A stretch of DNA of 64,000 nucleotides from Branchiostoma lanceolatum (taxonomy: Eukaryota > Chordata > Leptocardii > Amphioxiformes > Branchiostomatidae), in NCBI RefSeq assembly GCF_035083965.1, contig NC_089727.1, forward strand, positions 2,113,501 through 2,177,500, in the 5' to 3' direction. Positions 1 through 64,000 of this stretch are shown one piece after another. Positions within the stretch are counted from its first letter, which is position 1. Each line of letters opens with the position of its first letter. The notes under the pieces are model-generated. The model made no database searches, was not told where the DNA came from, and saw only the letters and a list, made by a program, of their open reading frames with translations. A program made the position numbers and the translations under genes.

Positions 1-533
1 CGAAACGTTTGGCTTTAGTTTATTGATCCTCTGGTATGTTGTGAGCTTACTGTGTAGAGGATTTGATCCCTTACTGTTCTTTAAAATCCATTCCGACCAT
101 CGATACGTGCGTCTACTCAAACATAGCAATTCTCTGTGGCAGAACATGCAGATATGTAACGCAGACTTACCTGTATATACACTGGTTTGTTATATTGTTT
201 AGCCTCCATAACAGGCTATCTTGGCCTTTTTTGGCTTATAATGAATGCACATTGTGCTGATGCCTTCTGATCGTACTGGGTCGCTTGTGCTGCCAGCCTT
301 GACCTAATGGTTACGGACTGGCCGCACAAACGACCTAGTACAAAAAGGAGGCACCGGCAAAACGTGGTTCAGAAGCCCCCGGCCCCAAAGAAGGCCAAGA
401 GAGCACGTTATGTTTTGTGTTGTTACTGTCTAAAGAACTTGATATCTTGCAACGGTATTTTCCCACCGTAACCACCAACCCTTCAAAGTAGGACAGCAGA
501 ACGCGCGGAGTCATTCGCGTCGCATCCTTCGTC
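1..533. other. Left flank and 5' region of the ENPP-like gene
   Basis: No gene, RNA or repeat is supported here. Open frames in the interval are short and show no recognisable family features. The final part presumably holds the promoter and 5' UTR of the downstream phosphodiesterase gene, but no TATA box or initiator could be picked out with confidence. Confidence 0.4.
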
Positions 534-938
534 ATGGCGACACCTCGTCTAGCAGCTTTGCTCTCTCCGTTGTTTCTGATCACCATCCTGACGACCTCCG
601 CTAGCGCCGCTGGTGGAAGAAGCCACGGCAGACTCCTGCTCGTCATCCTGGACGGGTTCCGGTGGGACCTGGACCGGCTGGAGGACTTGCCGAACCTGGC
701 CGCCTTCTCGGCCGAGGGCGTGAACGTGCCGTACCTCACTCCTGCTTACGTCACAATGACAGTGCCCAGTATCTTCACCATCGTGACAGGTTTGTTCAAC
801 TTTTATTTCGAACGTGTGAGATGTGATAAGGAACGGATGTGGATATATAATGCTTGATGGCAGCAACAGGGGCTAAGACAGAACAAGCATCAAGATATGA
901 CTTTGTTTGGATCCACAATCATATACATATAAATATAC

Positions 939-973
<35 letters not shown>

Positions 974-2670
974 CGCGCCTGCGTTTCTGTAGTTCCCAAT
1001 ACACATAGCAAAGGATTGCCATACATCCTAAGTGTTGTCATTGTTTGTTTGTGGGACTGGAAGGGCCGCAAAAGCAGTCACGGTTAAGTGGTGAAGTCTG
1101 AATCTTTGCTGTTTTTGCTCATTGGCCTTCGTACAATACTTCCTTTCGTTTCGTTTCAACAGGACTTTACCCGGAAAGCCACGGTGTTTTGTACAACTTT
1201 CTTTTCGACAAGTCAACGGGGCAGGTCATGTTTCCGGAAAATGCCCAAAATTCAACGGATGTTCTGAACGCCGGAGTGGAGCCGCTTTGGGTGACGGCCA
1301 GTAAGCAGGGCAGGCGGACGGGCACCTACATGTTCGAAACCGTCCCGGGCATGCTGCCGGACGTCTACGTCAACGTGCCTTTTACCAAGCGGAACGAAAC
1401 CTTTGAAGAGATCTATACTGGTATGGGCACTGCGTTGGACTGGTTTTCGAAGGAGAATGTTGAATTCACTGCTTTTTACATCGGCACGCTGGATAATGCG
1501 TCGCATGCATACGGGCCTGAGTCCCCTGCCGCCCGGGCGAGTCTAAAACAAATAGACGGAGTTATCGGCTACCTGCTCCAACAAGTCAAACAACGAGGAC
1601 TTACGGACCTCAACATCATCCTCGCAGCCGATCACGGCTTTCGGCAAGTCTTGAACGTCTCCAACCCGATCGAGATCTACAAATACGTGGATCCATCCTC
1701 CCTGACACTGCTGCTTGCCGACCTAGGACCGCTGGCGCTGATCCAGCCGGCCCCGGGCCGAAGGGAGGAGGTGTACGCCGCGCTGGCCGGCAGCCACCCC
1801 AACATGACGGTTTACTACAAGGAGGACTTCCCGACCAGATTCCACTACGCCAACAGTCCCCGCATGACAGACATCCTGGCCATGGCGGACCCTGGATACG
1901 TCATCTATTCGGTAGGTACCTTTGATTACCTTCACCAAAAAGGTTATATGATTTATATATTGTTGGGCTGTGTGTCTATTTGTGCGCGTATATATGTGCC
2001 TGTTAATGAACAGCATAACTCAAGACGTCTCTTGTTCTGGACGTACATTGGTCGCGATTTTTAGTTGTAGAAAGCTCTTGGGACAAAAGGTACTTTGTGT
2101 AGGCTTGATGAGCCCCCTGACGGTTTATTTAGCGCTGCAGGGGCCGATTTTGTTTGATACTTTGGACGAGAATAGCTCAAGGAGTGCTTGGCTAAAAACG
2201 AGAGCCGTAGCGAAGCTGTATTCTAATACTCCCTAACGTTACTGGAAAAAGCATCATGCTTCACCTCGGATGAGGATGGCAAACGAAGTAGCTTTATCTG
2301 CGTGCTTAGTGTGCAGTAACGTCTCACATTATTTGATCATCTGTCTCGTTCGTTCTGATCACAGAGGTACCCTGGAAGGTTAATCAGCCTTGGGCAGCAC
2401 GGGTACGACAACCGGGACCCGGCCATGAAGGCGCTGTTCCGGGCGTGGGGGCCGAACTTCCGGCGGGGCTACATGCGGTCCGACCCGTTCGACTCCGTCC
2501 ACATCTACCCCATCATGTGCGAGATCCTCGGGGTGGACCCTGCGCCCAACAACGGCACCCTGGAGGAGGTCAGTGACATGCTGGTCGGGGTGAGTAGCCG
2601 GGGTTTACAGAACAGCGCTGAGACCTACGTCTTCCTGATAGCTATAGCTCTCGTAGTGATGCTGATGTGA
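534..2670 (+). CDS. ENPP6/7-like ectonucleotide pyrophosphatase/phosphodiesterase
   Basis: Three exons: 534-789, 1163-1911 and 2365-2670. Phases match (1, then 0), giving 436 aa. Residues 1-26 are a signal peptide. The alkaline-phosphatase-fold zinc site is complete: D40 in ILDGFRW, T76 as nucleophile in VTMTVPS, D196 and H200 in LDNASHAYGP, D242 and H243 in AADHGF, and H347 in GQHGYDN. The segments YLTPAYVTMT, FHYANSPR and SVHIYPIMCEILG are closest to vertebrate ENPP7 (alkaline sphingomyelinase) and ENPP6 (choline phosphodiesterase) as I remember them. The enzyme should hydrolyse phosphodiesters outside the cell; which choline lipid or nucleotide it uses cannot be told from sequence. The C-terminus ends in a short hydrophobic stretch after NSAETY, which fits a GPI signal or a membrane tail. 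The usual EPD..GH motif is altered to TLD...SH, with the metal ligands kept. Confidence 0.9.
938..971. repeat. (GT)n microsatellite in ENPP intron 1
   Basis: An uninterrupted run of GT dinucleotides lies within intron 1 of the phosphodiesterase gene. Confidence 0.9.
2155..2290. repeat. Dispersed SINE-like fragment in ENPP intron 2
   Basis: The word AAAAAGCATCATGCTTCACC, followed by a small hairpin (CCTCGGATGAGG), recurs near 35200-35235 in an HMMR intron as CATCATGCTTCACCTCAATTGAGGATG. Both copies lie in a similar AG-rich context. Two copies in 64 kb suggest a dispersed repeat whose ends were not determined. Confidence 0.5.
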
Positions 2671-3310
2671 TAAAACATGCAAATATTTCAAAGTCGTAAG
2701 TGACTAGCCAGCATATTTCAGAACATTGGACAGGCCTATATAATCTCTTGAGGACAACCATAATTGCTACAATGAGACTGGTTTAGAAAAACAGTGGAAT
2801 AAGGCGTCTGGTGGTCTGATTTTTGTGTTTTGTAATGGAAAATGTATAACGACTAAGATAACGTCCAATTACTACAGTAATATGCAGTATGGAATTTAGA
2901 AAGTTTCTAAGGCCTGTAATCTATTGTAGCTATATATATATATATATAACCATGATTGTTACGATGACACTGATGTTAAGAAAAAAACTAGTATGAAGTG
3001 TCAAGTAGTATTAGAAGACATGGTTATGTGGTAAAAAGATCCATTACAAGTGATTAGGCAATGTTTTTGTAAGGCACATAATCTCTTGTTGACAACCATA
3101 TCAAATGTTTCGATGACATTGGTTTTTGAAAAATACTAGTATAAAGTGTCGGATGTTATTGATAAGCGATGGTGATGTGATGAAAAGATCGATTACGAGT
3201 AAGTAGCCAACGTTTTTGCAAGGCACGTAATCTCTTGTTGACAACCGTATCAAGCGTTACGATAACATTCTTCTTATATAAATACTAAGATTAAGTGACA
3301 GGTGGTTAAA
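2650..3310. repeat. Degenerate tandem repeat in ENPP 3' UTR (about 150-175 bp period)
   Basis: The phrase TAATCTCTTGTTGACAACC and variants recur near 2740, 2916, 3078 and 3225. Each is followed by a GTTACGATGACA-type and a TACTAGTATAAAGTG-type segment. A GATGTGATAAAA-type word overlaps the ENPP stop codon and recurs near 3024 and 3175. The array therefore starts at or inside the last coding codons and makes up most of the visible 3' UTR. Confidence 0.6.
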
Positions 3311-3981
3311 TTCTTGTCCTGTTTTAGGTGAAATATGATACCCCCATTACCACCAAGGGAATATGCATGGTGTGTATGTATAGTAACCGTAACAATATTG
3401 AAGATTAGATATAGCCCAGTCTACACATAACCTTATTTGCGTCGGTGAATGCTTACGCCGACCCACACTGCGTTCTTGTGTCGACGTGATATCAGTCTGA
3501 CGGCTATGGCCCCAACATATACAATCCGAATAACTGACCAAATACGGCTATCCACCCCCAGACGCATGTCCTGAAACTTTCAGGGACACACAGAATTAGT
3601 CTGCCACGTTTCTATGGCAACGAAGGATGCAGACACGTCAATACCTGTTTTTGACTCCATAGATCTGAGCGCTTCATATGTATATATTCTGTCCTTGAAT
3701 TCATCCACAAAAACAATTTATCCACGAAAGGCAATTTACAGTATCCATTTGCACATGGTAAAGTTACTCTACGTAAATGACATATAGCAATATTTACACC
3801 CTTAATATACATGTATATATATGTATACACCCCTCTTTGAGTCTGTGACTTTAGATGAATCTCGTTTACCATGCTACCATTCATGGCAGGTCAATAGTGT
3901 GTTGGATCAGTTTAACCTCCTTGGTTTGATTCAATGTTGTGGATGAGCTAGCATATTGGGAGGTTCAGTTCTTATGTGCAG
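3311..3981. other. Intergenic interval between convergent ENPP-like and LRR-Ig genes
   Basis: No supported coding sequence or RNA gene was seen. The interval must hold the 3' ends of both convergent transcripts. Confidence 0.4.
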
Positions 3982-6900
3982 TCATTCTGTCGGGTGGTCC
4001 GGGAACTGTGTCACATAGATGTGCTCGACGGCGCCGGTAGCGGTCGTCTTGGGCAGGTCGCCATCCATGTAACCTTCGGGAAATGTGATGTAGTCGTGTT
4101 CTGGTGGGGAAGGTGGCGTAGGGAAGGTGACGTAGTTGATTTCTGATGGGGAGGGTGACGTAGGAAAGGTGACGTAGTCGTGTTCTGATGCGGAAGTTGA
4201 CGTAGGGAAGGTGACGTAGTCGTGTTCTGGTGGGGAAGGTGGCGTAGGGAAGGTGACGTAGTCGATTTCTGCGGGAGGGAGAGTGACGTAGTCGATTTCT
4301 GCGGGGAGAGTGACGTAGTCATGGTCCGTGCTGTCGTCAGAAGCGCCGTCTGGGATACGATTGTTACTTGGGATCTTGAAATAGTCGGGAAAATCGAAAT
4401 AGTCGTGATCTGAGTCGTTTCCATCGCTCTCGTCGTTTGCTGTTGATGTCTTTGTGATGTTTGGGTTAGTTTTCCGTGTGTACGGGGAGCCAGGCCCGGG
4501 TGCATCACCGCTTCTAACTGTAATGTAGTCGTTCGTACAGGTCTCTATATCTGACGTGTCGTGACGATCGTAACTGACAACATGGTCGTCGGATTCATTA
4601 CGTCTAACATGGCCTCTGCTGCACCTATAAGACTCTCGTTTGTGACGCGTTTCCGTGGGTTCCAAAAAGTCCACTAACCGCCCTTCATTGTCGTAATGCC
4701 CTATTCTTCCGGGCACCACGAACGCTACGCTGTCGCAGACTTCAGCATCCGAGGGGTTTCTAAAGTTGTGGTTTGTTGAGCCCCCTGTGGTTCTTATGTC
4801 GGTTCTACGCGTACGTTTGGGTCTGGTCGAGGTATCGCGCCTGTTCTGTATTTCGTTGTCGTAATATCCGGATCCTGCTTCAATGACCGCTACGGTAAAG
4901 CTGCTGTGCACGTTACCGTCTGCGATTCTTCTTGTGTTTTCGTGTTTTGTGGAGATCTTCCCTCCTCTTCGCTGTTCGTTGTCGTAATGCCACGATTCTT
5001 GAACGGCCTGTCTCGACGTCTCAGCGTCCATTTCTGACCTTAATTGTCTTGCTCTGCCCAGATGACTTCCCCGTTTATCATTGTCATACTGCCCCTCTCC
5101 AAACTCCTCTTTTGTCACGGTAACCCTACACATTGACGCTCTCAGTTTCTCGCGGTTTATGCGCCTCGGTTTGGGCAGGTTCTCCGCATCCGCAGCGTTG
5201 TTGGCTCTCAGGATCTTTCCACGACCAGATGCGCCATTATTACCACTGCGAGTTTTCCGTACTCGACGCCTGTTAACGCTCCTTTTGTCTTGATTTGAGA
5301 ACTGGGGGTCATTCTCATAATTCGTCCTCTCAACTTCTTCTTCATTCCAGAATTCGCTGTCATTCTCATAAGGATCTGAGAACTGGTCTTCATTTTCGTA
5401 CGCTACTCCCCCGGTGTCTTCTTCATTTTCGTACGCTACTCCCCCGGCGTCTTCTTCATTTTCGTACGCTACTCCCCCGGCGTCTTCTTCATTTTCGTAC
5501 GCTACTCCCCCGGCGTCTTCTTCATTTTCGTACGTTACTCCCCCGACGTCTTCTTCGTTGTCGTAAGTTGCTCTCTCGATGCCTCCTTCTTCAGTCCGGA
5601 CTTCACCATTATTATCATTCATTTCATGAATATTGTTGCCATCATCTTGGTTCGAAACCTGACGGGTATCTTTGTCTTGACCCCTCCTACAACGCACGGG
5701 CTCTTCTTCTTTTCGCATTCTGCATTTTCGAACGATAACGACGAGAACCAGAATCACACAGACGCTAGATGCTGCTACTATCCCATGATAGAATGAAGCG
5801 TTACGTTTGAGCTGTCCGGGCGGGGTTGTCGACCCGGAGAACATGACCATGCTGAATAATGTTGTACTGAAGTCTTGCCCAGGCGTTGTCTCGTACGGAA
5901 CTACGTCAGGCCTTTGGATGGGGCCTAGATTAACTAGGGCTGATGCAGCCGCACTTTTTGTGTAGTTTCCTTGCACCCTGCATGTGTAGGTACCCGACAC
6001 GTAATTGGGATTGTCAATCGCTGTTATGTTCAACACGGAGTAGCACGTTGTTTTTCTCACATGCGTTCTGACATTCGACCCTTTCCGCATGCAGTGCAGC
6101 GTCCTCGCACTGGTACGCTTCCTTGAGGATTCCGATGTGGAAGGTAGTTCTTTTCCGTTCGGAAGAAGCCACGAAAAGTGAAGGTTTTCCTGACAGTCCG
6201 CCTGACAAGTAAGGAAGGCTGTCTCCGGTGCATCAACGGCTTGCCTTCTTAGTGTAACAGAGACTTCGGGTGGTTCACATGCTAGTCTCTCCAAGGGATA
6301 ACTACTCAGCCAATTTTGCTGTCCCTTTTCATCCGAGCACAGAACATCCAAACGCGACCGCCCTTTTATCGCTATCCACTGTTTTATTTTTCGCAACTCA
6401 CAGTCGCAAATTATCCGTCCTCCAAACCTAATGTTCATACCCCCATTGTGTTCGAACTTTGTTACGTCTCCGAGGGACGGTTGTTGAATCATATTGTAAA
6501 CAATAACTAAATCTTGAAGGGACTTCAGCAGCCATGTGTCTGTTGGGATGCGTTGAAGGCAATTTTTGGCAAGGTCCAGCCATTCAAGTTTCTGCAGCTC
6601 AGAAAAGGTACCGTTATCAATTGAGTACAGGTGGTTTAGCGCAAGATTCAGAAATTTCAGCCGACCAAGTCCTCGAAATGTTCCAGCCTCGAGTTTCCGA
6701 ATCTTGTTCATAGTTAGATCGAGGTTTGTCACATTCGGCACCGTATCGAAAGCCCCCACCTCCACTTCCGCTACTTTGCTGCCGTGAATGGTCAGAACGC
6801 GGAGGTCGGGGAGACCAGGCAACTTTCCCCTTTCGATGGTTCTGATCGTCTGAAACTTGATCACCAGGGACGTCAGCGTGTCGGGTAGCGGCGCAGGGAC

Positions 6901-7047
6901 GGCGCGAAGAGCTCCGCTCCGGGTGCAGATGATCGCCGTGGGGGGATTGCCGCCTCTCAGGCTACAGCGGTCCAGATCGGAACTCGAGAGGCAGCCCACA
7001 AATCCATCGATAAATACCCCCAACAGAAAGAGGCTAGGGATTTTCAT
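3982..7047 (-). CDS. LRR-Ig single-pass receptor with tyrosine-motif-array tail
   Basis: One uninterrupted frame encodes 1021 aa from the Met at 7047. The frame is open to a Met at 7104, but only the inner start puts a signal peptide (MKIPSLFLLGVFIDGFVGC) at the N-terminus. Domain order: a Cys-containing LRR N-cap, about six leucine-rich repeats (residues 55-200), an LRR C-cap starting IICDCELRKIKQW (210-258), and one Ig domain with the Cys pair FLTCQ...GTYTCRV (259-365). A membrane segment SSVCVILVLVVIVRKC (418-440) follows, then a 580-residue cytoplasmic tail. The tail has 12 YxN motifs (YENE/YDNE), five of them in an 11-aa tandem repeat, and a C-terminal 14-aa repeat built around DYVTFP/DYVTLP. 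IDYVTL fits the ITIM pattern, and pYxN is the Grb2 SH2 consensus. The ectodomain resembles amphioxus LRRIG/AMIGO-type proteins. Ligand and partners are unknown. Confidence 0.88.
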   Translation of the reverse strand: MKIPSLFLLGVFIDGFVGCLSSSDLDRCSLRGGNPPTAIICTRSGALRAVPAPLPDTLTSLVIKFQTIRTIERGKLPGLPDLRVLTIHGSKVAEVEVGAFDTVPNVTNLDLTMNKIRKLEAGTFRGLGRLKFLNLALNHLYSIDNGTFSELQKLEWLDLAKNCLQRIPTDTWLLKSLQDLVIVYNMIQQPSLGDVTKFEHNGGMNIRFGGRIICDCELRKIKQWIAIKGRSRLDVLCSDEKGQQNWLSSYPLERLACEPPEVSVTLRRQAVDAPETAFLTCQADCQENLHFSWLLPNGKELPSTSESSRKRTSARTLHCMRKGSNVRTHVRKTTCYSVLNITAIDNPNYVSGTYTCRVQGNYTKSAAASALVNLGPIQRPDVVPYETTPGQDFSTTLFSMVMFSGSTTPPGQLKRNASFYHGIVAASSVCVILVLVVIVRKCRMRKEEEPVRCRRGQDKDTRQVSNQDDGNNIHEMNDNNGEVRTEEGGIERATYDNEEDVGGVTYENEEDAGGVAYENEEDAGGVAYENEEDAGGVAYENEEDTGGVAYENEDQFSDPYENDSEFWNEEEVERTNYENDPQFSNQDKRSVNRRRVRKTRSGNNGASGRGKILRANNAADAENLPKPRRINREKLRASMCRVTVTKEEFGEGQYDNDKRGSHLGRARQLRSEMDAETSRQAVQESWHYDNEQRRGGKISTKHENTRRIADGNVHSSFTVAVIEAGSGYYDNEIQNRRDTSTRPKRTRRTDIRTTGGSTNHNFRNPSDAEVCDSVAFVVPGRIGHYDNEGRLVDFLEPTETRHKRESYRCSRGHVRRNESDDHVVSYDRHDTSDIETCTNDYITVRSGDAPGPGSPYTRKTNPNITKTSTANDESDGNDSDHDYFDFPDYFKIPSNNRIPDGASDDSTDHDYVTLPAEIDYVTLPPAEIDYVTFPTPPSPPEHDYVTFPTSTSASEHDYVTFPTSPSPSEINYVTFPTPPSPPEHDYITFPEGYMDGDLPKTTATGAVEHIYVTQFPDHPTE
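4085..4325 (-). repeat. 42-bp coding repeat encoding DYVTFP units
   Basis: The 3' end of the LRR-Ig reading frame is a tandem array with a 42-nt (14-aa) unit of the type HDYVTFPTPPSPPE. Shorter DYVTLP spacers lie at the upstream end. Unit length is a multiple of three, so copy-number change keeps the frame. Confidence 0.85.
5385..5580 (-). repeat. 33-bp coding repeat encoding YENEEDAGGVA units
   Basis: About five copies of a 33-nt unit, nearly identical at the DNA level, encode an 11-aa acidic YENE repeat just inside the membrane of the LRR-Ig receptor. The identity of synonymous positions suggests recent expansion or homogenisation. Confidence 0.88.
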
Positions 7048-7104
7048 GTTGTGTACCTTTCTTGTTTCAGTTTTGACAACGAGAGTAAAGTCTGTAAAGC
7101 CCAC

Positions 7105-7580
7105 CAGCCACTACAGGCTATTGTAGAGTCTGTGCCGATTGGCTATGGTACCTCGATAACTAGGCCTCGATTCCTTGTGCTCTTGGTTGGACGTTAACGT
7201 TGGGTCACTGGCAAAATGCACTTTACACGAAATTCCTCACTCAACTCAGGTCTAAATGAGTACCTGACTTCGGTTGGGGAGGTAAAAGGCGGTGGAAGGA
7301 GAGGTATGGGCTCTGCCTACCAACATCGATAACAACCCAATGCCCCTACGACCACTACTGGTAAGATGGGTAACAGTACCTCGTCAGTCTTGCCTTTTGC
7401 GTGGTCTCGTCTCGCTGATGTTCAGCCTTTGTCGCACTGGTCAAATATGTGATGCTTCACCTCATCGATTTCTTGTATCGCCAACGTGGTCTTGGGTCTG
7501 GAGTACTCTTGGCTCACCAAACCGTGCGTCGCCTTGAACACCGGTGTATGACTCCGAGCTTGTGTACAGGTTGAAGCTGG
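7105..7580. repeat. Upstream region of LRR-Ig gene with a SINE-like tail fragment
   Basis: The stretch at about 7200-7330 contains ACTTCGGTTGGGGAGGTAAA followed by GGCGGTGGAAGGAGAGG and GGGCTCTGCC. This block recurs near 22670-22720, 27330-27370 and 50880-50930. It is the 3' half of a dispersed tRNA-derived SINE; the tRNA-like head is missing here. Confidence 0.65.
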
Positions 7581-7581
7581 T

Positions 7582-7800
7582 GCGTTACACCGAAAGGCGA
7601 ATATAACGGCTATACATATACAGATGCTGGCGTGTTATACCGAAGGGCGGTTATACCGTTTGTACTGCAAATACAAAGGCTGGTGTGTCACGCCGAAGAG
7701 CGGTTATACCGGCTGTACAGATACAGAAGCTGGTGTGTTACGCCAAAGAGCGGTTATACCGACTTTGAGAGATACAGAATTCCGTCAGAGCTGAGTTGTG
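7582..7800 (+). repeat. Minisatellite, about 56-bp unit (CGGTTATACCG family)
   Basis: Three to four degraded units of a GAAGGGCGGTTATACCG ... ATACAGAAGCTGGTGTGTTA repeat. The same unit, on the other strand, forms a longer array at 13462-13868, and a single degraded copy lies near 58320-58390. Confidence 0.8.
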
Positions 7801-8236
7801 GACGAAAAATGAAATGTCAAATACACCGTACCGAAAATGGCTGATTTTCTGGGAAAATTGTCCTGTACACATCCGGTCGCGGAAGCTGTGCCCGATACTG
7901 CTGCAGGCCATGTAGACCATTAGCAACGTGGAATCAAAACAAGGGCCGGACAACTGTTTTTCTAAATGTCGTGAAAAATCATCAGTTCTTGGGTTTGCCT
8001 TCAAAAAAGATTTCGACAGTTTTTCAATCCTTTTTTGTTTATGTAAGACTGGCCATAGTGCCACTATGCAATAGAAAATTAAACATATCCTAATTTGCTA
8101 GCTTGTAAGGCTATGACCTGAGAAGCACATGCAACGGGAAATATCAATATGCATAAAATGGCATCCATCCATATTTATCATCCATGGTTGCGCCATGGAG
8201 TACCTGTTAAAATATTTGCAAAAGGTTCTTTGATAG
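7801..8236. other. Intergenic interval with nothing recognised
   Basis: A-T rich unique-looking sequence. No open frame with family features, no clear repeat. Confidence 0.4.
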
Positions 8237-8694
8237 GGATCAGGTAGTGCTGCGTACCTAAACGTAACATCAGTTGCAAGTACAAGTACCGGTACAGAGG
8301 TTTAGGTACAGGTCCGGACCTGTACCTGAACAAGATGAACAATTAACATGTGTTCTTCTGAACTTCTTCAATAATGTCATCTTTATTCAAAGAAAATAAC
8401 TACGTTTTCTACCGCCAAACTCCCTTGGCCTTGCTATCAAAACTCCCGGCCTGCCTGAATGATTTGTTGCATATTACTAGTAGTTACGCTGTTTCAAGGT
8501 GTCACTTTGATCAGGTTTGGTGTTGTATGAGGCCATGAGGTCAGGAGATCAGTCACAAAATAAGCACATACTTTGTGTAAATTCATATCGGTAGAGTACC
8601 GGTACTTCATGATCCGGTATTTTGGACCTGTACCTAATTAGTTTCTACGGTACAGTACCGGTACGCAGTACCGGTACGCAGCACTAGGATCAGG
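8237..8694. mobile_element. hAT-like non-autonomous element (MITE) with 8-bp TSD
   Basis: The element spans 8245-8686 (442 bp). It has a perfect 14-bp terminal inverted repeat, TAGTGCTGCGTACC at the left end and its reverse complement at the right. It is flanked on both sides by the direct repeat GGATCAGG (8237-8244 and 8687-8694). An 8-bp target duplication and a terminus starting TAGTG are the known marks of hAT transposons. The interior is rich in GTACCGGTAC and GTACCTG words and encodes nothing. Confidence 0.85.
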
Positions 8695-8699
8695 TACTG

Positions 8700-9909
8700 T
8701 AGCTAACTATGGTAGAATACCATGATAGTTTTGTGTTTGTGTGTGTGTGTGTGTTTGGGTGTGTGTGTGTGTGTTCTGTCAGCCACTTGAATAAGAATAA
8801 GAACAAGCACAAAAATCCAAATAAATCATACCATCTTGTTTGAAGAGGTGGCCTTTTATGACAAAATGTAAAATCTAAACTTAGTATACAAATCATTTAT
8901 CTAAATGTACCACAAAATGTACCAAAAAATGTACCACAAAATTTATCTAAATGTACCACAAAATGTACCACAAAATGTACCACAAAATAAAGTACATTTA
9001 AGTCATCATTCAACGATTATTGCACATTGAGCAGGCTCACATTGTCCAATCTATTGTGTAACAGTACAGCCTCCTTCCAAGCAAATATTGGAGAAACATG
9101 AACAAGTATGCAACAATTAATAACATTTCATATCTATAATATCAGACATTAAAAAAATGGTTACCAACCTTCATATTCCTTCTACATTTTCGCAAATATG
9201 TAATATCATCTGTAAAAGTGCTTCATGAAGAAGTATTTTTTTCACAAGCTAGATAAGCCCCCTGCCCTGAGATCTAGGGATTCCGCCAGTTGGGCACGCC
9301 ACTAGAAGGCCGATTTTCGTCAGGGTATATTTCAAAGAACTGACTGGTTGTTCTTATCTTCTCATCGACACATTGTAGATTTTTATGCAAACAAAAAGCT
9401 GGCAATGTGCCTTTTAGAAATCACGTCTCATACTTTGATTTGCAAACCGAATGTGTACATATCCTATAATTAACACTGTAGGAATGTGTATAGTTGCGCT
9501 CAGCATTGTACTTTAGCAAGTATTATTTGTCAGTTAAGCAACTTCTTCTCCCCACTCCCAAGACAGAAAAACATGGAAATTATAGGTTTGGCCATACAAC
9601 CCACACTGGTTTTGACCATTATGGAGATATATAGAAATGGACGGGCAAATAAAATTAAAAAAAGAAATCTTCTTCTGGTCCTATCTTGATACTGTAAATC
9701 ATGAAATATTTGCTGTGATCTTATATCTGTTGGATTTGGGGTGACCTGTCACCTCGAATTCATAAAACTGTGCTGTCTTCCATTGCTTTTCACTGTACCG
9801 TTTCAACCACTAACTTAAACACAACAAAAGCCCACTTTCCCCCTTGCTTCAAAATTAAGTCTGTTCCCATGAAATTACATTATTTCATAGAATGTGAGCG
9901 AAGTGCATG
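8700..9909. other. Intergenic A-T rich interval with simple repeats
   Basis: Contains a GT-rich microsatellite at 8731-8776 and a short tandem array of AAATGTACCACA at about 8905-8990. No gene is supported. Confidence 0.55.
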
Positions 9910-10211
9910 CAATGGACCATTCCCGTCGAACACCATATCGCACATATAGAACCCCCTGTTCTATTTGCAACACCTCCGTCAAAAACAGGGCTAGTAGGAC
10001 AGAAACGGCATGTCTTATAAGCAGGGTATGTATATCTGTGACATGTATAACTTAACTATATCTGTGACAGATAACTCAACAGAACTCAGTCCGCTTTATT
10101 GACAGCCAAGCGGCAGCGGCCATTTTTGTCCGTCAAGCGCTGTTTTTGACGGAGGTGTTTGAAATAGAACAGGGGGAGTGGCTTATTGTGTTTGACCGGA
10201 ACGGTCCATTG
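9910..10211. mobile_element. TIR element, family 1 copy a
   Basis: About 300 bp. The two ends are inverted copies of a block of roughly 100 bp. The left end reads CAATGGACCATTCCCGTC, later CCCCCTGTTCTATTTG and CACCTCCGTCAAAAACAG; the right end has the reverse complement of each part. The same ends bound a longer element at 52069-52847. No clear target duplication was found. The element lies in the 3' UTR region of ALG8 and contains its best AATAAA on the minus strand. Confidence 0.75.
10095..10100 (-). promoter_or_regulatory. Candidate polyadenylation signal of ALG8
   Basis: AATAAA on the minus strand, about 120 nt downstream of the ALG8 stop codon and inside the TIR element at 9910-10211. 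It is the first canonical hexamer after the stop. Confidence 0.5.
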
Positions 10212-10219
10212 GAACGACC

Positions 10220-13200
10220 CTAAGACTGTTTCAAATGGTGCACGCCGGTCAAAGTGTTGAGGTAGAATTTGAGCCAAGACCACATAACCCCCACGGCGCA
10301 GTAGACTGATGTGAGCATGAGAGGGAGGAACGGCAGGCGTGTGGTGAGACCTAGGGCGTGATGGCCCAGACTGCAGTACAGCTGGAGTAACACCAGCCCG
10401 ACGACGTACGCAGTCTCCACGGGGGTCAGGAGGGGGAGGCAGTACGGCCGTCTCCTACTGGAGCTGTGGTAACAACAGGTAACAGCCATGACTACTACAT
10501 TCTATATCTATCTACATCTATATATACATCGACAGTACGGCCGTCTCCTACTGGAGCTGTGATAACAACAGGTAACAGCCATGACTACTACATCTATATC
10601 TATCTACATCTATATATACATCGACAGTATGGCCATGTCCTACTGGAGCTGTCATAATAACAAGAACAGCCATGACTACTACATCTACAGCTATACAATA
10701 CTAGACAAGATACCGCATGGGGCATAGCATCTAGGACAAAAGTAGAGGCCTTATCTATCTGTGGCCAGTGGTGTTGGTGCAACTGGTTCAAAAATGAACA
10801 AACAAAAAGTGATGCATCGAAAAAAATAGTGGTGATAACTAGTACCAGAGCCCAAGATTGAGTACAACAAAGGTTCCTAAGTCTTAACCTTTACTTTTAT
10901 AATTAGCACACTCAAGTAGCCATTTTGGCACCAAATTCCATATTGGTTATAGAGTCAGGCAGCAGGGAGAAGTTTAAAGAATCTTGTCTTGCTTTCTTAC
11001 AAAGTTGCCAACTTTTTTGCCATTATCAAAGTTCAAAAGGCTAAAATTGTATCTTTAAGGTACCTGAAAATCTAAATCAAGGTATCTATGAAATGGCACA
11101 TGTATCTATCTTCAAATGCTAAATTGCAATGACACAGGTAAGATAAAGTAGATAGTGGTAGGAACAAACAAAACTCACCCATGCAGCGCTCCCAGGGACA
11201 AGAAGGCGAACAGTGAGAACATCAGCATCAGGCACACTTTACTGGGGGTCTCTGGGTGGGAATAGCAATACAGTATTTGTAAGGTTGTTGAACAACATCT
11301 AATATAATAATAATATATTGTTAATTCCAGCCCACTCTTTGGTGTCGTACTTTCGTCAATACTCCGTTTGTGAAATTTGAAATGTTCTATATACCGTGCA
11401 AGTAATATAGGCTTTTATTGAAGCTATTCCAACGAGTGAAAATTTTAGTGATTTGTATGCAAGTCATGTTTTTCTATTTAAGTAAGACGTCGGACAATAC
11501 ATAGACGTTACAGTATATCTTAATATTTTAATACAAATGTTGTCTATTGTAATGAAATTCCACACAATTCAGCCTCTGGCTGCCATGTGGCGTTTTGCTC
11601 TTTGATTGTTTTAATTGAATAAACTATTATCATTGTTCAATAGGAAGAAATACAGTATTCAGTAAGAGATACAAATCATTCATGCTTTGATAAAGGATAG
11701 ACATTGAGGTACATTAATTTTGTAAATGTAATAAGATAGGCCAAATGATAGTTACTCGTTAAAGCAACTGGATAACATTTTGAAACATGCAGTCAGCTAA
11801 ACTGTCTTTACCTTATCAACATATCTATTCAGAGTTTCTGATAAAAAAATTGGAATCATTGTAAAGGATAACAATTAAGCTTTCTAATGATATCTGATAC
11901 TATATGATTCTATGACATATGATACTATTTTAGATTAATAGATAACAGCAGAGAACTGATTGGTCAAATTTGAGTTTATGGACTTTTTGTGCTGAGTTTA
12001 GTTGAATAAACATTTCATTGCAATTTTTCACTGCAAAAAATCCTTAAGAGATTCATTAGTCATGTAGGTCTATACTAGTCTGGACCTAGTCTCGTGCTCT
12101 CACGATACTAGATCACTCTGTTATCAAGACACACGGTAGACGTCGAAAATTTGGAGGTAGGTGTTTTGTTACCTTTATAAAGTCACTGACTGAATATTAT
12201 TCTAGTAATTGGTAAAAAGTCATTGGGATTCCTCACCTGCCTGTGTGTAGAGGAGTGGGAAGAGAGACAGGTGCCCACAGGTGCTGAGGAGCAGGAACAC
12301 CTGACCGTCCTGCCGACTTTCTACTGCCAGCAAACTGCGGGGGACAAAATACAGCTCAGCATTTAGTATCTTTGTAGCAGGCATGTCTCCAGGGCCAGTC
12401 TCTCTGTCCCGGGACAGAAATTTGCTTTTTGCCAATGCTAGGGATGAATTTTTCACCTCGTCAGTCCCCAAAATATGAACTTCATGACATGAAACTGATC
12501 AAAATGTATTTTGTAAGCTTAAAATGGCAGATTTAACAATGAAATTAACAACATGGGCTCCAAAACAATGAGTGGGACAGAAAAAAAATGATAAAGATGG
12601 ACACAGCCCTTCCTTTGCAGTAAAAGAAACTCAATATTCAGTACCAGCATATCTATGAAGCTTGGACATCCAGGTAGTAAGATACAGTATACAAAAGCTA
12701 CTCTGGCAACTGGATGAGTTTTGCAATCTGTCACAGAAGAAGACAGCGGATTCTGCCTGAAACATCTGACCATTTACAAATATCCAGTTGCAAATAAATT
12801 TGTATTGTGTATCAAGTACCAGTACTATCTTTGCAGTGAAAGAAACATAGCCTTTAGAACATTCAAAACCAGTGTCATTTTTGCAGCTAGTGAAAGAAAC
12901 ATAGCCCAACATTCAGAACCAGTGTTATTTTGTAGTAAGTGAAGGAAACATAGCCCAACATTCAGTGTCTCCATTCCATATTGAAGATGTGTAGAGATGT
13001 CCCTAAGAGGAATGATGAGGATGATGTCGTCCATTGCGGGTCAGAAGGATGACGGCTGAGACACAAAGATTACCGGTTTCAACCTTTCATTCAAAAGTCT
13101 TCATTAGACAATGAGGATGATGGCCTTCTCAAAAAGACTAGGGGTTCTTCCCAGTGGGGGTGAATCAACACTTATAGCCTGGTCCTTCACAGCTTGCATT

Positions 13201-14371
13201 TACTGTACAAAACTGGTGCGGTACACATAAAGGCGGTTTACTGGTTAAGAAGAACAAACAAATGAGTAAGTTACAAAGATGTACCTGAGTGGAATGATGA
13301 TGAGGATGATGGCCTTCTCGTGCACGTGGTACCCGAAGAGGAAGGAAGCGAAGGCGCAGAGGACGAGGCAGCGCAGGAAGTCCCGCGGTGTGCACGGTCG
13401 TCTCCACAGGTGCACCAGAGCAGGCTGGGGGAAAATCAAAACATGAAAAATGTGATTATTTTATCTATATCTGTATAGCCGGTATAACTGCCATTCGGCA
13501 TAACACACCAGCTTCTGTATCTGTATCTATATAGCCGGTATAACCGCCATTCGGCGTAACACACCAGCTTCTGTATCTGTATCTATATAGCCAGTATAAC
13601 CGCCATTCGGCGTAACACACCAGCTTCTGTATCTGTATCTATATAGCCGGTATAACCGCCATTCAGCATAACACACCAGCTTCTGTATCTGTATCTATGT
13701 AGCCAGTATATCCGCCATTCGGCATAACACACCAGCTTCTGTAAATTGTACATGTATCTATATAGCCGGTATAACCGCCATTCGGCATGACACACCAGCT
13801 TCTGTATTTGTATCTACATTGTATAAAGCCGGTATAACCGCCATTCGGCACAACACACCAGCTTCGCTATATTCATCTTCACGGAACAGAAACATATTGT
13901 TTTTGCTACAGTAACATTTCTTTTTCCTCTACTTCTCCAAACAAATAATGTCATTGAAAGCTGGCAAGTAAATCAGTCTTCCTGTATACTTCCTGTATAT
14001 CATGGCCATTACAACATGCAGTCAATGGATAGTACAATCAGCACCAAGGAAAGGGAATACTGTACATCCCCAAGGTGCTCACAAAGTTAAACTTACATAA
14101 AGCTTACAACATTTCCCCACAAATGCCAACCAGATACATGTGTACACAGACAGACACAAACCCACTGAAACCCACCTACCCACACACATGGAGATACACA
14201 AACAGACATAGACGTACACACATGCAGACATACACTCACAAACACACATACTACGCACACAGAGACACACACAAACACACACAATGTGACATCCACTCAC
14301 ACAGACATCCACACACCTAGACACATATGCACCCAAACATGTACTGTACACAGGCACATACAAACACACGG

Positions 14372-14409
<38 letters not shown>

Positions 14410-17400
14410 AGGCACACACACACACACACACACACCATGACCTTTAACCCCATCTCACCATCATGGCTGCCAGGGTGAGTATAACTGTGACCAGCGGTGT
14501 GATGGTCGGCAGTGCATTGTGGGTATACTCCTGTACCAGCCCCCCTGTCATGGTGGCCTGTGTGATGTCATCGGGGGACAGGAGCTTCGCACGAACAGCT
14601 GAAGGGCGGAGTAAAACAACAAGGCAATCAGACATGGCAGACTTCCTCCGTTTACGGATACAGCTCTGTGACACTCACAGTCCAATAGACAAAAGTAGCA
14701 GCACTGAAGATATGTGGCAACTTGTGTATATTGAAAATCACTGAAAAATACACACAGGTAGGCCAAAAACAACACTTCAGTCCCTTAGGGTGAAATAACG
14801 AAAACAAAAGTCTCTTGGTCCAGTTTGAAGAAGACTGAATACATGTAGCTGATCCTCCACTGGTCATAACAAAAGGCAGACACTACATTTATGAGCAGTA
14901 TACACAGAACTGATTGCATTCAACAATGTCCAAAAACAAAGAAAAACATAGGGTTATAAAGCAGCAACTCTAAATGTGTTTTAGTAGTTTCAGTACCTAC
15001 TGCAGTAGCGGCCTTGTCTGCGATGTTGTACAGAGCCCAGAAGTTGGGTGCCCAGTAGGCGTGAACCAGCCCTCTCTTCACAGGAAACAGTCGGGATAAA
15101 ACTTGACCTAGCTGGCCCTGAAAAAAAAACCCACATAAACATACAAACAGCGATGTTGTACAGAACCCAGAAGTAGGGTGACCAGTATAATGCCGGGATG
15201 GGGAAGAAATGAAATGGACTGATGGCAGCAGATATGCATACCACAGCTATTGCAGGGATGTGTTTCAAAACCAGGTTGGGCAACCAGCATGGTAATTATA
15301 CATAATCAACATGTTGAAAATCATGAGCTCCATGCATGTATGCCTAACATACATGTATTAAAGTAGTCGTATGTATGGCACCCAATTTCCAATTGGTTAC
15401 AGAGTTATGCAGCAGGGAAAAGGTTAACTCATTAAAGAGCATAGAAAACTAGACTCATTTCTAGGCTAGAAGATATTTTCACACAACATGATACACATAT
15501 GGCATCATACTATGGGCCGTACCATTAAAATGAAGGGTCCAAACGAGATGGCAAAGACCTCCAGCACGACGACCCCCAGCCCCAACAGGTTCAGCACAGA
15601 CAGACTGGTCCACTGGACACGCCCGTCTGAGGACAGAGTTGGGAGACACTGATTGCTTTAAATTTGTTATTTATACTGAGCTTCCATGTTAGTGGAAAGT
15701 GGAAAGGTACCATTATGTTGTAAAGAATACAATATATACATAAGTTTTATAATCATGGTGACATGGCACATGTATATATCACGTCAGAGATCAAGTGCTC
15801 CTTTTTATACTAAGTATAATCAATCAATCAATCAATCAATTCAATTCTTTATCAACATACAAACACTGCAGACATATGGCATGAGTTGTGTATACTTAAA
15901 GAGATCTAAAGATTTCAATTATTTTTCGAATTTCTAATAGTGTTATAAACATATTAAACAAATTAGAGCATAATGTACACATAGGAGTCATCTGGGTGAA
16001 ACCCATCCACTATGTCTGCTTTAAGATGTTCAGGAAGTGTCTTGACCTCTGTTTGACCTTGTGAAGCAGTGTGCCCTCAGCAGGTAGATGAAGTAGGCAG
16101 GTGCGATGTACAGGTAGATGTGCTTGAAGTTCAGCAGCAAGGAGAACCAGAACGCTCCTTCAAGATGTCTTCTCTGTAAAACATTCAGACAAAATGTTCT
16201 CAGGAGAGTACTGTGGTCACTGTATACATGTAGTTTCACAAAATGTCCTTCATTGAAATAGATGAGATATTTTGTTACTCCATCCATCCAAAATCACAAA
16301 ATACATCATACAAAATTAGAAAGTCCTCAGATAATTTAAACCAGCACTAAACCCACTTCTAACTGTTGTGCCATCTTTCTAAATCCTATTTAGTACATGC
16401 TACTAATAGTACTATACTGTCTTTCTTATAGTCTTAAAATCATCATTATCACTCTACTGCATTTTTCTTTCCCATTGGATCCGTGGATTATGTTTCTCTG
16501 TGTATTCATGTGTTGTTAATGTGAAATGTGTATGAATTTGATGTGAAATGCAATAAAAAAAAGTTATCATTAGCTAAAAAAAACTCATTGCTAAAAAGCT
16601 TTAGCTTGTGCATCGTGACCACCTACCTGTAGAATCCTGGCGATGGACAACAGCTTAATTCCAGTCAGGAAACCATTGTATTGGAAATGGATGTCTGAAG
16701 CAAACTGTTAAGTTATCAAACCTACTTGTATAACATGCATTGGTAGATGAATGATCATCGCTAACTTCAAGTTCAAGTTTGGACACTACAAATCAGGAAA
16801 ATATGTAAATGTAGGGGCAAAGATGTATCTCTATTTAATGGTATTTTTGTTTGTAATAACATCAATACATATAGAGATTCAATAATTTTTTATATTTTAA
16901 TTAATCAATTGATCGATTGGTCTATCGATTGATTGATTGAATGATTGATTGATTGATTGACTGAAGCCTGCCATGAAAAGATACGGTCCACGATGAGGAG
17001 TCCGAAGTTCCACAGCAGCAGGACAGCCAGTACAAACGTCGGCTGGGACAGGAGGCTGGGGGACTTCTTTTTCCCAACAAGCTGCACACACTGACAGCAT
17101 CTGAAACAAGGCAACTACAAATGTCGGCTGGGTCAGGAGATGGGGGGACTTTTTCTTCCCAACAAGCTGCACACACTGACAACACCTGAATATGGCAGAC
17201 AACAAGCTTAAGACAATAAGAGATGGCAAATGTCACCCTCCCACACAGAAACAAGCAATGACATAGATACAAGAGCTGTAGTGCCAGCACAAACATGTGT
17301 AAATGTGTGAGTGTAAACTTCTTCTTACCAACCACCTGTACCAACTGACAACACCTAAACATGATACTAGTATACATCCTAAAAGCGATACTGACTACCT

Positions 17401-19454
17401 GTAATTGTACTTTGCACTGCAGCTACAGCTAGGTGTGGCTGTGTGAAAAATTAGTCACGTTTGGGACCACGTTCTTTACACTGCAGCAGTGACTCCTAGT
17501 ACTGAGTCCTAGCTGCAGTGCTAAGTGGAACCCGTCATTATCACCTTGACGAAGGTGACAGACAGTCACCAACACATTGGCTTTGGTAGAAATAGTTGTT
17601 GGTTGTGTATAAAAAACTTTGTTATCCATTATCTCCCACTTACTCGTACACGGCGTACACCAGCAGCAGGTCGGAAACGATGACAGACAGCCGCTGGAAC
17701 AGGACCGTAGGGAAGCTGGCGTACTTCAAGTTCGTGACCTCCAGCATGCCAGGGTCAAAGTACTTGGCTACGTGAGACAGGAGGAACTCGAACCAGGCAA
17801 ACAGGGGAGGGTAGTCCAGCGTCCACTCGGAGGTGTCCTGGAGTAGGGGGGGGGGTGGTACATATTAATAATGCTACGTGAGACAGGAGATGTACAAATG
17901 TAAAGTAAAGCAAAAGGTATACATGTAATACAAGATCATACTATATTGCTATTCTATAATAAGTTTTATTATCTACGGTACTAATGCGGGGTTTGATTTC
18001 TTCTCTGAAAGCAGTGGAAAATAAAAAGCCCCACACTTTCAATGATGAGTGGGTTGGAAGATTTCAAAAGGAATATGAGTTTCTGTGTATTTCTTAATCT
18101 AGAAAAGTTTTTGGAGATTTCGGATACTTTCGTGAAAAATCTGTTTCTTTCGGCTTCAAATTTGGGACATTTGCATATAAAATCGTATTTCATTTTCCAC
18201 TGCTTCGGTTGCACACTGTTTACATGTTCTGTCTTGGACCGATAGCTAATGAATAATCTATATGAATAATGCTACATGAGACAGGAGATATTCGAACCAG
18301 GCAACTCTTATCCGAACAGTCTATTTCACTCTAATCCACTCTATTTAGCTGTGAAGATATAACGTAATGCTCCAGACCTCATAGTACCACTGTGACACTG
18401 GCCGGCTGTGCGTGATGGCTAACCAGTTCCTGTGGACCTCGAAGTCTGTCGAACGACTGCAGAAAGAAACAGGGGAACATACATTGTACTGCGTGAAAAA
18501 ATTTCATTAGGTTGATAAATCAATTCAACATACTTTTCTATACTAGTAGGTGAACAAGCTTGATTTTCTTCTATACAGATTTTTCGACAACCTATAGACT
18601 TTTTTCATCAGTTTAGAATTTAATGTAGAGCAGAAAAATGAGGTTGTGTACCTAAGAACAAGGAGGCGTTTTATATAGATTTTATATAGATATTTCTATA
18701 TAAAACCTTCTTGCTAAGAATCTACTACATGTATATGTTAAAGGGAATCAAAGTGTATTGGTCAACTGGTATGTAGATCAGCCGTTTGTGATTGAGCAGC
18801 ATATTTAATTAAAGTGAAAGTCGCCTTCCCAAAAATGTAGCATCAGCTGATGGTTTTACATTTATTTCTTTATAACATATTCGTCACATCTTTAATAGGT
18901 CCTGTATTTAGTACTATTACGCCATAGGAAGGGAGGTTGCCGAATACTGGAGGGGGAGTGTATAGCAGACAAGCGCCAGTGGTGACACGAGAAGAAGAAG
19001 AAGAATGTGAAAGTGACAGTAGAGATATTTGATTAGTTGTTCCACTATACATGTAACTTATAGCAACAACCACTTTCACTCGCAAGTTGCCCTTCGAGTT
19101 TGAAAGTTTTGTTTGTTTTTGTTTGAAGCATAACTTTAACAATCCCCATCTATTCCCTATGGATGCTGCAAATTGAAAATCACAGTTGCACCGTTGCATA
19201 TCAATACCAAGTGTACTTCCAAAATGTGAAAAATATTTTCCTGGGAGACGCCTCCAAAGGGTCAAAGTTCATCCTCCATTCATTCTGATTTCAATGGCAT
19301 TTTTCGGACCATACCAGCTTCTAAATGCATTCCAACGTTGGACGGAAACATGTGTCTACATGAAAATATTGAAAGATACTCACTAGCTGGGGATAAGAAG
19401 GAGTTTCACGATTGTAACGGTCACAACAACGCAGAAGTACATGGGCGCCGCCAT
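10220..19454 (-). CDS. ALG8: Dolichyl-P-Glc:Glc1Man9GlcNAc2-PP-dolichol alpha-1,3-glucosyltransferase
   Basis: Thirteen exons read from high to low coordinate: 19384-19454, 18378-18456, 17644-17837, 16985-17100, 16627-16694, 16047-16173, 15523-15626, 14997-15117, 14459-14598, 13285-13424, 12237-12334, 11179-11251 and 10220-10463. All phases match, giving 524 aa; the human protein is about 526. Diagnostic segments: [111 protein letters not shown] and [12 protein letters not shown]. The enzyme adds the second glucose to the lipid-linked N-glycan precursor in the ER membrane; the protein is very hydrophobic and multi-spanning. The start Met at 19454 lies in a GCGCC-rich context just before the first membrane segment. 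The gene is divergent from APEH. Confidence 0.96.
10440..10680. repeat. Tandem duplication, about 93-bp unit, covering the ALG8 last-exon acceptor
   Basis: The block GACAGTACGGCCGTCTCCTA ... AACAGCCATGACTACTACATCTATA occurs about 2.5 times with a TCTATATCTACATC spacer. The first copy includes the acceptor and first bases of ALG8 exon 13 (10463). The later copies are intronic and repeat the acceptor-like sequence. Confidence 0.75.
13462..13868 (-). repeat. Minisatellite, 55-60-bp unit, about seven copies
   Basis: Tandem units of the form TATAACCGCCATTCGGC-GTAACACACCAGCTTCTGTATCTGTATCTATATAGCCGG, in ALG8 intron 9. It is the same family as 7582-7800, in opposite orientation. The array gives rise to spurious open frames rich in [12 protein letters not shown]. 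Confidence 0.9.
14100..14440. repeat. (CA)n-rich microsatellite region
   Basis: Long imperfect CA/CACA tracts, densest at 14370-14435, directly before ALG8 exon 9. Open frames here are low-complexity artefacts. Confidence 0.9.
15816..15841. repeat. (CAAT)n microsatellite
   Basis: Tandem CAAT units in an ALG8 intron; a related (GATT)n tract lies at about 16900-16965. Confidence 0.85.
17112..17356 (-). pseudogene. Two partial duplicate copies of ALG8 exon 4 start
   Basis: Upstream of true exon 4 (begins 17100) lie two further acceptor-plus-exon fragments on the minus strand, starting near 17185 and 17348. They would read [20 protein letters not shown] and [13 protein letters not shown], against [20 protein letters not shown] in the functional exon. 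Both lack the conserved downstream NFGLLIVD portion, so they appear to be non-functional tandem copies of the exon's 5' half together with its acceptor. Confidence 0.75.
17981..18243 (-). pseudogene. Non-LTR retrotransposon ORF2 C-terminus relic
   Basis: On the minus strand one frame gives [17 protein letters not shown] and, after a frameshift, another gives [15 protein letters not shown], then [11 protein letters not shown] and [13 protein letters not shown]. This matches the C-terminal C-x2-C / EDEIHFLL-CP-Y / R-FF pattern of metazoan LINE reverse transcriptases. It is short, frameshifted and intronic (ALG8 intron 2), so it is a dead fragment. Confidence 0.6.
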
Positions 19455-20190
19455 CTTGGACCGAACAGCCTGGTGGGATAGCAGATGTCAAAGTTCACAG
19501 CTGTTTCTGCCACGCTACTCGCCCCTCCCCTTTCATACCTGGGCAGCTCTCTCATAAATCTAGAAAAGCTCCCGTGAACAGGTACGTGCGTTTGCATCTA
19601 ATGATGGCTTAGACTCCAATCTATGATAGGAACAACAGAGAGCTTGAATATTATAAATATACACTTGCGTGAATATACTAGTCTACTGTCTGTCGATCTG
19701 CTCTTTGTTCTGCCGAACTTTTTATAATTTGTGGGTTTCTAGACGAGTTCAAATCCTGTTCTTCTATTATAGAAGAAACTAAGAAGGGTTGTATTACCTG
19801 GACGTGATGCCCCAGTTGAGGCCTTTGTCCAGTAAAGTGTAGATGTAGATGACTATCATGATCAAGGACAGGGTGTTATTAGCCGTCGCACTATGTCCGA
19901 TGCAGTAAAAAACTCTTGACGTTCGTTCAGAACCAGCTGTAGCATTGTAAATGCACAATGTTATGACATAACGTTACATACATATACATTATGTGTGACC
20001 CACAAGTCCACACCCGTCGTTCTAGCCATGGGGACTGTTGCAGGGCTTGTATATAGCCCGGTGTTGTACCAAGCTATATGCATAACAAGCCCTGCAACAG
20101 TCCCCACGTACGGCTACTGTCTTTCTTTCTCGATCATCAAAAGTAATTGTACTTTCCCATTTCATTAGCTGCAGATCCCATCCAGACACC
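19455..20190. promoter_or_regulatory. Divergent ALG8/APEH intergenic region
   Basis: The 736 bp between two oppositely oriented start codons must contain both promoters. An acceptor-like CACCAG precedes ALG8 at 19470 on the minus strand. A possible non-coding minus-strand exon with good splice borders lies at 19798-19936, so a spliced ALG8 5' UTR is plausible. A 22-bp inverted repeat sits at 20029-20106. No TATA box was recognised. Confidence 0.5.
20029..20106. repeat. Hairpin-forming inverted repeat in the ALG8/APEH divergent region
   Basis: Arms of 22 nt (20029-20050 and 20085-20106) are perfect reverse complements containing GGGGACTGTTGCAGGGCTTG. The loop carries a second short inverted pair, ATATAGC/GCTATAT. 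It lies 85 nt upstream of the APEH start codon. Confidence 0.85.
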
Positions 20191-23100
20191 ATGCAGGCCT
20201 CCCTCAGCACCACAGAGGCAGTGCGGGTGTACAGGGAGCTGGCACGGAGGCCCAGCGTCGCCCGCGCATGGATCAACTCTGCGAAAGACGTGGGGACAAC
20301 TGAGAGGAAACTTGCTGAGGTCAACTCCCTCTGGTCTCAGAGGGACATCGAGACGTCGAAGACCGCCAAGTTCATCAGGCATGTTGTTGTCGTTTTTGTT
20401 GTTGTTGTTGTTGTTTGCTCTTCAATAGCTCCTGTGAAGAGTTGACTTATGTGGGTTTCTCAAATTCTATATGCTTTCTAACATATTGAGATATTCTTAC
20501 ACTCAAGTAAGTGAAGTACCCACAATGTACTTAGAGTATATTTATACCAGAAGCTCACTTTAAAAGTTCACTACTAATGAAATGCAAAGATGTTCTACTA
20601 TATGCATGAGCCACTGTGTTTGTTCCTATGATACCCTCGTCATTAACATGAAACCCCTTTTGAATGATATGAAAATAAAAGGAGATTCCCCCAATTTTTG
20701 CTAGATTGTTGTTTGATGTCTAAATCTCATAAGTGTTTGATTTTGCTTAATCTCTAATTGTCTGATTTTTCTTCCTCAGGAGCCACAGGGTGGACGTGGC
20801 GGACGGCCGCGTGGCGAGTACGGAGGTCTGCGGAGCTCCTGTCGACACCAGCACCTGCCTGCTGCAGCAGACCTCTCCCTCGGGGAACTTCTCCGCAATC
20901 CTCCGTCTCATCTCCGACAAGCAGTACCTGGAGGTCTGGAGCCGCACCTGTAAGCTGAAGAACGTGGAACTGCAAGTCCTGGAGAAGCACGGGAAGGTGT
21001 ACGATGACGGAACATTCGGGTGTTTCCAGTGGTCCCCTTGTGAACGGTACCTTTTGTACGTCGCTGAGAAGAAAATGCCCAAGGTGGAGTCTTTTTTTTA
21101 ATTTTGATTATCATTCACACATACAAAAGTACAAAACATAACAACACATAGACAATTGCACAAATATATACCAATATTATTGCTACAGGGGTCACTCCCA
21201 CTGCCTTTTTTGGCTAGGGTATGCTCCCTCAGACTTTTTGACAGGTGTTTCATCCCTCCTGGATTTTTCTGTGCTAGGGTTTCTTCCAAAGGAGTAGGAC
21301 TACTAGTATATCTGTGCAGGGATGTTATCCCTGGGTCTCTGTGCAATGTTTTCCTTCCAAGTCGGACTTATAGCTTCTCTTAATTTTCATTACATATTTT
21401 TCAAATATTACAATTCCAGATGGAGTCGTTCTTCAAGCGGAAAGACAAGGAGAAGGCGGAGTCCGATGATGCGCCGGTGCGGGGGGAGGAGTTTGTGTAC
21501 CAGGAGGACTGGGGGGAGGGGCTGGTGTCCAAACATCGCCCTGTTCTCTGCATCTTTGACGTGGAAGAGGAAACAACACAGGTAAGCTGGTAAAGCCGTT
21601 ATGCAATAGATAAGGCCATACCAATTTCAAATCCAGATACCAGAATGCCTCCTTGGACACAAGCAAGAAGTGGTTCATGGACATATCCAGCCATTCTACT
21701 CTGTTAGATTATGAAAAGTCCAAGATATAAATGGATTATAATGCTTGAGGGCTCTAGACTATCAGAACTTGCAGTGATTTCTGTGGTATGAAATCCAATG
21801 CACTAGAGAGGTGAAGTTGACACCCAGTCAAATGCATGACTTGCAAGGATGCTGGAATGGTAGCAGAATGATTGCTTGAAAGGAGTGCTGCATAATTTTC
21901 TATGTTCAGTTCCTTTAGGTTCTTCAGTTCTTGAAAGTGAGAAGGCTCAAAAATTCTAATGCCATTGTTTTCTAGGTTCAAACTTTCCAACTTCTGCAAT
22001 TTTCTAAAGTTCCCTGGTCATTATCTTCACAGGTGCTGACGAGTGTTCCCGACGAGGTGTCCCCCGGACAGGCGGTGTGGTGTCCCGACGGGAAAGGCGT
22101 GGTGTTCGTGGGGTGGTGGCACGTTCCCTTCCGCCTGGGGATCATCTACTGCACCAACCGCAGGAGCGCCCTCTTCCGCCTGGACCTGGAGGGGCAGGCG
22201 TGCGAGCAGCTGACGGGAGACGGGCTGTCGGTGCGATGTCCGCGGTTCAGCCCCGACGGCAGCCGCCTGGTGTTCCTGCAGAACCCTGCAGGGGGGCCGC
22301 ACAACAGCTGCAGCCAGGTGAGTGGGGAGTGTTTTTAAACATATTATGTAGTCCGTGAATAGTTGCATCAGGTTGATAAGTCACTGAACCAGTCAGAATT
22401 GCCTTGAAGAAAGTGACAGATCTGATGGTCACCGAAACGTCAGTGGGATTAATCTCTTGGTTGTGTAAAACAAGTCTTTTTATTCACTGTATAATGTAGT
22501 TCCCAAGATGTTCTGGTATCATGTTTGTGTAACAGTAAGGGTGTTTTGCCCAGAACACAGAGGTCATGGGTTCAAATCCCCTGACATGCCACCGATGTTG
22601 TTCCCTTGGGAATGGCACTCTACACAAGTTTCCTCACTTGACCCACCTGGTGTAAAAATGGATAGCTGACTTTGGTTGGGGATGTAAAAGGCAGTGGAAA
22701 GAGAGGGTTGGGCTCCGCCTTCCAACACTAGTACTGCACCCTAGGCATAGTGGATAACAACTGTCAACTCATGCTGAAGGGATTACCTTTACCTTTTTCT
22801 TCAGTTCCAAAGAAAATAGATTATAATTGTGACTTATTAATCCATCTTACACATTTCCTGCTTCCTTTTCTTGGACCATTATGTGGGAATAAATAACCAG
22901 TCGAATTCCATTGCTTAAGCTAGTACCACCAGTAGAATTGGACATAACAATCTGCATATGTACACGTGTACATTATTTCTTAGAAACTTTCAAGATAAAA
23001 TCCCCTGGCCTATTTTATAGTAGAGAATATTTGAATCAATTACAAAAGACTGACTCTAACTTACATCCTCCCACAGGTGGCTGTGTATCTATGGAAGGAG

Positions 23101-24721
23101 AAGACAGCCGTGGTGGTGACCGACATTGTGAGGAAGGCGTCGGGCGACAGTTTCCCGGGCATCTACGCCTTCGACAACGGGTACCAGCAGTGCTGGGCGG
23201 CGGACAGCCGGAGGGTCGTGCTGAACACCTACTGGAGGAGCAAGATGGCGCTGCTCGTCATCAACACCGATACAAAAGAGGTCAATTGTTTGTTCGTTTT
23301 ATTCAGATTGGCAGTTCTGATTATATATGTATATCTACAGTACTGATTATATATACAAAATAATACTGGTTATATACAAAAATATACTGATTATATACAA
23401 AAATATACTGATTATATACAAAAATATACTGATTATATACAAAAATATACTGATTGTATACAAATAAAAATATATAAAAACTCTTGCTACAAAAAAGGAC
23501 TTCTGGGGCTACAAAAAAGGAGTTCTGGGGCTCCCCCATCCATGTGCAAGCACGTCTAACCCCCAGATGATGGGGAACAAAAGACGTTAAATTGGATAGA
23601 GAGAGAGACAAAATATACTGATTATATACAAGAATATACTTATTGTATACAAAAATATACTGATTATATACAGAAATATACTGTTTATATATATACAAAA
23701 ATTTACTGATTATATACAAAATCCCCACCAGGTTAAGAAACTGTCGGCGGAAGGAGACGACACTGCTGCTGCATGGAGGCTTCTCGACATTCGTGATGAC
23801 CTCATCGTCGCTGCCTGCTGTTCCCCAAACACGAGCCAACACCTGCGCTGTGCCGTGCTGCCCCCCTCGGGACAGGAGCATCTGGTGAAGTGGGAAACTC
23901 TGGACGACGTAGTGCCGACCCTCTCACCTCCTGTCGACCACAAAGTCATCACCTTCACTCCTGTGGATGGAGGAATAGAGTACGAAGCAATCTTGATGAG
24001 AAAGCGAGGGGTTGAGTCTCCGCCGATGATCGTGTGGCCACACGGGGGACCTCACAGTGTGTTTTCGTCAGAATTCCTCCCTTATATAGCTGGATTCTGC
24101 CAGCTGGGATTTGCGGTTCTCCTAGTTAACTACCGAGGTTCTCTCGGGTTCGGCCAGGACTTTGTTGAGAGCTTGCCGGGGAAGGTTGGCAGTCAAGATG
24201 TCTCAGATGTACATCACGCTGTCAAGACAGTTGTGGTGACCGAAGGGGTTAACAAGGACAAGCTGTTGCTCTGCGGAGGCTCTCACGGGGGTTTCCTGGT
24301 CACCCATCTTGTCGGGCAGTTCCCGGACACCTACAAGGCGTGCGTGGCGCGGAATCCGGTGACGAACATCGCGAGCATGTTCGGCACGACGGACATCCCC
24401 GATTGGTGCTGCGTGGAGGCCGGGTTGGAACCCGACTTCCACGCGCCCCCCTCCCCCGAAGTCTACTCCGCCATGCTGACCAGATCTCCGATGTATCATG
24501 CCGATAAGATTAAAACTCCCACGATGGTTATGCTGGGCGAGGTAGACAGGAGAGTCCCTCCCCCTCAGGGTAAGGAGCTGCACAGGCTGCTGAAGACCCG
24601 GGGAGTGCCGACAAGGCTGCTCGTCTATCCCGACAACTCTCACCCCATCTCTAAGGTGGACGCAGAAGCAGACGCCTTCGTCAACATCTACAAGTGGTTC
24701 ACTGAACACATGGCAAATTAG
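20191..24721 (+). CDS. APEH: Acylamino-acid-releasing enzyme (acylaminoacyl peptidase)
   Basis: Six exons: 20191-20378, 20780-21083, 21420-21581, 22033-22317, 23077-23280 and 23732-24721. All phases agree, giving 710 aa; the human protein is 732. The N-terminal beta-propeller includes QYLEVWSRTCKLK, LEKHGKVYDDGTFGC, VAEKK, VFVGWWHVPFRLGI and CTNRRSALF. The C-terminal alpha/beta-hydrolase domain contains PHGGPHS, VLLVNYRGSLGFGQD, GGSHGGF with nucleophile S565, STDIPDWC-type TTDIPDWC, D653 in EVDRRVP and H685 in NSHPIS. The triad spacings of 88 and 32 residues equal those of human APEH. It is a cytosolic serine peptidase that removes N-acylated residues from blocked peptides. Intron 1 has a GC donor (CAG|GCATGT), required by the reading phase. 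The gene is divergent from ALG8 and upstream of HMMR on the same strand. Confidence 0.97.
21754..22016 (-). pseudogene. Leucine-rich-repeat gene fragment in APEH intron 3
   Basis: The antisense frame reads GNFRKLQKLESLNLENNGI, then FQELKNLKELNIENY and SLQVMHLTGCQLHLSSALDF. These are two to three clear LxxLxLxxN repeats of TLR or LRR-receptor type. There is no start, cap or second exon, and the frame stops soon after. It ends only about 17 bp before the acceptor of APEH exon 4. Probably a captured fragment of an LRR receptor gene. Confidence 0.6.
22530..22800 (+). mobile_element. tRNA-derived SINE-like element (full-length copy)
   Basis: The head has a pol III B-box-like GGGTTCAAATCCC. The body follows as CCTTGGGAATGGCACT, CACCTGGTGTAAAAATGG, TTTGGTTGGGGATG and GGGCTCCGCC, with a TTACCTTTACC tail. 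Related copies lie near 7200, 27182, 46480 and 50756. It is in APEH intron 4. Confidence 0.75.
23333..23720. repeat. Minisatellite, about 20-bp unit (ATACTGATTATATACAAAA)
   Basis: Roughly a dozen imperfect units, interrupted by a unique stretch at about 23470-23610, fill APEH intron 5 almost to the exon 6 acceptor. Confidence 0.9.
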
Positions 24722-25250
24722 TAATGGTGACGGTGGAATGGGGAAGGCAAAAAACTGTACCATAGAAATTGCCTCAGGTGATAATAACAGTAAGCAACTA
24801 TAAAATACAATCACAAAAGCCTTTGTCAACATCTATAAGTGGTTCTTAGAACACATGACAACTGAGTAATGGTTGGGAAATCAGAGGACCAAAAACCAGA
24901 ACATTTGAAATAAGCAACCACCAGTCAAAATATTTGGTTCTTATATAATATACAATGTACTTGGTCTTGCTTGTATGTGATTGTAAAGGATTAGGATGTG
25001 TTTTAGTTTCATCTTGTAACTTTGGAGAGTGATACTTGGGGTATCATCATATGGCATGTATAACATATACCATACTATAGAATTTCTATATCCTTGTATT
25101 ACAGCTATGTAATAGCACCATGTTATGGTTGTTGTTGTCTTTATATCATAACATTTGTACCCAGTCATGTTCATTAATACTTTGTATCAGGCTTATATCA
25201 ACTGAATAAACAATTCCGAGCTTTCATTTCGAGGTCTCTTGTTTTTAGGA
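24722..25250 (+). other. APEH 3' UTR with duplicated C-terminal coding end
   Basis: The last 50 or so coding bases of APEH (24674-24726) recur at 24818-24872. The copy would read AFVNIYKWFLEHMTTE followed by a stop, against AFVNIYKWFTEHMAN in the gene. The copy lies after the real stop, so it is untranslated. The probable poly(A) signal follows at 25205. Confidence 0.75.
25205..25210 (+). promoter_or_regulatory. Candidate APEH polyadenylation signal
   Basis: AATAAA about 485 nt downstream of the APEH stop codon, followed by T-rich sequence. Confidence 0.55.
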
Positions 25251-25895
25251 AAAACAAAGAGTAAACAAAGTAAAAGATTAAATGGGGTTTAGACAACAAA
25301 GTTCAGGATGGATATAACGTTAGCAATAAATGATAGTTAACATATTTCATTACAGTTCTATGCGGGACCTAGACCATAGCAAGGCAAACAGTGAACTTTT
25401 GAGCCACATAAGATTAGTCAGTGACTGAATGATCACATTGAATTTACTTTAATATAGCTAAGTGTAGCAGTATGTAGCATGGTAGAACCCCCTCTAACTA
25501 AAGAATGGTAGCGCCCAGACGGGCCGGTGTCATGCAAGTCTTATGACAATCGCTAGGTGACGCTGCGCATCGGTGCGCCGTCTAACATTTTTACAGGATT
25601 TTATTTTAATTTGATCTTATAGGTTGGTTATATTATTGTAGCTAAATTTGATGAGTTTTTTCATCATGTTTGCAAATGTTGTCCTGAGCAGCGCTTAGCG
25701 AGACAAAAGAAATTACAGTGTACAAAGGTCATAGTTGAAAGGTCTCTCGCTCTGATTGGTCAGCTCCAAACGGCCGCCCTTTTACGAAGTTGTTTTGTGC
25801 AGCGATTTTCACCTTTGTCGTGTTATTTCGCCAGCTGTTCCGTTCCTCTCGTAGTTTCTTCCTCTAAAAGTTATTGTGGCACAGAACATTCGAGA
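25251..25895. other. APEH-HMMR intergenic region, HMMR promoter
   Basis: No gene seen. The last 150 bases before the HMMR start contain GATTGGTCAG near 25755, the inverse form of a CCAAT box (ATTGG), as is common in promoters of cell-cycle genes. Its role here is inferred. Confidence 0.4.
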
Positions 25896-28800
25896 ATGTC
25901 TTTCTCAAAGGCGAAGATCAAGCGATATTACGACGATGCAGGTAAGAGAATCCACATTTTCAATATTTGTAGTTTGACAGCGTGACAGAGCACTAGAGCA
26001 GGAACTGGGACGGCGGTGGGGGAGGGCGGCGATGTTTTGCAACGCTTTTCTCTTCCTGTGATAATTTGTGAATTTGAATCTGAATACTAGTGCTTCGTTA
26101 TATCACACTCTGGTTTATTCGTTGACATCATGCCATTCTTGTTTATTTGGATATGGGGTCCGACACACTGAATAAATTATGGCAGTTGACAGTTTTTCTC
26201 TTGAACTGTTGAAGACTTGAAGTTGAAAAAAAATTATGCTGAATTGTAGCAAGGGGGTTCTATATTCAACCTCCTTGCCCTTGGTTGTAGCTGATCATGA
26301 GGTGCAGATCCTTGAGAGTATTACCCCCCCCCCCAAAAAACCAATGCTTCAAGTGCTATTCGGTGCACAAATGATGAAACTACAGGCATCATTAAGCAAT
26401 GCAAATTGCCTCACTGAAAAAAGAAAGCACACTGATATTAACGTGTATGTGTCACTGATTGCCTTGCAGGTTGCGCCCCTCCACCAGGGCATTACGAGGT
26501 GCAGCAGCCAGAGAACGGAGCTCACGGTGCCGTCATCACCAAATCAGAGCGCTTCAAAGTACCAAAAGGTGAATTATAGTCTCCCTCTGACTCTCCATGA
26601 TTTTCAATTTGTGTCTGTCTCAGTGTGTATGTCACTAAATCTGGCTCCGCGGAATAGATTATTGTACCAATGCTAGAATGAAAGATAAGAATTATTGATA
26701 AATAGCCAATATTAATGCTAATTGGCTGAATGATTCACATAATATAACAGTACAGTTAGTATCAAGTTGGAGAGGTCCTGACTGAAAGTGTGACTGTAAC
26801 TGTAAGATTAATATAAACTGTACTAAAGCCTTTAGTAAAGGATGAACTTCATACATATGCCACTCTCTGGTAAAAGGACAAAGTATGACAATAAATAACA
26901 TATCTATCACCATCATACATATAGTTCAGTAAAAAAGAAGGAACTTAAAGTTAAACCGTCTTCTGTTACTCCCCTCCCCTGCCAGACCCCCCTCCCGCAC
27001 CATCGTCTGCCAAGCTGAACCGGACCAAGAGCAGCTCCACCAGTAACCTGGACACGCCCGGAGACGGACTGGCCAAGAAACTCTTCCCTGGGGGAACCCC
27101 CGCGGTAGGGATCTTTTATTTCAAATCCATCCCTTTGGTAAATGTATGATTCTTCTTACATGGCGGGGAATGGCTACTAGTAGTCTAGTATACATGTGAT
27201 CGAGAGGTCACAGGTTTGATTCAATGCATTCCTGGCTAGACGTCGTGTCCTTGGGAAAGGCACTTTTTAATCATAATATGATTCATATGACTTTCCTCAC
27301 TCCACCCTGGTGTAACAATGGGTACATGACTTCGGTAGGGGAGGTAAAGGTGATAGAAAGAGAGTGTTGGGCTCCACCTTTAAATACTGTCGGCTATTTC
27401 ACAATCAGGTGTACCCCTTTTTTTCCCAACATGTTACCAGTGGATAGCAAAGTCTACATAACATATGACTGTTTCAGACTGTCATTTCCTGACAGCTTGT
27501 GCAAGAAGGAATGCAAGGAAAATTTTTTTTTCAAAATTGATTAATATTTAAGAAAAATATTGACCGAAACGTGACCTAAAATTGGTCGATTTTAAGCGTT
27601 ACCAGGGACCATTCATTTTTACTAATACTTTGCATTAGACCTAAAAGCACATTTTGTACTTGCAAATTAAAAACCATTTGCTTTCTACATGCAGTTATAT
27701 GTCTACTTGTGATATTTCACTTTTATTGGATCATTCTAGGCCATTTTTTTCTCCAACAGGGCTATTTTCTACTTTTACCCACGTGTTACCAATTTTCTGT
27801 CTAGTTTTAAATGAATATTTCTGAACCTGTAACACTTAATAATATTCTTGTATAGCTGTTGATTTGGCTCTTAAAATCAATGTATGATATGTACGAAGGT
27901 ACAGAAGTAGAATGGAATCGCTCGCTCCATTTTATGACGTACAGTTGGAGATCAAAGTCCAGGACGCCATTTTCCGAAAAAATCTGTAGCGTCCGTACCC
28001 CCCCTTGATTTCAATACTATCAAAGTCCTGCAGGCTAATGATACTGATGGTTAGGAGGCCTCTACTGGCACATACTAAAACACCATTTAAACCATTGCTG
28101 TCATAAAGACGTTGTCTGATATAGCACCATGAACATCAAAATGTAGCGTCCGTACCCCCTGTAGCGTCCGTACCCCTACCTGTAGCATCCGTACCCCCAT
28201 TTAAAGTTTTCAGCAAAATACTGCCAAAATTGCTATCTAAATAGTACAAATCTGAGATAATACATCAATGACAGTTGAAACAGATATAGAATGTTAACAT
28301 TTTCAGTAAATTTGTGACTTTGTGATGAATTTTAGATGTGTTTTTGCCTATTTTTGGGACAAATCTGTATACGTTTGGTACACGGTAACACCCCTCCCAA
28401 ACACTGTAAATGGTTACTTCCAAACCAGCCAGATGTCCTTGAGATGACAGATGATACCCTCCAAGAAATTTAAATGTCCCAGAATTCTCACACCATGTGC
28501 CCTGATCCCAATTCAGTTGGTGCAGTGGTTAATAAGGGGGGGGGGGGGGATACGGTATTAGCAGCAGAGGCTAGACCCCAGGATGAGAGTCAGCTCAAAA
28601 TAAGGATATTGAACAACAGACTTGAACAGAGATATAAAGCCATTGTGTGAGCCATCAAAAATTCAGTTTATCAGAAAGAGCACACTGTAAGAAACAAAAT
28701 GGTTTTTGTTTGAAGCAAATTTGATGTTGTATGGCTGAGAAATTGGCAATTAAAGATTTTGGGCCTTTGATTCCCTACAAGATTCGCTAAGTAAGCAATT

Positions 28801-31800
28801 TTATCATTTTTCATATATCTCAAGAACAGAACATCAGACAACCACCAATTCACCTGTGTAAGGCTTTATTGTGAACATATTGAAACATACTTATAGACAA
28901 CTCAGGCTGATGGGCAGGAGAAAAGACATGCATCATTTACATGGCTGGGGTGATTGAATTTGAAGAACAGCTCTGGAGGAAGAAGCTCAATTATCCTTCA
29001 TGAAAAAAATGAAGAATTATACATTTGGCCAGAAAACAAGAACACCTCAGGAGAACCAACAGAAAACATCCTCTGAACAGTGGGCTTTTCTCTCCTGAAC
29101 AACTTCAGAGAGCAAGTCTGATTCTCTGAAGGGGACATTGAAAAATTAAAGAACATTTCAGTCAATAGCTTGAAAGAACACCAACAAGTAATTCATTCAG
29201 TGTTATAGGACACAGTTTGTAGTTCTCTCTTTTTAATTTAATTGATTAGTATGGATAAACTATATTGGTTAGTATAATAGGATCCTTTTTTTATCTTTGT
29301 ATCAATTAGCAGATGTAAAAGTACAAGACTTTCAGAGCTACATGATGTACGTATGTAGCGTCCGTACCCCCTACATTATTGTCCCTTTTCCTGGAGTAAA
29401 CTGCGAAATTTGCATATAACGAGACCAAATGAACTGTTGTTTTGTTTCCTTGTGATACTTCGACGATATGAGAAGTGTTGTTGCAGTCTTGTGTGCAATC
29501 TAAGCTTGTTTGATAGGTAAGACCCACCCTTCCAACACCTTGTTCTGAAGCGCTAAAAGATCCATAATGGAATTTGGAAGAAATCTTTAATCAAACTATC
29601 CTGCTCATCCTTTTCTTTGTTAAAATACTGTGACAGCATTTGTGAATGCTTTAAAGAACAGCCATAAGCAAATAATTATTGTTTTAATCATTGTTTTAAG
29701 CAGTTCAGACAAATTGATAAAGCACCAATGTATGAAGTCTGTTGTGTAGCGTCCGTACCCCCTTGCCCACATGTTCATTTATAGTAATTAGAAATGTTTG
29801 CAAGTCATGCTATAATCATTACAGCTGGAGTTTCATGTAGGATAATCTATGGGATGAAATAGTGCCAAATTTTAGCTGCTGAAGTGCCTGGGTGAAGAAT
29901 AATACTATTCGACCTTATTTTACAGATAAACAATAGTATAGCGATTAAAATTACTTTGCAATAAATGACCAGAAAATGCCCACACATGGATATACTGTAA
30001 CTTATTCTGGTTTTCTAGGGTAGGAAATGGTACTTATTGAAGATGATAAGGATTAGCAACCATTTGTCATTCCTTATTTGAATCAACAGTATGTTACTGT
30101 TCAAGTAGTTTTACAGTTGTAGCGTCCGTACCCCCCCAATGGTCCATCCATAGAAAACCCTGCAACAAACTTATAAAAGCTTGTTGTGCGGAGATCCTTT
30201 CAGATAGTATGCCCAAAGCATGTACCTTTGAACTGGCAACAACAAATTTACAATATAATGAAGTTGAATTTTGGCCCCCAGTGGCAAGGTTGGGGTACAC
30301 CTGATTGTGAAATAGCCGTGTGCCCTTTACTAGTAGTAGCTAGCTATAGACATGTATTCAAGCTGGATTAGACATTGAAACAGCCAGACTTTTCAGACAG
30401 CATCCAGAAACTTTCATCAGTAACTAAAGGAAAGAACTGCAGTTATTCTGCATTTCTATCTGTTCCTGAGATATTCCCACAGCCCCGACAATGCTTGCAA
30501 CTTTCCTTGAAATAGTTGCTTCCCGTTTTACAGACTTCAGCCAAAGGGAAGACGTCCGACCATCCGTCTTCTGAGCTGAAAAAAGAGAAGGAACGTCTGG
30601 AGAGAGAGGTAATACATGTGTATCTTCAGACATAACTGGCAGATAAACAAACAATAAGGCAAAAACAATATACATGTAGCCTGGGTGCCATTTTATCTAT
30701 AGCTAGTTTACCATGTGTCTCCCATTCTCGCTTCCTCTCAGACAGTGAGACCAGGTAAACTAAATAGGATTGCTCCCAGGCTACTATATTGTATTTTGCT
30801 TATTGTTTGTTTTGCACATAACAAAGATACAATACTAGTAAGCAAAGAAAGAATATATAAAGATACATGTAATTAATGATACCACTGTGCAAAGGCAGGG
30901 CTCGAAATAGTGGGTGCATGTGAGCCTGTGTGCACCCAAAATTGGAGCTGTGCACCTAATTTTTGACTGTGGGTGCACCAGTGCACCTAGCTATTTTTGT
31001 AGGCTTTAGGGTAAAGGTACTATAGTACACTAGTAAACAGTATCAGAAAAAGCAATATAACCCTTTGTTGCACTTTCTTTGATGCACTATTTGTCTGAAA
31101 ATTGGAAGCTAGAGAATTACAGATTGGACTTCTTAATTATAATGAAAAAAGAGCATTAAACTGTAATTATGTTTTGTTGTCATTCAACTTTCTTTTATGT
31201 GGTGCACCCAAATTTCTTTCTGTGCACCTAATTCTCTTGGTAGGGTGCACCAGTGCACCTAGTTGCAAAAATGGATTTCGAGCCCTGAAAGGTGTTCAAA
31301 ATCTTGTAAGCTTATACACTATTAATATATTTTGGCCATTTAATTAACAAAAATTGTAGCATTGATTTAATGAAATAAAGTTTTGAATGAAATTAACAAA
31401 CGTACAATAACTTGCTCCCTCCAGCTGCGTCGTTTACTGCAGCAGCGTTCCGAGCACGACGCGCAGCTGTCCGCAGCAAAGGAGGAGCTGCAAAAAACGG
31501 AGGGAAAGCTGAAGGCTGCGCTCGCCGACAAGAACGCCCTCACCACCAACGTGGCGACACTCGAGAGGCAGAGCAAGGAGCTGAACAAGGCTAATGATCT
31601 GCTCAAGGCAAAGGTAGAAACCCGAATACTGTTTTAGTCATGGTTGTGCACTGTCAAAAATGTCAATTTATTTATTGTTTATATACTGATTGTGATAGAT
31701 ACATAGGTAGATATAGGGCACATTTTGCTATCAAACTCTTCCTTTGAGAGCTCAGATGATCAGAACATCAAGCTTTGTACATAGTGTTGGTATGTTTTGC

Positions 31801-34800
31801 AGTTCATTGTGCATAGTCCAGTGGTTAGTGACCCTGCCTCCAGAACAAGAAGCCATATAAGTTTGAATCCCGTCTGTGTCACTCACCCGACATGCACGCT
31901 ACTTAATTAAGCTAAATGTTGGTACAGTGTATACTATGTTTTACTTTACCACATATTCAGGTATCCAGTATGGAGGGCACCAGACAGAGACACGAGAGTG
32001 CTCATCAGGACCTGGCTGACATCAGGGCTAAACTACAGGCGAAACAACAGGTAGCTTTCTTTCCTTGCATATCTGTCTGTCTTGCATATCTGTATCAGTA
32101 CTAGTAGTTGATCATGAAATACCACCTGCATATAAAAGTTAGTGCAGGAATCTGGTTGAAATAAGAGCTGTGCAGGTATTATTGATATGCTGTCTAGTCC
32201 TAACAACACCATGTTACTGAATATTAGACATCCAGGTAGAGCATTATAGAATAAATCAAGTTACTGGACAAATCCTCTGAATAGACAGATGTTTCAGATA
32301 GCATTACCATCTTTCATCAATTTGTACACTCATTGCAGTTGAAAGATACCGTAGTAGATGCTATCTGAAACATCTGACTCTTAAGAAAATTAATCCAGTT
32401 GCTTGATTTGTTTTGGTATTATCTAAAACATTGTATTCATTATGTAAAATAACGACCCCTGCTACCCAGGAGTTGTCCAGCCTACAGACAGAGCGGGACG
32501 CCCAGGTGAGGAACCTGCAGGCCGACCTGGACGCCGCCAGGACAAACATCGCCGCGCTCAGGGAGAGGAACGACGCACTCGGTTGGTACTGGACTATTTC
32601 ACTCAGTTAGAGACAGCAAACCTTCGCCCTATGGTAATATCCAAGCAATGGAGATTACCCCTATAGCATTAATTATATCTAGTATATGATCATAAATTCA
32701 TATGCAATTTATATAATAGAAATTGATCAAGAATTGATTTGATTTTTGTTCCCAGGCTTGAATTGTCAACCTTTAAAAAATATATACCTGTACAGTAGTC
32801 CTTCCCGGCCCTACCCTGCCATAACATAAAAGTGAATGGCATGGAGATCCACAGAAAACCTGTTTCTATGTTACAATCTTAATAATAGTTATTCTATCTC
32901 CAATTTTGTCTTCCAGCCAAAACCAACCAGGAGATCCAGGTCCTCAGTGAGCAGACAGAGAACGAAGTCTCCCAGCTGCAAAGTACGGAACCTGCTCTAC
33001 TAACTAAATTAAGCCTTAAACAAAAAGTTAAGTCGTGGGCTATTTGGGCAATTTCTTCATGTCTTATTAGTTGTATATCTTGTTATTTCTTTAAAAGCCT
33101 ATATTTCCTTTCCCCCCAGTGCTGACAGACCAGCTGAGATCTGAGAACAGATCGCTTGAGGAGGCTGTGGCACAGGAGAAAGAGGAAAATCAGGTTAGAG
33201 GTTTTTTTTTATTTTGCTAAATGACTGCTGCCCACCCTTGTGTGATTGACCATCACAGTAGTGTAATCAAATACATGTACTGGATGCTACTACTACTGTT
33301 TTACTTTGCTTTGTTGTATTACCAAACTGTACAGGTAATCAAAGTTTGGACAGACTTTAATATATGTAACATTACATATTTTCGGTAACATGAACCATTG
33401 TTCGTGATATCCAGGCTCTGCAGAAGAAACTCCAGGAGGCGATACAGGAGTCTGAGAGAAGGATTCAGCAGATAGAAGATAGTCTGACAGAAAAGTATCA
33501 GGTAAAACAACATGTACACAGTTTAAAAACACACTTCCTTCTTGATCTTCTTTGGTCCTTTTGAAACAGTAGGAGTTATATACATTTCCAACCGGTGCTT
33601 ATCAGTGCATTCTCATCAGTGCATGACATGTATATTCAACATAGTTTTCTTGGGCACACAATCTAATTTTTTTTCTTTGTTGACATTTTGCCAGGTGCTT
33701 TGCTGCCTCTATCAGGGCAATGTCATCTTTTTACAGTCATAAATTTCATTGCATGTACACGTACAGAACCCCCAGGAAGAAGTAAAATGTACTTCTGAAC
33801 AAGTTGATGAGGTTTACATAGAACATATTCCCCTGCCTGTACAGAATGCTGTAGAGCGCCAGTCACAGCTAGAGGCTGCACTGAAGATAGCTGAGGAAAA
33901 TCTCAAGGAAACAACAGAGACTTTAAGAACACTGGAGGAAGAGAAGTATGCTACATATGCATCTTAGACTAGATAGAAGAACATAACCTAAGGACCTAAT
34001 AAAAAGTCATCTTTCAGCCCTTCACAGAAAACGTAGAAGGGAGAGAAAACTGGTTGCCAGACCTACTGTGGTGCCCCAACGGTCAAATAGTTAAACTAAG
34101 GGATAGATCAAGAATTAAGTAAGAGTAATTAAGGGATGACTTGGCATGCTTTCAAGATGAATGTCTATCATAAAATGTCAGTTTGTTCTTGTTGCAAAAG
34201 GCTACGACAATTTCCCTTGTACTTTCATCCTATACACTCTATATATAACTTTCCTGTTGGAACCAAAAGGGATATGATCTCTAAAAGGCTTTAGAAATGA
34301 CTTAAGGTATGAAAGTTGCACATTGTAAACATGGTCGTGTTAACATTTTTGCAGGCGAACACTTGAAGACAAGGTATCGTACATGGAAGCCTCAGCTCAG
34401 GTTGGTGGTGAGAAGGAACACAGCTACCAGACACACATCAGGTATGGGACTGTCTTAGAAATGAAAGTTTGAGTATCAGACAAGCAACACAATAAGATTA
34501 TAGCATTACAGGCAACAGAATAATGCTGTCAGACATGCAGTAGTGACCACCTCCACCTAAGGACCACCTGGCCATTGATACACAGTCAAACCTGTACTAC
34601 AGACCACCTCTACATAAGGACCACATGGCCATTGATATACAGTCAAACCTGTACAAGTGACCACCTCCACATAAGGACCACCTGAACATTGATATACAGT
34701 CAAACCTGTTCTAGTGACCACCTCTACATAAGGACCACCTGACCATTGATATACAGTCAAACCTGTACAAGTGACCACCTCTACATAAGGACCACCTGGT

Positions 34801-37800
34801 CATTGATATACAGTCAAACCTGTACTAGTGACCACCTCTACATAAGGACCACCTGGTCATTGATATACAGTCAAACCTGTTCAAGTAACCACCTCTACAT
34901 AAGGCCATTGTGGCCACTTTGTGGTGGTCACTGTATTATTTTCCCTTTGAGACCCAGGCATTAAGAATCCTGTTTCCATTGGTCACCTTTCTACTGTGAC
35001 CATTTTCTTGAAGTCCCTTGAGTGGTCCTTACAGGGTTGACCAACACACTTACAAACAGGTCAAGAGACCTGAGTGTGTCTTCTGGTTAAATAAAGAAAT
35101 GAAATGAAAATGAGAAGAGTAGGGGTGACCCGGTGTGCTTGGTCAAAAACGGAAGCCTAGCAAAGCCACATTGCACTACCACTAGCTACGTACTTGAAAA
35201 AGCATCATGCTTCACCTCAATTGAGGATGCCTGCTTTACCTTTACCTCCACTATTTGAAAATATTAATCATCTTTTTCTTTCAATTAAGACGGAAAATTT
35301 CCTGCCTATGATCTTCCACTGTTGATCGACCTGTTGTTTATGTTGTTGCTGAAGTGAGCTGGAGGCTGCTGTTCAGCAGAAGGTCGAGGCTGTGACAGCA
35401 GCGGAACAGCAGCTGTCCCAGGCACAGGACAGCATCAAACAGCTGCAGGAACAGCTCAGGGAGTAAGTTTTACTAGAATATAACTGTGTTTGTGACATAC
35501 CTGGGCCGCAAAAACGTTCAAAATTGAAATGTGTGTTTTTCGGGAGGGTATGATATGATAATGATATAAGATAGAATACAATACGACCCCCGGTCGGGCC
35601 AGCACCTTGGGCGATACAGAATACACCATGTTGTATTCTATTTGTGTCAGAGCCACTAATCTAAATGTTGATATTAGCAAAATGCATCTACTGTGCAACT
35701 GACAGGGGTTCTTGCTTGACTGTAACATGCAAAAACTTCAAGCTCTTTTCAATATTTTATTATTTTTTCAATTGTTTTATTTGGTCTCTGACACAAGTTT
35801 CACGTATGTCATGCACGATTCTAAATTAAAAGACTTTTACATCCTTAGTCATCTTTAAAAGTTACAAGTTGGGTGTGATATTTATTTTAATTTCTTCTTT
35901 TTCTGCTCCTCCAGGAATGAAGATTTGATGACCAACAACATCAGGAACATCACAGAAAAGTACCAAACTCTGGAGACAGCCTTTGGTATGTTAACAATAT
36001 TACTCCTACAATGAAGTGAGGTTTTGATTTGTCTGTCTGTGTGTTTCTATTTGCACTTGTCTGTGTGTTTTTGTGATTCACAATGCAGTGTCGCCATACA
36101 TCCTCAGTGCTGCTAAGTCTGCCTGTGGGACTGGAAGATAAGCAAAACAGTTTGGATAAAGCCCCTCTCACAAATAAACGACCATTCTCTCCTGACATAT
36201 TCCAGACCATGGTTCAGAGTACTGAGTCGTGAACAAGGTCATCTGTGGTTGGAAGTTGGTTGGCGAGGTTGCTACAATACTAGTTTTAAAAGTCATCTGT
36301 TACAGTTGACTGTGAAGTTTGACAAACCATAATCGGGAAAGTCATATTCTTCTTAAATGCGATCAGGGGAATGAACTGGAGCAAGACCCAGCGCCAAACA
36401 TGGTTGGGGGATGGTTTGGAGCAAAGTCGTGGGTCCTGAATGTGTCTAAGGGGGTGAAGTCTGCCATCTCTGATCGCCATGCTTGTGTTTCTGCAGCCAC
36501 TGCGAGTACCGAGCACGACCAGAGAGAGAAGCAGCTTCAGACAGAGCTCCAGAACACGAGAACGGCGCTGAGCTCACGGGAGGACGAGTGTCAGACTCTA
36601 CAGGCCAACAACCTCAGCCTCATTCAGCAGGTTAACACAGAAAAGGTACATCTAATTGTAGTTGCATTGTTAAACAATTATACCTACATGTACATCCAGC
36701 AGGTTATTACAGAACATGCAACCTGTATTCACTTTAAATTGATTACGTTGTACTTACAATGATCAACAGCACTGTTAACATTGAGTGGTCACCGTGAACT
36801 GATGTATACTAGTATTGTATGATCTTATTAGAGGAAGGGGTTGAATTGCATGGGCTACATGTAAGTTGCAGACCGATTAAGGTGCAAACTTTCCCCTCAG
36901 ACTCAAGCCTTAGTAAGTGTATTGACTTCCATTTGATGCCAAGTCTTCTATACAAAAGCCATACTCTCATATTGAGAAGGCCATCCTTCTAAAGGAAATA
37001 AGATCAACAACAAGTAAGGTGAAAATGTTGACCATGTTGTTGTGTATTTACTGTTGTACAGGAGAGGAAAGACTCCGCCCAGCGGGAACTGTCCGACCTC
37101 CGTGAGGAGTTCAAGAGAACAAAAGATGAGAAAGAGAACAAACTGGATGAGTTGACAACAGAGATGGACACCTTACTGACACAGGTATGTTTGTGATTTT
37201 GTTAGAACTTTTATTTTTCATTATCTATTGGCAAATCAGCACCAAGAACAGGTTCAAACCATTCTGATTGTCCAATCAGTACCAAGGGCATACTCAAAAC
37301 CTGGCTGTTTGTCCAATCAGTACCAAGGACTGGCTCAAAACCAGGCTGATTGTCCAATCAGCACCAAGGACAGGTTCACAACCATGCTGACTGTCCAATC
37401 AGCACCAAGGACAGGTTCAAAACCAAGTTGATTGTCCAATCAGTACCAAGGACTGGCTCAAAACCAGACTGATCGTCCAATCAGCACCAAGGAGAGGTTC
37501 AAAACCAGGCTGATTGTCCAATCAGCACCAAGGACAGGTTCACCTAATGAGCTACAGTACAATGACAATTGGCAATTTAGCACCACCTCAAACATATATC
37601 ATACATTCATTAAAGACATACAAGATCGCCATTACTGTCAGTAATGCTTGGTACCTTGAACAAAGTTGTGGCTAGCATACCTGTGGACATAGAAAACAAC
37701 ATTCACTGTCATAAATTTAACATAGAGGATTGCTTTGCTATTCCTGTATGTCATTGGCAGTTTGTACTTAAATTGTTTCTGCAAGTGGTCTCTGTTCATA

Positions 37801-40800
37801 TTTAGCATGCTAGCAGTCCATGTACTGGTGACTGACGAGATGTGACTTTTCCTCACTGCATGTAGGTGGAAGAGCTGAGGTCAGAGGTGGAACAGATGGA
37901 ACGTACCATTCAGGAGCAGGGGGAGGAGAAGTCATCTCTTCAAGAGCAGCTGGATAAGTGAGTTAATCTAGGTGGTCGCTATAGAAAGGATTCTTAATGT
38001 TTTTGTCAATGGGAAAGATAATCTAGGGACCACCAACAAATTGTCACATTGGCATGTAATGCAAACATTGAAAAGGCTTCCCAGCTATTAATATACACAT
38101 AATGAATAATACAAAGTTTCTCAGTCACTGATGAAAGAAAGTGGATGCTATCTGAAAGGTCTCAGAATGTGTCCAGTTGCTTGATTTATTGTACTATCTT
38201 GATATCTAACCTTGATTGATATTCTAAAGATGGATTCAATGAAAGACATAAAAACCTTGTTGTTGTTTACCAGGAAGAAGAAGAAGTTGGAGAGCCTTCT
38301 GCACCTGAACCAGGAGATGTCTGACAAGATGAAGGAACAGAATAAGACGACCCTGGAGAAACTCACCAGCATGGCTCAGGAGTTTGACAAGTATGTACAT
38401 GTACCTTTCAGAAAAGTGTTAACTTCATCCAGTTACTTTTTTTTCTCTATATTATATCGTTCATGTTTATTACTGTTAGTTTAGTTTAAATTCTGCACTT
38501 TTTTTGGTGGAGCACCACCGGCCGCCTTAGGCGTTCACCCTGGGCGCGACACCCCAACCGGGTTTTGCCCAGTACTATTTATATGTATAGATAGATATAG
38601 ATAACAAACATAGTTATGTCAAATCTGGCCTCCCAACTGCCTCCAGTTATTAGCCATTAAAACTGTTCCGTCCATTTTCATATATGACCGCTGTAGACTG
38701 AATTCTTAACGCTTAGGTCAATGGGAAAAATCAAAGGAATTAACAAAATTGATCACTATGGCCAGGTGGCTGCGTATTCAGTTGACCACTAACACAGATT
38801 TGACTGTAATAGGCAAGACCTTCTTTTCAGGAGTAACTGCCTCCAGTCACCAACCATTTTTCCTCAGTCCATTGAGTAGTTGTCGTGATCAAGTTTGACT
38901 GTACCATAATTTAGAAAATGAATTTCTTAAAGGACATATATTTCATTTCTTCTGACATTTAGTATTTACATTCAGCATCTCAGCTTTGACTTCTCTGCAA
39001 TTCTTTGAGAAGTTGATAGGGGGCATAGTTGTGCATCACATATGCTGTTTCCCCAGGTACAAGGAGTCGTCCTTAAAGGAGCAGGGAGAGACCATGGAGC
39101 AGCTCAAGACCATCACCCAGGAGAAGGCGGTTGCCAGGCAACAGGCAAAGGAGTTAGAGAAGGTGCTGAAGGAGAAGGAGACGGAGTTCACCCGAGCTCG
39201 GGAGGAGTTCAGCAAGTCAGTGATCGATCGAACATACTTAATAAGGGCGAACTCTCCATTTTCTTCCCCTCACAAAATACCCACAAACATTTTCTCCTTT
39301 TACAGTACTTGATACTTATAATTACCTTCTATTGTTCATACATCTTTTTTTTGTTTCGTTTGATTTGAAGAACCATTTAATAGGCTTTATCAAATGTTTC
39401 CTTTTTTGCATGTTTTGTTGCAGGCGCTTGATTGATGCACACACAAGAACTGCCAATGTGGAGATGGACTTACAGAGGTGAGGCGGTGACTGCCTTTTGG
39501 TGTCACATTTTATCTTGCTGCTGAGCTCATTTTGATGAGAAGAACTTGAACAAATGTAGATCAGTATAATATTTATTTGTATATCAGTTTCCTTTTTATT
39601 CAGTGTTTGAATGAGGAATTCAATGTCCGAGGAGCAAAATAGATAGCTGCATATAGGTAATTTACAAGTGACAACCAAATTTCTTAGAGTTTAGATAACA
39701 CCTTAGTTGACTTAACAGCCTCCAACTTAAACAGGAATAAGATATCAAATCATAACTTGTAGCATTGCAAAGAAATTGATCTTCTAAATGTCATCCTTGC
39801 TCTCATTGTAGGCATAAAGAGGAGACCAGTGGTGAGATGTCCGTCTTACAAGAAGTGCTGATGAGGTACAGTTGTATGTACATATGTCAAAGTTAACTTT
39901 GTTTTCCATCATCATTTCATCATGTGTATGAAGAGATGAAGTCATTTGCAGGACATCCATTTTGTCTCAAACAAACAAACAGACAAAAAGCGTTTATTTT
40001 ACAGAAAAGAAGAACAACACCAGGAGGAACTGAGAGCCCTTCAAGAGGAACAAAGGTTGGTTTGTAGCCATACACATGTCGCACAATTAAGGAAAACAGG
40101 TTGGTTGCAACAGTCCATCCTCACTTTGGGACAATTGGAACTTTCAAAGATTCATTTCTGTAATAGTGTCAGTCTACAGTGTATGTTTTGCATATGCAGA
40201 GTGTACATGTCATCAAATTTATCTCTCTCTTTTTTTTTTTAATTTCAGAGCTGAAGCAGACCCTGAGGAACTGAGCAGACTTCAGGAAGAAGCTGACAGG
40301 TGAGATTATCACATATTGTTGTATTCATGCATGGATCATTGTAAAGTGATCAACCAACTCATGAAGCTAAAGGAAAAGTTATTCAAACCGAAGTTTAAAG
40401 GCCCATCTTGACTGAGTGTTGATATCTACAAATGAAATTGGTAGGCTAGAATTTAACCTATTTGACTGCATTTAATCCTATTCACTACAATTTAAAAGAG
40501 CAGAAGGAAGCAACCACACAGCCATTTATGATGTACAACAATTTCAAATGTAAAAGGTTTAGTATATGTACAGTCAAACCTAGATCCAGCAAACATTCAA
40601 GGTACTGAGCAAAAAAAGGTTGCTGACTCAGGAGGAGTGGTTGCTCAGGACAAAGTAGACCAGACTGTTTTAATGTCACTTGTGGCTTGAGTTATATTAG
40701 TTGGCTGCTCTAGGTGGTTGTCCAACCAGGTATGACGGTAGGGATACAGGAAGGAGAAGGTTTTTTCATGTAAATGAGTGATAATGATATTTTCCCCAGG

Positions 40801-41173
40801 TGGCAGACCCTCTTCGAAGAGCTGCAGGCAAAAGTGGAGCCGTTCCAGGACCAGCTGGACGCCTTCGAGGCGGAGAAGAACGCCCTCTTGAGCCAGACGA
40901 CTGTAGCGCAGGGGGAGATGAAGCGACTGGCGGACCAGTACGCGAACCTGCTGGGCCATCAGAACCAGAAACAGAAAATCCGCCACGTGCAGAAACTACA
41001 GCAGGAGAACGTCAAACTCAAACAGGTGTGTGTGTGTTTGTGTGTGCGTGTGTGTGTGTGAGTGTGTGTGTGCGTCCTTGCATGTGTGTGTTTGAACCTG
41101 CTGGGTCATCAGAACCAGAAACAGAAAATCCACCACGTCCAGAAACTGCAGCAGGAGAACGTCAAACTCAAAC

Positions 41174-41213
<40 letters not shown>

Positions 41214-42498
41214 ATGTATGTGTGCATGTATGTATGTGTGTGTGTGTTTGAACCTGCTGGGCCATCAGAAACAGAAAATCTGCCACGTCCAGAAACTACA
41301 GCAGGAGACCGTCAAACTCAAACAGGTGTGTGTGTGTGTGTGTCTGTATGTGTGTATGTCTGTTTGTGTCTGTGAGTGTGTGTGTGTGTGTGTCTATATC
41401 AGTGTATGTGTCCGTGTGTGTGTCTGTATGTGTGTGTGTGTGTGATTTTGCATGTTGGTGTCTGTATGTGTGTGTACACTCAGGTTTGTGTGTGTTTGCA
41501 TATGTGCAAGGAGTCATTCTGATTGAGACCTCCTTGGTATATGTGTGTGTATCTGTGTGTTGGTGTGTGTCTGTGAGTGTGAATGTATGTAAGCACATGT
41601 GTCTGCTTGGACATCAGAGGCAGAAAATCAACCACATGCAAAAACTGCACTAGGAAGTTCAAATAGGTTAGAACCAGAACTTCTAGGAGCGCACTTATTT
41701 GCAACCTAGATGCTGAAAACATATCTAGGAATGGAATCAGGACAGAATCAAATTTATATTTCTGTAATTGCTATTTCAGGAAGTGACAAAGTTGCGTGAG
41801 GAGTCGACCAAACACAAGCGGCAAACTCAGAAACTGCAGGACAAAATCAACAAGTCCCAGGGCGTGCGCAGGTTCGACCCTTCCAAGGCCTTCAAGCACA
41901 AGGAGAACGAGGATCCTGCAGCAGGTAAGGAATTTAACCTGTGTTTACAAAATCTCTCACAATCTCTTAATGACCCCCTACAGTAATCATCGGGCCGGCC
42001 ACTAGGAGCTTGGTTTAGTCTGGCTAGTAAAGAATTTATCACCTTTGCTTTGATACCTTAAAAAGGCTAAAATAAGTTCTCTGATAGCGTATGTACGAAT
42101 GAAACTTTTCAAGTCGCAAGCAGGTGTCACAGATAGACACCAAGTCAGTACGTTATGGGGTGCGGGGTGGACTCGAGCACACCCTCACAAGGAGTTTGGA
42201 ATACAGTGTTAATTTTTCTTGAGTTACATGTAGATCGTATGACATTTTTCCACAAATTACAGCCTTTGAGCAAGGGCTAATGCTACATGTAAAATTATCT
42301 GGGTCATGAAGAAAAGAGTGATTAGGACGAACCTATTTGTAGCAAAAAATAAAAGGGGGAATATGTTGGTACAACCGAGCCTTTAGAATTGCTCAATACT
42401 GCAGCATCTAACATGTTACAGACATTCTGTGATTTTTCAATGATGATGTCTTATGTATTTTTCTTTCTCCAGATAACTCGATGATGTCTACCATGTGA
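25896..42498 (+). CDS. HMMR: Hyaluronan-mediated motility receptor (RHAMM), coiled-coil spindle protein
   Basis: Exons: 25896-25941, 26470-26568, 26986-27104, 30534-30608, 31425-31613, 31961-32050, 32470-32581, 32917-32982, 33120-33193, 33415-33501, 33845-33945, 34355-34441, 35355-35462, 35915-35985, 36497-36645, 37062-37184, 37866-37957, 38274-38390, 39057-39215, 39424-39477, 39812-39865, 40005-40055, 40249-40299, 40800-41025, 41780-41924 and 42473-42498. All phases agree (856 aa; human about 725). The N-terminus [20 protein letters not shown] matches the conserved HMMR start. The middle is continuous coiled coil. The C-terminus has [41 protein letters not shown] and [14 protein letters not shown], as in vertebrate HMMR, including the basic B-X7-B-like hyaluronan-binding and centrosome-targeting region. 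Vertebrate HMMR acts at spindle poles with TPX2 and dynein. Exon 11 could instead begin at 33775 in the same frame. Confidence 0.94.
27182..27390 (+). mobile_element. SINE-like element, 5' part, interrupted by a nested TIR element
   Basis: The head contains a B-box-like GGTTTGATTC, then CCTTGGGAAAGGCACT, CACCCTGGTGTAACAATGGG, ACTTCGGTAGGGGAGG and GGGCTCCACC, ending at AATACTGT. The remainder resumes at 30319 (TGTGCCCT...). Compare the uninterrupted copy near 50930, AATACCGTACCCTAG. Confidence 0.75.
27388..30321. mobile_element. 2.9-kb non-autonomous TIR transposon nested in a SINE
   Basis: The element spans 27391-30318. Its ends are perfect 27-nt inverted repeats (27391-27417 and 30292-30318) beginning CGGCTATTTCACAATCAGG. 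The direct repeat TGT flanks it (27388-27390 and 30319-30321). Removing the element and one TGT restores a continuous SINE sequence, which supports the insertion model. No open frame longer than about 75 codons lies inside and no transposase motif was seen. The interior holds seven direct copies of an 18-nt word. The superfamily was not assigned; 3-bp duplications occur in PIF/Harbinger, CACTA and Zator elements. Confidence 0.82.
27985..30137 (+). repeat. Seven dispersed direct copies of TGTAGCGTCCGTACCCCC
   Basis: Copies start at 27985, 28142, 28160, 28181 (one mismatch, CATCC for CGTCC), 29354, 29745 and 30118. All are on the plus strand within the TIR element, with no such copy seen in the rest of the window. 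Three are almost contiguous at 28142-28198 and the others are isolated. Confidence 0.92.
31800..31890 (+). mobile_element. tRNA-like SINE head fragment
   Basis: CCAGTGGTTAGTGACC resembles a pol III A-box region and GTTTGAATCCCG a B-box, 40 nt apart. No acceptor stem or cloverleaf can be completed, so it is a tRNA-derived repeat, not a tRNA gene. Lies in HMMR intron 5. Confidence 0.5.
34540..34925 (+). repeat. Minisatellite, about 57-bp unit, six to seven copies
   Basis: Units contain GTGACCACCTCTACATAAGG, ACCACCTGG and CATTGATATACAGTCAAACC. The array lies in HMMR intron 12. A lone TACAGTCAAACCTAGATCC copy lies near 40570. Confidence 0.9.
37224..37545 (+). repeat. Minisatellite, about 41-bp unit, seven to eight copies
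   Basis: Units of the type CCAATCAGCACCAAGGACAGG followed by TTCAAAACCAGGCTGATTGT. The array lies in HMMR intron 16, shortly after exon 16. Confidence 0.9.
41026..41666 (+). repeat. Tandem partial copies of HMMR exon 24 separated by (GT)n
   Basis: Downstream of the true exon 24 donor (41025), the coding block for [19 protein letters not shown] to NVKLKQ recurs at 41094-41176. A copy lacking six bases lies at 41250-41326, and a decayed copy with an in-frame stop at about 41603-41666. GT-rich microsatellite separates them. Copies 2 and 3 keep an AAACAG|GTGTGT donor-like end. They are probably intronic. Confidence 0.88.
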
Positions 42499-43640
42499 TC
42501 ATTCTTAGCAGGAGGCCAACAGTTCATGAGAAACAAAACAGATGTGAACAAATAGTGCTCTGATAATTTGTTGTTTATGTGGGCATTACTCTCCTCAATA
42601 TGTATACATGAGCTCATTGTGAAATACTCCGTGTGTGTTTGTGTGTGTGTATGTTTATGTGGCAAATAGCAATCAATTTCATGACATATAATGTGTATTT
42701 ACCAAAGACTTTTGTTTGATTCATGTTTTCAAAATCCAATGAACTTCAATTCCATTAGTAAGATTGTGAGTCGATGCTCAAAAGTAACATTGTGAAATGA
42801 AGTAGTTGACAGTCCTGTTAGGTAGACTATCATGAAATAAGGTTTGTTTTAGAGGAAGATGATTCTCTTATGATCATGATGTAGGGATGTACAGATAGTA
42901 ATAGTGGTAGCAGTGCAAGGATAGAGTAGTGGAGCTTTCCCCTTTCTCATCAAACCGGTTTGACTTTGTATGCTCAGTCTGTTTTTACAGTTATTAAGTG
43001 TTTAGATTGTTTAAGGCTATACAAACATTAGATTTTTCAATGTCATATATTAAATATCAGACCCATATGAAACTGACAAAACTTGCCAACAACCATATGT
43101 GATAAAACTGAGAGGCTTTGACCTGCTGGAATTGGGGGATTTGTTGGTTAGTATGTTGTACATGTATACTGTGGGTTTGCTATGTGTTATAATGTATAAT
43201 TCATGTTTACCTTGAGCAATGTCTTTTTTTGTACACCTGAACTTTCTGTAGGATGTGCACTTTTTTTTTACTGTCTTTCATACTATCCCTGGTCTTGTAT
43301 TCTTTTAAAAGTGATTCCAAGTAAACTTGTGTTTTACCCTCTAAAATTTGTGTTCTCATTATATCTAGGAATGGCTATGGAAGCTGTGAACAGCTCTAAT
43401 TCGCTCTGATTATAAAATGTCACTTCCAAAAGGATGACATGTATATGAATATGTAATTGGTGATTTTGATAAGGTTGAATACAGCATTAGATTGTAATTA
43501 TTGAAGTTTTCATTGCTTTGGACAGAGCAGTAAAGCTAGATGTCTTTTACGTTGAATCAACTAGTCTGCGGAACATAGAACAGTTTCATCAGTTCACCAA
43601 AAATGTACAATAAAGTTTCTACGTAAGGCACGCATTCCAC
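42499..43640 (+). other. HMMR 3' UTR
   Basis: Unique A-T rich sequence after the HMMR stop codon, with no other coding signal. AATAAA at 43609-43614 followed by GTTTCT is the likely poly(A) signal. Confidence 0.55.
43609..43614 (+). promoter_or_regulatory. Candidate HMMR polyadenylation signal
   Basis: AATAAA about 1.1 kb downstream of the stop codon, the first canonical hexamer with a T/G-rich follow-up. Confidence 0.5.
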
Positions 43641-44083
43641 TAGACGGCGATAGATGACCATTGATTTCATCATTGGAACTTCATGCAAGATTCAAAATTT
43701 TTATTCAAAACACAAGGTAGATAGATTTCTATGAAATTCATTGACCGATCTGTCAAATCTTTGGTCGCTCATCGACCGCATCCTCTAGTGCATAGGGAGT
43801 GTAAGCGTGTAGAGGTTGTCGGGGGAACAGTCAACTTGAAAAGAGTGCACTTATTTTTCTGACCTCTCCCACACAGTTTGACCCATTCCGGTGGCCATTG
43901 TGTTAGTGTTTTCGCACGCATAAACAAGCAATACGTTTTATTATGCGCTACAACTAGCCGTATAATACAAGTTAAAAGGGCTTGGCACGCGGCACTAAAG
44001 ATAGAGCATGGCCGGTAATGTTTCGTATCTTTTGTTTACTCTATTGATAAGAATGCGCTGCGTCAATATCAGTCAGTTGAAAG

Positions 44084-47000
44084 ATGGCACTCAGAGTTGT
44101 TGGCTGCTTGGTCCTAGCTCTGCTTATTGGTAAGTTGTTGTTTTTTTACTATTTGACTGTCTGAAAACGTATTCTAGACGAAAAATGTATGGGAACGATA
44201 ATGATTTGAAGGATAGGAAAAGTAAGAAAAGCTGAAATACTTGAATGGGAATTTTTTGCGCATGGTAGTAACTTGAACAAATGCGTGACCAAAGACTCAA
44301 CGATGAAGTCTTTTTGAAAGCAGAAAAGAAAACTTTTGATGAAGGATGATAAGAAATATATGACACGAAAGAAAGCTATAAGTTTAAAAACCAACTGAAA
44401 GTCGTATAGTTTGGAATCAACGTACTACAGGCGAAGGTATCATTTAATACGTACAGAGTAGATGCAAAAGAATCCAACGTGTCAGTATGTATTCCTGTCT
44501 ACGTTAGTCGTATTTTGTATTTCCCGACTTTCCGAACAACTAGCTCTACGTTGTCTTTTATGTGGAAAAGTAACCATAGACTCAATGATGAATGTCTTTT
44601 TGTAGACAGAAAAGAAATCTTTTGAAAGAAAGAAAGAAATCAGTTAAAAAACTACATGGAATTGGTGTCTAATTTGGAACCTACTAGATTAGGTAGTAAA
44701 AGTAGAGTATCAAAGACGTCAAGAGTAGATTCAAAAGAAGTCATTGCTGGTCCTTCCACTCTTTAAAGTCAATTTCGTCGGGCTACATATTAAATTGTCA
44801 ACTTTCCAAAAGATTCACTAGAACGTTTTCCCACAGGGCAAATCAACGCCCTGACCTGCTACACGTGTACGGGGACGAACATAAACGGGCTCTCTTACTC
44901 CGATTACGACGTCTGTCTGGCCAGTCCCTCCAGCTCTTCCGTCGGCAACCAGACATGCGGGGCGGACGAAATATGTCAGGTCAGAAAGTCTTTGCGATTT
45001 ATTTTTACTACCGGCTAACTTTTCAATCTTTAGCAATTGCGGATATTCGTAGCACGTACGTCTATGATACGTGTAGTTACGTAGACCTTATTATAACTAG
45101 AAGGAATAGTTAGTATACCCTCATTCTAAAAAGAAAGGAAAAATCCTACCTCTAAACTTTTGTTGCGGTACAGATCTCCGTGCGAATATCCATGCGTGTG
45201 ATCAAGAATTTCCAGTTGCAATAGATCATGTAAGAACATGACGCGTGCACTGAGTTGGAATATCTTACAGGTTACAGCAATATGTGGAGTATTCTAGATG
45301 TTATCAAAGTAAAGTCTTCATATAGGCGAATGTTTAAGCGTATATGTGGTTTTCGATCCGATTTTGTACTTCTTATGGCTTGTATCGTTTCGTATTGTAT
45401 GTTTTCTACGCAGCATTTTTCACCAAGGCAGCTAGTAAAATGGATGTAGAAGACCTCCGAAAGGAAAGCAGTAAAACTACGTACAAAAACGATCACCAAC
45501 CCAACCTCTGCTTGGTGCTTACATAATGTACATGTACCTGTCACCAATCACCATAGCAGTCTGACACAACATGACATAATGGATGCCTTTCGTACAAAAG
45601 GGCAACAAACGGTAGAATGGAGTGGTGACACGTCACTGTATGCCACCAGTCAACCTGTCAAAGCAATGAAAACACCCGATTGTATTCTGCCACGCTTGCT
45701 TGATAAAGTCAGCAGAACGGAACTGTAACACCTTTTTGTCAGACCACAGCCTATCAGCGCTTGTCAACCATAAGAAAACATTATCCCTGTGCTTTTGGCC
45801 TACTATGGGGCGTTTTTTGGGTACGTTTTTGGGTCAGTATTTTGTCCTGTTTGTATTATTGTAGTCGCACCCACAGGATGATACGAGGTGCCACATCCAT
45901 GACGACATGACTATCACTTTAAAACATTACTCATAATCTTTTTCAAAGGTAATGTGACCATACTCAGGATGGAGCGAAGCGTAACGCCTTTTCTATGGCT
46001 GGCAGCGGATGAGCTCGCCACTAGTTACATGTAACCAATCACACTGCAAGCCCCCCCCCCCCCGCATGCTTCTCTCAAGCTCGACAAGTGTGCTGGGTTC
46101 TTTTGCTTGCAGAGGTTTGACACCTAAGACTACCGCGTGAAGCTTTCCTAGTCCGAGGGTAAAAACAGTACCAAATTGAACCTTTTATGTCAAAGCAAAT
46201 TTGACAAAGGCAACGCTAACATTAAGATAGATGTGTCCCTTTGAAATACATCATCAATAGGAGCACGTTTTTGCTTTTAAAACAAAGCGTGGGTCATCGC
46301 AAATGTTACGATGGCAATGAAGTGCTGAAATAACAACAAACCTGTGCGATCGTTCCTCGTTTTGTATCACATTTATATTTTATAGGTGATGAAGAGTTCC
46401 CAGTGAATAAGACAAAGCAGATTATATATTTTTTTTAAAGAAGTACAAGACGGAAAATACGTGAAGGTTGTGTTGTGTTGCGTAACGGCAGGGTGTTCGG
46501 CCCAGAACCGAGCGGTCCCGGGTTCGAATGCCCCGACGCCATAGATGATGTGCCCTTGGGAAAGGCACTTAACACGACTTTCCTCACTCCAGGTGTGAAA
46601 ATGGGTATATTGTTCTCTGTACGTGGCACTGTTAAAACAAGTTATAAGATACTTGAGTGCATTGCCACGTTGCCCTTGTCTGTCCAAAAACAACATAAGA
46701 TTTAAAACAAAAGACGTGAACTAAAACTGAACTGCATTAATAAGTTCAAAAGGGATGCCGCCTGTGCTACCGGCATTCTCCAATGGCACTACTTTTATTT
46801 CAATCCCAGGCCAACCTGTTGAATCCCGGATCCGGCGTGTTTCTAATCCTGAGAGGATGTGCAACTGTGGACACATGTTCCCTTATCCAAGCATCAGCAG
46901 GTAAATTGTTTCTTCATGTGTATTGCACAGACATAAGAGAACCCCAACAAAGACTGTTACAATTACATAGTGTCTCCCTGTACTGCATAGTCTTTTGTAG

Positions 47001-50000
47001 AGTAGAGTTGTTGTTTTTATTCGAGTGAGAAAGCAGACGTAGTGGAGACGCATTCAAGTTGGAAACTTATATTAGCGTCACCAATAAACATACGAATACA
47101 AACTTGTAACAAAACATGATGCACTAACTTATAACGAAATATGATAAGCTAAAACAATGGGCCGGGGCCCCGAAGCCACAATTTTTCCCGTTGGACTGCC
47201 GGGCACTGGATGGGTACATTCTCACGATTAGACTACGGCACCTATTTGTTACCGGGTCCTGTGTTGATTTTAACGCTGGGTGCCGCGGGATCACGTGGGG
47301 GTCACGCTCAAAAGAACCAGCCCGTAAACTGCCCGGCAGGGCCCCTTTTTCCAATTCCTACCGTAGCATTAGGGAGTACACATGCTTACGTTTATGGTTT
47401 TTGTTTTTTTACAGTCAATTCGCAGTGCTGTAACGAAACTCTTTGCAACAATGCCAGTTTCGTACCGACCACGGTTGCCCCGACGACAACGGAGACCACT
47501 CTAGTAACAACCCAACCCCAGACCACCCTCCTGACGACAGACCCTGTACCGACCACAGAAATGACCGAAACCACGCTCTACACAGAAGCGACGGTTGCAG
47601 CGACGGAAACGACAGGTACAGACGACATTGATACTACATTCTTAACCATGACTGAATATGACACAACAATAGATGAGCGAACCGATGGAACAACCTCATT
47701 CGAAACCCTGGTAATGACCGAGCTATCTACCGTAGAAGCGACCGAAACTCCAGTCACCACCGACCTTGGTACTATACTTATAACCATGACACAAGATGCC
47801 GCCACCACAGATCAACAAACCGAAGTAAACACCCAATCTGAAACACTTGTGATGACCGAAATACTGACAACCATAGGACTGACTGACACTACGCTCGTCA
47901 CAGAAGAATCTGGCCTCACAACAGTTGAGCCGACTGAAACTATGCTTGTCACGGAAGAACTGGGCTTAACAAGTACAGACACCACGGACATCGGCACTAC
48001 ACTCGTGACCATGACACAAGATGAGACAACGATAGATCAACAAACCGATGGAACAACTCCATTCGAAACCGTAGTGATGACTGAGCTATCTACCATAGAA
48101 GCGACCGACACTACGCTCGTCACGGAAGAGGCAGAGCTGACGACAGCTGAAGCGACGGAAACGATGCTTGTCACAGACATCACCGGCCCTGGTACTACAC
48201 TAGTGACCGTTACACAAGATGAGACAACATCAGATCAACAAACCGATGCAACAACCCCATTCGAAACCGTAGTGATGACAGAGCTACAATCTACGGTAGA
48301 AGCAACCGACACTACGCTCTACACTGAAGATCCAGGATTCACGACAGAAGAAACCACGCTCTACGCGGAAGACTCAACATTGACGACAGAAGAAACCACG
48401 CTCTACACGGAAGACTCAACATTGACGACAGAAGAAACCACGCTCTACACGGAAGACTCAACATTCACGACAGAAGAAACCACGCTCTACACAGAAGACT
48501 CAGGATTCCCGACAGAAGAAACCACGCCTTACACGGAAGACTCGGGATTCACTGTAGAAGAAACCACGCTCTACACGGAAGACTCAGCATTCGCGACAGA
48601 AGAAACCACGCCTTACACGGAAGAAACAGAACCAACAGCAACAGGTATTACCGATATTGGTACGACTCTTTTAAGCATGACACAATTTGACACCACCATA
48701 ACATATGAACAAACAGAGCTAACTACCCCACCCCGATCTACCTCATCCGAAACCCTAGTGCCAACCGAAACAGCACCCAACACAGAAATGTCCGAGCTAA
48801 CGACGGAAGAGGTTTTGTCAACAGATCGGACAACGAACGCCCTTCAAGTTATCACAGGTATCACTAACACAGCTGATAACACACTCTTAGCCACTACACA
48901 GTATGACACCGCCTCAGATCAGCAAACCGAAGAAGCCACCTCAGCGGGAACTACACTCGACACAGAAGGACCAGGGTCGACAACGATAGAGATTCGGTCT
49001 ACAGAACTGCCAATGACGTCACCCCAAACTGATTTAGGTATCACTGGCCTTGGCGTCACTGCTAATTATTACATAATATAACACAGCGTAGAAACAAGGC
49101 ATAATATCCACCCACCCTTTAGAAATGTAGATACACGTAGAAACAATCCCAGTTCAACACAACTACCTCAATAGTCCCCACAACTGCATGTAGTCTCAGC
49201 CAGTGATCACTTTTGAACATCCTCTACAGCGATATGCATAAACCCAACCCAAACTATCACATTAGAGCATTAGCACGTACATTATTCTATAGATTATTTC
49301 TTCCATTAGTCATAGATTAGATTAGTTCTTTGTATTTGTTAACTATTAGCAATAGTTCAACTCTCATATGCGTAAGTTGCCATACATTGTACCAGATACA
49401 ATTGTCGTGCAATAAAGTTCTTCTTCCTCTAGACACTAAATCACTTTCGACACTTGCAATGGCATTATATAATTTTACATATCTTTCCATACAGAAACAA
49501 CAGAGCTGTCAACTACACTCGGGACAGGGGTCACGACAGAAGGACCGACCCAGCCTACAGAAGGGACAGGGCCAACCACAGAAGGACCGACCCAGCCTAC
49601 AGAAGGGACAGGGCCAACCACAGAAGTACCGACCCAGGCTACAGAAGGGACAGGGTCAACCACAGAAGTACCGACCCAGGCTACAGAAGTGACAGGGTCA
49701 ACGACAGGAAGAACGACCCAGCCTACAGAAATGACAGGGTCGACGACAGAAGGAGTGACCCAGCCTACGGGAGCGTCCGGGTCTACGACAGGAGTGACCC
49801 AGCCTACAGGAGCGTCCGGGTCTACGACAGAAGGAGTGACCCAGCCTACAGGAGCGTCCGGGTCTACGACAGACGGAGTGACCCAGCCTACGGGAGCGTC
49901 CGGGTCTACGACAGGAGTGACCCAGCCTACAGGAGCGTCCGGGTCTACGACAGGAGTGACCCAGCCTACAGGAGCGTCCGGGTCTACGACAGAAGGAGTG

Positions 50001-50735
50001 ACCCAGCCTATAAGAGCGTCTGGGTCTACGACAGAAGGAGTGACCCAGCCTACAGGAGCGTCCGGGTCTACGACAGAAGGAGTGACCCAGCCTACAGGAG
50101 CGTCCGGGTCTACGACAGGGGTGACCCAGCCTACAGGAGCGTCCGGATCTACGACAGGGGTGACCCAGCCTACAGGAGCGTCCGGGTCTACGACAGGGGT
50201 GACCCAGCCTACAGGAGCGTCCGGTTCTACGACAGGAGTGACCCAGCCTACAGGAGCGTCCGGGTCTACGACAGAAGGAGTGACCCAGCCTACAGGAGCG
50301 TCCGGGTCTACGACAGAAGGAGTGACCCAGCCTACAGGAGCGTCCGGTTCTACGACAGAAGGAGTGACCCAGCCTACAGGAGCGTCCGGGTCTACGACAG
50401 AAGGAGTGACCCAGCCTACAGGAGCGTCCAGGTCTACGACAGAAGAAACGACCCAGTCAATAGTAGTTACCATGGCAACGGACGCCATTAGTAACACAAC
50501 GACAGTGAGCGTCGACCAGCCGGCAGCAGGGGCTAACGTCGGGCTGATCGCGGGGTGCTCCGTGGGGGGCGTGCTGGCGCTAGGGCTGCTCGCCTCGGCC
50601 GTCGCGCTCCTCCTGAAGCGGAAGAAGATGGGCAAGGGCAAGATACATCCCGGGGACGGCGTGGAGGCGCCGGGGGGCCCGGCAGAGACATACAAGTCAT
50701 TCGACCCGTCTACTAGACGTGTTTTTAGCGAGTGA
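44084..50735 (+). CDS. Transmembrane mucin with N-terminal Ly6/uPAR domain
   Basis: Five exons: 44084-44129, 44837-44979, 46810-46900, 47415-49037 and 49495-50735. Every phase matches, giving 1047 aa. A signal peptide ([16 protein letters not shown]) is followed by [10 protein letters not shown] and a ten-cysteine LU domain ending CCNETLCNN (to about residue 107). That is the three-finger fold of Ly6, CD59 and uPAR. The next 540 residues are Thr/Glu-rich with long repeats ([14 protein letters not shown]-type) and a 14-aa [14 protein letters not shown] array. The last exon adds Pro/Thr/Ser 13- and 14-aa repeats ([14 protein letters not shown], 17 units), a membrane span ([20 protein letters not shown]) and a 39-residue basic tail with ETYKSFDP. 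It should be a heavily O-glycosylated cell-surface protein. I know no named orthologue with this order. The frame open upstream of 47415 is intronic. Confidence 0.88.
46475..46625 (+). mobile_element. SINE-like element, truncated
   Basis: CGTAACGGCAGGGTGTTCGG, then CCGGGTTCGAATGCCCCG (a good pol III B box), then CCCTTGGGAAAGGCACTT and CTCCAGGTGTGAAAATGGG. Member of the family at 22530 and 50756, lacking the 3' half. In an intron of the Ly6-mucin gene. Confidence 0.7.
48335..48630 (+). repeat. 42-bp coding repeat ([10 protein letters not shown] units) in the mucin
   Basis: About seven units of 42 nt with the core GAAGAAACCACGCTCTACAC. Repeat length is a multiple of three. Confidence 0.9.
49540..50450 (+). 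repeat. 39/42-bp coding minisatellite in the mucin last exon
   Basis: An upstream block of 42-nt units ([14 protein letters not shown] type, to about 49740) is followed by 17 units of 39 or 42 nt with the core GGAGCGTCCGGGTCTACGAC. The two unit lengths differ by one codon. The array stays open in several frames on both strands. Confidence 0.93.
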
Positions 50736-52068
50736 AATTTACTCGTTTAGCTATAGGGTGGCGTCAACCAGATAGGCTTGCGGACACGAGATCTAGATGT
50801 CTCAGGTTCGATTCCTGGTATTCCGCGCTAGACGTTGTGTCCTTGGAAAGGCACTTTACACGACTTTTCTAGGAGACCTGACATCGGTTGGGGAGGTAAA
50901 GGGCGGTGGAAGGAGAGAAGTGGCCTCTGCCTTCAAATACCGTACCCTAGACACAGTGGAAAAAAACCCACAGCCTCTACGTCCCCAAAAAGACGATAGG
51001 ACTATAGCTACCTCTATCTTTACATTTTTAAATGCATCATCGTTATAGTGCAAGATGTAGTGACGCTAAAGATTCAAGTGTTCCTCCCAGCCTTCTGGTT
51101 TCATGTATTCTTCGTTCGAAAGCAAAGAAATTAATTGGTATGGCCTTATAGAACAAGAAAATCATTTAAAAATCATTTGGAGGGCTCGGGGAAAAAGCAC
51201 TCATTATAAACTGGCAATGATGTAAAGCGATGTACATATATTGTATAAATGGTGCGGGCACCCTTAGAGAGACGAAGCTTACCTCGCACACGCACTATAC
51301 TGTACAAGAGTCTGACGGAATAATAGTTTGAACAATAAGCGGTGCATCGTTGTTTTAGAATAGGAATATTCAATGTACAGCTGGCATAAATATACAATTT
51401 GTGGCGTGTTTTGAGTGGCTACGCAAATAGTAAAGTTGCACTCAAGTTCTATTTCTGACACTTCCATTGGAATATTTTCGATGCTTGACGAGATTGTCTA
51501 CAGAAGTACGATAAACATGGTTTGTTCAAGTTGTCTACATAAGCGTTGTATATTAGGTGAGACCAGTGTAGCTTTCGGCGACAACGGGTGTACATGTATG
51601 CTATGCAGTTGATGTATCAGTTTTATTCTATCAAAGAAATTAAAATGACAATGTCTTACGACGACTCGTGACACGTAGCAACCCAGCGTCGTCTGTCATT
51701 GAGAAATTTATTTATTCATTCATCCATCCACATACCCATCCATCTATTTATTTATTTATTCATTAACTTATTCATTCATTGATTCATTTATCTATTTATT
51801 CAGATTTACCACATTTGTGGAAGGATTGACATAACAGGTGACTATCACATTTTCAAGATGTCAACCCAGATTCTTGACAGCTTCAACCTACTAGGACGTC
51901 CCACAAGATATGACACAAGTCGTTGATGTAAACGCAACATGTGTTGAATGTTAATCCGATCCCTCTTAAGCTTAGTTGGGGAAAAGTCTATGAGATGATA
52001 GAGAAATGTAATAATCGCATGAGCACATCGTTACCTTTCCGGCAACAAGAACTCAAGTCGTTAATACC
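50736..52068. other. Mucin 3' UTR and intergenic region; SINE and HSD 3'-UTR homology
   Basis: At 50756-50965 lies a SINE-like copy (B box GGTTCGATTCC, then TCGGTTGGGGAGGTAAAG). The stretch 51620-51715 resembles 57500-57600 downstream of HSD copy B (TGACA-TG-CTTACGACG against TGACAGTGTTTTATGGCG, then CATTGAGAAATT in both). This indicates shared 3'-UTR ancestry. A TTATTCATTC-type simple repeat lies at 51705-51800. Confidence 0.6.
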
Positions 52069-52847
52069 GTAGACCGATCCTGTCGAACACCATATCGAAC
52101 GAATAGAAAACCAATAGAACCCCCTGTTCTATTCAGCCCACCTCCGTCAAAAACAGCGTTGGCGGGGCAGAAATGGCACGTGTAAAGCAGGGTACGTATA
52201 TCTGGGACTGGTTTTCCACTGTATTGGTTGAATGCATGCTCAGAACAAAAACGAATTTAAAAAAGAAAATAGATCGGGCAGTCAAGGAGAGGAAGCTTGT
52301 ACCACATGCTGACTATTACAAAGTACGCTAGCGCAGAGTTTCGTATCTTCAGTTACTGGTGTGTGAAACTGGTTAACTTGAAAGTGAACAGGGAAGTAAA
52401 AGGATGCATTTTAATTCTTAGTTACTAAAAACCATGCAGCTGTTATGCATGCAATCAATACAGTGGGAACCCTGTCACAGATATATGAACCCTGTTTTAA
52501 ACGTGCATCGCCTGCTTGTCAGAAACTGGGCGCTGATGCCCACCGACAAGGCAAAGCTATGCGGCGCATACCGCTTTAACATTGACCGAAAACATCACGC
52601 TCTCACCGCAACTACACCTACCCCCTCCTTAAACAACTGTACCCGGTGGATACAGCCTTCATCAAAGAAGACATAGCATTCTTATTTGGCCCGCTTTGAA
52701 AGGGTTTCAGTGCCACAAAAGCTAAACCGAAGTCAGTGGCATTATTTTCAAGCTAGCCGCGGCGGCCATGTTTGGTCCGTCAAACCCTGTTTTTGACGGA
52801 GGTGTTCGAAATCGAACAGGGGGCGTGGCTTTGGGATCGGTCTATTG
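52069..52847. mobile_element. TIR element, family 1 copy b
   Basis: The left end has GTAGACCGATCC, GTCGAACACCATATCG, CCCCCTGTTCTATTC and CACCTCCGTCAAAAACAG. The right end is the inverted counterpart, ending GGATCGGTCTATTG. The termini match the element at 9910-10211, but the roughly 550-bp centre is different and non-coding. It separates two versions of a sequence (51990-52060 and 52885-52960) related to the HSD copy A 3' end. Confidence 0.75.
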
Positions 52848-52939
52848 CAACATGTGTACAAAGTTGAATATTTTTATCCCTTAGTAGAAACAAAAGTTAT
52901 GAAAAGATAAGGAAATGTAATAATCCTACGAACACATCG

Positions 52940-55900
52940 TTAACTTTCCTGGACCAAGTCAATCTCAGAGGTAAGGTAGTCCATAATTTGCGGCATCAGG
53001 GCCCCGAATTTCGTGAGAGGCCAGGTGGAGAACGGATAGTAGATCTCTCGGGCTCGAGTCGCCCCTCCTCTGATGATGGCCATGGCGGTCTGGTCTACCG
53101 GGGTTAGAATTCCAAGCATCTCTGGTGAATTCTGGAACAAATTCATGAGTAAAACCGTTGTAATAGAGACCCCGTTCATACTAAGCCTTTCATAGCCGGC
53201 TGAATAAATTAAAAGATTTAGCCGGCTAATTAACCCGGCTATCTTGGCTTAGTATGAACGCAATTTAACCGGCTAAATAAGGGTTTTAGCAGGCTAACTT
53301 TAAACCACCTCAGGAGGTGGTTTGAAAAACCCTTTCTAAAACCCTTATTTAGCCGGCTAAATTGCGTTCATATTAAGCCAAGATAGCTGGGTAAATAGCC
53401 GGCTAAATCTTTCAATTTATTCAGCCGGCTATGAAAGGCTTAGTATGAACGGGGTCAGAGTCAACTTTTACCAGATTCCTTTATAATATTGAAGCATGTA
53501 TCAAAAGCTCTCAAATAGACTCGATTAGCTGCGGGAAAATAGTGGAGATTGGTTAGCTCCTCTGTCAAGCTGTTGACTTCATCTTACCTCTAAGTTTTCA
53601 TCTTACCTCTAAGTTTTTAATGACTTTTGGAGTCCCGATGTAGCCCAGCACGGCGAGAGTGACGGACACGTCCTGCTGAGCCTTCATCAGTTCCACACGG
53701 AGGGAGCTGAAGAACCCGTCCAACGCGAACTTCACGGAGCAGTAGAAACTCAAGTTTGGCCAAGGTACTTTACCTACAGATAGAACACATGGAATGCAAA
53801 ATTATGTTTCACGCTAGAGAACAAGGTTCTTTGTACAGAACCAAGTGTTTTTACCTAGCCGACATTTTGGTGACGGTCTGTCCCCTTCCTCAGGGCAATA
53901 ATGACTGTTTCTACTTCGCACTGCAGCTAGGTGGCGCTGCTGCAGTGTGAAGAATGCGGTTCCAAAAGTGACTAAGTTTATAGACCCCCCCCCCCCCCCC
54001 AATCCAGTTCCGTTACTGGAGCTCGTTATTGAAAAGATGAAGTCAAACTGGGCTTAGCTCGATGCATTTTTAGAAAGTAGTAGACTGTAGGAACGATTAT
54101 AGCTCTTAATATCATTGCATTCATCACTTTTACATATATAGTGCTATGTTACATGAAATTCACTTGTATTCGCTACAAGGCTGTAGGCGCTATTCAATGC
54201 ATTAAACTTACTTTGGTCGCACTTCACTCTCAACGCAAATAGTATCGCTTTTGTTATAGTTAAGTAGATCTGTACATGCTAGCCAAATGTTTGTTACGAA
54301 CACTTAATGATGCATTTGTTAATAATGCAAACAAAACGAAAGAAATATAAGTGATGAATTACCGAAACCAGAGGAAACTACTACGAGATGTCCTTTACTC
54401 TCCTTCAGCAGAGGCAGGGCCAGGGAGGCCAGCCGGACGTAACTGACCAGGTTGATGTTCAAGTAGTCTTCGAAGAAGTCCACATCCGGGTCTTCGTCCC
54501 AAGACTTGCCCTCGTGAAATTTGTCTTGAAGAGATTTATAGTTGGACCCAACATGGTTCAGCACCAAGTAGTCCAACCTCCCTGGGAAAGATGTAAAACG
54601 TTATTGTTGAATTTATTCAATTTTAGCTGGTTCTATTCGCTATCTATCAACTTTGAACGTCAACATGTTTCGTTGTGACCTGTACTTAGCCCAGTGTAGT
54701 AAAATACTAACAAATTTGCCCTTGATCCTGATAGTTCGATGAGATTTTCAGGACTGGAGTCTTCTTACACAACATGTATATAATGTTTGAATTTTTAAAA
54801 GATTTATCGCCCTACCGAATTTCTCCTTGGCTGTTTGAATGGTTCTCTCACAGTCCTCCGCCTTCCCCATGTCCCCGGCCACGTAGTGCGCCTCCTGGGC
54901 ACCCAGAGACTTCGCCTTCGCCACGACCTCGGGGGAAAATAATCATCTACTTTAGCTCACCAAGAAAATTGTCTTCTGACTTGTACGTGTTTTCTACCGA
55001 CATTGAATTCCCATAGTTTTCATGGCCTTATGTATAGATTATTAACGAACCTTTAAAACACTAGCTCTGAAATGGTTCCATTAGCCCAAATAACATTTTT
55101 TGTGAATTTCTTTAGTAATTTTTTTAATTTTTATTTCTTGATTTATTCATTAGTGTGAATTTCTCGCTAATCTGTCTGTTCATTTTTCTGACTTCTGCAG
55201 CATCAACTTTGGGCCCGGACCGAACCAGCCTTCCAAGTTTTCCAATCCTGCAAGTCTCCTGTTACACCATTTTGCGAATCACATCCTGCCACCTTGGGCC
55301 CGAGTCAGCCGGGGGACAAAATTACACACACACCAAGACAAGCAAAAGAAAACAGAAACAATACAAGCATGCAAAGGTGCTTTCTCACCTCCTTCAACCT
55401 GTTCTCCCTCCTGGCTGTGATGAGGATCTTTGCTCCCAGCCGGGCGTACTGGTACGCCATCTCTTCGCCGATGCCGGTACTGCAGCCCGTGATGACGACT
55501 GTTGCACCGCGTACAGATTCTGAGGGACAATGTGAATGGTGCGAAATTATGTATCTCGAGCTTTAGAGCTTGTAACCGGATAACTCAAAGAAAAAAAGTC
55601 AGGTGTCAAGCCACGAAACCCGCACTGCGCCAAAAGTGGGATTTACTAACGGCGATGAATGCCCGGTAAGTTCCCAAAGCAACGAATCATGCCAGTTTAA
55701 CCGGGTATTGTTGGACTTATGCTAGGGTCACATTTCCAACCCGGAGCCCGGCCGGGCAGCTTGTGGGAACGAAAACTATGACATAAAAGACAACAAAACA
55801 CACAAAACTTTTGAAAAATTATTCCTTACCATACGTTATATATATCCTTGATATGCGTCTTTTATTCTTTGTTTTCTCAAACAGCCCGGCCGGGCCCCGG

Positions 55901-57067
55901 CTTTGAAATGTGACCGAAGCATTAACTGGCATTTATCGCTATTGGTAACGGATCCAATTTTCGTGCCGTGTTGGAGTCAAGAAATAACTGCGCCTCCCGT
56001 CAGGACATGTGGTGTATCTAAAACACACACGCGTGTGAATGTTTCGCTTGTTGAGGTCAATAAGTTGATGACGTTAGAATGCGAAGGTAAATCTAACAAT
56101 TACTCCAAAGCATAGTATTTCGCCATCTAGCGTTGTCACTCGTATTTTCACTTCTAAAGTAAACGAGTGAACCTTTGACAACCTTCAAGTCTTAAAATGT
56201 AAATGGACACATTTGAGTTACAATATTCAGACTGCCAATGCTTGGACAAAAGACCCGTCAATAGGGATGTATATAAGGTGCGTGATGGCAGTTAAACAGC
56301 CAATATTTACACGGGTCCAAGCCATAGTACTTTCCGATGACCACAGCACCAGTAACACCAACAAAGTAACCCACGTTATACTTAGTCGCGATTTTTTAGT
56401 ACTTCATCAAAGGGAGAAACTCAGCTCGAACGAAGCATTACAAAGAACTGTTGGTCTGTCACAGTCTCACAAGTGACCACGCCCACCTTACAAGTTAAAT
56501 AAAGGGTTACCTAACTTGGGTCCACTAAGACGGAGCGCGTCTTGTCAAAATAAGTTATAAGCGTTGTTAAGGATCAAACATATTCCTTTTACGACATGTC
56601 TGTAGAGGTTATGACAGAACCCACCGTGGTTAAAGATCTATGACAAGAGAGCTGAAGTTTGTACGACATATTCGCGGCTGTCCCAAAAATGAGTTTTCTG
56701 TCGTAGACCTGTCGTGCAATCGTCTACTACGACGAATATGACTAGCCTCCACCAGGCTATGGGGGTACAGATGGTATACTAGAATTCGGCCAAAAAGTTG
56801 AATAACTGGCCAGGAAAGTCAGTCCACGGTGAGGTTAACCTTTTCCCCTCCGAAGCGCCTGCTGCAAATGAAAACCTCAAACGCTCCTGGCAAAGTATTC
56901 TTCCTACAGGCGATGTGGTGAGTCTGGTAGAGACTAGAATATGACTTGCCTCTAGAGGTAAGTCATGGCAGCGACTTACCCGGATCGAAGCCATCGTAGT
57001 TCCAGTAGATTCCGACGGCAACGGCACCGAGTAACACCAGCAGACTAGCCCGCACTAGGAGCGACAT
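52940..57067 (-). CDS. 11beta-hydroxysteroid dehydrogenase 1-like protein, copy A
   Basis: Six exons from high to low: 56980-57067, 55389-55519, 54816-54927, 54363-54581, 53607-53773 and 52940-53131. Phases agree, giving 302 aa. An N-terminal hydrophobic anchor (MSLLVRASLLVLLGAVAVGI) is followed by a short-chain dehydrogenase. The nucleotide-binding motif is TGCSTGIG (residues 40-47), then VLNHVG, INLVSYVRLAS, catalytic S181 in VVVSSGFGK, and Y194/K198 in FYCSVKFALDGFF. The Ser-Tyr spacing of 13 equals human HSD11B1. Expected to be an ER-membrane NADP(H) oxidoreductase of steroids or other carbonyls; the substrate is unknown. The Tyr context YCSVK differs from the usual YSASK. It is the most downstream of a tandem array. 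Intron 1 and intron 5 carry TIR elements. Confidence 0.93.
53168..53456. mobile_element. Palindromic foldback MITE, 289 bp
   Basis: The whole element is one inverted repeat: arms of about 143 bp at roughly 95 percent identity meet at AAACCACCTC-AG-GAGGTGGTTT near 53312. The ends read GACCCCGTTCATACTAAGCC and its reverse complement. The flanks share AGA, a weak candidate 3-bp target duplication. TTAGCCGGCTAA sub-palindromes recur inside. In HSD copy A intron 5. Confidence 0.88.
55717..55924. mobile_element. TIR element in intron 1 of HSD copy A
   Basis: The element spans 55720-55921 (202 bp). Its inverted ends share GGTCACATTTC and CCCGGCCGGGC. TTA flanks both sides (55717-55719 and 55922-55924). 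A 3-bp TWA duplication is typical of PIF/Harbinger elements, so that class is inferred. The paralogous intron of copy B holds an unrelated element at the same site. Confidence 0.8.
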
Positions 57068-57948
57068 GGCGAGTGTATGTGTGTTTATACAGAGGAAGGA
57101 GCAGGTAGGACAAAGGTCACTTGAAGCAAGCACCTGCTATACACGTGGCCATACGAGTGACTCTCGATTGAGCCGCAAAACGGGGGCGTCGTCGTTTTAC
57201 GACAGGCCTGGATCGCATGTATAGTTATGTTGTTTTCTGGCTCTCCTGTCGGTCAAGTTCCACAGAAATAATGGACATAATCATACACAAGCACACGTAC
57301 GCAAACATTCACGACGTATTGCTAGTATTCCTATTGCGATATAGAAATATATAAATAAGCACATGGAACACAATGGACGAGTTGTGTACCACATTTTGAT
57401 GCCAATTTCGAGGCACAATTTCCAACATAAGAGTTTATTAACGTGCTGGTGGGACTCTACATCGCAACGACTTAGATTCTATGCAGTTCGTGTATATATC
57501 AGTATCATTCGATCAATCGAAACATAATGACAGTGTTTTATGGCGCATTAAGATACATAGCAACAAAGCGGTGTCTTACATTGAGAAATTCCTGACAGAT
57601 ACAGATTCAGCATGAATAGATAAATTAGTAACTTAAACATTCCAGGATGTCCCCGACATAAACACAATGGTATAATTTATAACTCCAGTCGTAAATCATC
57701 TCATATTTGCATGAATTTCACACGAAATTTGAACAATATACATGCAAAATCATGACCAGTAGCAAACATGTGTCCGTCTTTTTCCAGCGCAAATTTAACG
57801 ATCTATGGAAGGTTTTGGATGGTTTAGAACAGAAATGAGAATATAAGCAAGATATAGCTTTTTGCAGTCCGATGTTTTTCTGAACCTAAAACGTTTTTAC
57901 AAGCCCAGTTCAGGTCCGGTGTTTAGTTACGCAGCACTCAACCAGTTA
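57068..57948. other. Spacer between HSD copies A and B
   Basis: Holds the copy A promoter and copy B 3' UTR. Apart from the 57500-57600 similarity to 51620-51715, nothing was recognised. Confidence 0.45.
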
Positions 57949-60900
57949 TCATATAATGATACTGTAAAATAATACAACGATATAATCAGGCACCAGAGCC
58001 CTCAGTTTGGAAAAGGGCCAGGTGTGGAAGGGATAGTAGATCTCCCGTGCGCGGGTTGCACCTCCCCGGATAACCGCCAGGGCGGTCTCGTCCGTCGGGG
58101 CGAATTTTTCCAGTACCTTGTCACCGTCTGGCTCAGTCTGTAGTAAAAAAAAGAAGAACACAGTGAATAACAGGCAGGAAGACATCCCCCACACAACCAC
58201 GCTATACGAAGATAGCATTTGGAAAATGTATAACTGTGGAAACACCGACACAGACAGGTCGTTCAGTCTGATATAACCAGCTGCTGCCGCGCCGCGTGCC
58301 TGCGAAGCCGAATAAGGGTTATCTGTATCTTTATTTATATAGCCGGTTTAACCGCCCTTTGGCGTAACACACCTGCTATACCGGCTTTATCAAAACAGAT
58401 ACAGACATAGACAGAACATAAACAATACCTCCCCGTGAATTACTAGCCTCTGACCACGAGGCCACCTTACCATCTGGATTGAGCTGCAAAGAAGTCAAAA
58501 TACAGTAATTTACTAGTTTACTAATAAAACTATTTGCGTACTTTTAAATGGTTGGAGAATGTTGGGGTGGCGATGAAACCCAGCACGGCGAGAGTGACGG
58601 ACACGTCCTGCTGAGCCTTCATCAGTTCCACACGGAGGGAGCTGAAGAACCCGTCCAACGCGAACTTCACAGAGCTGTAGAAGCTCATGCCTGGAAATGG
58701 CATCTTTCCTGTCCACAAAGAAGAGCAACAGTCTTTAGCACACAATTCTGTGTGAAGTAATTATGGTGTCTGGTTTGTGGTGAGGCTAACGTGTTCAATA
58801 CCCTCTTTAATTACAGACATGCCAAATTTCAGACACATCCATCAAAAGTATATTGATTTATAGGTGCAAAGACACAGACGCAGACAAAAACCACCTCTTT
58901 ACTACAACGAGGATCCACTTCATTCTCATACGCACAAAACTGTGACAGTTTTTGTTCACCTTTTCATTGATTGTACAGGTAGGTTTTTGTGATTGATTTC
59001 ATACCGACAAGTCTTGTTTCCTCTTTTATTTATTAAACTTTAGGGTGGTCCCTTCAGTTAACTAAGTTACTGATTTCCAATGGAGCCCTTATTATGATTA
59101 CATTATAGATAATAGATAAAGGTCATAACATAAAATGATTAAACATAGGAATATATACAATAGCACTAGAATCATCAAACATCATACAAAATCCTCTTTA
59201 TTGTCTTTCGTATTGCCACCTATATATCCCCCACATAATCATCACCGGCGCCACCTGGAAGGCCTGCAATGGAGGCTAGGCACGATGTGTCAGTCGCTCT
59301 TCTTTATTAATCTTACCTCCCAAAGACCCGACGACCACGATGTGTCCTTTGCTCTCCTTCAGCAGAGGCAGGGCCAGGGAGGCCAGCCGGACGTAACTGA
59401 TCAGGTTGATGTTTAAGAAGTCCACGAAGAAGTCCATATCCGGGTCGTCGTCCCAAGACTTGCCCCTCCACAGATCGCTAAACATGTCCTCAAAAGATTT
59501 GAAACTCGACCCGACGTGATTCAGCACCAGGTAGTCCAACCGACCTGCACAAGATGTGAAGTCTTAGGGTTACGTTTAGATCTCCTTATTGCATGAATAC
59601 TACTCTTTACCGGACTATTTTGTGGACTGAACGAATATAGAAATATGTTACAATATGGGGATTGTTTTGTCTGAGGGTTGGGCGGTCATTACCTTCAAGA
59701 AAAAGGAGGTGTTCTTTTAGGCCTGCCTGGCTGTGTTTGTATGTGTGTGTGTGTGTCTGTGCGTCTATATGTGTTCCGAATTTTGTTGAGAACCTCTGAA
59801 TACATTTTAATGACATTTGGTTTGTGGATAAGTTTGGGGAAGACGAAGGTCAATGTCAATTTGTTACTTACCCTGAACTGGTCCTTTATATGAATTATCA
59901 TGAAATATAGACATGGTATTCTACCAAGGGAAAGGACTTTCACACATAAAAATCACACATGTAACTATGGTAGAGAATTCCACCATTTAAAATAGATCTG
60001 GCTAACTGATTGCAACCTTATTCGTATCATCAATGGCACAAGATAAAACAATAAGTATACAAACTCTTAATATATCATGAAGGTATGGGGTCTGAATATT
60101 CGTCCATTGGTTACAAATTGGAGGCATGACTCCTCTTGCAAAAGATACTATTTTACCAGTAATCCTGGTAGAGACTAGTCAAACACCCTCCTCCTACTCC
60201 GCATGTCCTAAAACTTCAGTTTTCGACTTACCGAATTTCTCTTTGGCTGTTTGAATGGTTCTCTCACAGTCCTCCGCCTTCCCCATGTCCCCTGCCACGT
60301 AGTGCGCCTCCTGGGCACCCAGAGACTTCGCCTTCGCTACGACCTAAGAGCAAACCAAACGCCAGAGACGTTTGTAACTATATTTCATGACTTACTTGTC
60401 TCTCAGTCAGACTTTCCTACTTCCACTAAGCTTCGCTATTTGTCATTTACAAAAATATGAAATGAAATTGAATATGCCTCCGTGAAAAAAAAAGGTTTTT
60501 GTGAATCTATTGTTTTATTCATCATTGAACATTTCTCGCTAATCCTGTCTGTGCATTTTCTTCCCAATGCAACGTTGTACCCGGGCCAAGCCAACCTTGT
60601 TATCTTGCCAGTCTCCGGCTACACCATCTTTCGCCGAACATCCTGTCACTCAATATAATATTCAAATAACTGCACACCTAGACAAACAAACAAACCAAAA
60701 ACGATACCTTCGTTTTCACGGAGGTAGAAGGCAAAACTTCCAAACACTATTTGTGGTGTTTGGAAGGTTAATCAAAATGAAACAGTGCAAAACGGAGTCT
60801 TCCCACCTCCTTCAGCCTGTTCTCCCTTCTGGCTGTGATGAGGATCTTCGCTCCCAGCCGGGCGTACTGGTACGCCATCTCTTCGCCGATACCGGTACTG

Positions 60901-62455
60901 CAGCCCGTGATGACGACAGTTGCACCGCGTACAGATTCTGAAGAACGATATGTGTGAATTGTGTGAAATCATGAGCCTTAGCACTTGTAACCGGATAACC
61001 CAAAGAAAAAAGTCAGGTGTCAAGCCACGAAACCTGCACTGCAACAAAAGTCGGATTTGCCAACGGCGATGAATTCCCGGTAAGTCTAGTATTGGTTTCC
61101 AATAGCAACAAATACTGCCAGTTTAACCTGGTATTGTTGGACTTAAGCCCCCTCTCACTGGACCCGTGGCACGCTGGCGGCGTCGATGCGTCCTTAGCTG
61201 GATTTGTGTTACCCTTTACTAAACCATGACCAAAATGACAACAAAACACAAAAAAAATTCTTTTTTTAAATCGTTTTTTTCGATGAAATTAGTTTAATGC
61301 TTTGTCAATTCGATCGCCCGCAGCGACGCCGCCAGCGTACCACGGGGTCCAGTGACAGGGGGGCTTTAACTGGCATTTGTCGCTATTGGTAATGGATCAA
61401 TTTTCGTGCCGTGGAGTCTGTTGCACCGCGTACAGACTCTAAGGGACAATGTCAACCATGCCATACATTCAGGATCTTTCAGGACTTGTAACCGGTGAAT
61501 CAAGAGAAAAGGGAAATATTCAAGGCTTAAACGAAACGAAACTTGAGTCAAGATATGACGGTGCCTCCCATCGGGAGATATGGTAACCTAAAACACACAC
61601 GCGTGTGAATGTTTTGCTTGTTAACATTGTAACGTTACCTAAAACACACAGGCAAAGCATTCCCACGCCTGCGCGTCTTAGATACACAATATTCCCAGAC
61701 CGGAGGCACCACAATATCTTGACTCCAACTTTTTTTCATGTTTGATGACGCTTATCATTTGAAAGTAGGTAAATCTAGCAAATACTCCTGTTGTTGGTCG
61801 TCGGACGTTGTCAACGATGACAAAAGCATCGTATCAGGCACAGTGTAGGCATAGCGTATTGCAATTCGGATTTAATTTTCCAGGGTAAATGACTGACTCT
61901 TTGAAAACCTACAACAGCTACAAGATCTATATCAACACAATGATACCCATAAGCTTCGGCACCAAATACCAACAACAAACAGGCACGTTATACTCAGTCA
62001 CAATATCGTTAAAGTTCTGCATCAAAGAGAGAAGCACAAGCGAAGCATTACAATCAACACTGTTTGTCTGACAGTGCCTCACATACCATCACGTCCACCT
62101 ATGAATAATGAATCATCCCCTATGCATCAACTAAGACGGAACACATCTTGTCAAACACTCGAGTCCCAACCGTTATGTCACATTCTCTGTACGATTTATT
62201 TTGTCGTAGGGTGTACGTCAAGGCTATGATAGAAGCAATCGTCGACAGAAATCCCGGGCAGACTTTTCATATACAAGATATAATAGAATTTCGTCCCCAA
62301 AATTCCCCCCAACTTGCTGTTGTTTATCGGTATTTCAATGCAAGGGTAAATCAACACAGCGACTTACCCGGATCGAAGCCATCGTAGTTCCAGTAGATTC
62401 CGACGGCAACGGCGCCGAGTAACACCAACAGACTGACTCGCACTAGGAGCGACAT
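57949..62455 (-). CDS. 11beta-hydroxysteroid dehydrogenase 1-like protein, copy B
   Basis: Six exons from high to low: 62368-62455, 60807-60937, 60232-60343, 59317-59544, 58542-58708 and 57949-58137. Phases agree, giving 304 aa. Exons 1-3 are nearly identical to copy A at the protein level. Exon 4 is 9 nt longer (DMFSDLWRGKSWDDD), which places the catalytic residues at S184 in VVVGSLGGK and Y197/K201 in FYSSVKFALDGFF. The last exon diverges, reading TEPDGDKVLEKFAPTDETA and ending DYIVVLFYSIII, a hydrophobic tail in place of the polar end of copy A. Role expected as for copy A. Intron 1 contains a TIR element and a relic of exon 2. Confidence 0.93.
58320..58395 (-). repeat. Solitary degraded unit of the 55-60-bp minisatellite family
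   Basis: ATAGCCGGTTTAACCGCCC and GGCGTAACACACC match the units at 13462-13868. In HSD copy B intron 5. Confidence 0.7.
61143..61368. mobile_element. TIR element in intron 1 of HSD copy B
   Basis: The element spans 61146-61365 (220 bp). Its inverted ends of about 45 bp begin AGCCCCCTCTCACTGGACCC, followed by ACGCTGGCGGCGTCG. TTA flanks both sides (61143-61145 and 61366-61368). The inferred class is PIF/Harbinger-like from the 3-bp TTA duplication. Confidence 0.83.
61425..61545 (-). pseudogene. Relic of HSD exon 2 start in copy B intron 1
   Basis: CTGTTGCACCGCGTACAGA, followed by CTCTAAGGGACAATG, repeats the first bases of exon 2, its acceptor and adjacent intron (compare 60925-60960 and 55500-55540). 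Only the exon's first 20 or so bases are present, so it is a partial tandem duplicate. Confidence 0.7.
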
Positions 62456-63556
62456 CGCGCGTGTGTGTGTGTGTGCTTAGACAGGTAAGACAATGGTTCA
62501 CAGTAGAAACCTGCTGTTGACTCAAGCCCACGCCGCAAAACGGGGGTGTCGTCAACTTACGGCAGACCTGGGCCGCGTGAAGCCGCTTGTGCACTGTTAC
62601 TAAGCGTTGTTTAAGGATTGCCCGTCTGTCCAGTTTTACAGACAAAAATGGCACTAAGGATGTATCACAACGCTCCATTGTAATGTGGAAATCACAGAGA
62701 GAGGGGAGACATGTATGAATACACGCACTCGCCCACACACACACGCACAAAATTAACTAGCTGCTAATAAATCTTGAGTTCGCTCAGCAGCAAATAAAAG
62801 AAAAAAGTAGCCACCTCGTTCCCTTTTGACGCAGTCTTTTATATGACGCCTAGCGGAAGTCATGCGATCAGCAGCCAACGCACAGCGAGCGACCAAACGT
62901 TCTCATCAAACATTTATTTATTCCTCTACCATCCAGCACAGTTTCCACCACGCTGTCTTGCACAGAAGAATATCTTTGGCTTTTGCAACTACTTTGCTGC
63001 CCTCCTTTAAACATGAACTTAACTTTATACATCAACTCCCTCCCAGCCCACTGCTTTCCCCCCGAATATAACCTACAAACCTTCAAAACAAACCTACGCC
63101 GCTGGCTCTCACCTATGGGTATGCTACATTAGTTCAATTGGTTCAATGCTGGGAAGTGGCCCCTTACGGCCTTGCATTGAGCGAGATCGTTAAAAAAAAC
63201 TAGTAGATTTATACAATATACTCCCTTAATTGCCACGCCATATCAAACCTCCGGGTGATCAAATCATTAACTTCCTGTATTCACTTTAAGGTAACTCAAG
63301 TGTTGAATTTGGTAACCAAATCATCACCTGCTATCATCATGCTTCTGCACGGTTCAAACCTGTTTTACTCATTCCCGTGTACATTAGCCATATACCACTC
63401 CAGTTTGGTGCCCGTATCACCTTCAGATTGAAAGATACAAAACCAGACGTCGCATTGCTGTCCTATAACAAGCCGCTAGGGAGCCCAAAATCTAATCATT
63501 TCTAGGTCTCATCAAGACCTGCCCACATACAACATATAAACACTTGCCACAGTAAA
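62456..63556. other. Spacer between HSD copies B and C
   Basis: Contains the copy B promoter and, at about 62900-63210, a possible LINE tail. The plus-strand frame INSLPAHCFPPEYNLQTFK followed by NLRRWLS and a stop resembles the C-terminal W-NSLP / FK--L--WL motif of CR1/L2-type reverse transcriptases, and an A-rich run follows at 63192. Nothing else was recognised. Confidence 0.45.
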
Positions 63557-63739
63557 TCATACCATATTAATCTTAGCGTTAAGGTAGTCCATAATTTGCG
63601 GCATCAGAGCTCCGAATTTTGCCAAAGGCCAGACGGAGAACGGATGGTAGATCTCCCGGGCTCTAGTCACCCCTCCTCGGATGATGGCCATGGCGGTCTG
63701 GCCTACAGGAGCTACCATGTTCAGCATCTCTGGTGTGTT
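63557..63739 (-). CDS. 11beta-hydroxysteroid dehydrogenase 1-like protein, copy C (last exon only)
   Basis: One terminal exon of 60 codons plus stop, with an ACAG acceptor at 63740. It reads NTPEMLNMVAPVGQTAMAII, then RGGVTRAREIYHPFSVWPLAK and GALMPQIMDYLNAKINMV. This aligns with the last exon of copy A (RGGATRAREIYYPFSTWPL) more closely than with copy B. The rest of the gene should lie beyond the right edge. It extends the tandem array to at least three members. Confidence 0.85.
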   Translation of the reverse strand, partial: NTPEMLNMVAPVGQTAMAIIRGGVTRAREIYHPFSVWPLAKFGALMPQIMDYLNAKINMV

Positions 63740-64000
63740 CTGTAAAAAACATATTTAGTAGGCATTCCTTTATAGTAGGTATTTTTGTGTCTTTTGAGGC
63801 AAACAATAGTCCAGTCTCTTATCTTCAGTTTGTTTATTTGGTTTCAACTCCTCGTTTTTTTAAGCATGCTGTCAACTTAATTTGTAGTCTAATCAATAAC
63901 TGGTGAAGGAGCTAGCCGCCAATAGCTACTGAGAGCTCGGTTGCAAATCTATAAGAATATGGACAGCCAACTCCTCTTGCAAACTTTTCACGTAATTTGA

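Follow-up and report, generated by a model that had tools for sequence, protein, structure and literature searches.

A Branchiostoma lanceolatum LRR-Ig receptor gene with two tyrosine-motif classes and two in-frame minisatellites in its predicted cytoplasmic tail

The locus and the receptor gene

The window analysed here is a stretch of 64,000 nucleotides of Branchiostoma lanceolatum DNA (contig NC_089727.1, positions 2,113,501 to 2,177,500; coordinates below count from its first base). An unbroken ORF of 1021 amino acids was found on its minus strand, with the ATG at 7047 and the stop at 3982; a further stop lies in frame 66 bases 5' of the ATG. The neighbouring genes are ENPP-like (E 2.5e-46 to ENPP7), S9 peptidase and short-chain dehydrogenase genes, which fit an animal genome. 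When the window was searched by tblastn with the ectodomain and the tail, only the receptor gene itself was found below an E-value of 0.8. The window gave no match to Rfam and none in a tRNA scan. The 1,581 bases past the stop contain neither AATAAA nor ATTAAA; among the hexamers sought 3' of the stop, only GATAAA (+260) and AATATA (+294) were present. The ORF and its predicted parts are as follows.

3982-7047, minus strand: LRR-Ig receptor ORF with a long tyrosine-rich tail (ORF and translation)
6991-7047, minus strand: signal-peptide-like N-terminus, residues 1-19 (by hydropathy alone)
6277-6969, minus strand: LRR domain with LRRCT-like cysteines 214, 216, 237 and 257 (LRR_8, E 2.6e-21)
5950-6273, minus strand: single Ig domain, residues 259-366 (Ig_3 E 4.5e-4, I-set E 7.9e-4; neither reaches the curated cut-off)
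5731-5787, minus strand: transmembrane segment, residues 421-439 (Kyte-Doolittle maximum 2.71)
5689-5730, minus strand: basic juxtamembrane stretch with cysteines 442 and 453
3985-5730, minus strand: cytoplasmic tail, residues 440-1021, predicted disordered (charge-hydropathy)

The LRR_8 score of 75.6 bits lies well above the Pfam cut-off of 27 and marks an extracellular LRR domain. The Ig match is weak (Ig_3 21.1 bits against a curated 30; I-set 19.9 against 23.7), and the region, placed after the LRRs, has cysteines 281 and 356 with a WLLPNG stretch between them. When the Ig domain alone was compared with PDB sequences, the two matches obtained were not significant (VEGFR1, E 0.14; amphioxus IgVJ-C2, E 0.21). 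The full protein matched 243 distinct PDB chains at E-values up to 0.001, and all 60 matches listed align best over the LRR region. As the names among these 60 span many LRR proteins (IGFALS, LRRC15, TLRs, LRIG1, LGR4/5, VLRs and decorin), they indicate the fold and not the subfamily.

Residues 421-439 form the strongest hydrophobic 19-mer and, by hydropathy, the single predicted transmembrane segment. Cysteines 430, 442 and 453 lie within or beside it, and palmitoylation of the two juxtamembrane ones (442 and 453) is possible. The tail that follows (582 residues) is predicted to be disordered from its charge and hydropathy and is arranged in blocks of net charge (-34 at residues 485-580, +13 at 581-640 and -18 at 906-1021). 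It had no Pfam match at E-values up to 10 and no PDB sequence match at E-values up to 1. The receptor is ordinary in its ectodomain and unusual in its tail. An earlier note, made from the same DNA, had placed an LRR-Ig receptor at these positions; the coordinates and the ORF were confirmed, and the LRR-Ig architecture is supported, with the Ig match staying below the Pfam curated cut-offs.

Tyrosine motifs and minisatellites of the tail

The tail contains 28 tyrosines, of which 12 are in YxN motifs (Y495, 506, 517, 528, 539, 550, 560, 577, 654, 688, 729 and 785) and nine in Y[VI]T motifs (Y841, 911, 920, 930, 944, 958, 972, 986 and 1011). The other seven are Y728 (the first of a YY pair), 807, 826, 856, 883, 889 and 993. 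None of the eight tyrosines of the ectodomain (residues 1-415) is in either motif. The motifs and the arrays found with TRF are listed below.

5387-5565, minus strand: 33-bp minisatellite, 5.4 copies, with six YxN (Y495-Y550) (TRF)
5308-5370, minus strand: two YENDs (Y560 and Y577) outside the 33-bp array
4684-5088, minus strand: four widely spaced YDN[ED] (Y654, 688, 729 and 785) in dissimilar context
4516-4527, minus strand: isolated YITV (Y841)
4085-4320, minus strand: seven Y[VI]T[LF]P sites (Y911-Y986) in the 42-bp and 30-bp arrays
4242-4320, minus strand: 30-bp minisatellite overlapping the 42-bp array (TRF)
4085-4291, minus strand: 42-bp minisatellite, 4.9 copies, spanning six Y[VI]T (TRF)
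4006-4017, minus strand: terminal YVTQ (Y1011)

These positions and the TRF output bear out what the earlier note had described, namely a tail of about 580 residues with 12 YxN and about nine Y[VI]T motifs, in two separate classes, and two in-frame minisatellites of 33 and 42 bp. It had further assigned each class to a minisatellite of its own, which is true only in part. Six of the 12 YxN are inside the 33-bp array and the other six are outside; of the nine Y[VI]T, six are in the 42-bp array (seven when the overlapping 30-bp array is included), and the arrays leave out Y841 and Y1011. A change in copy number of the 33-bp array would leave half of the YxN sites unaffected. Those outside it (Y560, 577, 654, 688, 729 and 785) follow the preceding YxN at 10, 17, 77, 34, 41 and 56 residues, respectively. 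The four central 33-bp units are 94-100 % identical, and the outer two are 61-82 % like the others; near-identical central and diverged outer units fit a recent expansion.

The Y[VI]T sites had also been said to include one fitting the ITIM. The strict consensus [SIVL]xYxx[IVL] is indeed matched by IDYVTL (residues 918-923), and the other eight sites miss it, most of them having H or D at -2 and F at +3. Other readings were tried on the tail: the ITAM (Yxx[LI]x6-12Yxx[LI]) had no match, and neither had ITSM and YxxM. NPxY and PPxY were also absent in the motif scan of the tail.

Copying and selection of the motifs

When the residues of the whole tail were shuffled, 2.1 YxN and 0.2 Y[VI]T were expected, with maxima of nine and three in 20,000 shuffles, a test that is inflated by tandem copying. 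When the extra array copies were dropped, seven YxN (P 8e-5) and three Y[VI]T (P 1.7e-4) remained (100,000 shuffles). The strongest evidence comes from the six YxN outside the 33-bp array, all of which take the form Y[DE]N[DE], in dissimilar surroundings. In residues 557-905, where these six lie, 0.034 would be expected, and six was not reached once in 200,000 shuffles. Residues 585-905 alone have four Y[DE]N[DE] against 0.023 expected (P 5e-6), and the weaker pattern YxN gives P 0.007 in the same region.

The earlier note had proposed weighing, in orthologues, the conservation of the tyrosines against that of the residues around them. This comparison was made between copies inside the gene, where it favours the motif: the +1 and +3 positions are acidic in all seven diverged YxN units, and the positions on either side match in 0-19 % of pairs. 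As the units were picked by YxN, their seven of seven Y and N are circular and count as no evidence; the acidity at +1 and +3 was not selected for. The motif codons of these units changed mostly silently (pS 0.93, which is near saturation; pN 0.10), and the flanks have a pN of 0.62-0.70. We concluded that the YxN motif looks to be under selection and not merely copied, because Y[DE]N[DE] is kept outside the array in dissimilar surroundings.

In the 42-bp array, four silent and three replacement changes were counted in the core against one and five in the spacer, which is not significant (Fisher P=0.27). The pairwise pN/pS values (2.73 for the spacer and 0.29 for the core, from four copies) recount the same changes and were set aside. 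Selection on Y[VI]T is graded lower, as probable, because this contrast is not significant.

These results bear on the possibility that the arrays merely reflect a genome prone to minisatellites, with the tail tolerated as a spacer and the multiplicity of its motifs without function. In-frame 42-bp arrays are present as well in two mucin-like ORFs of the window (48314-48624 and 49528-50456), so that expansion of repeats in coding frame is neither unusual in the window nor special to signalling tails. Unstable coding and intron-exon minisatellites are known in amphioxus: two haplotypes of BflGb6 have six and three units, and instability in somatic tissue was reported at Adh3 (PMC3087553). The 42-bp array, with no significant sign of selection, points the same way. 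However, copying does not explain the six Y[DE]N[DE] outside the 33-bp array with their dissimilar surroundings, nor Y841 and Y1011, the two Y[VI]T outside the arrays. We consider it unlikely that the arrays are by-products and the multiplicity of the motifs functionless.

The Y[VI]T block could also be read differently. If its Y[VI]T[FLV] sites were YxxPhi sorting signals for endocytosis through AP-2 mu2, the protein would be mainly a phagocytic or recycling adhesion receptor and the YxN block would be the sole phosphotyrosine scaffold. The tail does contain 10 Yxx[LIVMF] sites, including eight of the nine Y[VI]T (the exception is YVTQ). In amphioxus, the LRR protein FrLRR promotes phagocytosis and is associated with Grb2 (PMC10199209), but it has no cytoplasmic tail and is no precedent for the tail described here. 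Also against this reading, one or two copies of an internalisation signal are normally enough. An endocytic role for the C-terminal block has a low probability in our view. That the locus holds no working receptor, being a pseudogene, a mis-assembly or an ORF expressed in a different form, is very improbable, as 1021 stop-free codons, an LRR domain with an E-value of 2.6e-21, the LRR-Ig-TM-tail order and the mostly silent change in motif codons stand against the lack of a common polyadenylation hexamer near the stop and the Ig domain below its cut-off.

A two-block scaffold and its relation to known systems

The reading that we prefer is that of a type I LRR-Ig receptor whose disordered tail would be a two-block phosphotyrosine scaffold, and we hold its chances of being right or wrong as a whole to be evenly balanced. 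Its observed part comprises the ORF, the domains, the motif numbers, the minisatellites and the fact that Y[DE]N[DE] is kept beyond the 33-bp array; all of the phosphorylation, binding, signalling and copy-number variation below is proposed on this basis. Clustering by a ligand would lead to phosphorylation of the tail by a Src-family (Lck-like) kinase. pYxN is a recognised site for Grb2-family SH2 domains, and up to twelve pY[DE]N[DE] sites could accordingly bind adaptors of this family (Grb2/GADS). Cross-links through Grb2-Grb2 contacts or adaptors may then form a condensate at the membrane, to which SOS or SLP76 would be recruited. The C-terminal Y[VI]T[LFV] block may bind tandem-SH2 phosphatases of the SHP/SHIP type and would dampen signalling in an ITIM-like way. 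In each block, the sites that lie in an in-frame minisatellite would change in number by slippage, and the single-copy sites outside the arrays would set a floor on site number.

If this is true, one receptor would have a docking valency that is inherited and changes fast, and each sign of its signalling would be set by an array of its own. A search of open-licence PMC papers gave none joining minisatellite copy number with receptor SH2 binding or tyrosine phosphorylation, a result for that collection which does not establish absence from print; the amphioxus LRRIG papers found there were not on point.

LRIG1, LRRC4/NGL, LINGO and AMIGO have the same LRR-Ig-TM order as the receptor, and we know of no tail with 12 YxN in any of them. 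LRIG1 (4u7l, E 4.3e-25) and LRRC4C (3zyj, E 4.3e-16) are among the 60 of 243 PDB matches listed, and AMIGO is absent among these 60. Since the matches cover the LRRs only and extend to TLRs, VLRs and decorin, the receptor was not placed in any of these families. Motif arrays of another kind are found in Helicobacter CagA, where tandem tyrosine segments (EPIYA-C) can sharply change SH2 binding (PMC4623810); CagA is a bacterial effector, unlike a host receptor, and no sequence kinship is claimed.

LAT-type adaptors share with the receptor the presence of several YxN Grb2/GADS sites, of which there are 12 here. LAT has almost no ectodomain and a palmitoylated juxtamembrane CxxC, whereas the receptor has an ectodomain of about 420 residues with LRR and Ig domains, and none of its cysteines 430, 442 and 453 is in a CxxC. 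It is not a LAT by anatomy, and possibly works like one. EGFR, unlike the receptor as read here, has a kinase, and to our knowledge neither LAT nor EGFR has sites built by minisatellites. The tail resembles those of LAT and EGFR in being, as predicted from its sequence, a membrane-anchored disordered segment with several Grb2-type sites; those of LAT and EGFR are able to condense with Grb2 (PMC9181613). According to the same paper, the EGFR tail (about 200 residues with a few pY sites) condenses with Grb2 alone on membranes, and this needs phosphorylation, the Grb2 SH2 domain and the Grb2-Grb2 interface. By analogy, a 12-site tail would be expected to condense with Grb2 more readily than that of EGFR.

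BbGrb2, bbGADS, bbslp76 and bbItk have been cloned from B. belcheri. The amphioxus SLP76 study found no LAT-like molecule and suggested that recruitment of the SLP76 complex might fall to an unknown membrane-bound molecule (PMC5431462). With twelve YxN, three cysteines at the transmembrane segment and a disordered tail, the receptor is a concrete candidate for this molecule, which would fill a published gap: according to the same study, SLP76, GADS and Itk are present in amphioxus and no LAT-like molecule was found. Its authors also report that bbGADS showed no association with human LAT in T cells, so that its SH2 preference is uncertain and it may not read YxN as human GADS does. We regard it as quite improbable that the receptor is the LAT substitute of that study, or one of several, a recognition receptor carrying both a LAT-like, multivalent scaffold for Grb2/GADS and an ITIM-like block of opposite effect, the two being tuned in populations by separate coding minisatellites.

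A close comparison is with BbLcLRR, a transmembrane LRR receptor from B. belcheri in which Lck phosphorylates the tail tyrosines of DDYATV, HDYSEV and HDYDDP; in Jurkat cells it inhibits T-cell activation in a tyrosine-dependent manner and associates with SHIP1, and more weakly with SHP1/2 (PMC8211107, from the portion available). Both proteins are LRR transmembrane receptors with cytoplasmic tyrosine sites, and HDYVTF and HDYITF of the receptor recall the two HDY-xx sites of BbLcLRR, whose sites likewise miss the strict ITIM at -2. The comparison is one of motif letters. BbLcLRR has 699 aa, a WSC domain and three mapped cytoplasmic sites, and that portion of the paper lists no Ig domain and describes neither arrays nor a YxN block. 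The receptor is read here as a variant among the amphioxus LRR receptors with tyrosine motifs, with an unusual tail.

A second LRR locus

The window holds a second, short LRR fragment (21757-22017, minus strand), which was matched by the Pfam profile LRR_8 with an E-value of 3.6 × 10−9. Its top match among PDB chains was TLR13 (E-value 1.3 × 10−11). The fragment lies inside the stretch covered by an S9 peptidase-like gene and runs on the strand opposite to that gene.

Surroundings of the receptor gene

1102-2667, plus strand: ENPP-like gene, convergent with the LRR-Ig receptor gene

A 50-56 bp minisatellite was observed at two sites (7573-7761 and 13462-13865), the units of which appear to be mutually reverse-complementary. 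The former site lies a short distance upstream of the receptor start.

Mucin-like ORFs and short-chain dehydrogenase

47210-49081, plus strand: mucin-like ORF 1, Thr/Ser-rich, in-frame 42-bp minisatellite (7.4 copies)
49473-50732, plus strand: mucin-like ORF 2, Thr/Ser-rich, in-frame 42-bp minisatellite (22.6 copies)

The C-terminal end of ORF 2 consists of a hydrophobic segment followed by a short tail. Several exon-like pieces of short-chain dehydrogenase (54322-59563, minus strand) were also found, and these apparently belong to two or more copies of the gene in tandem.
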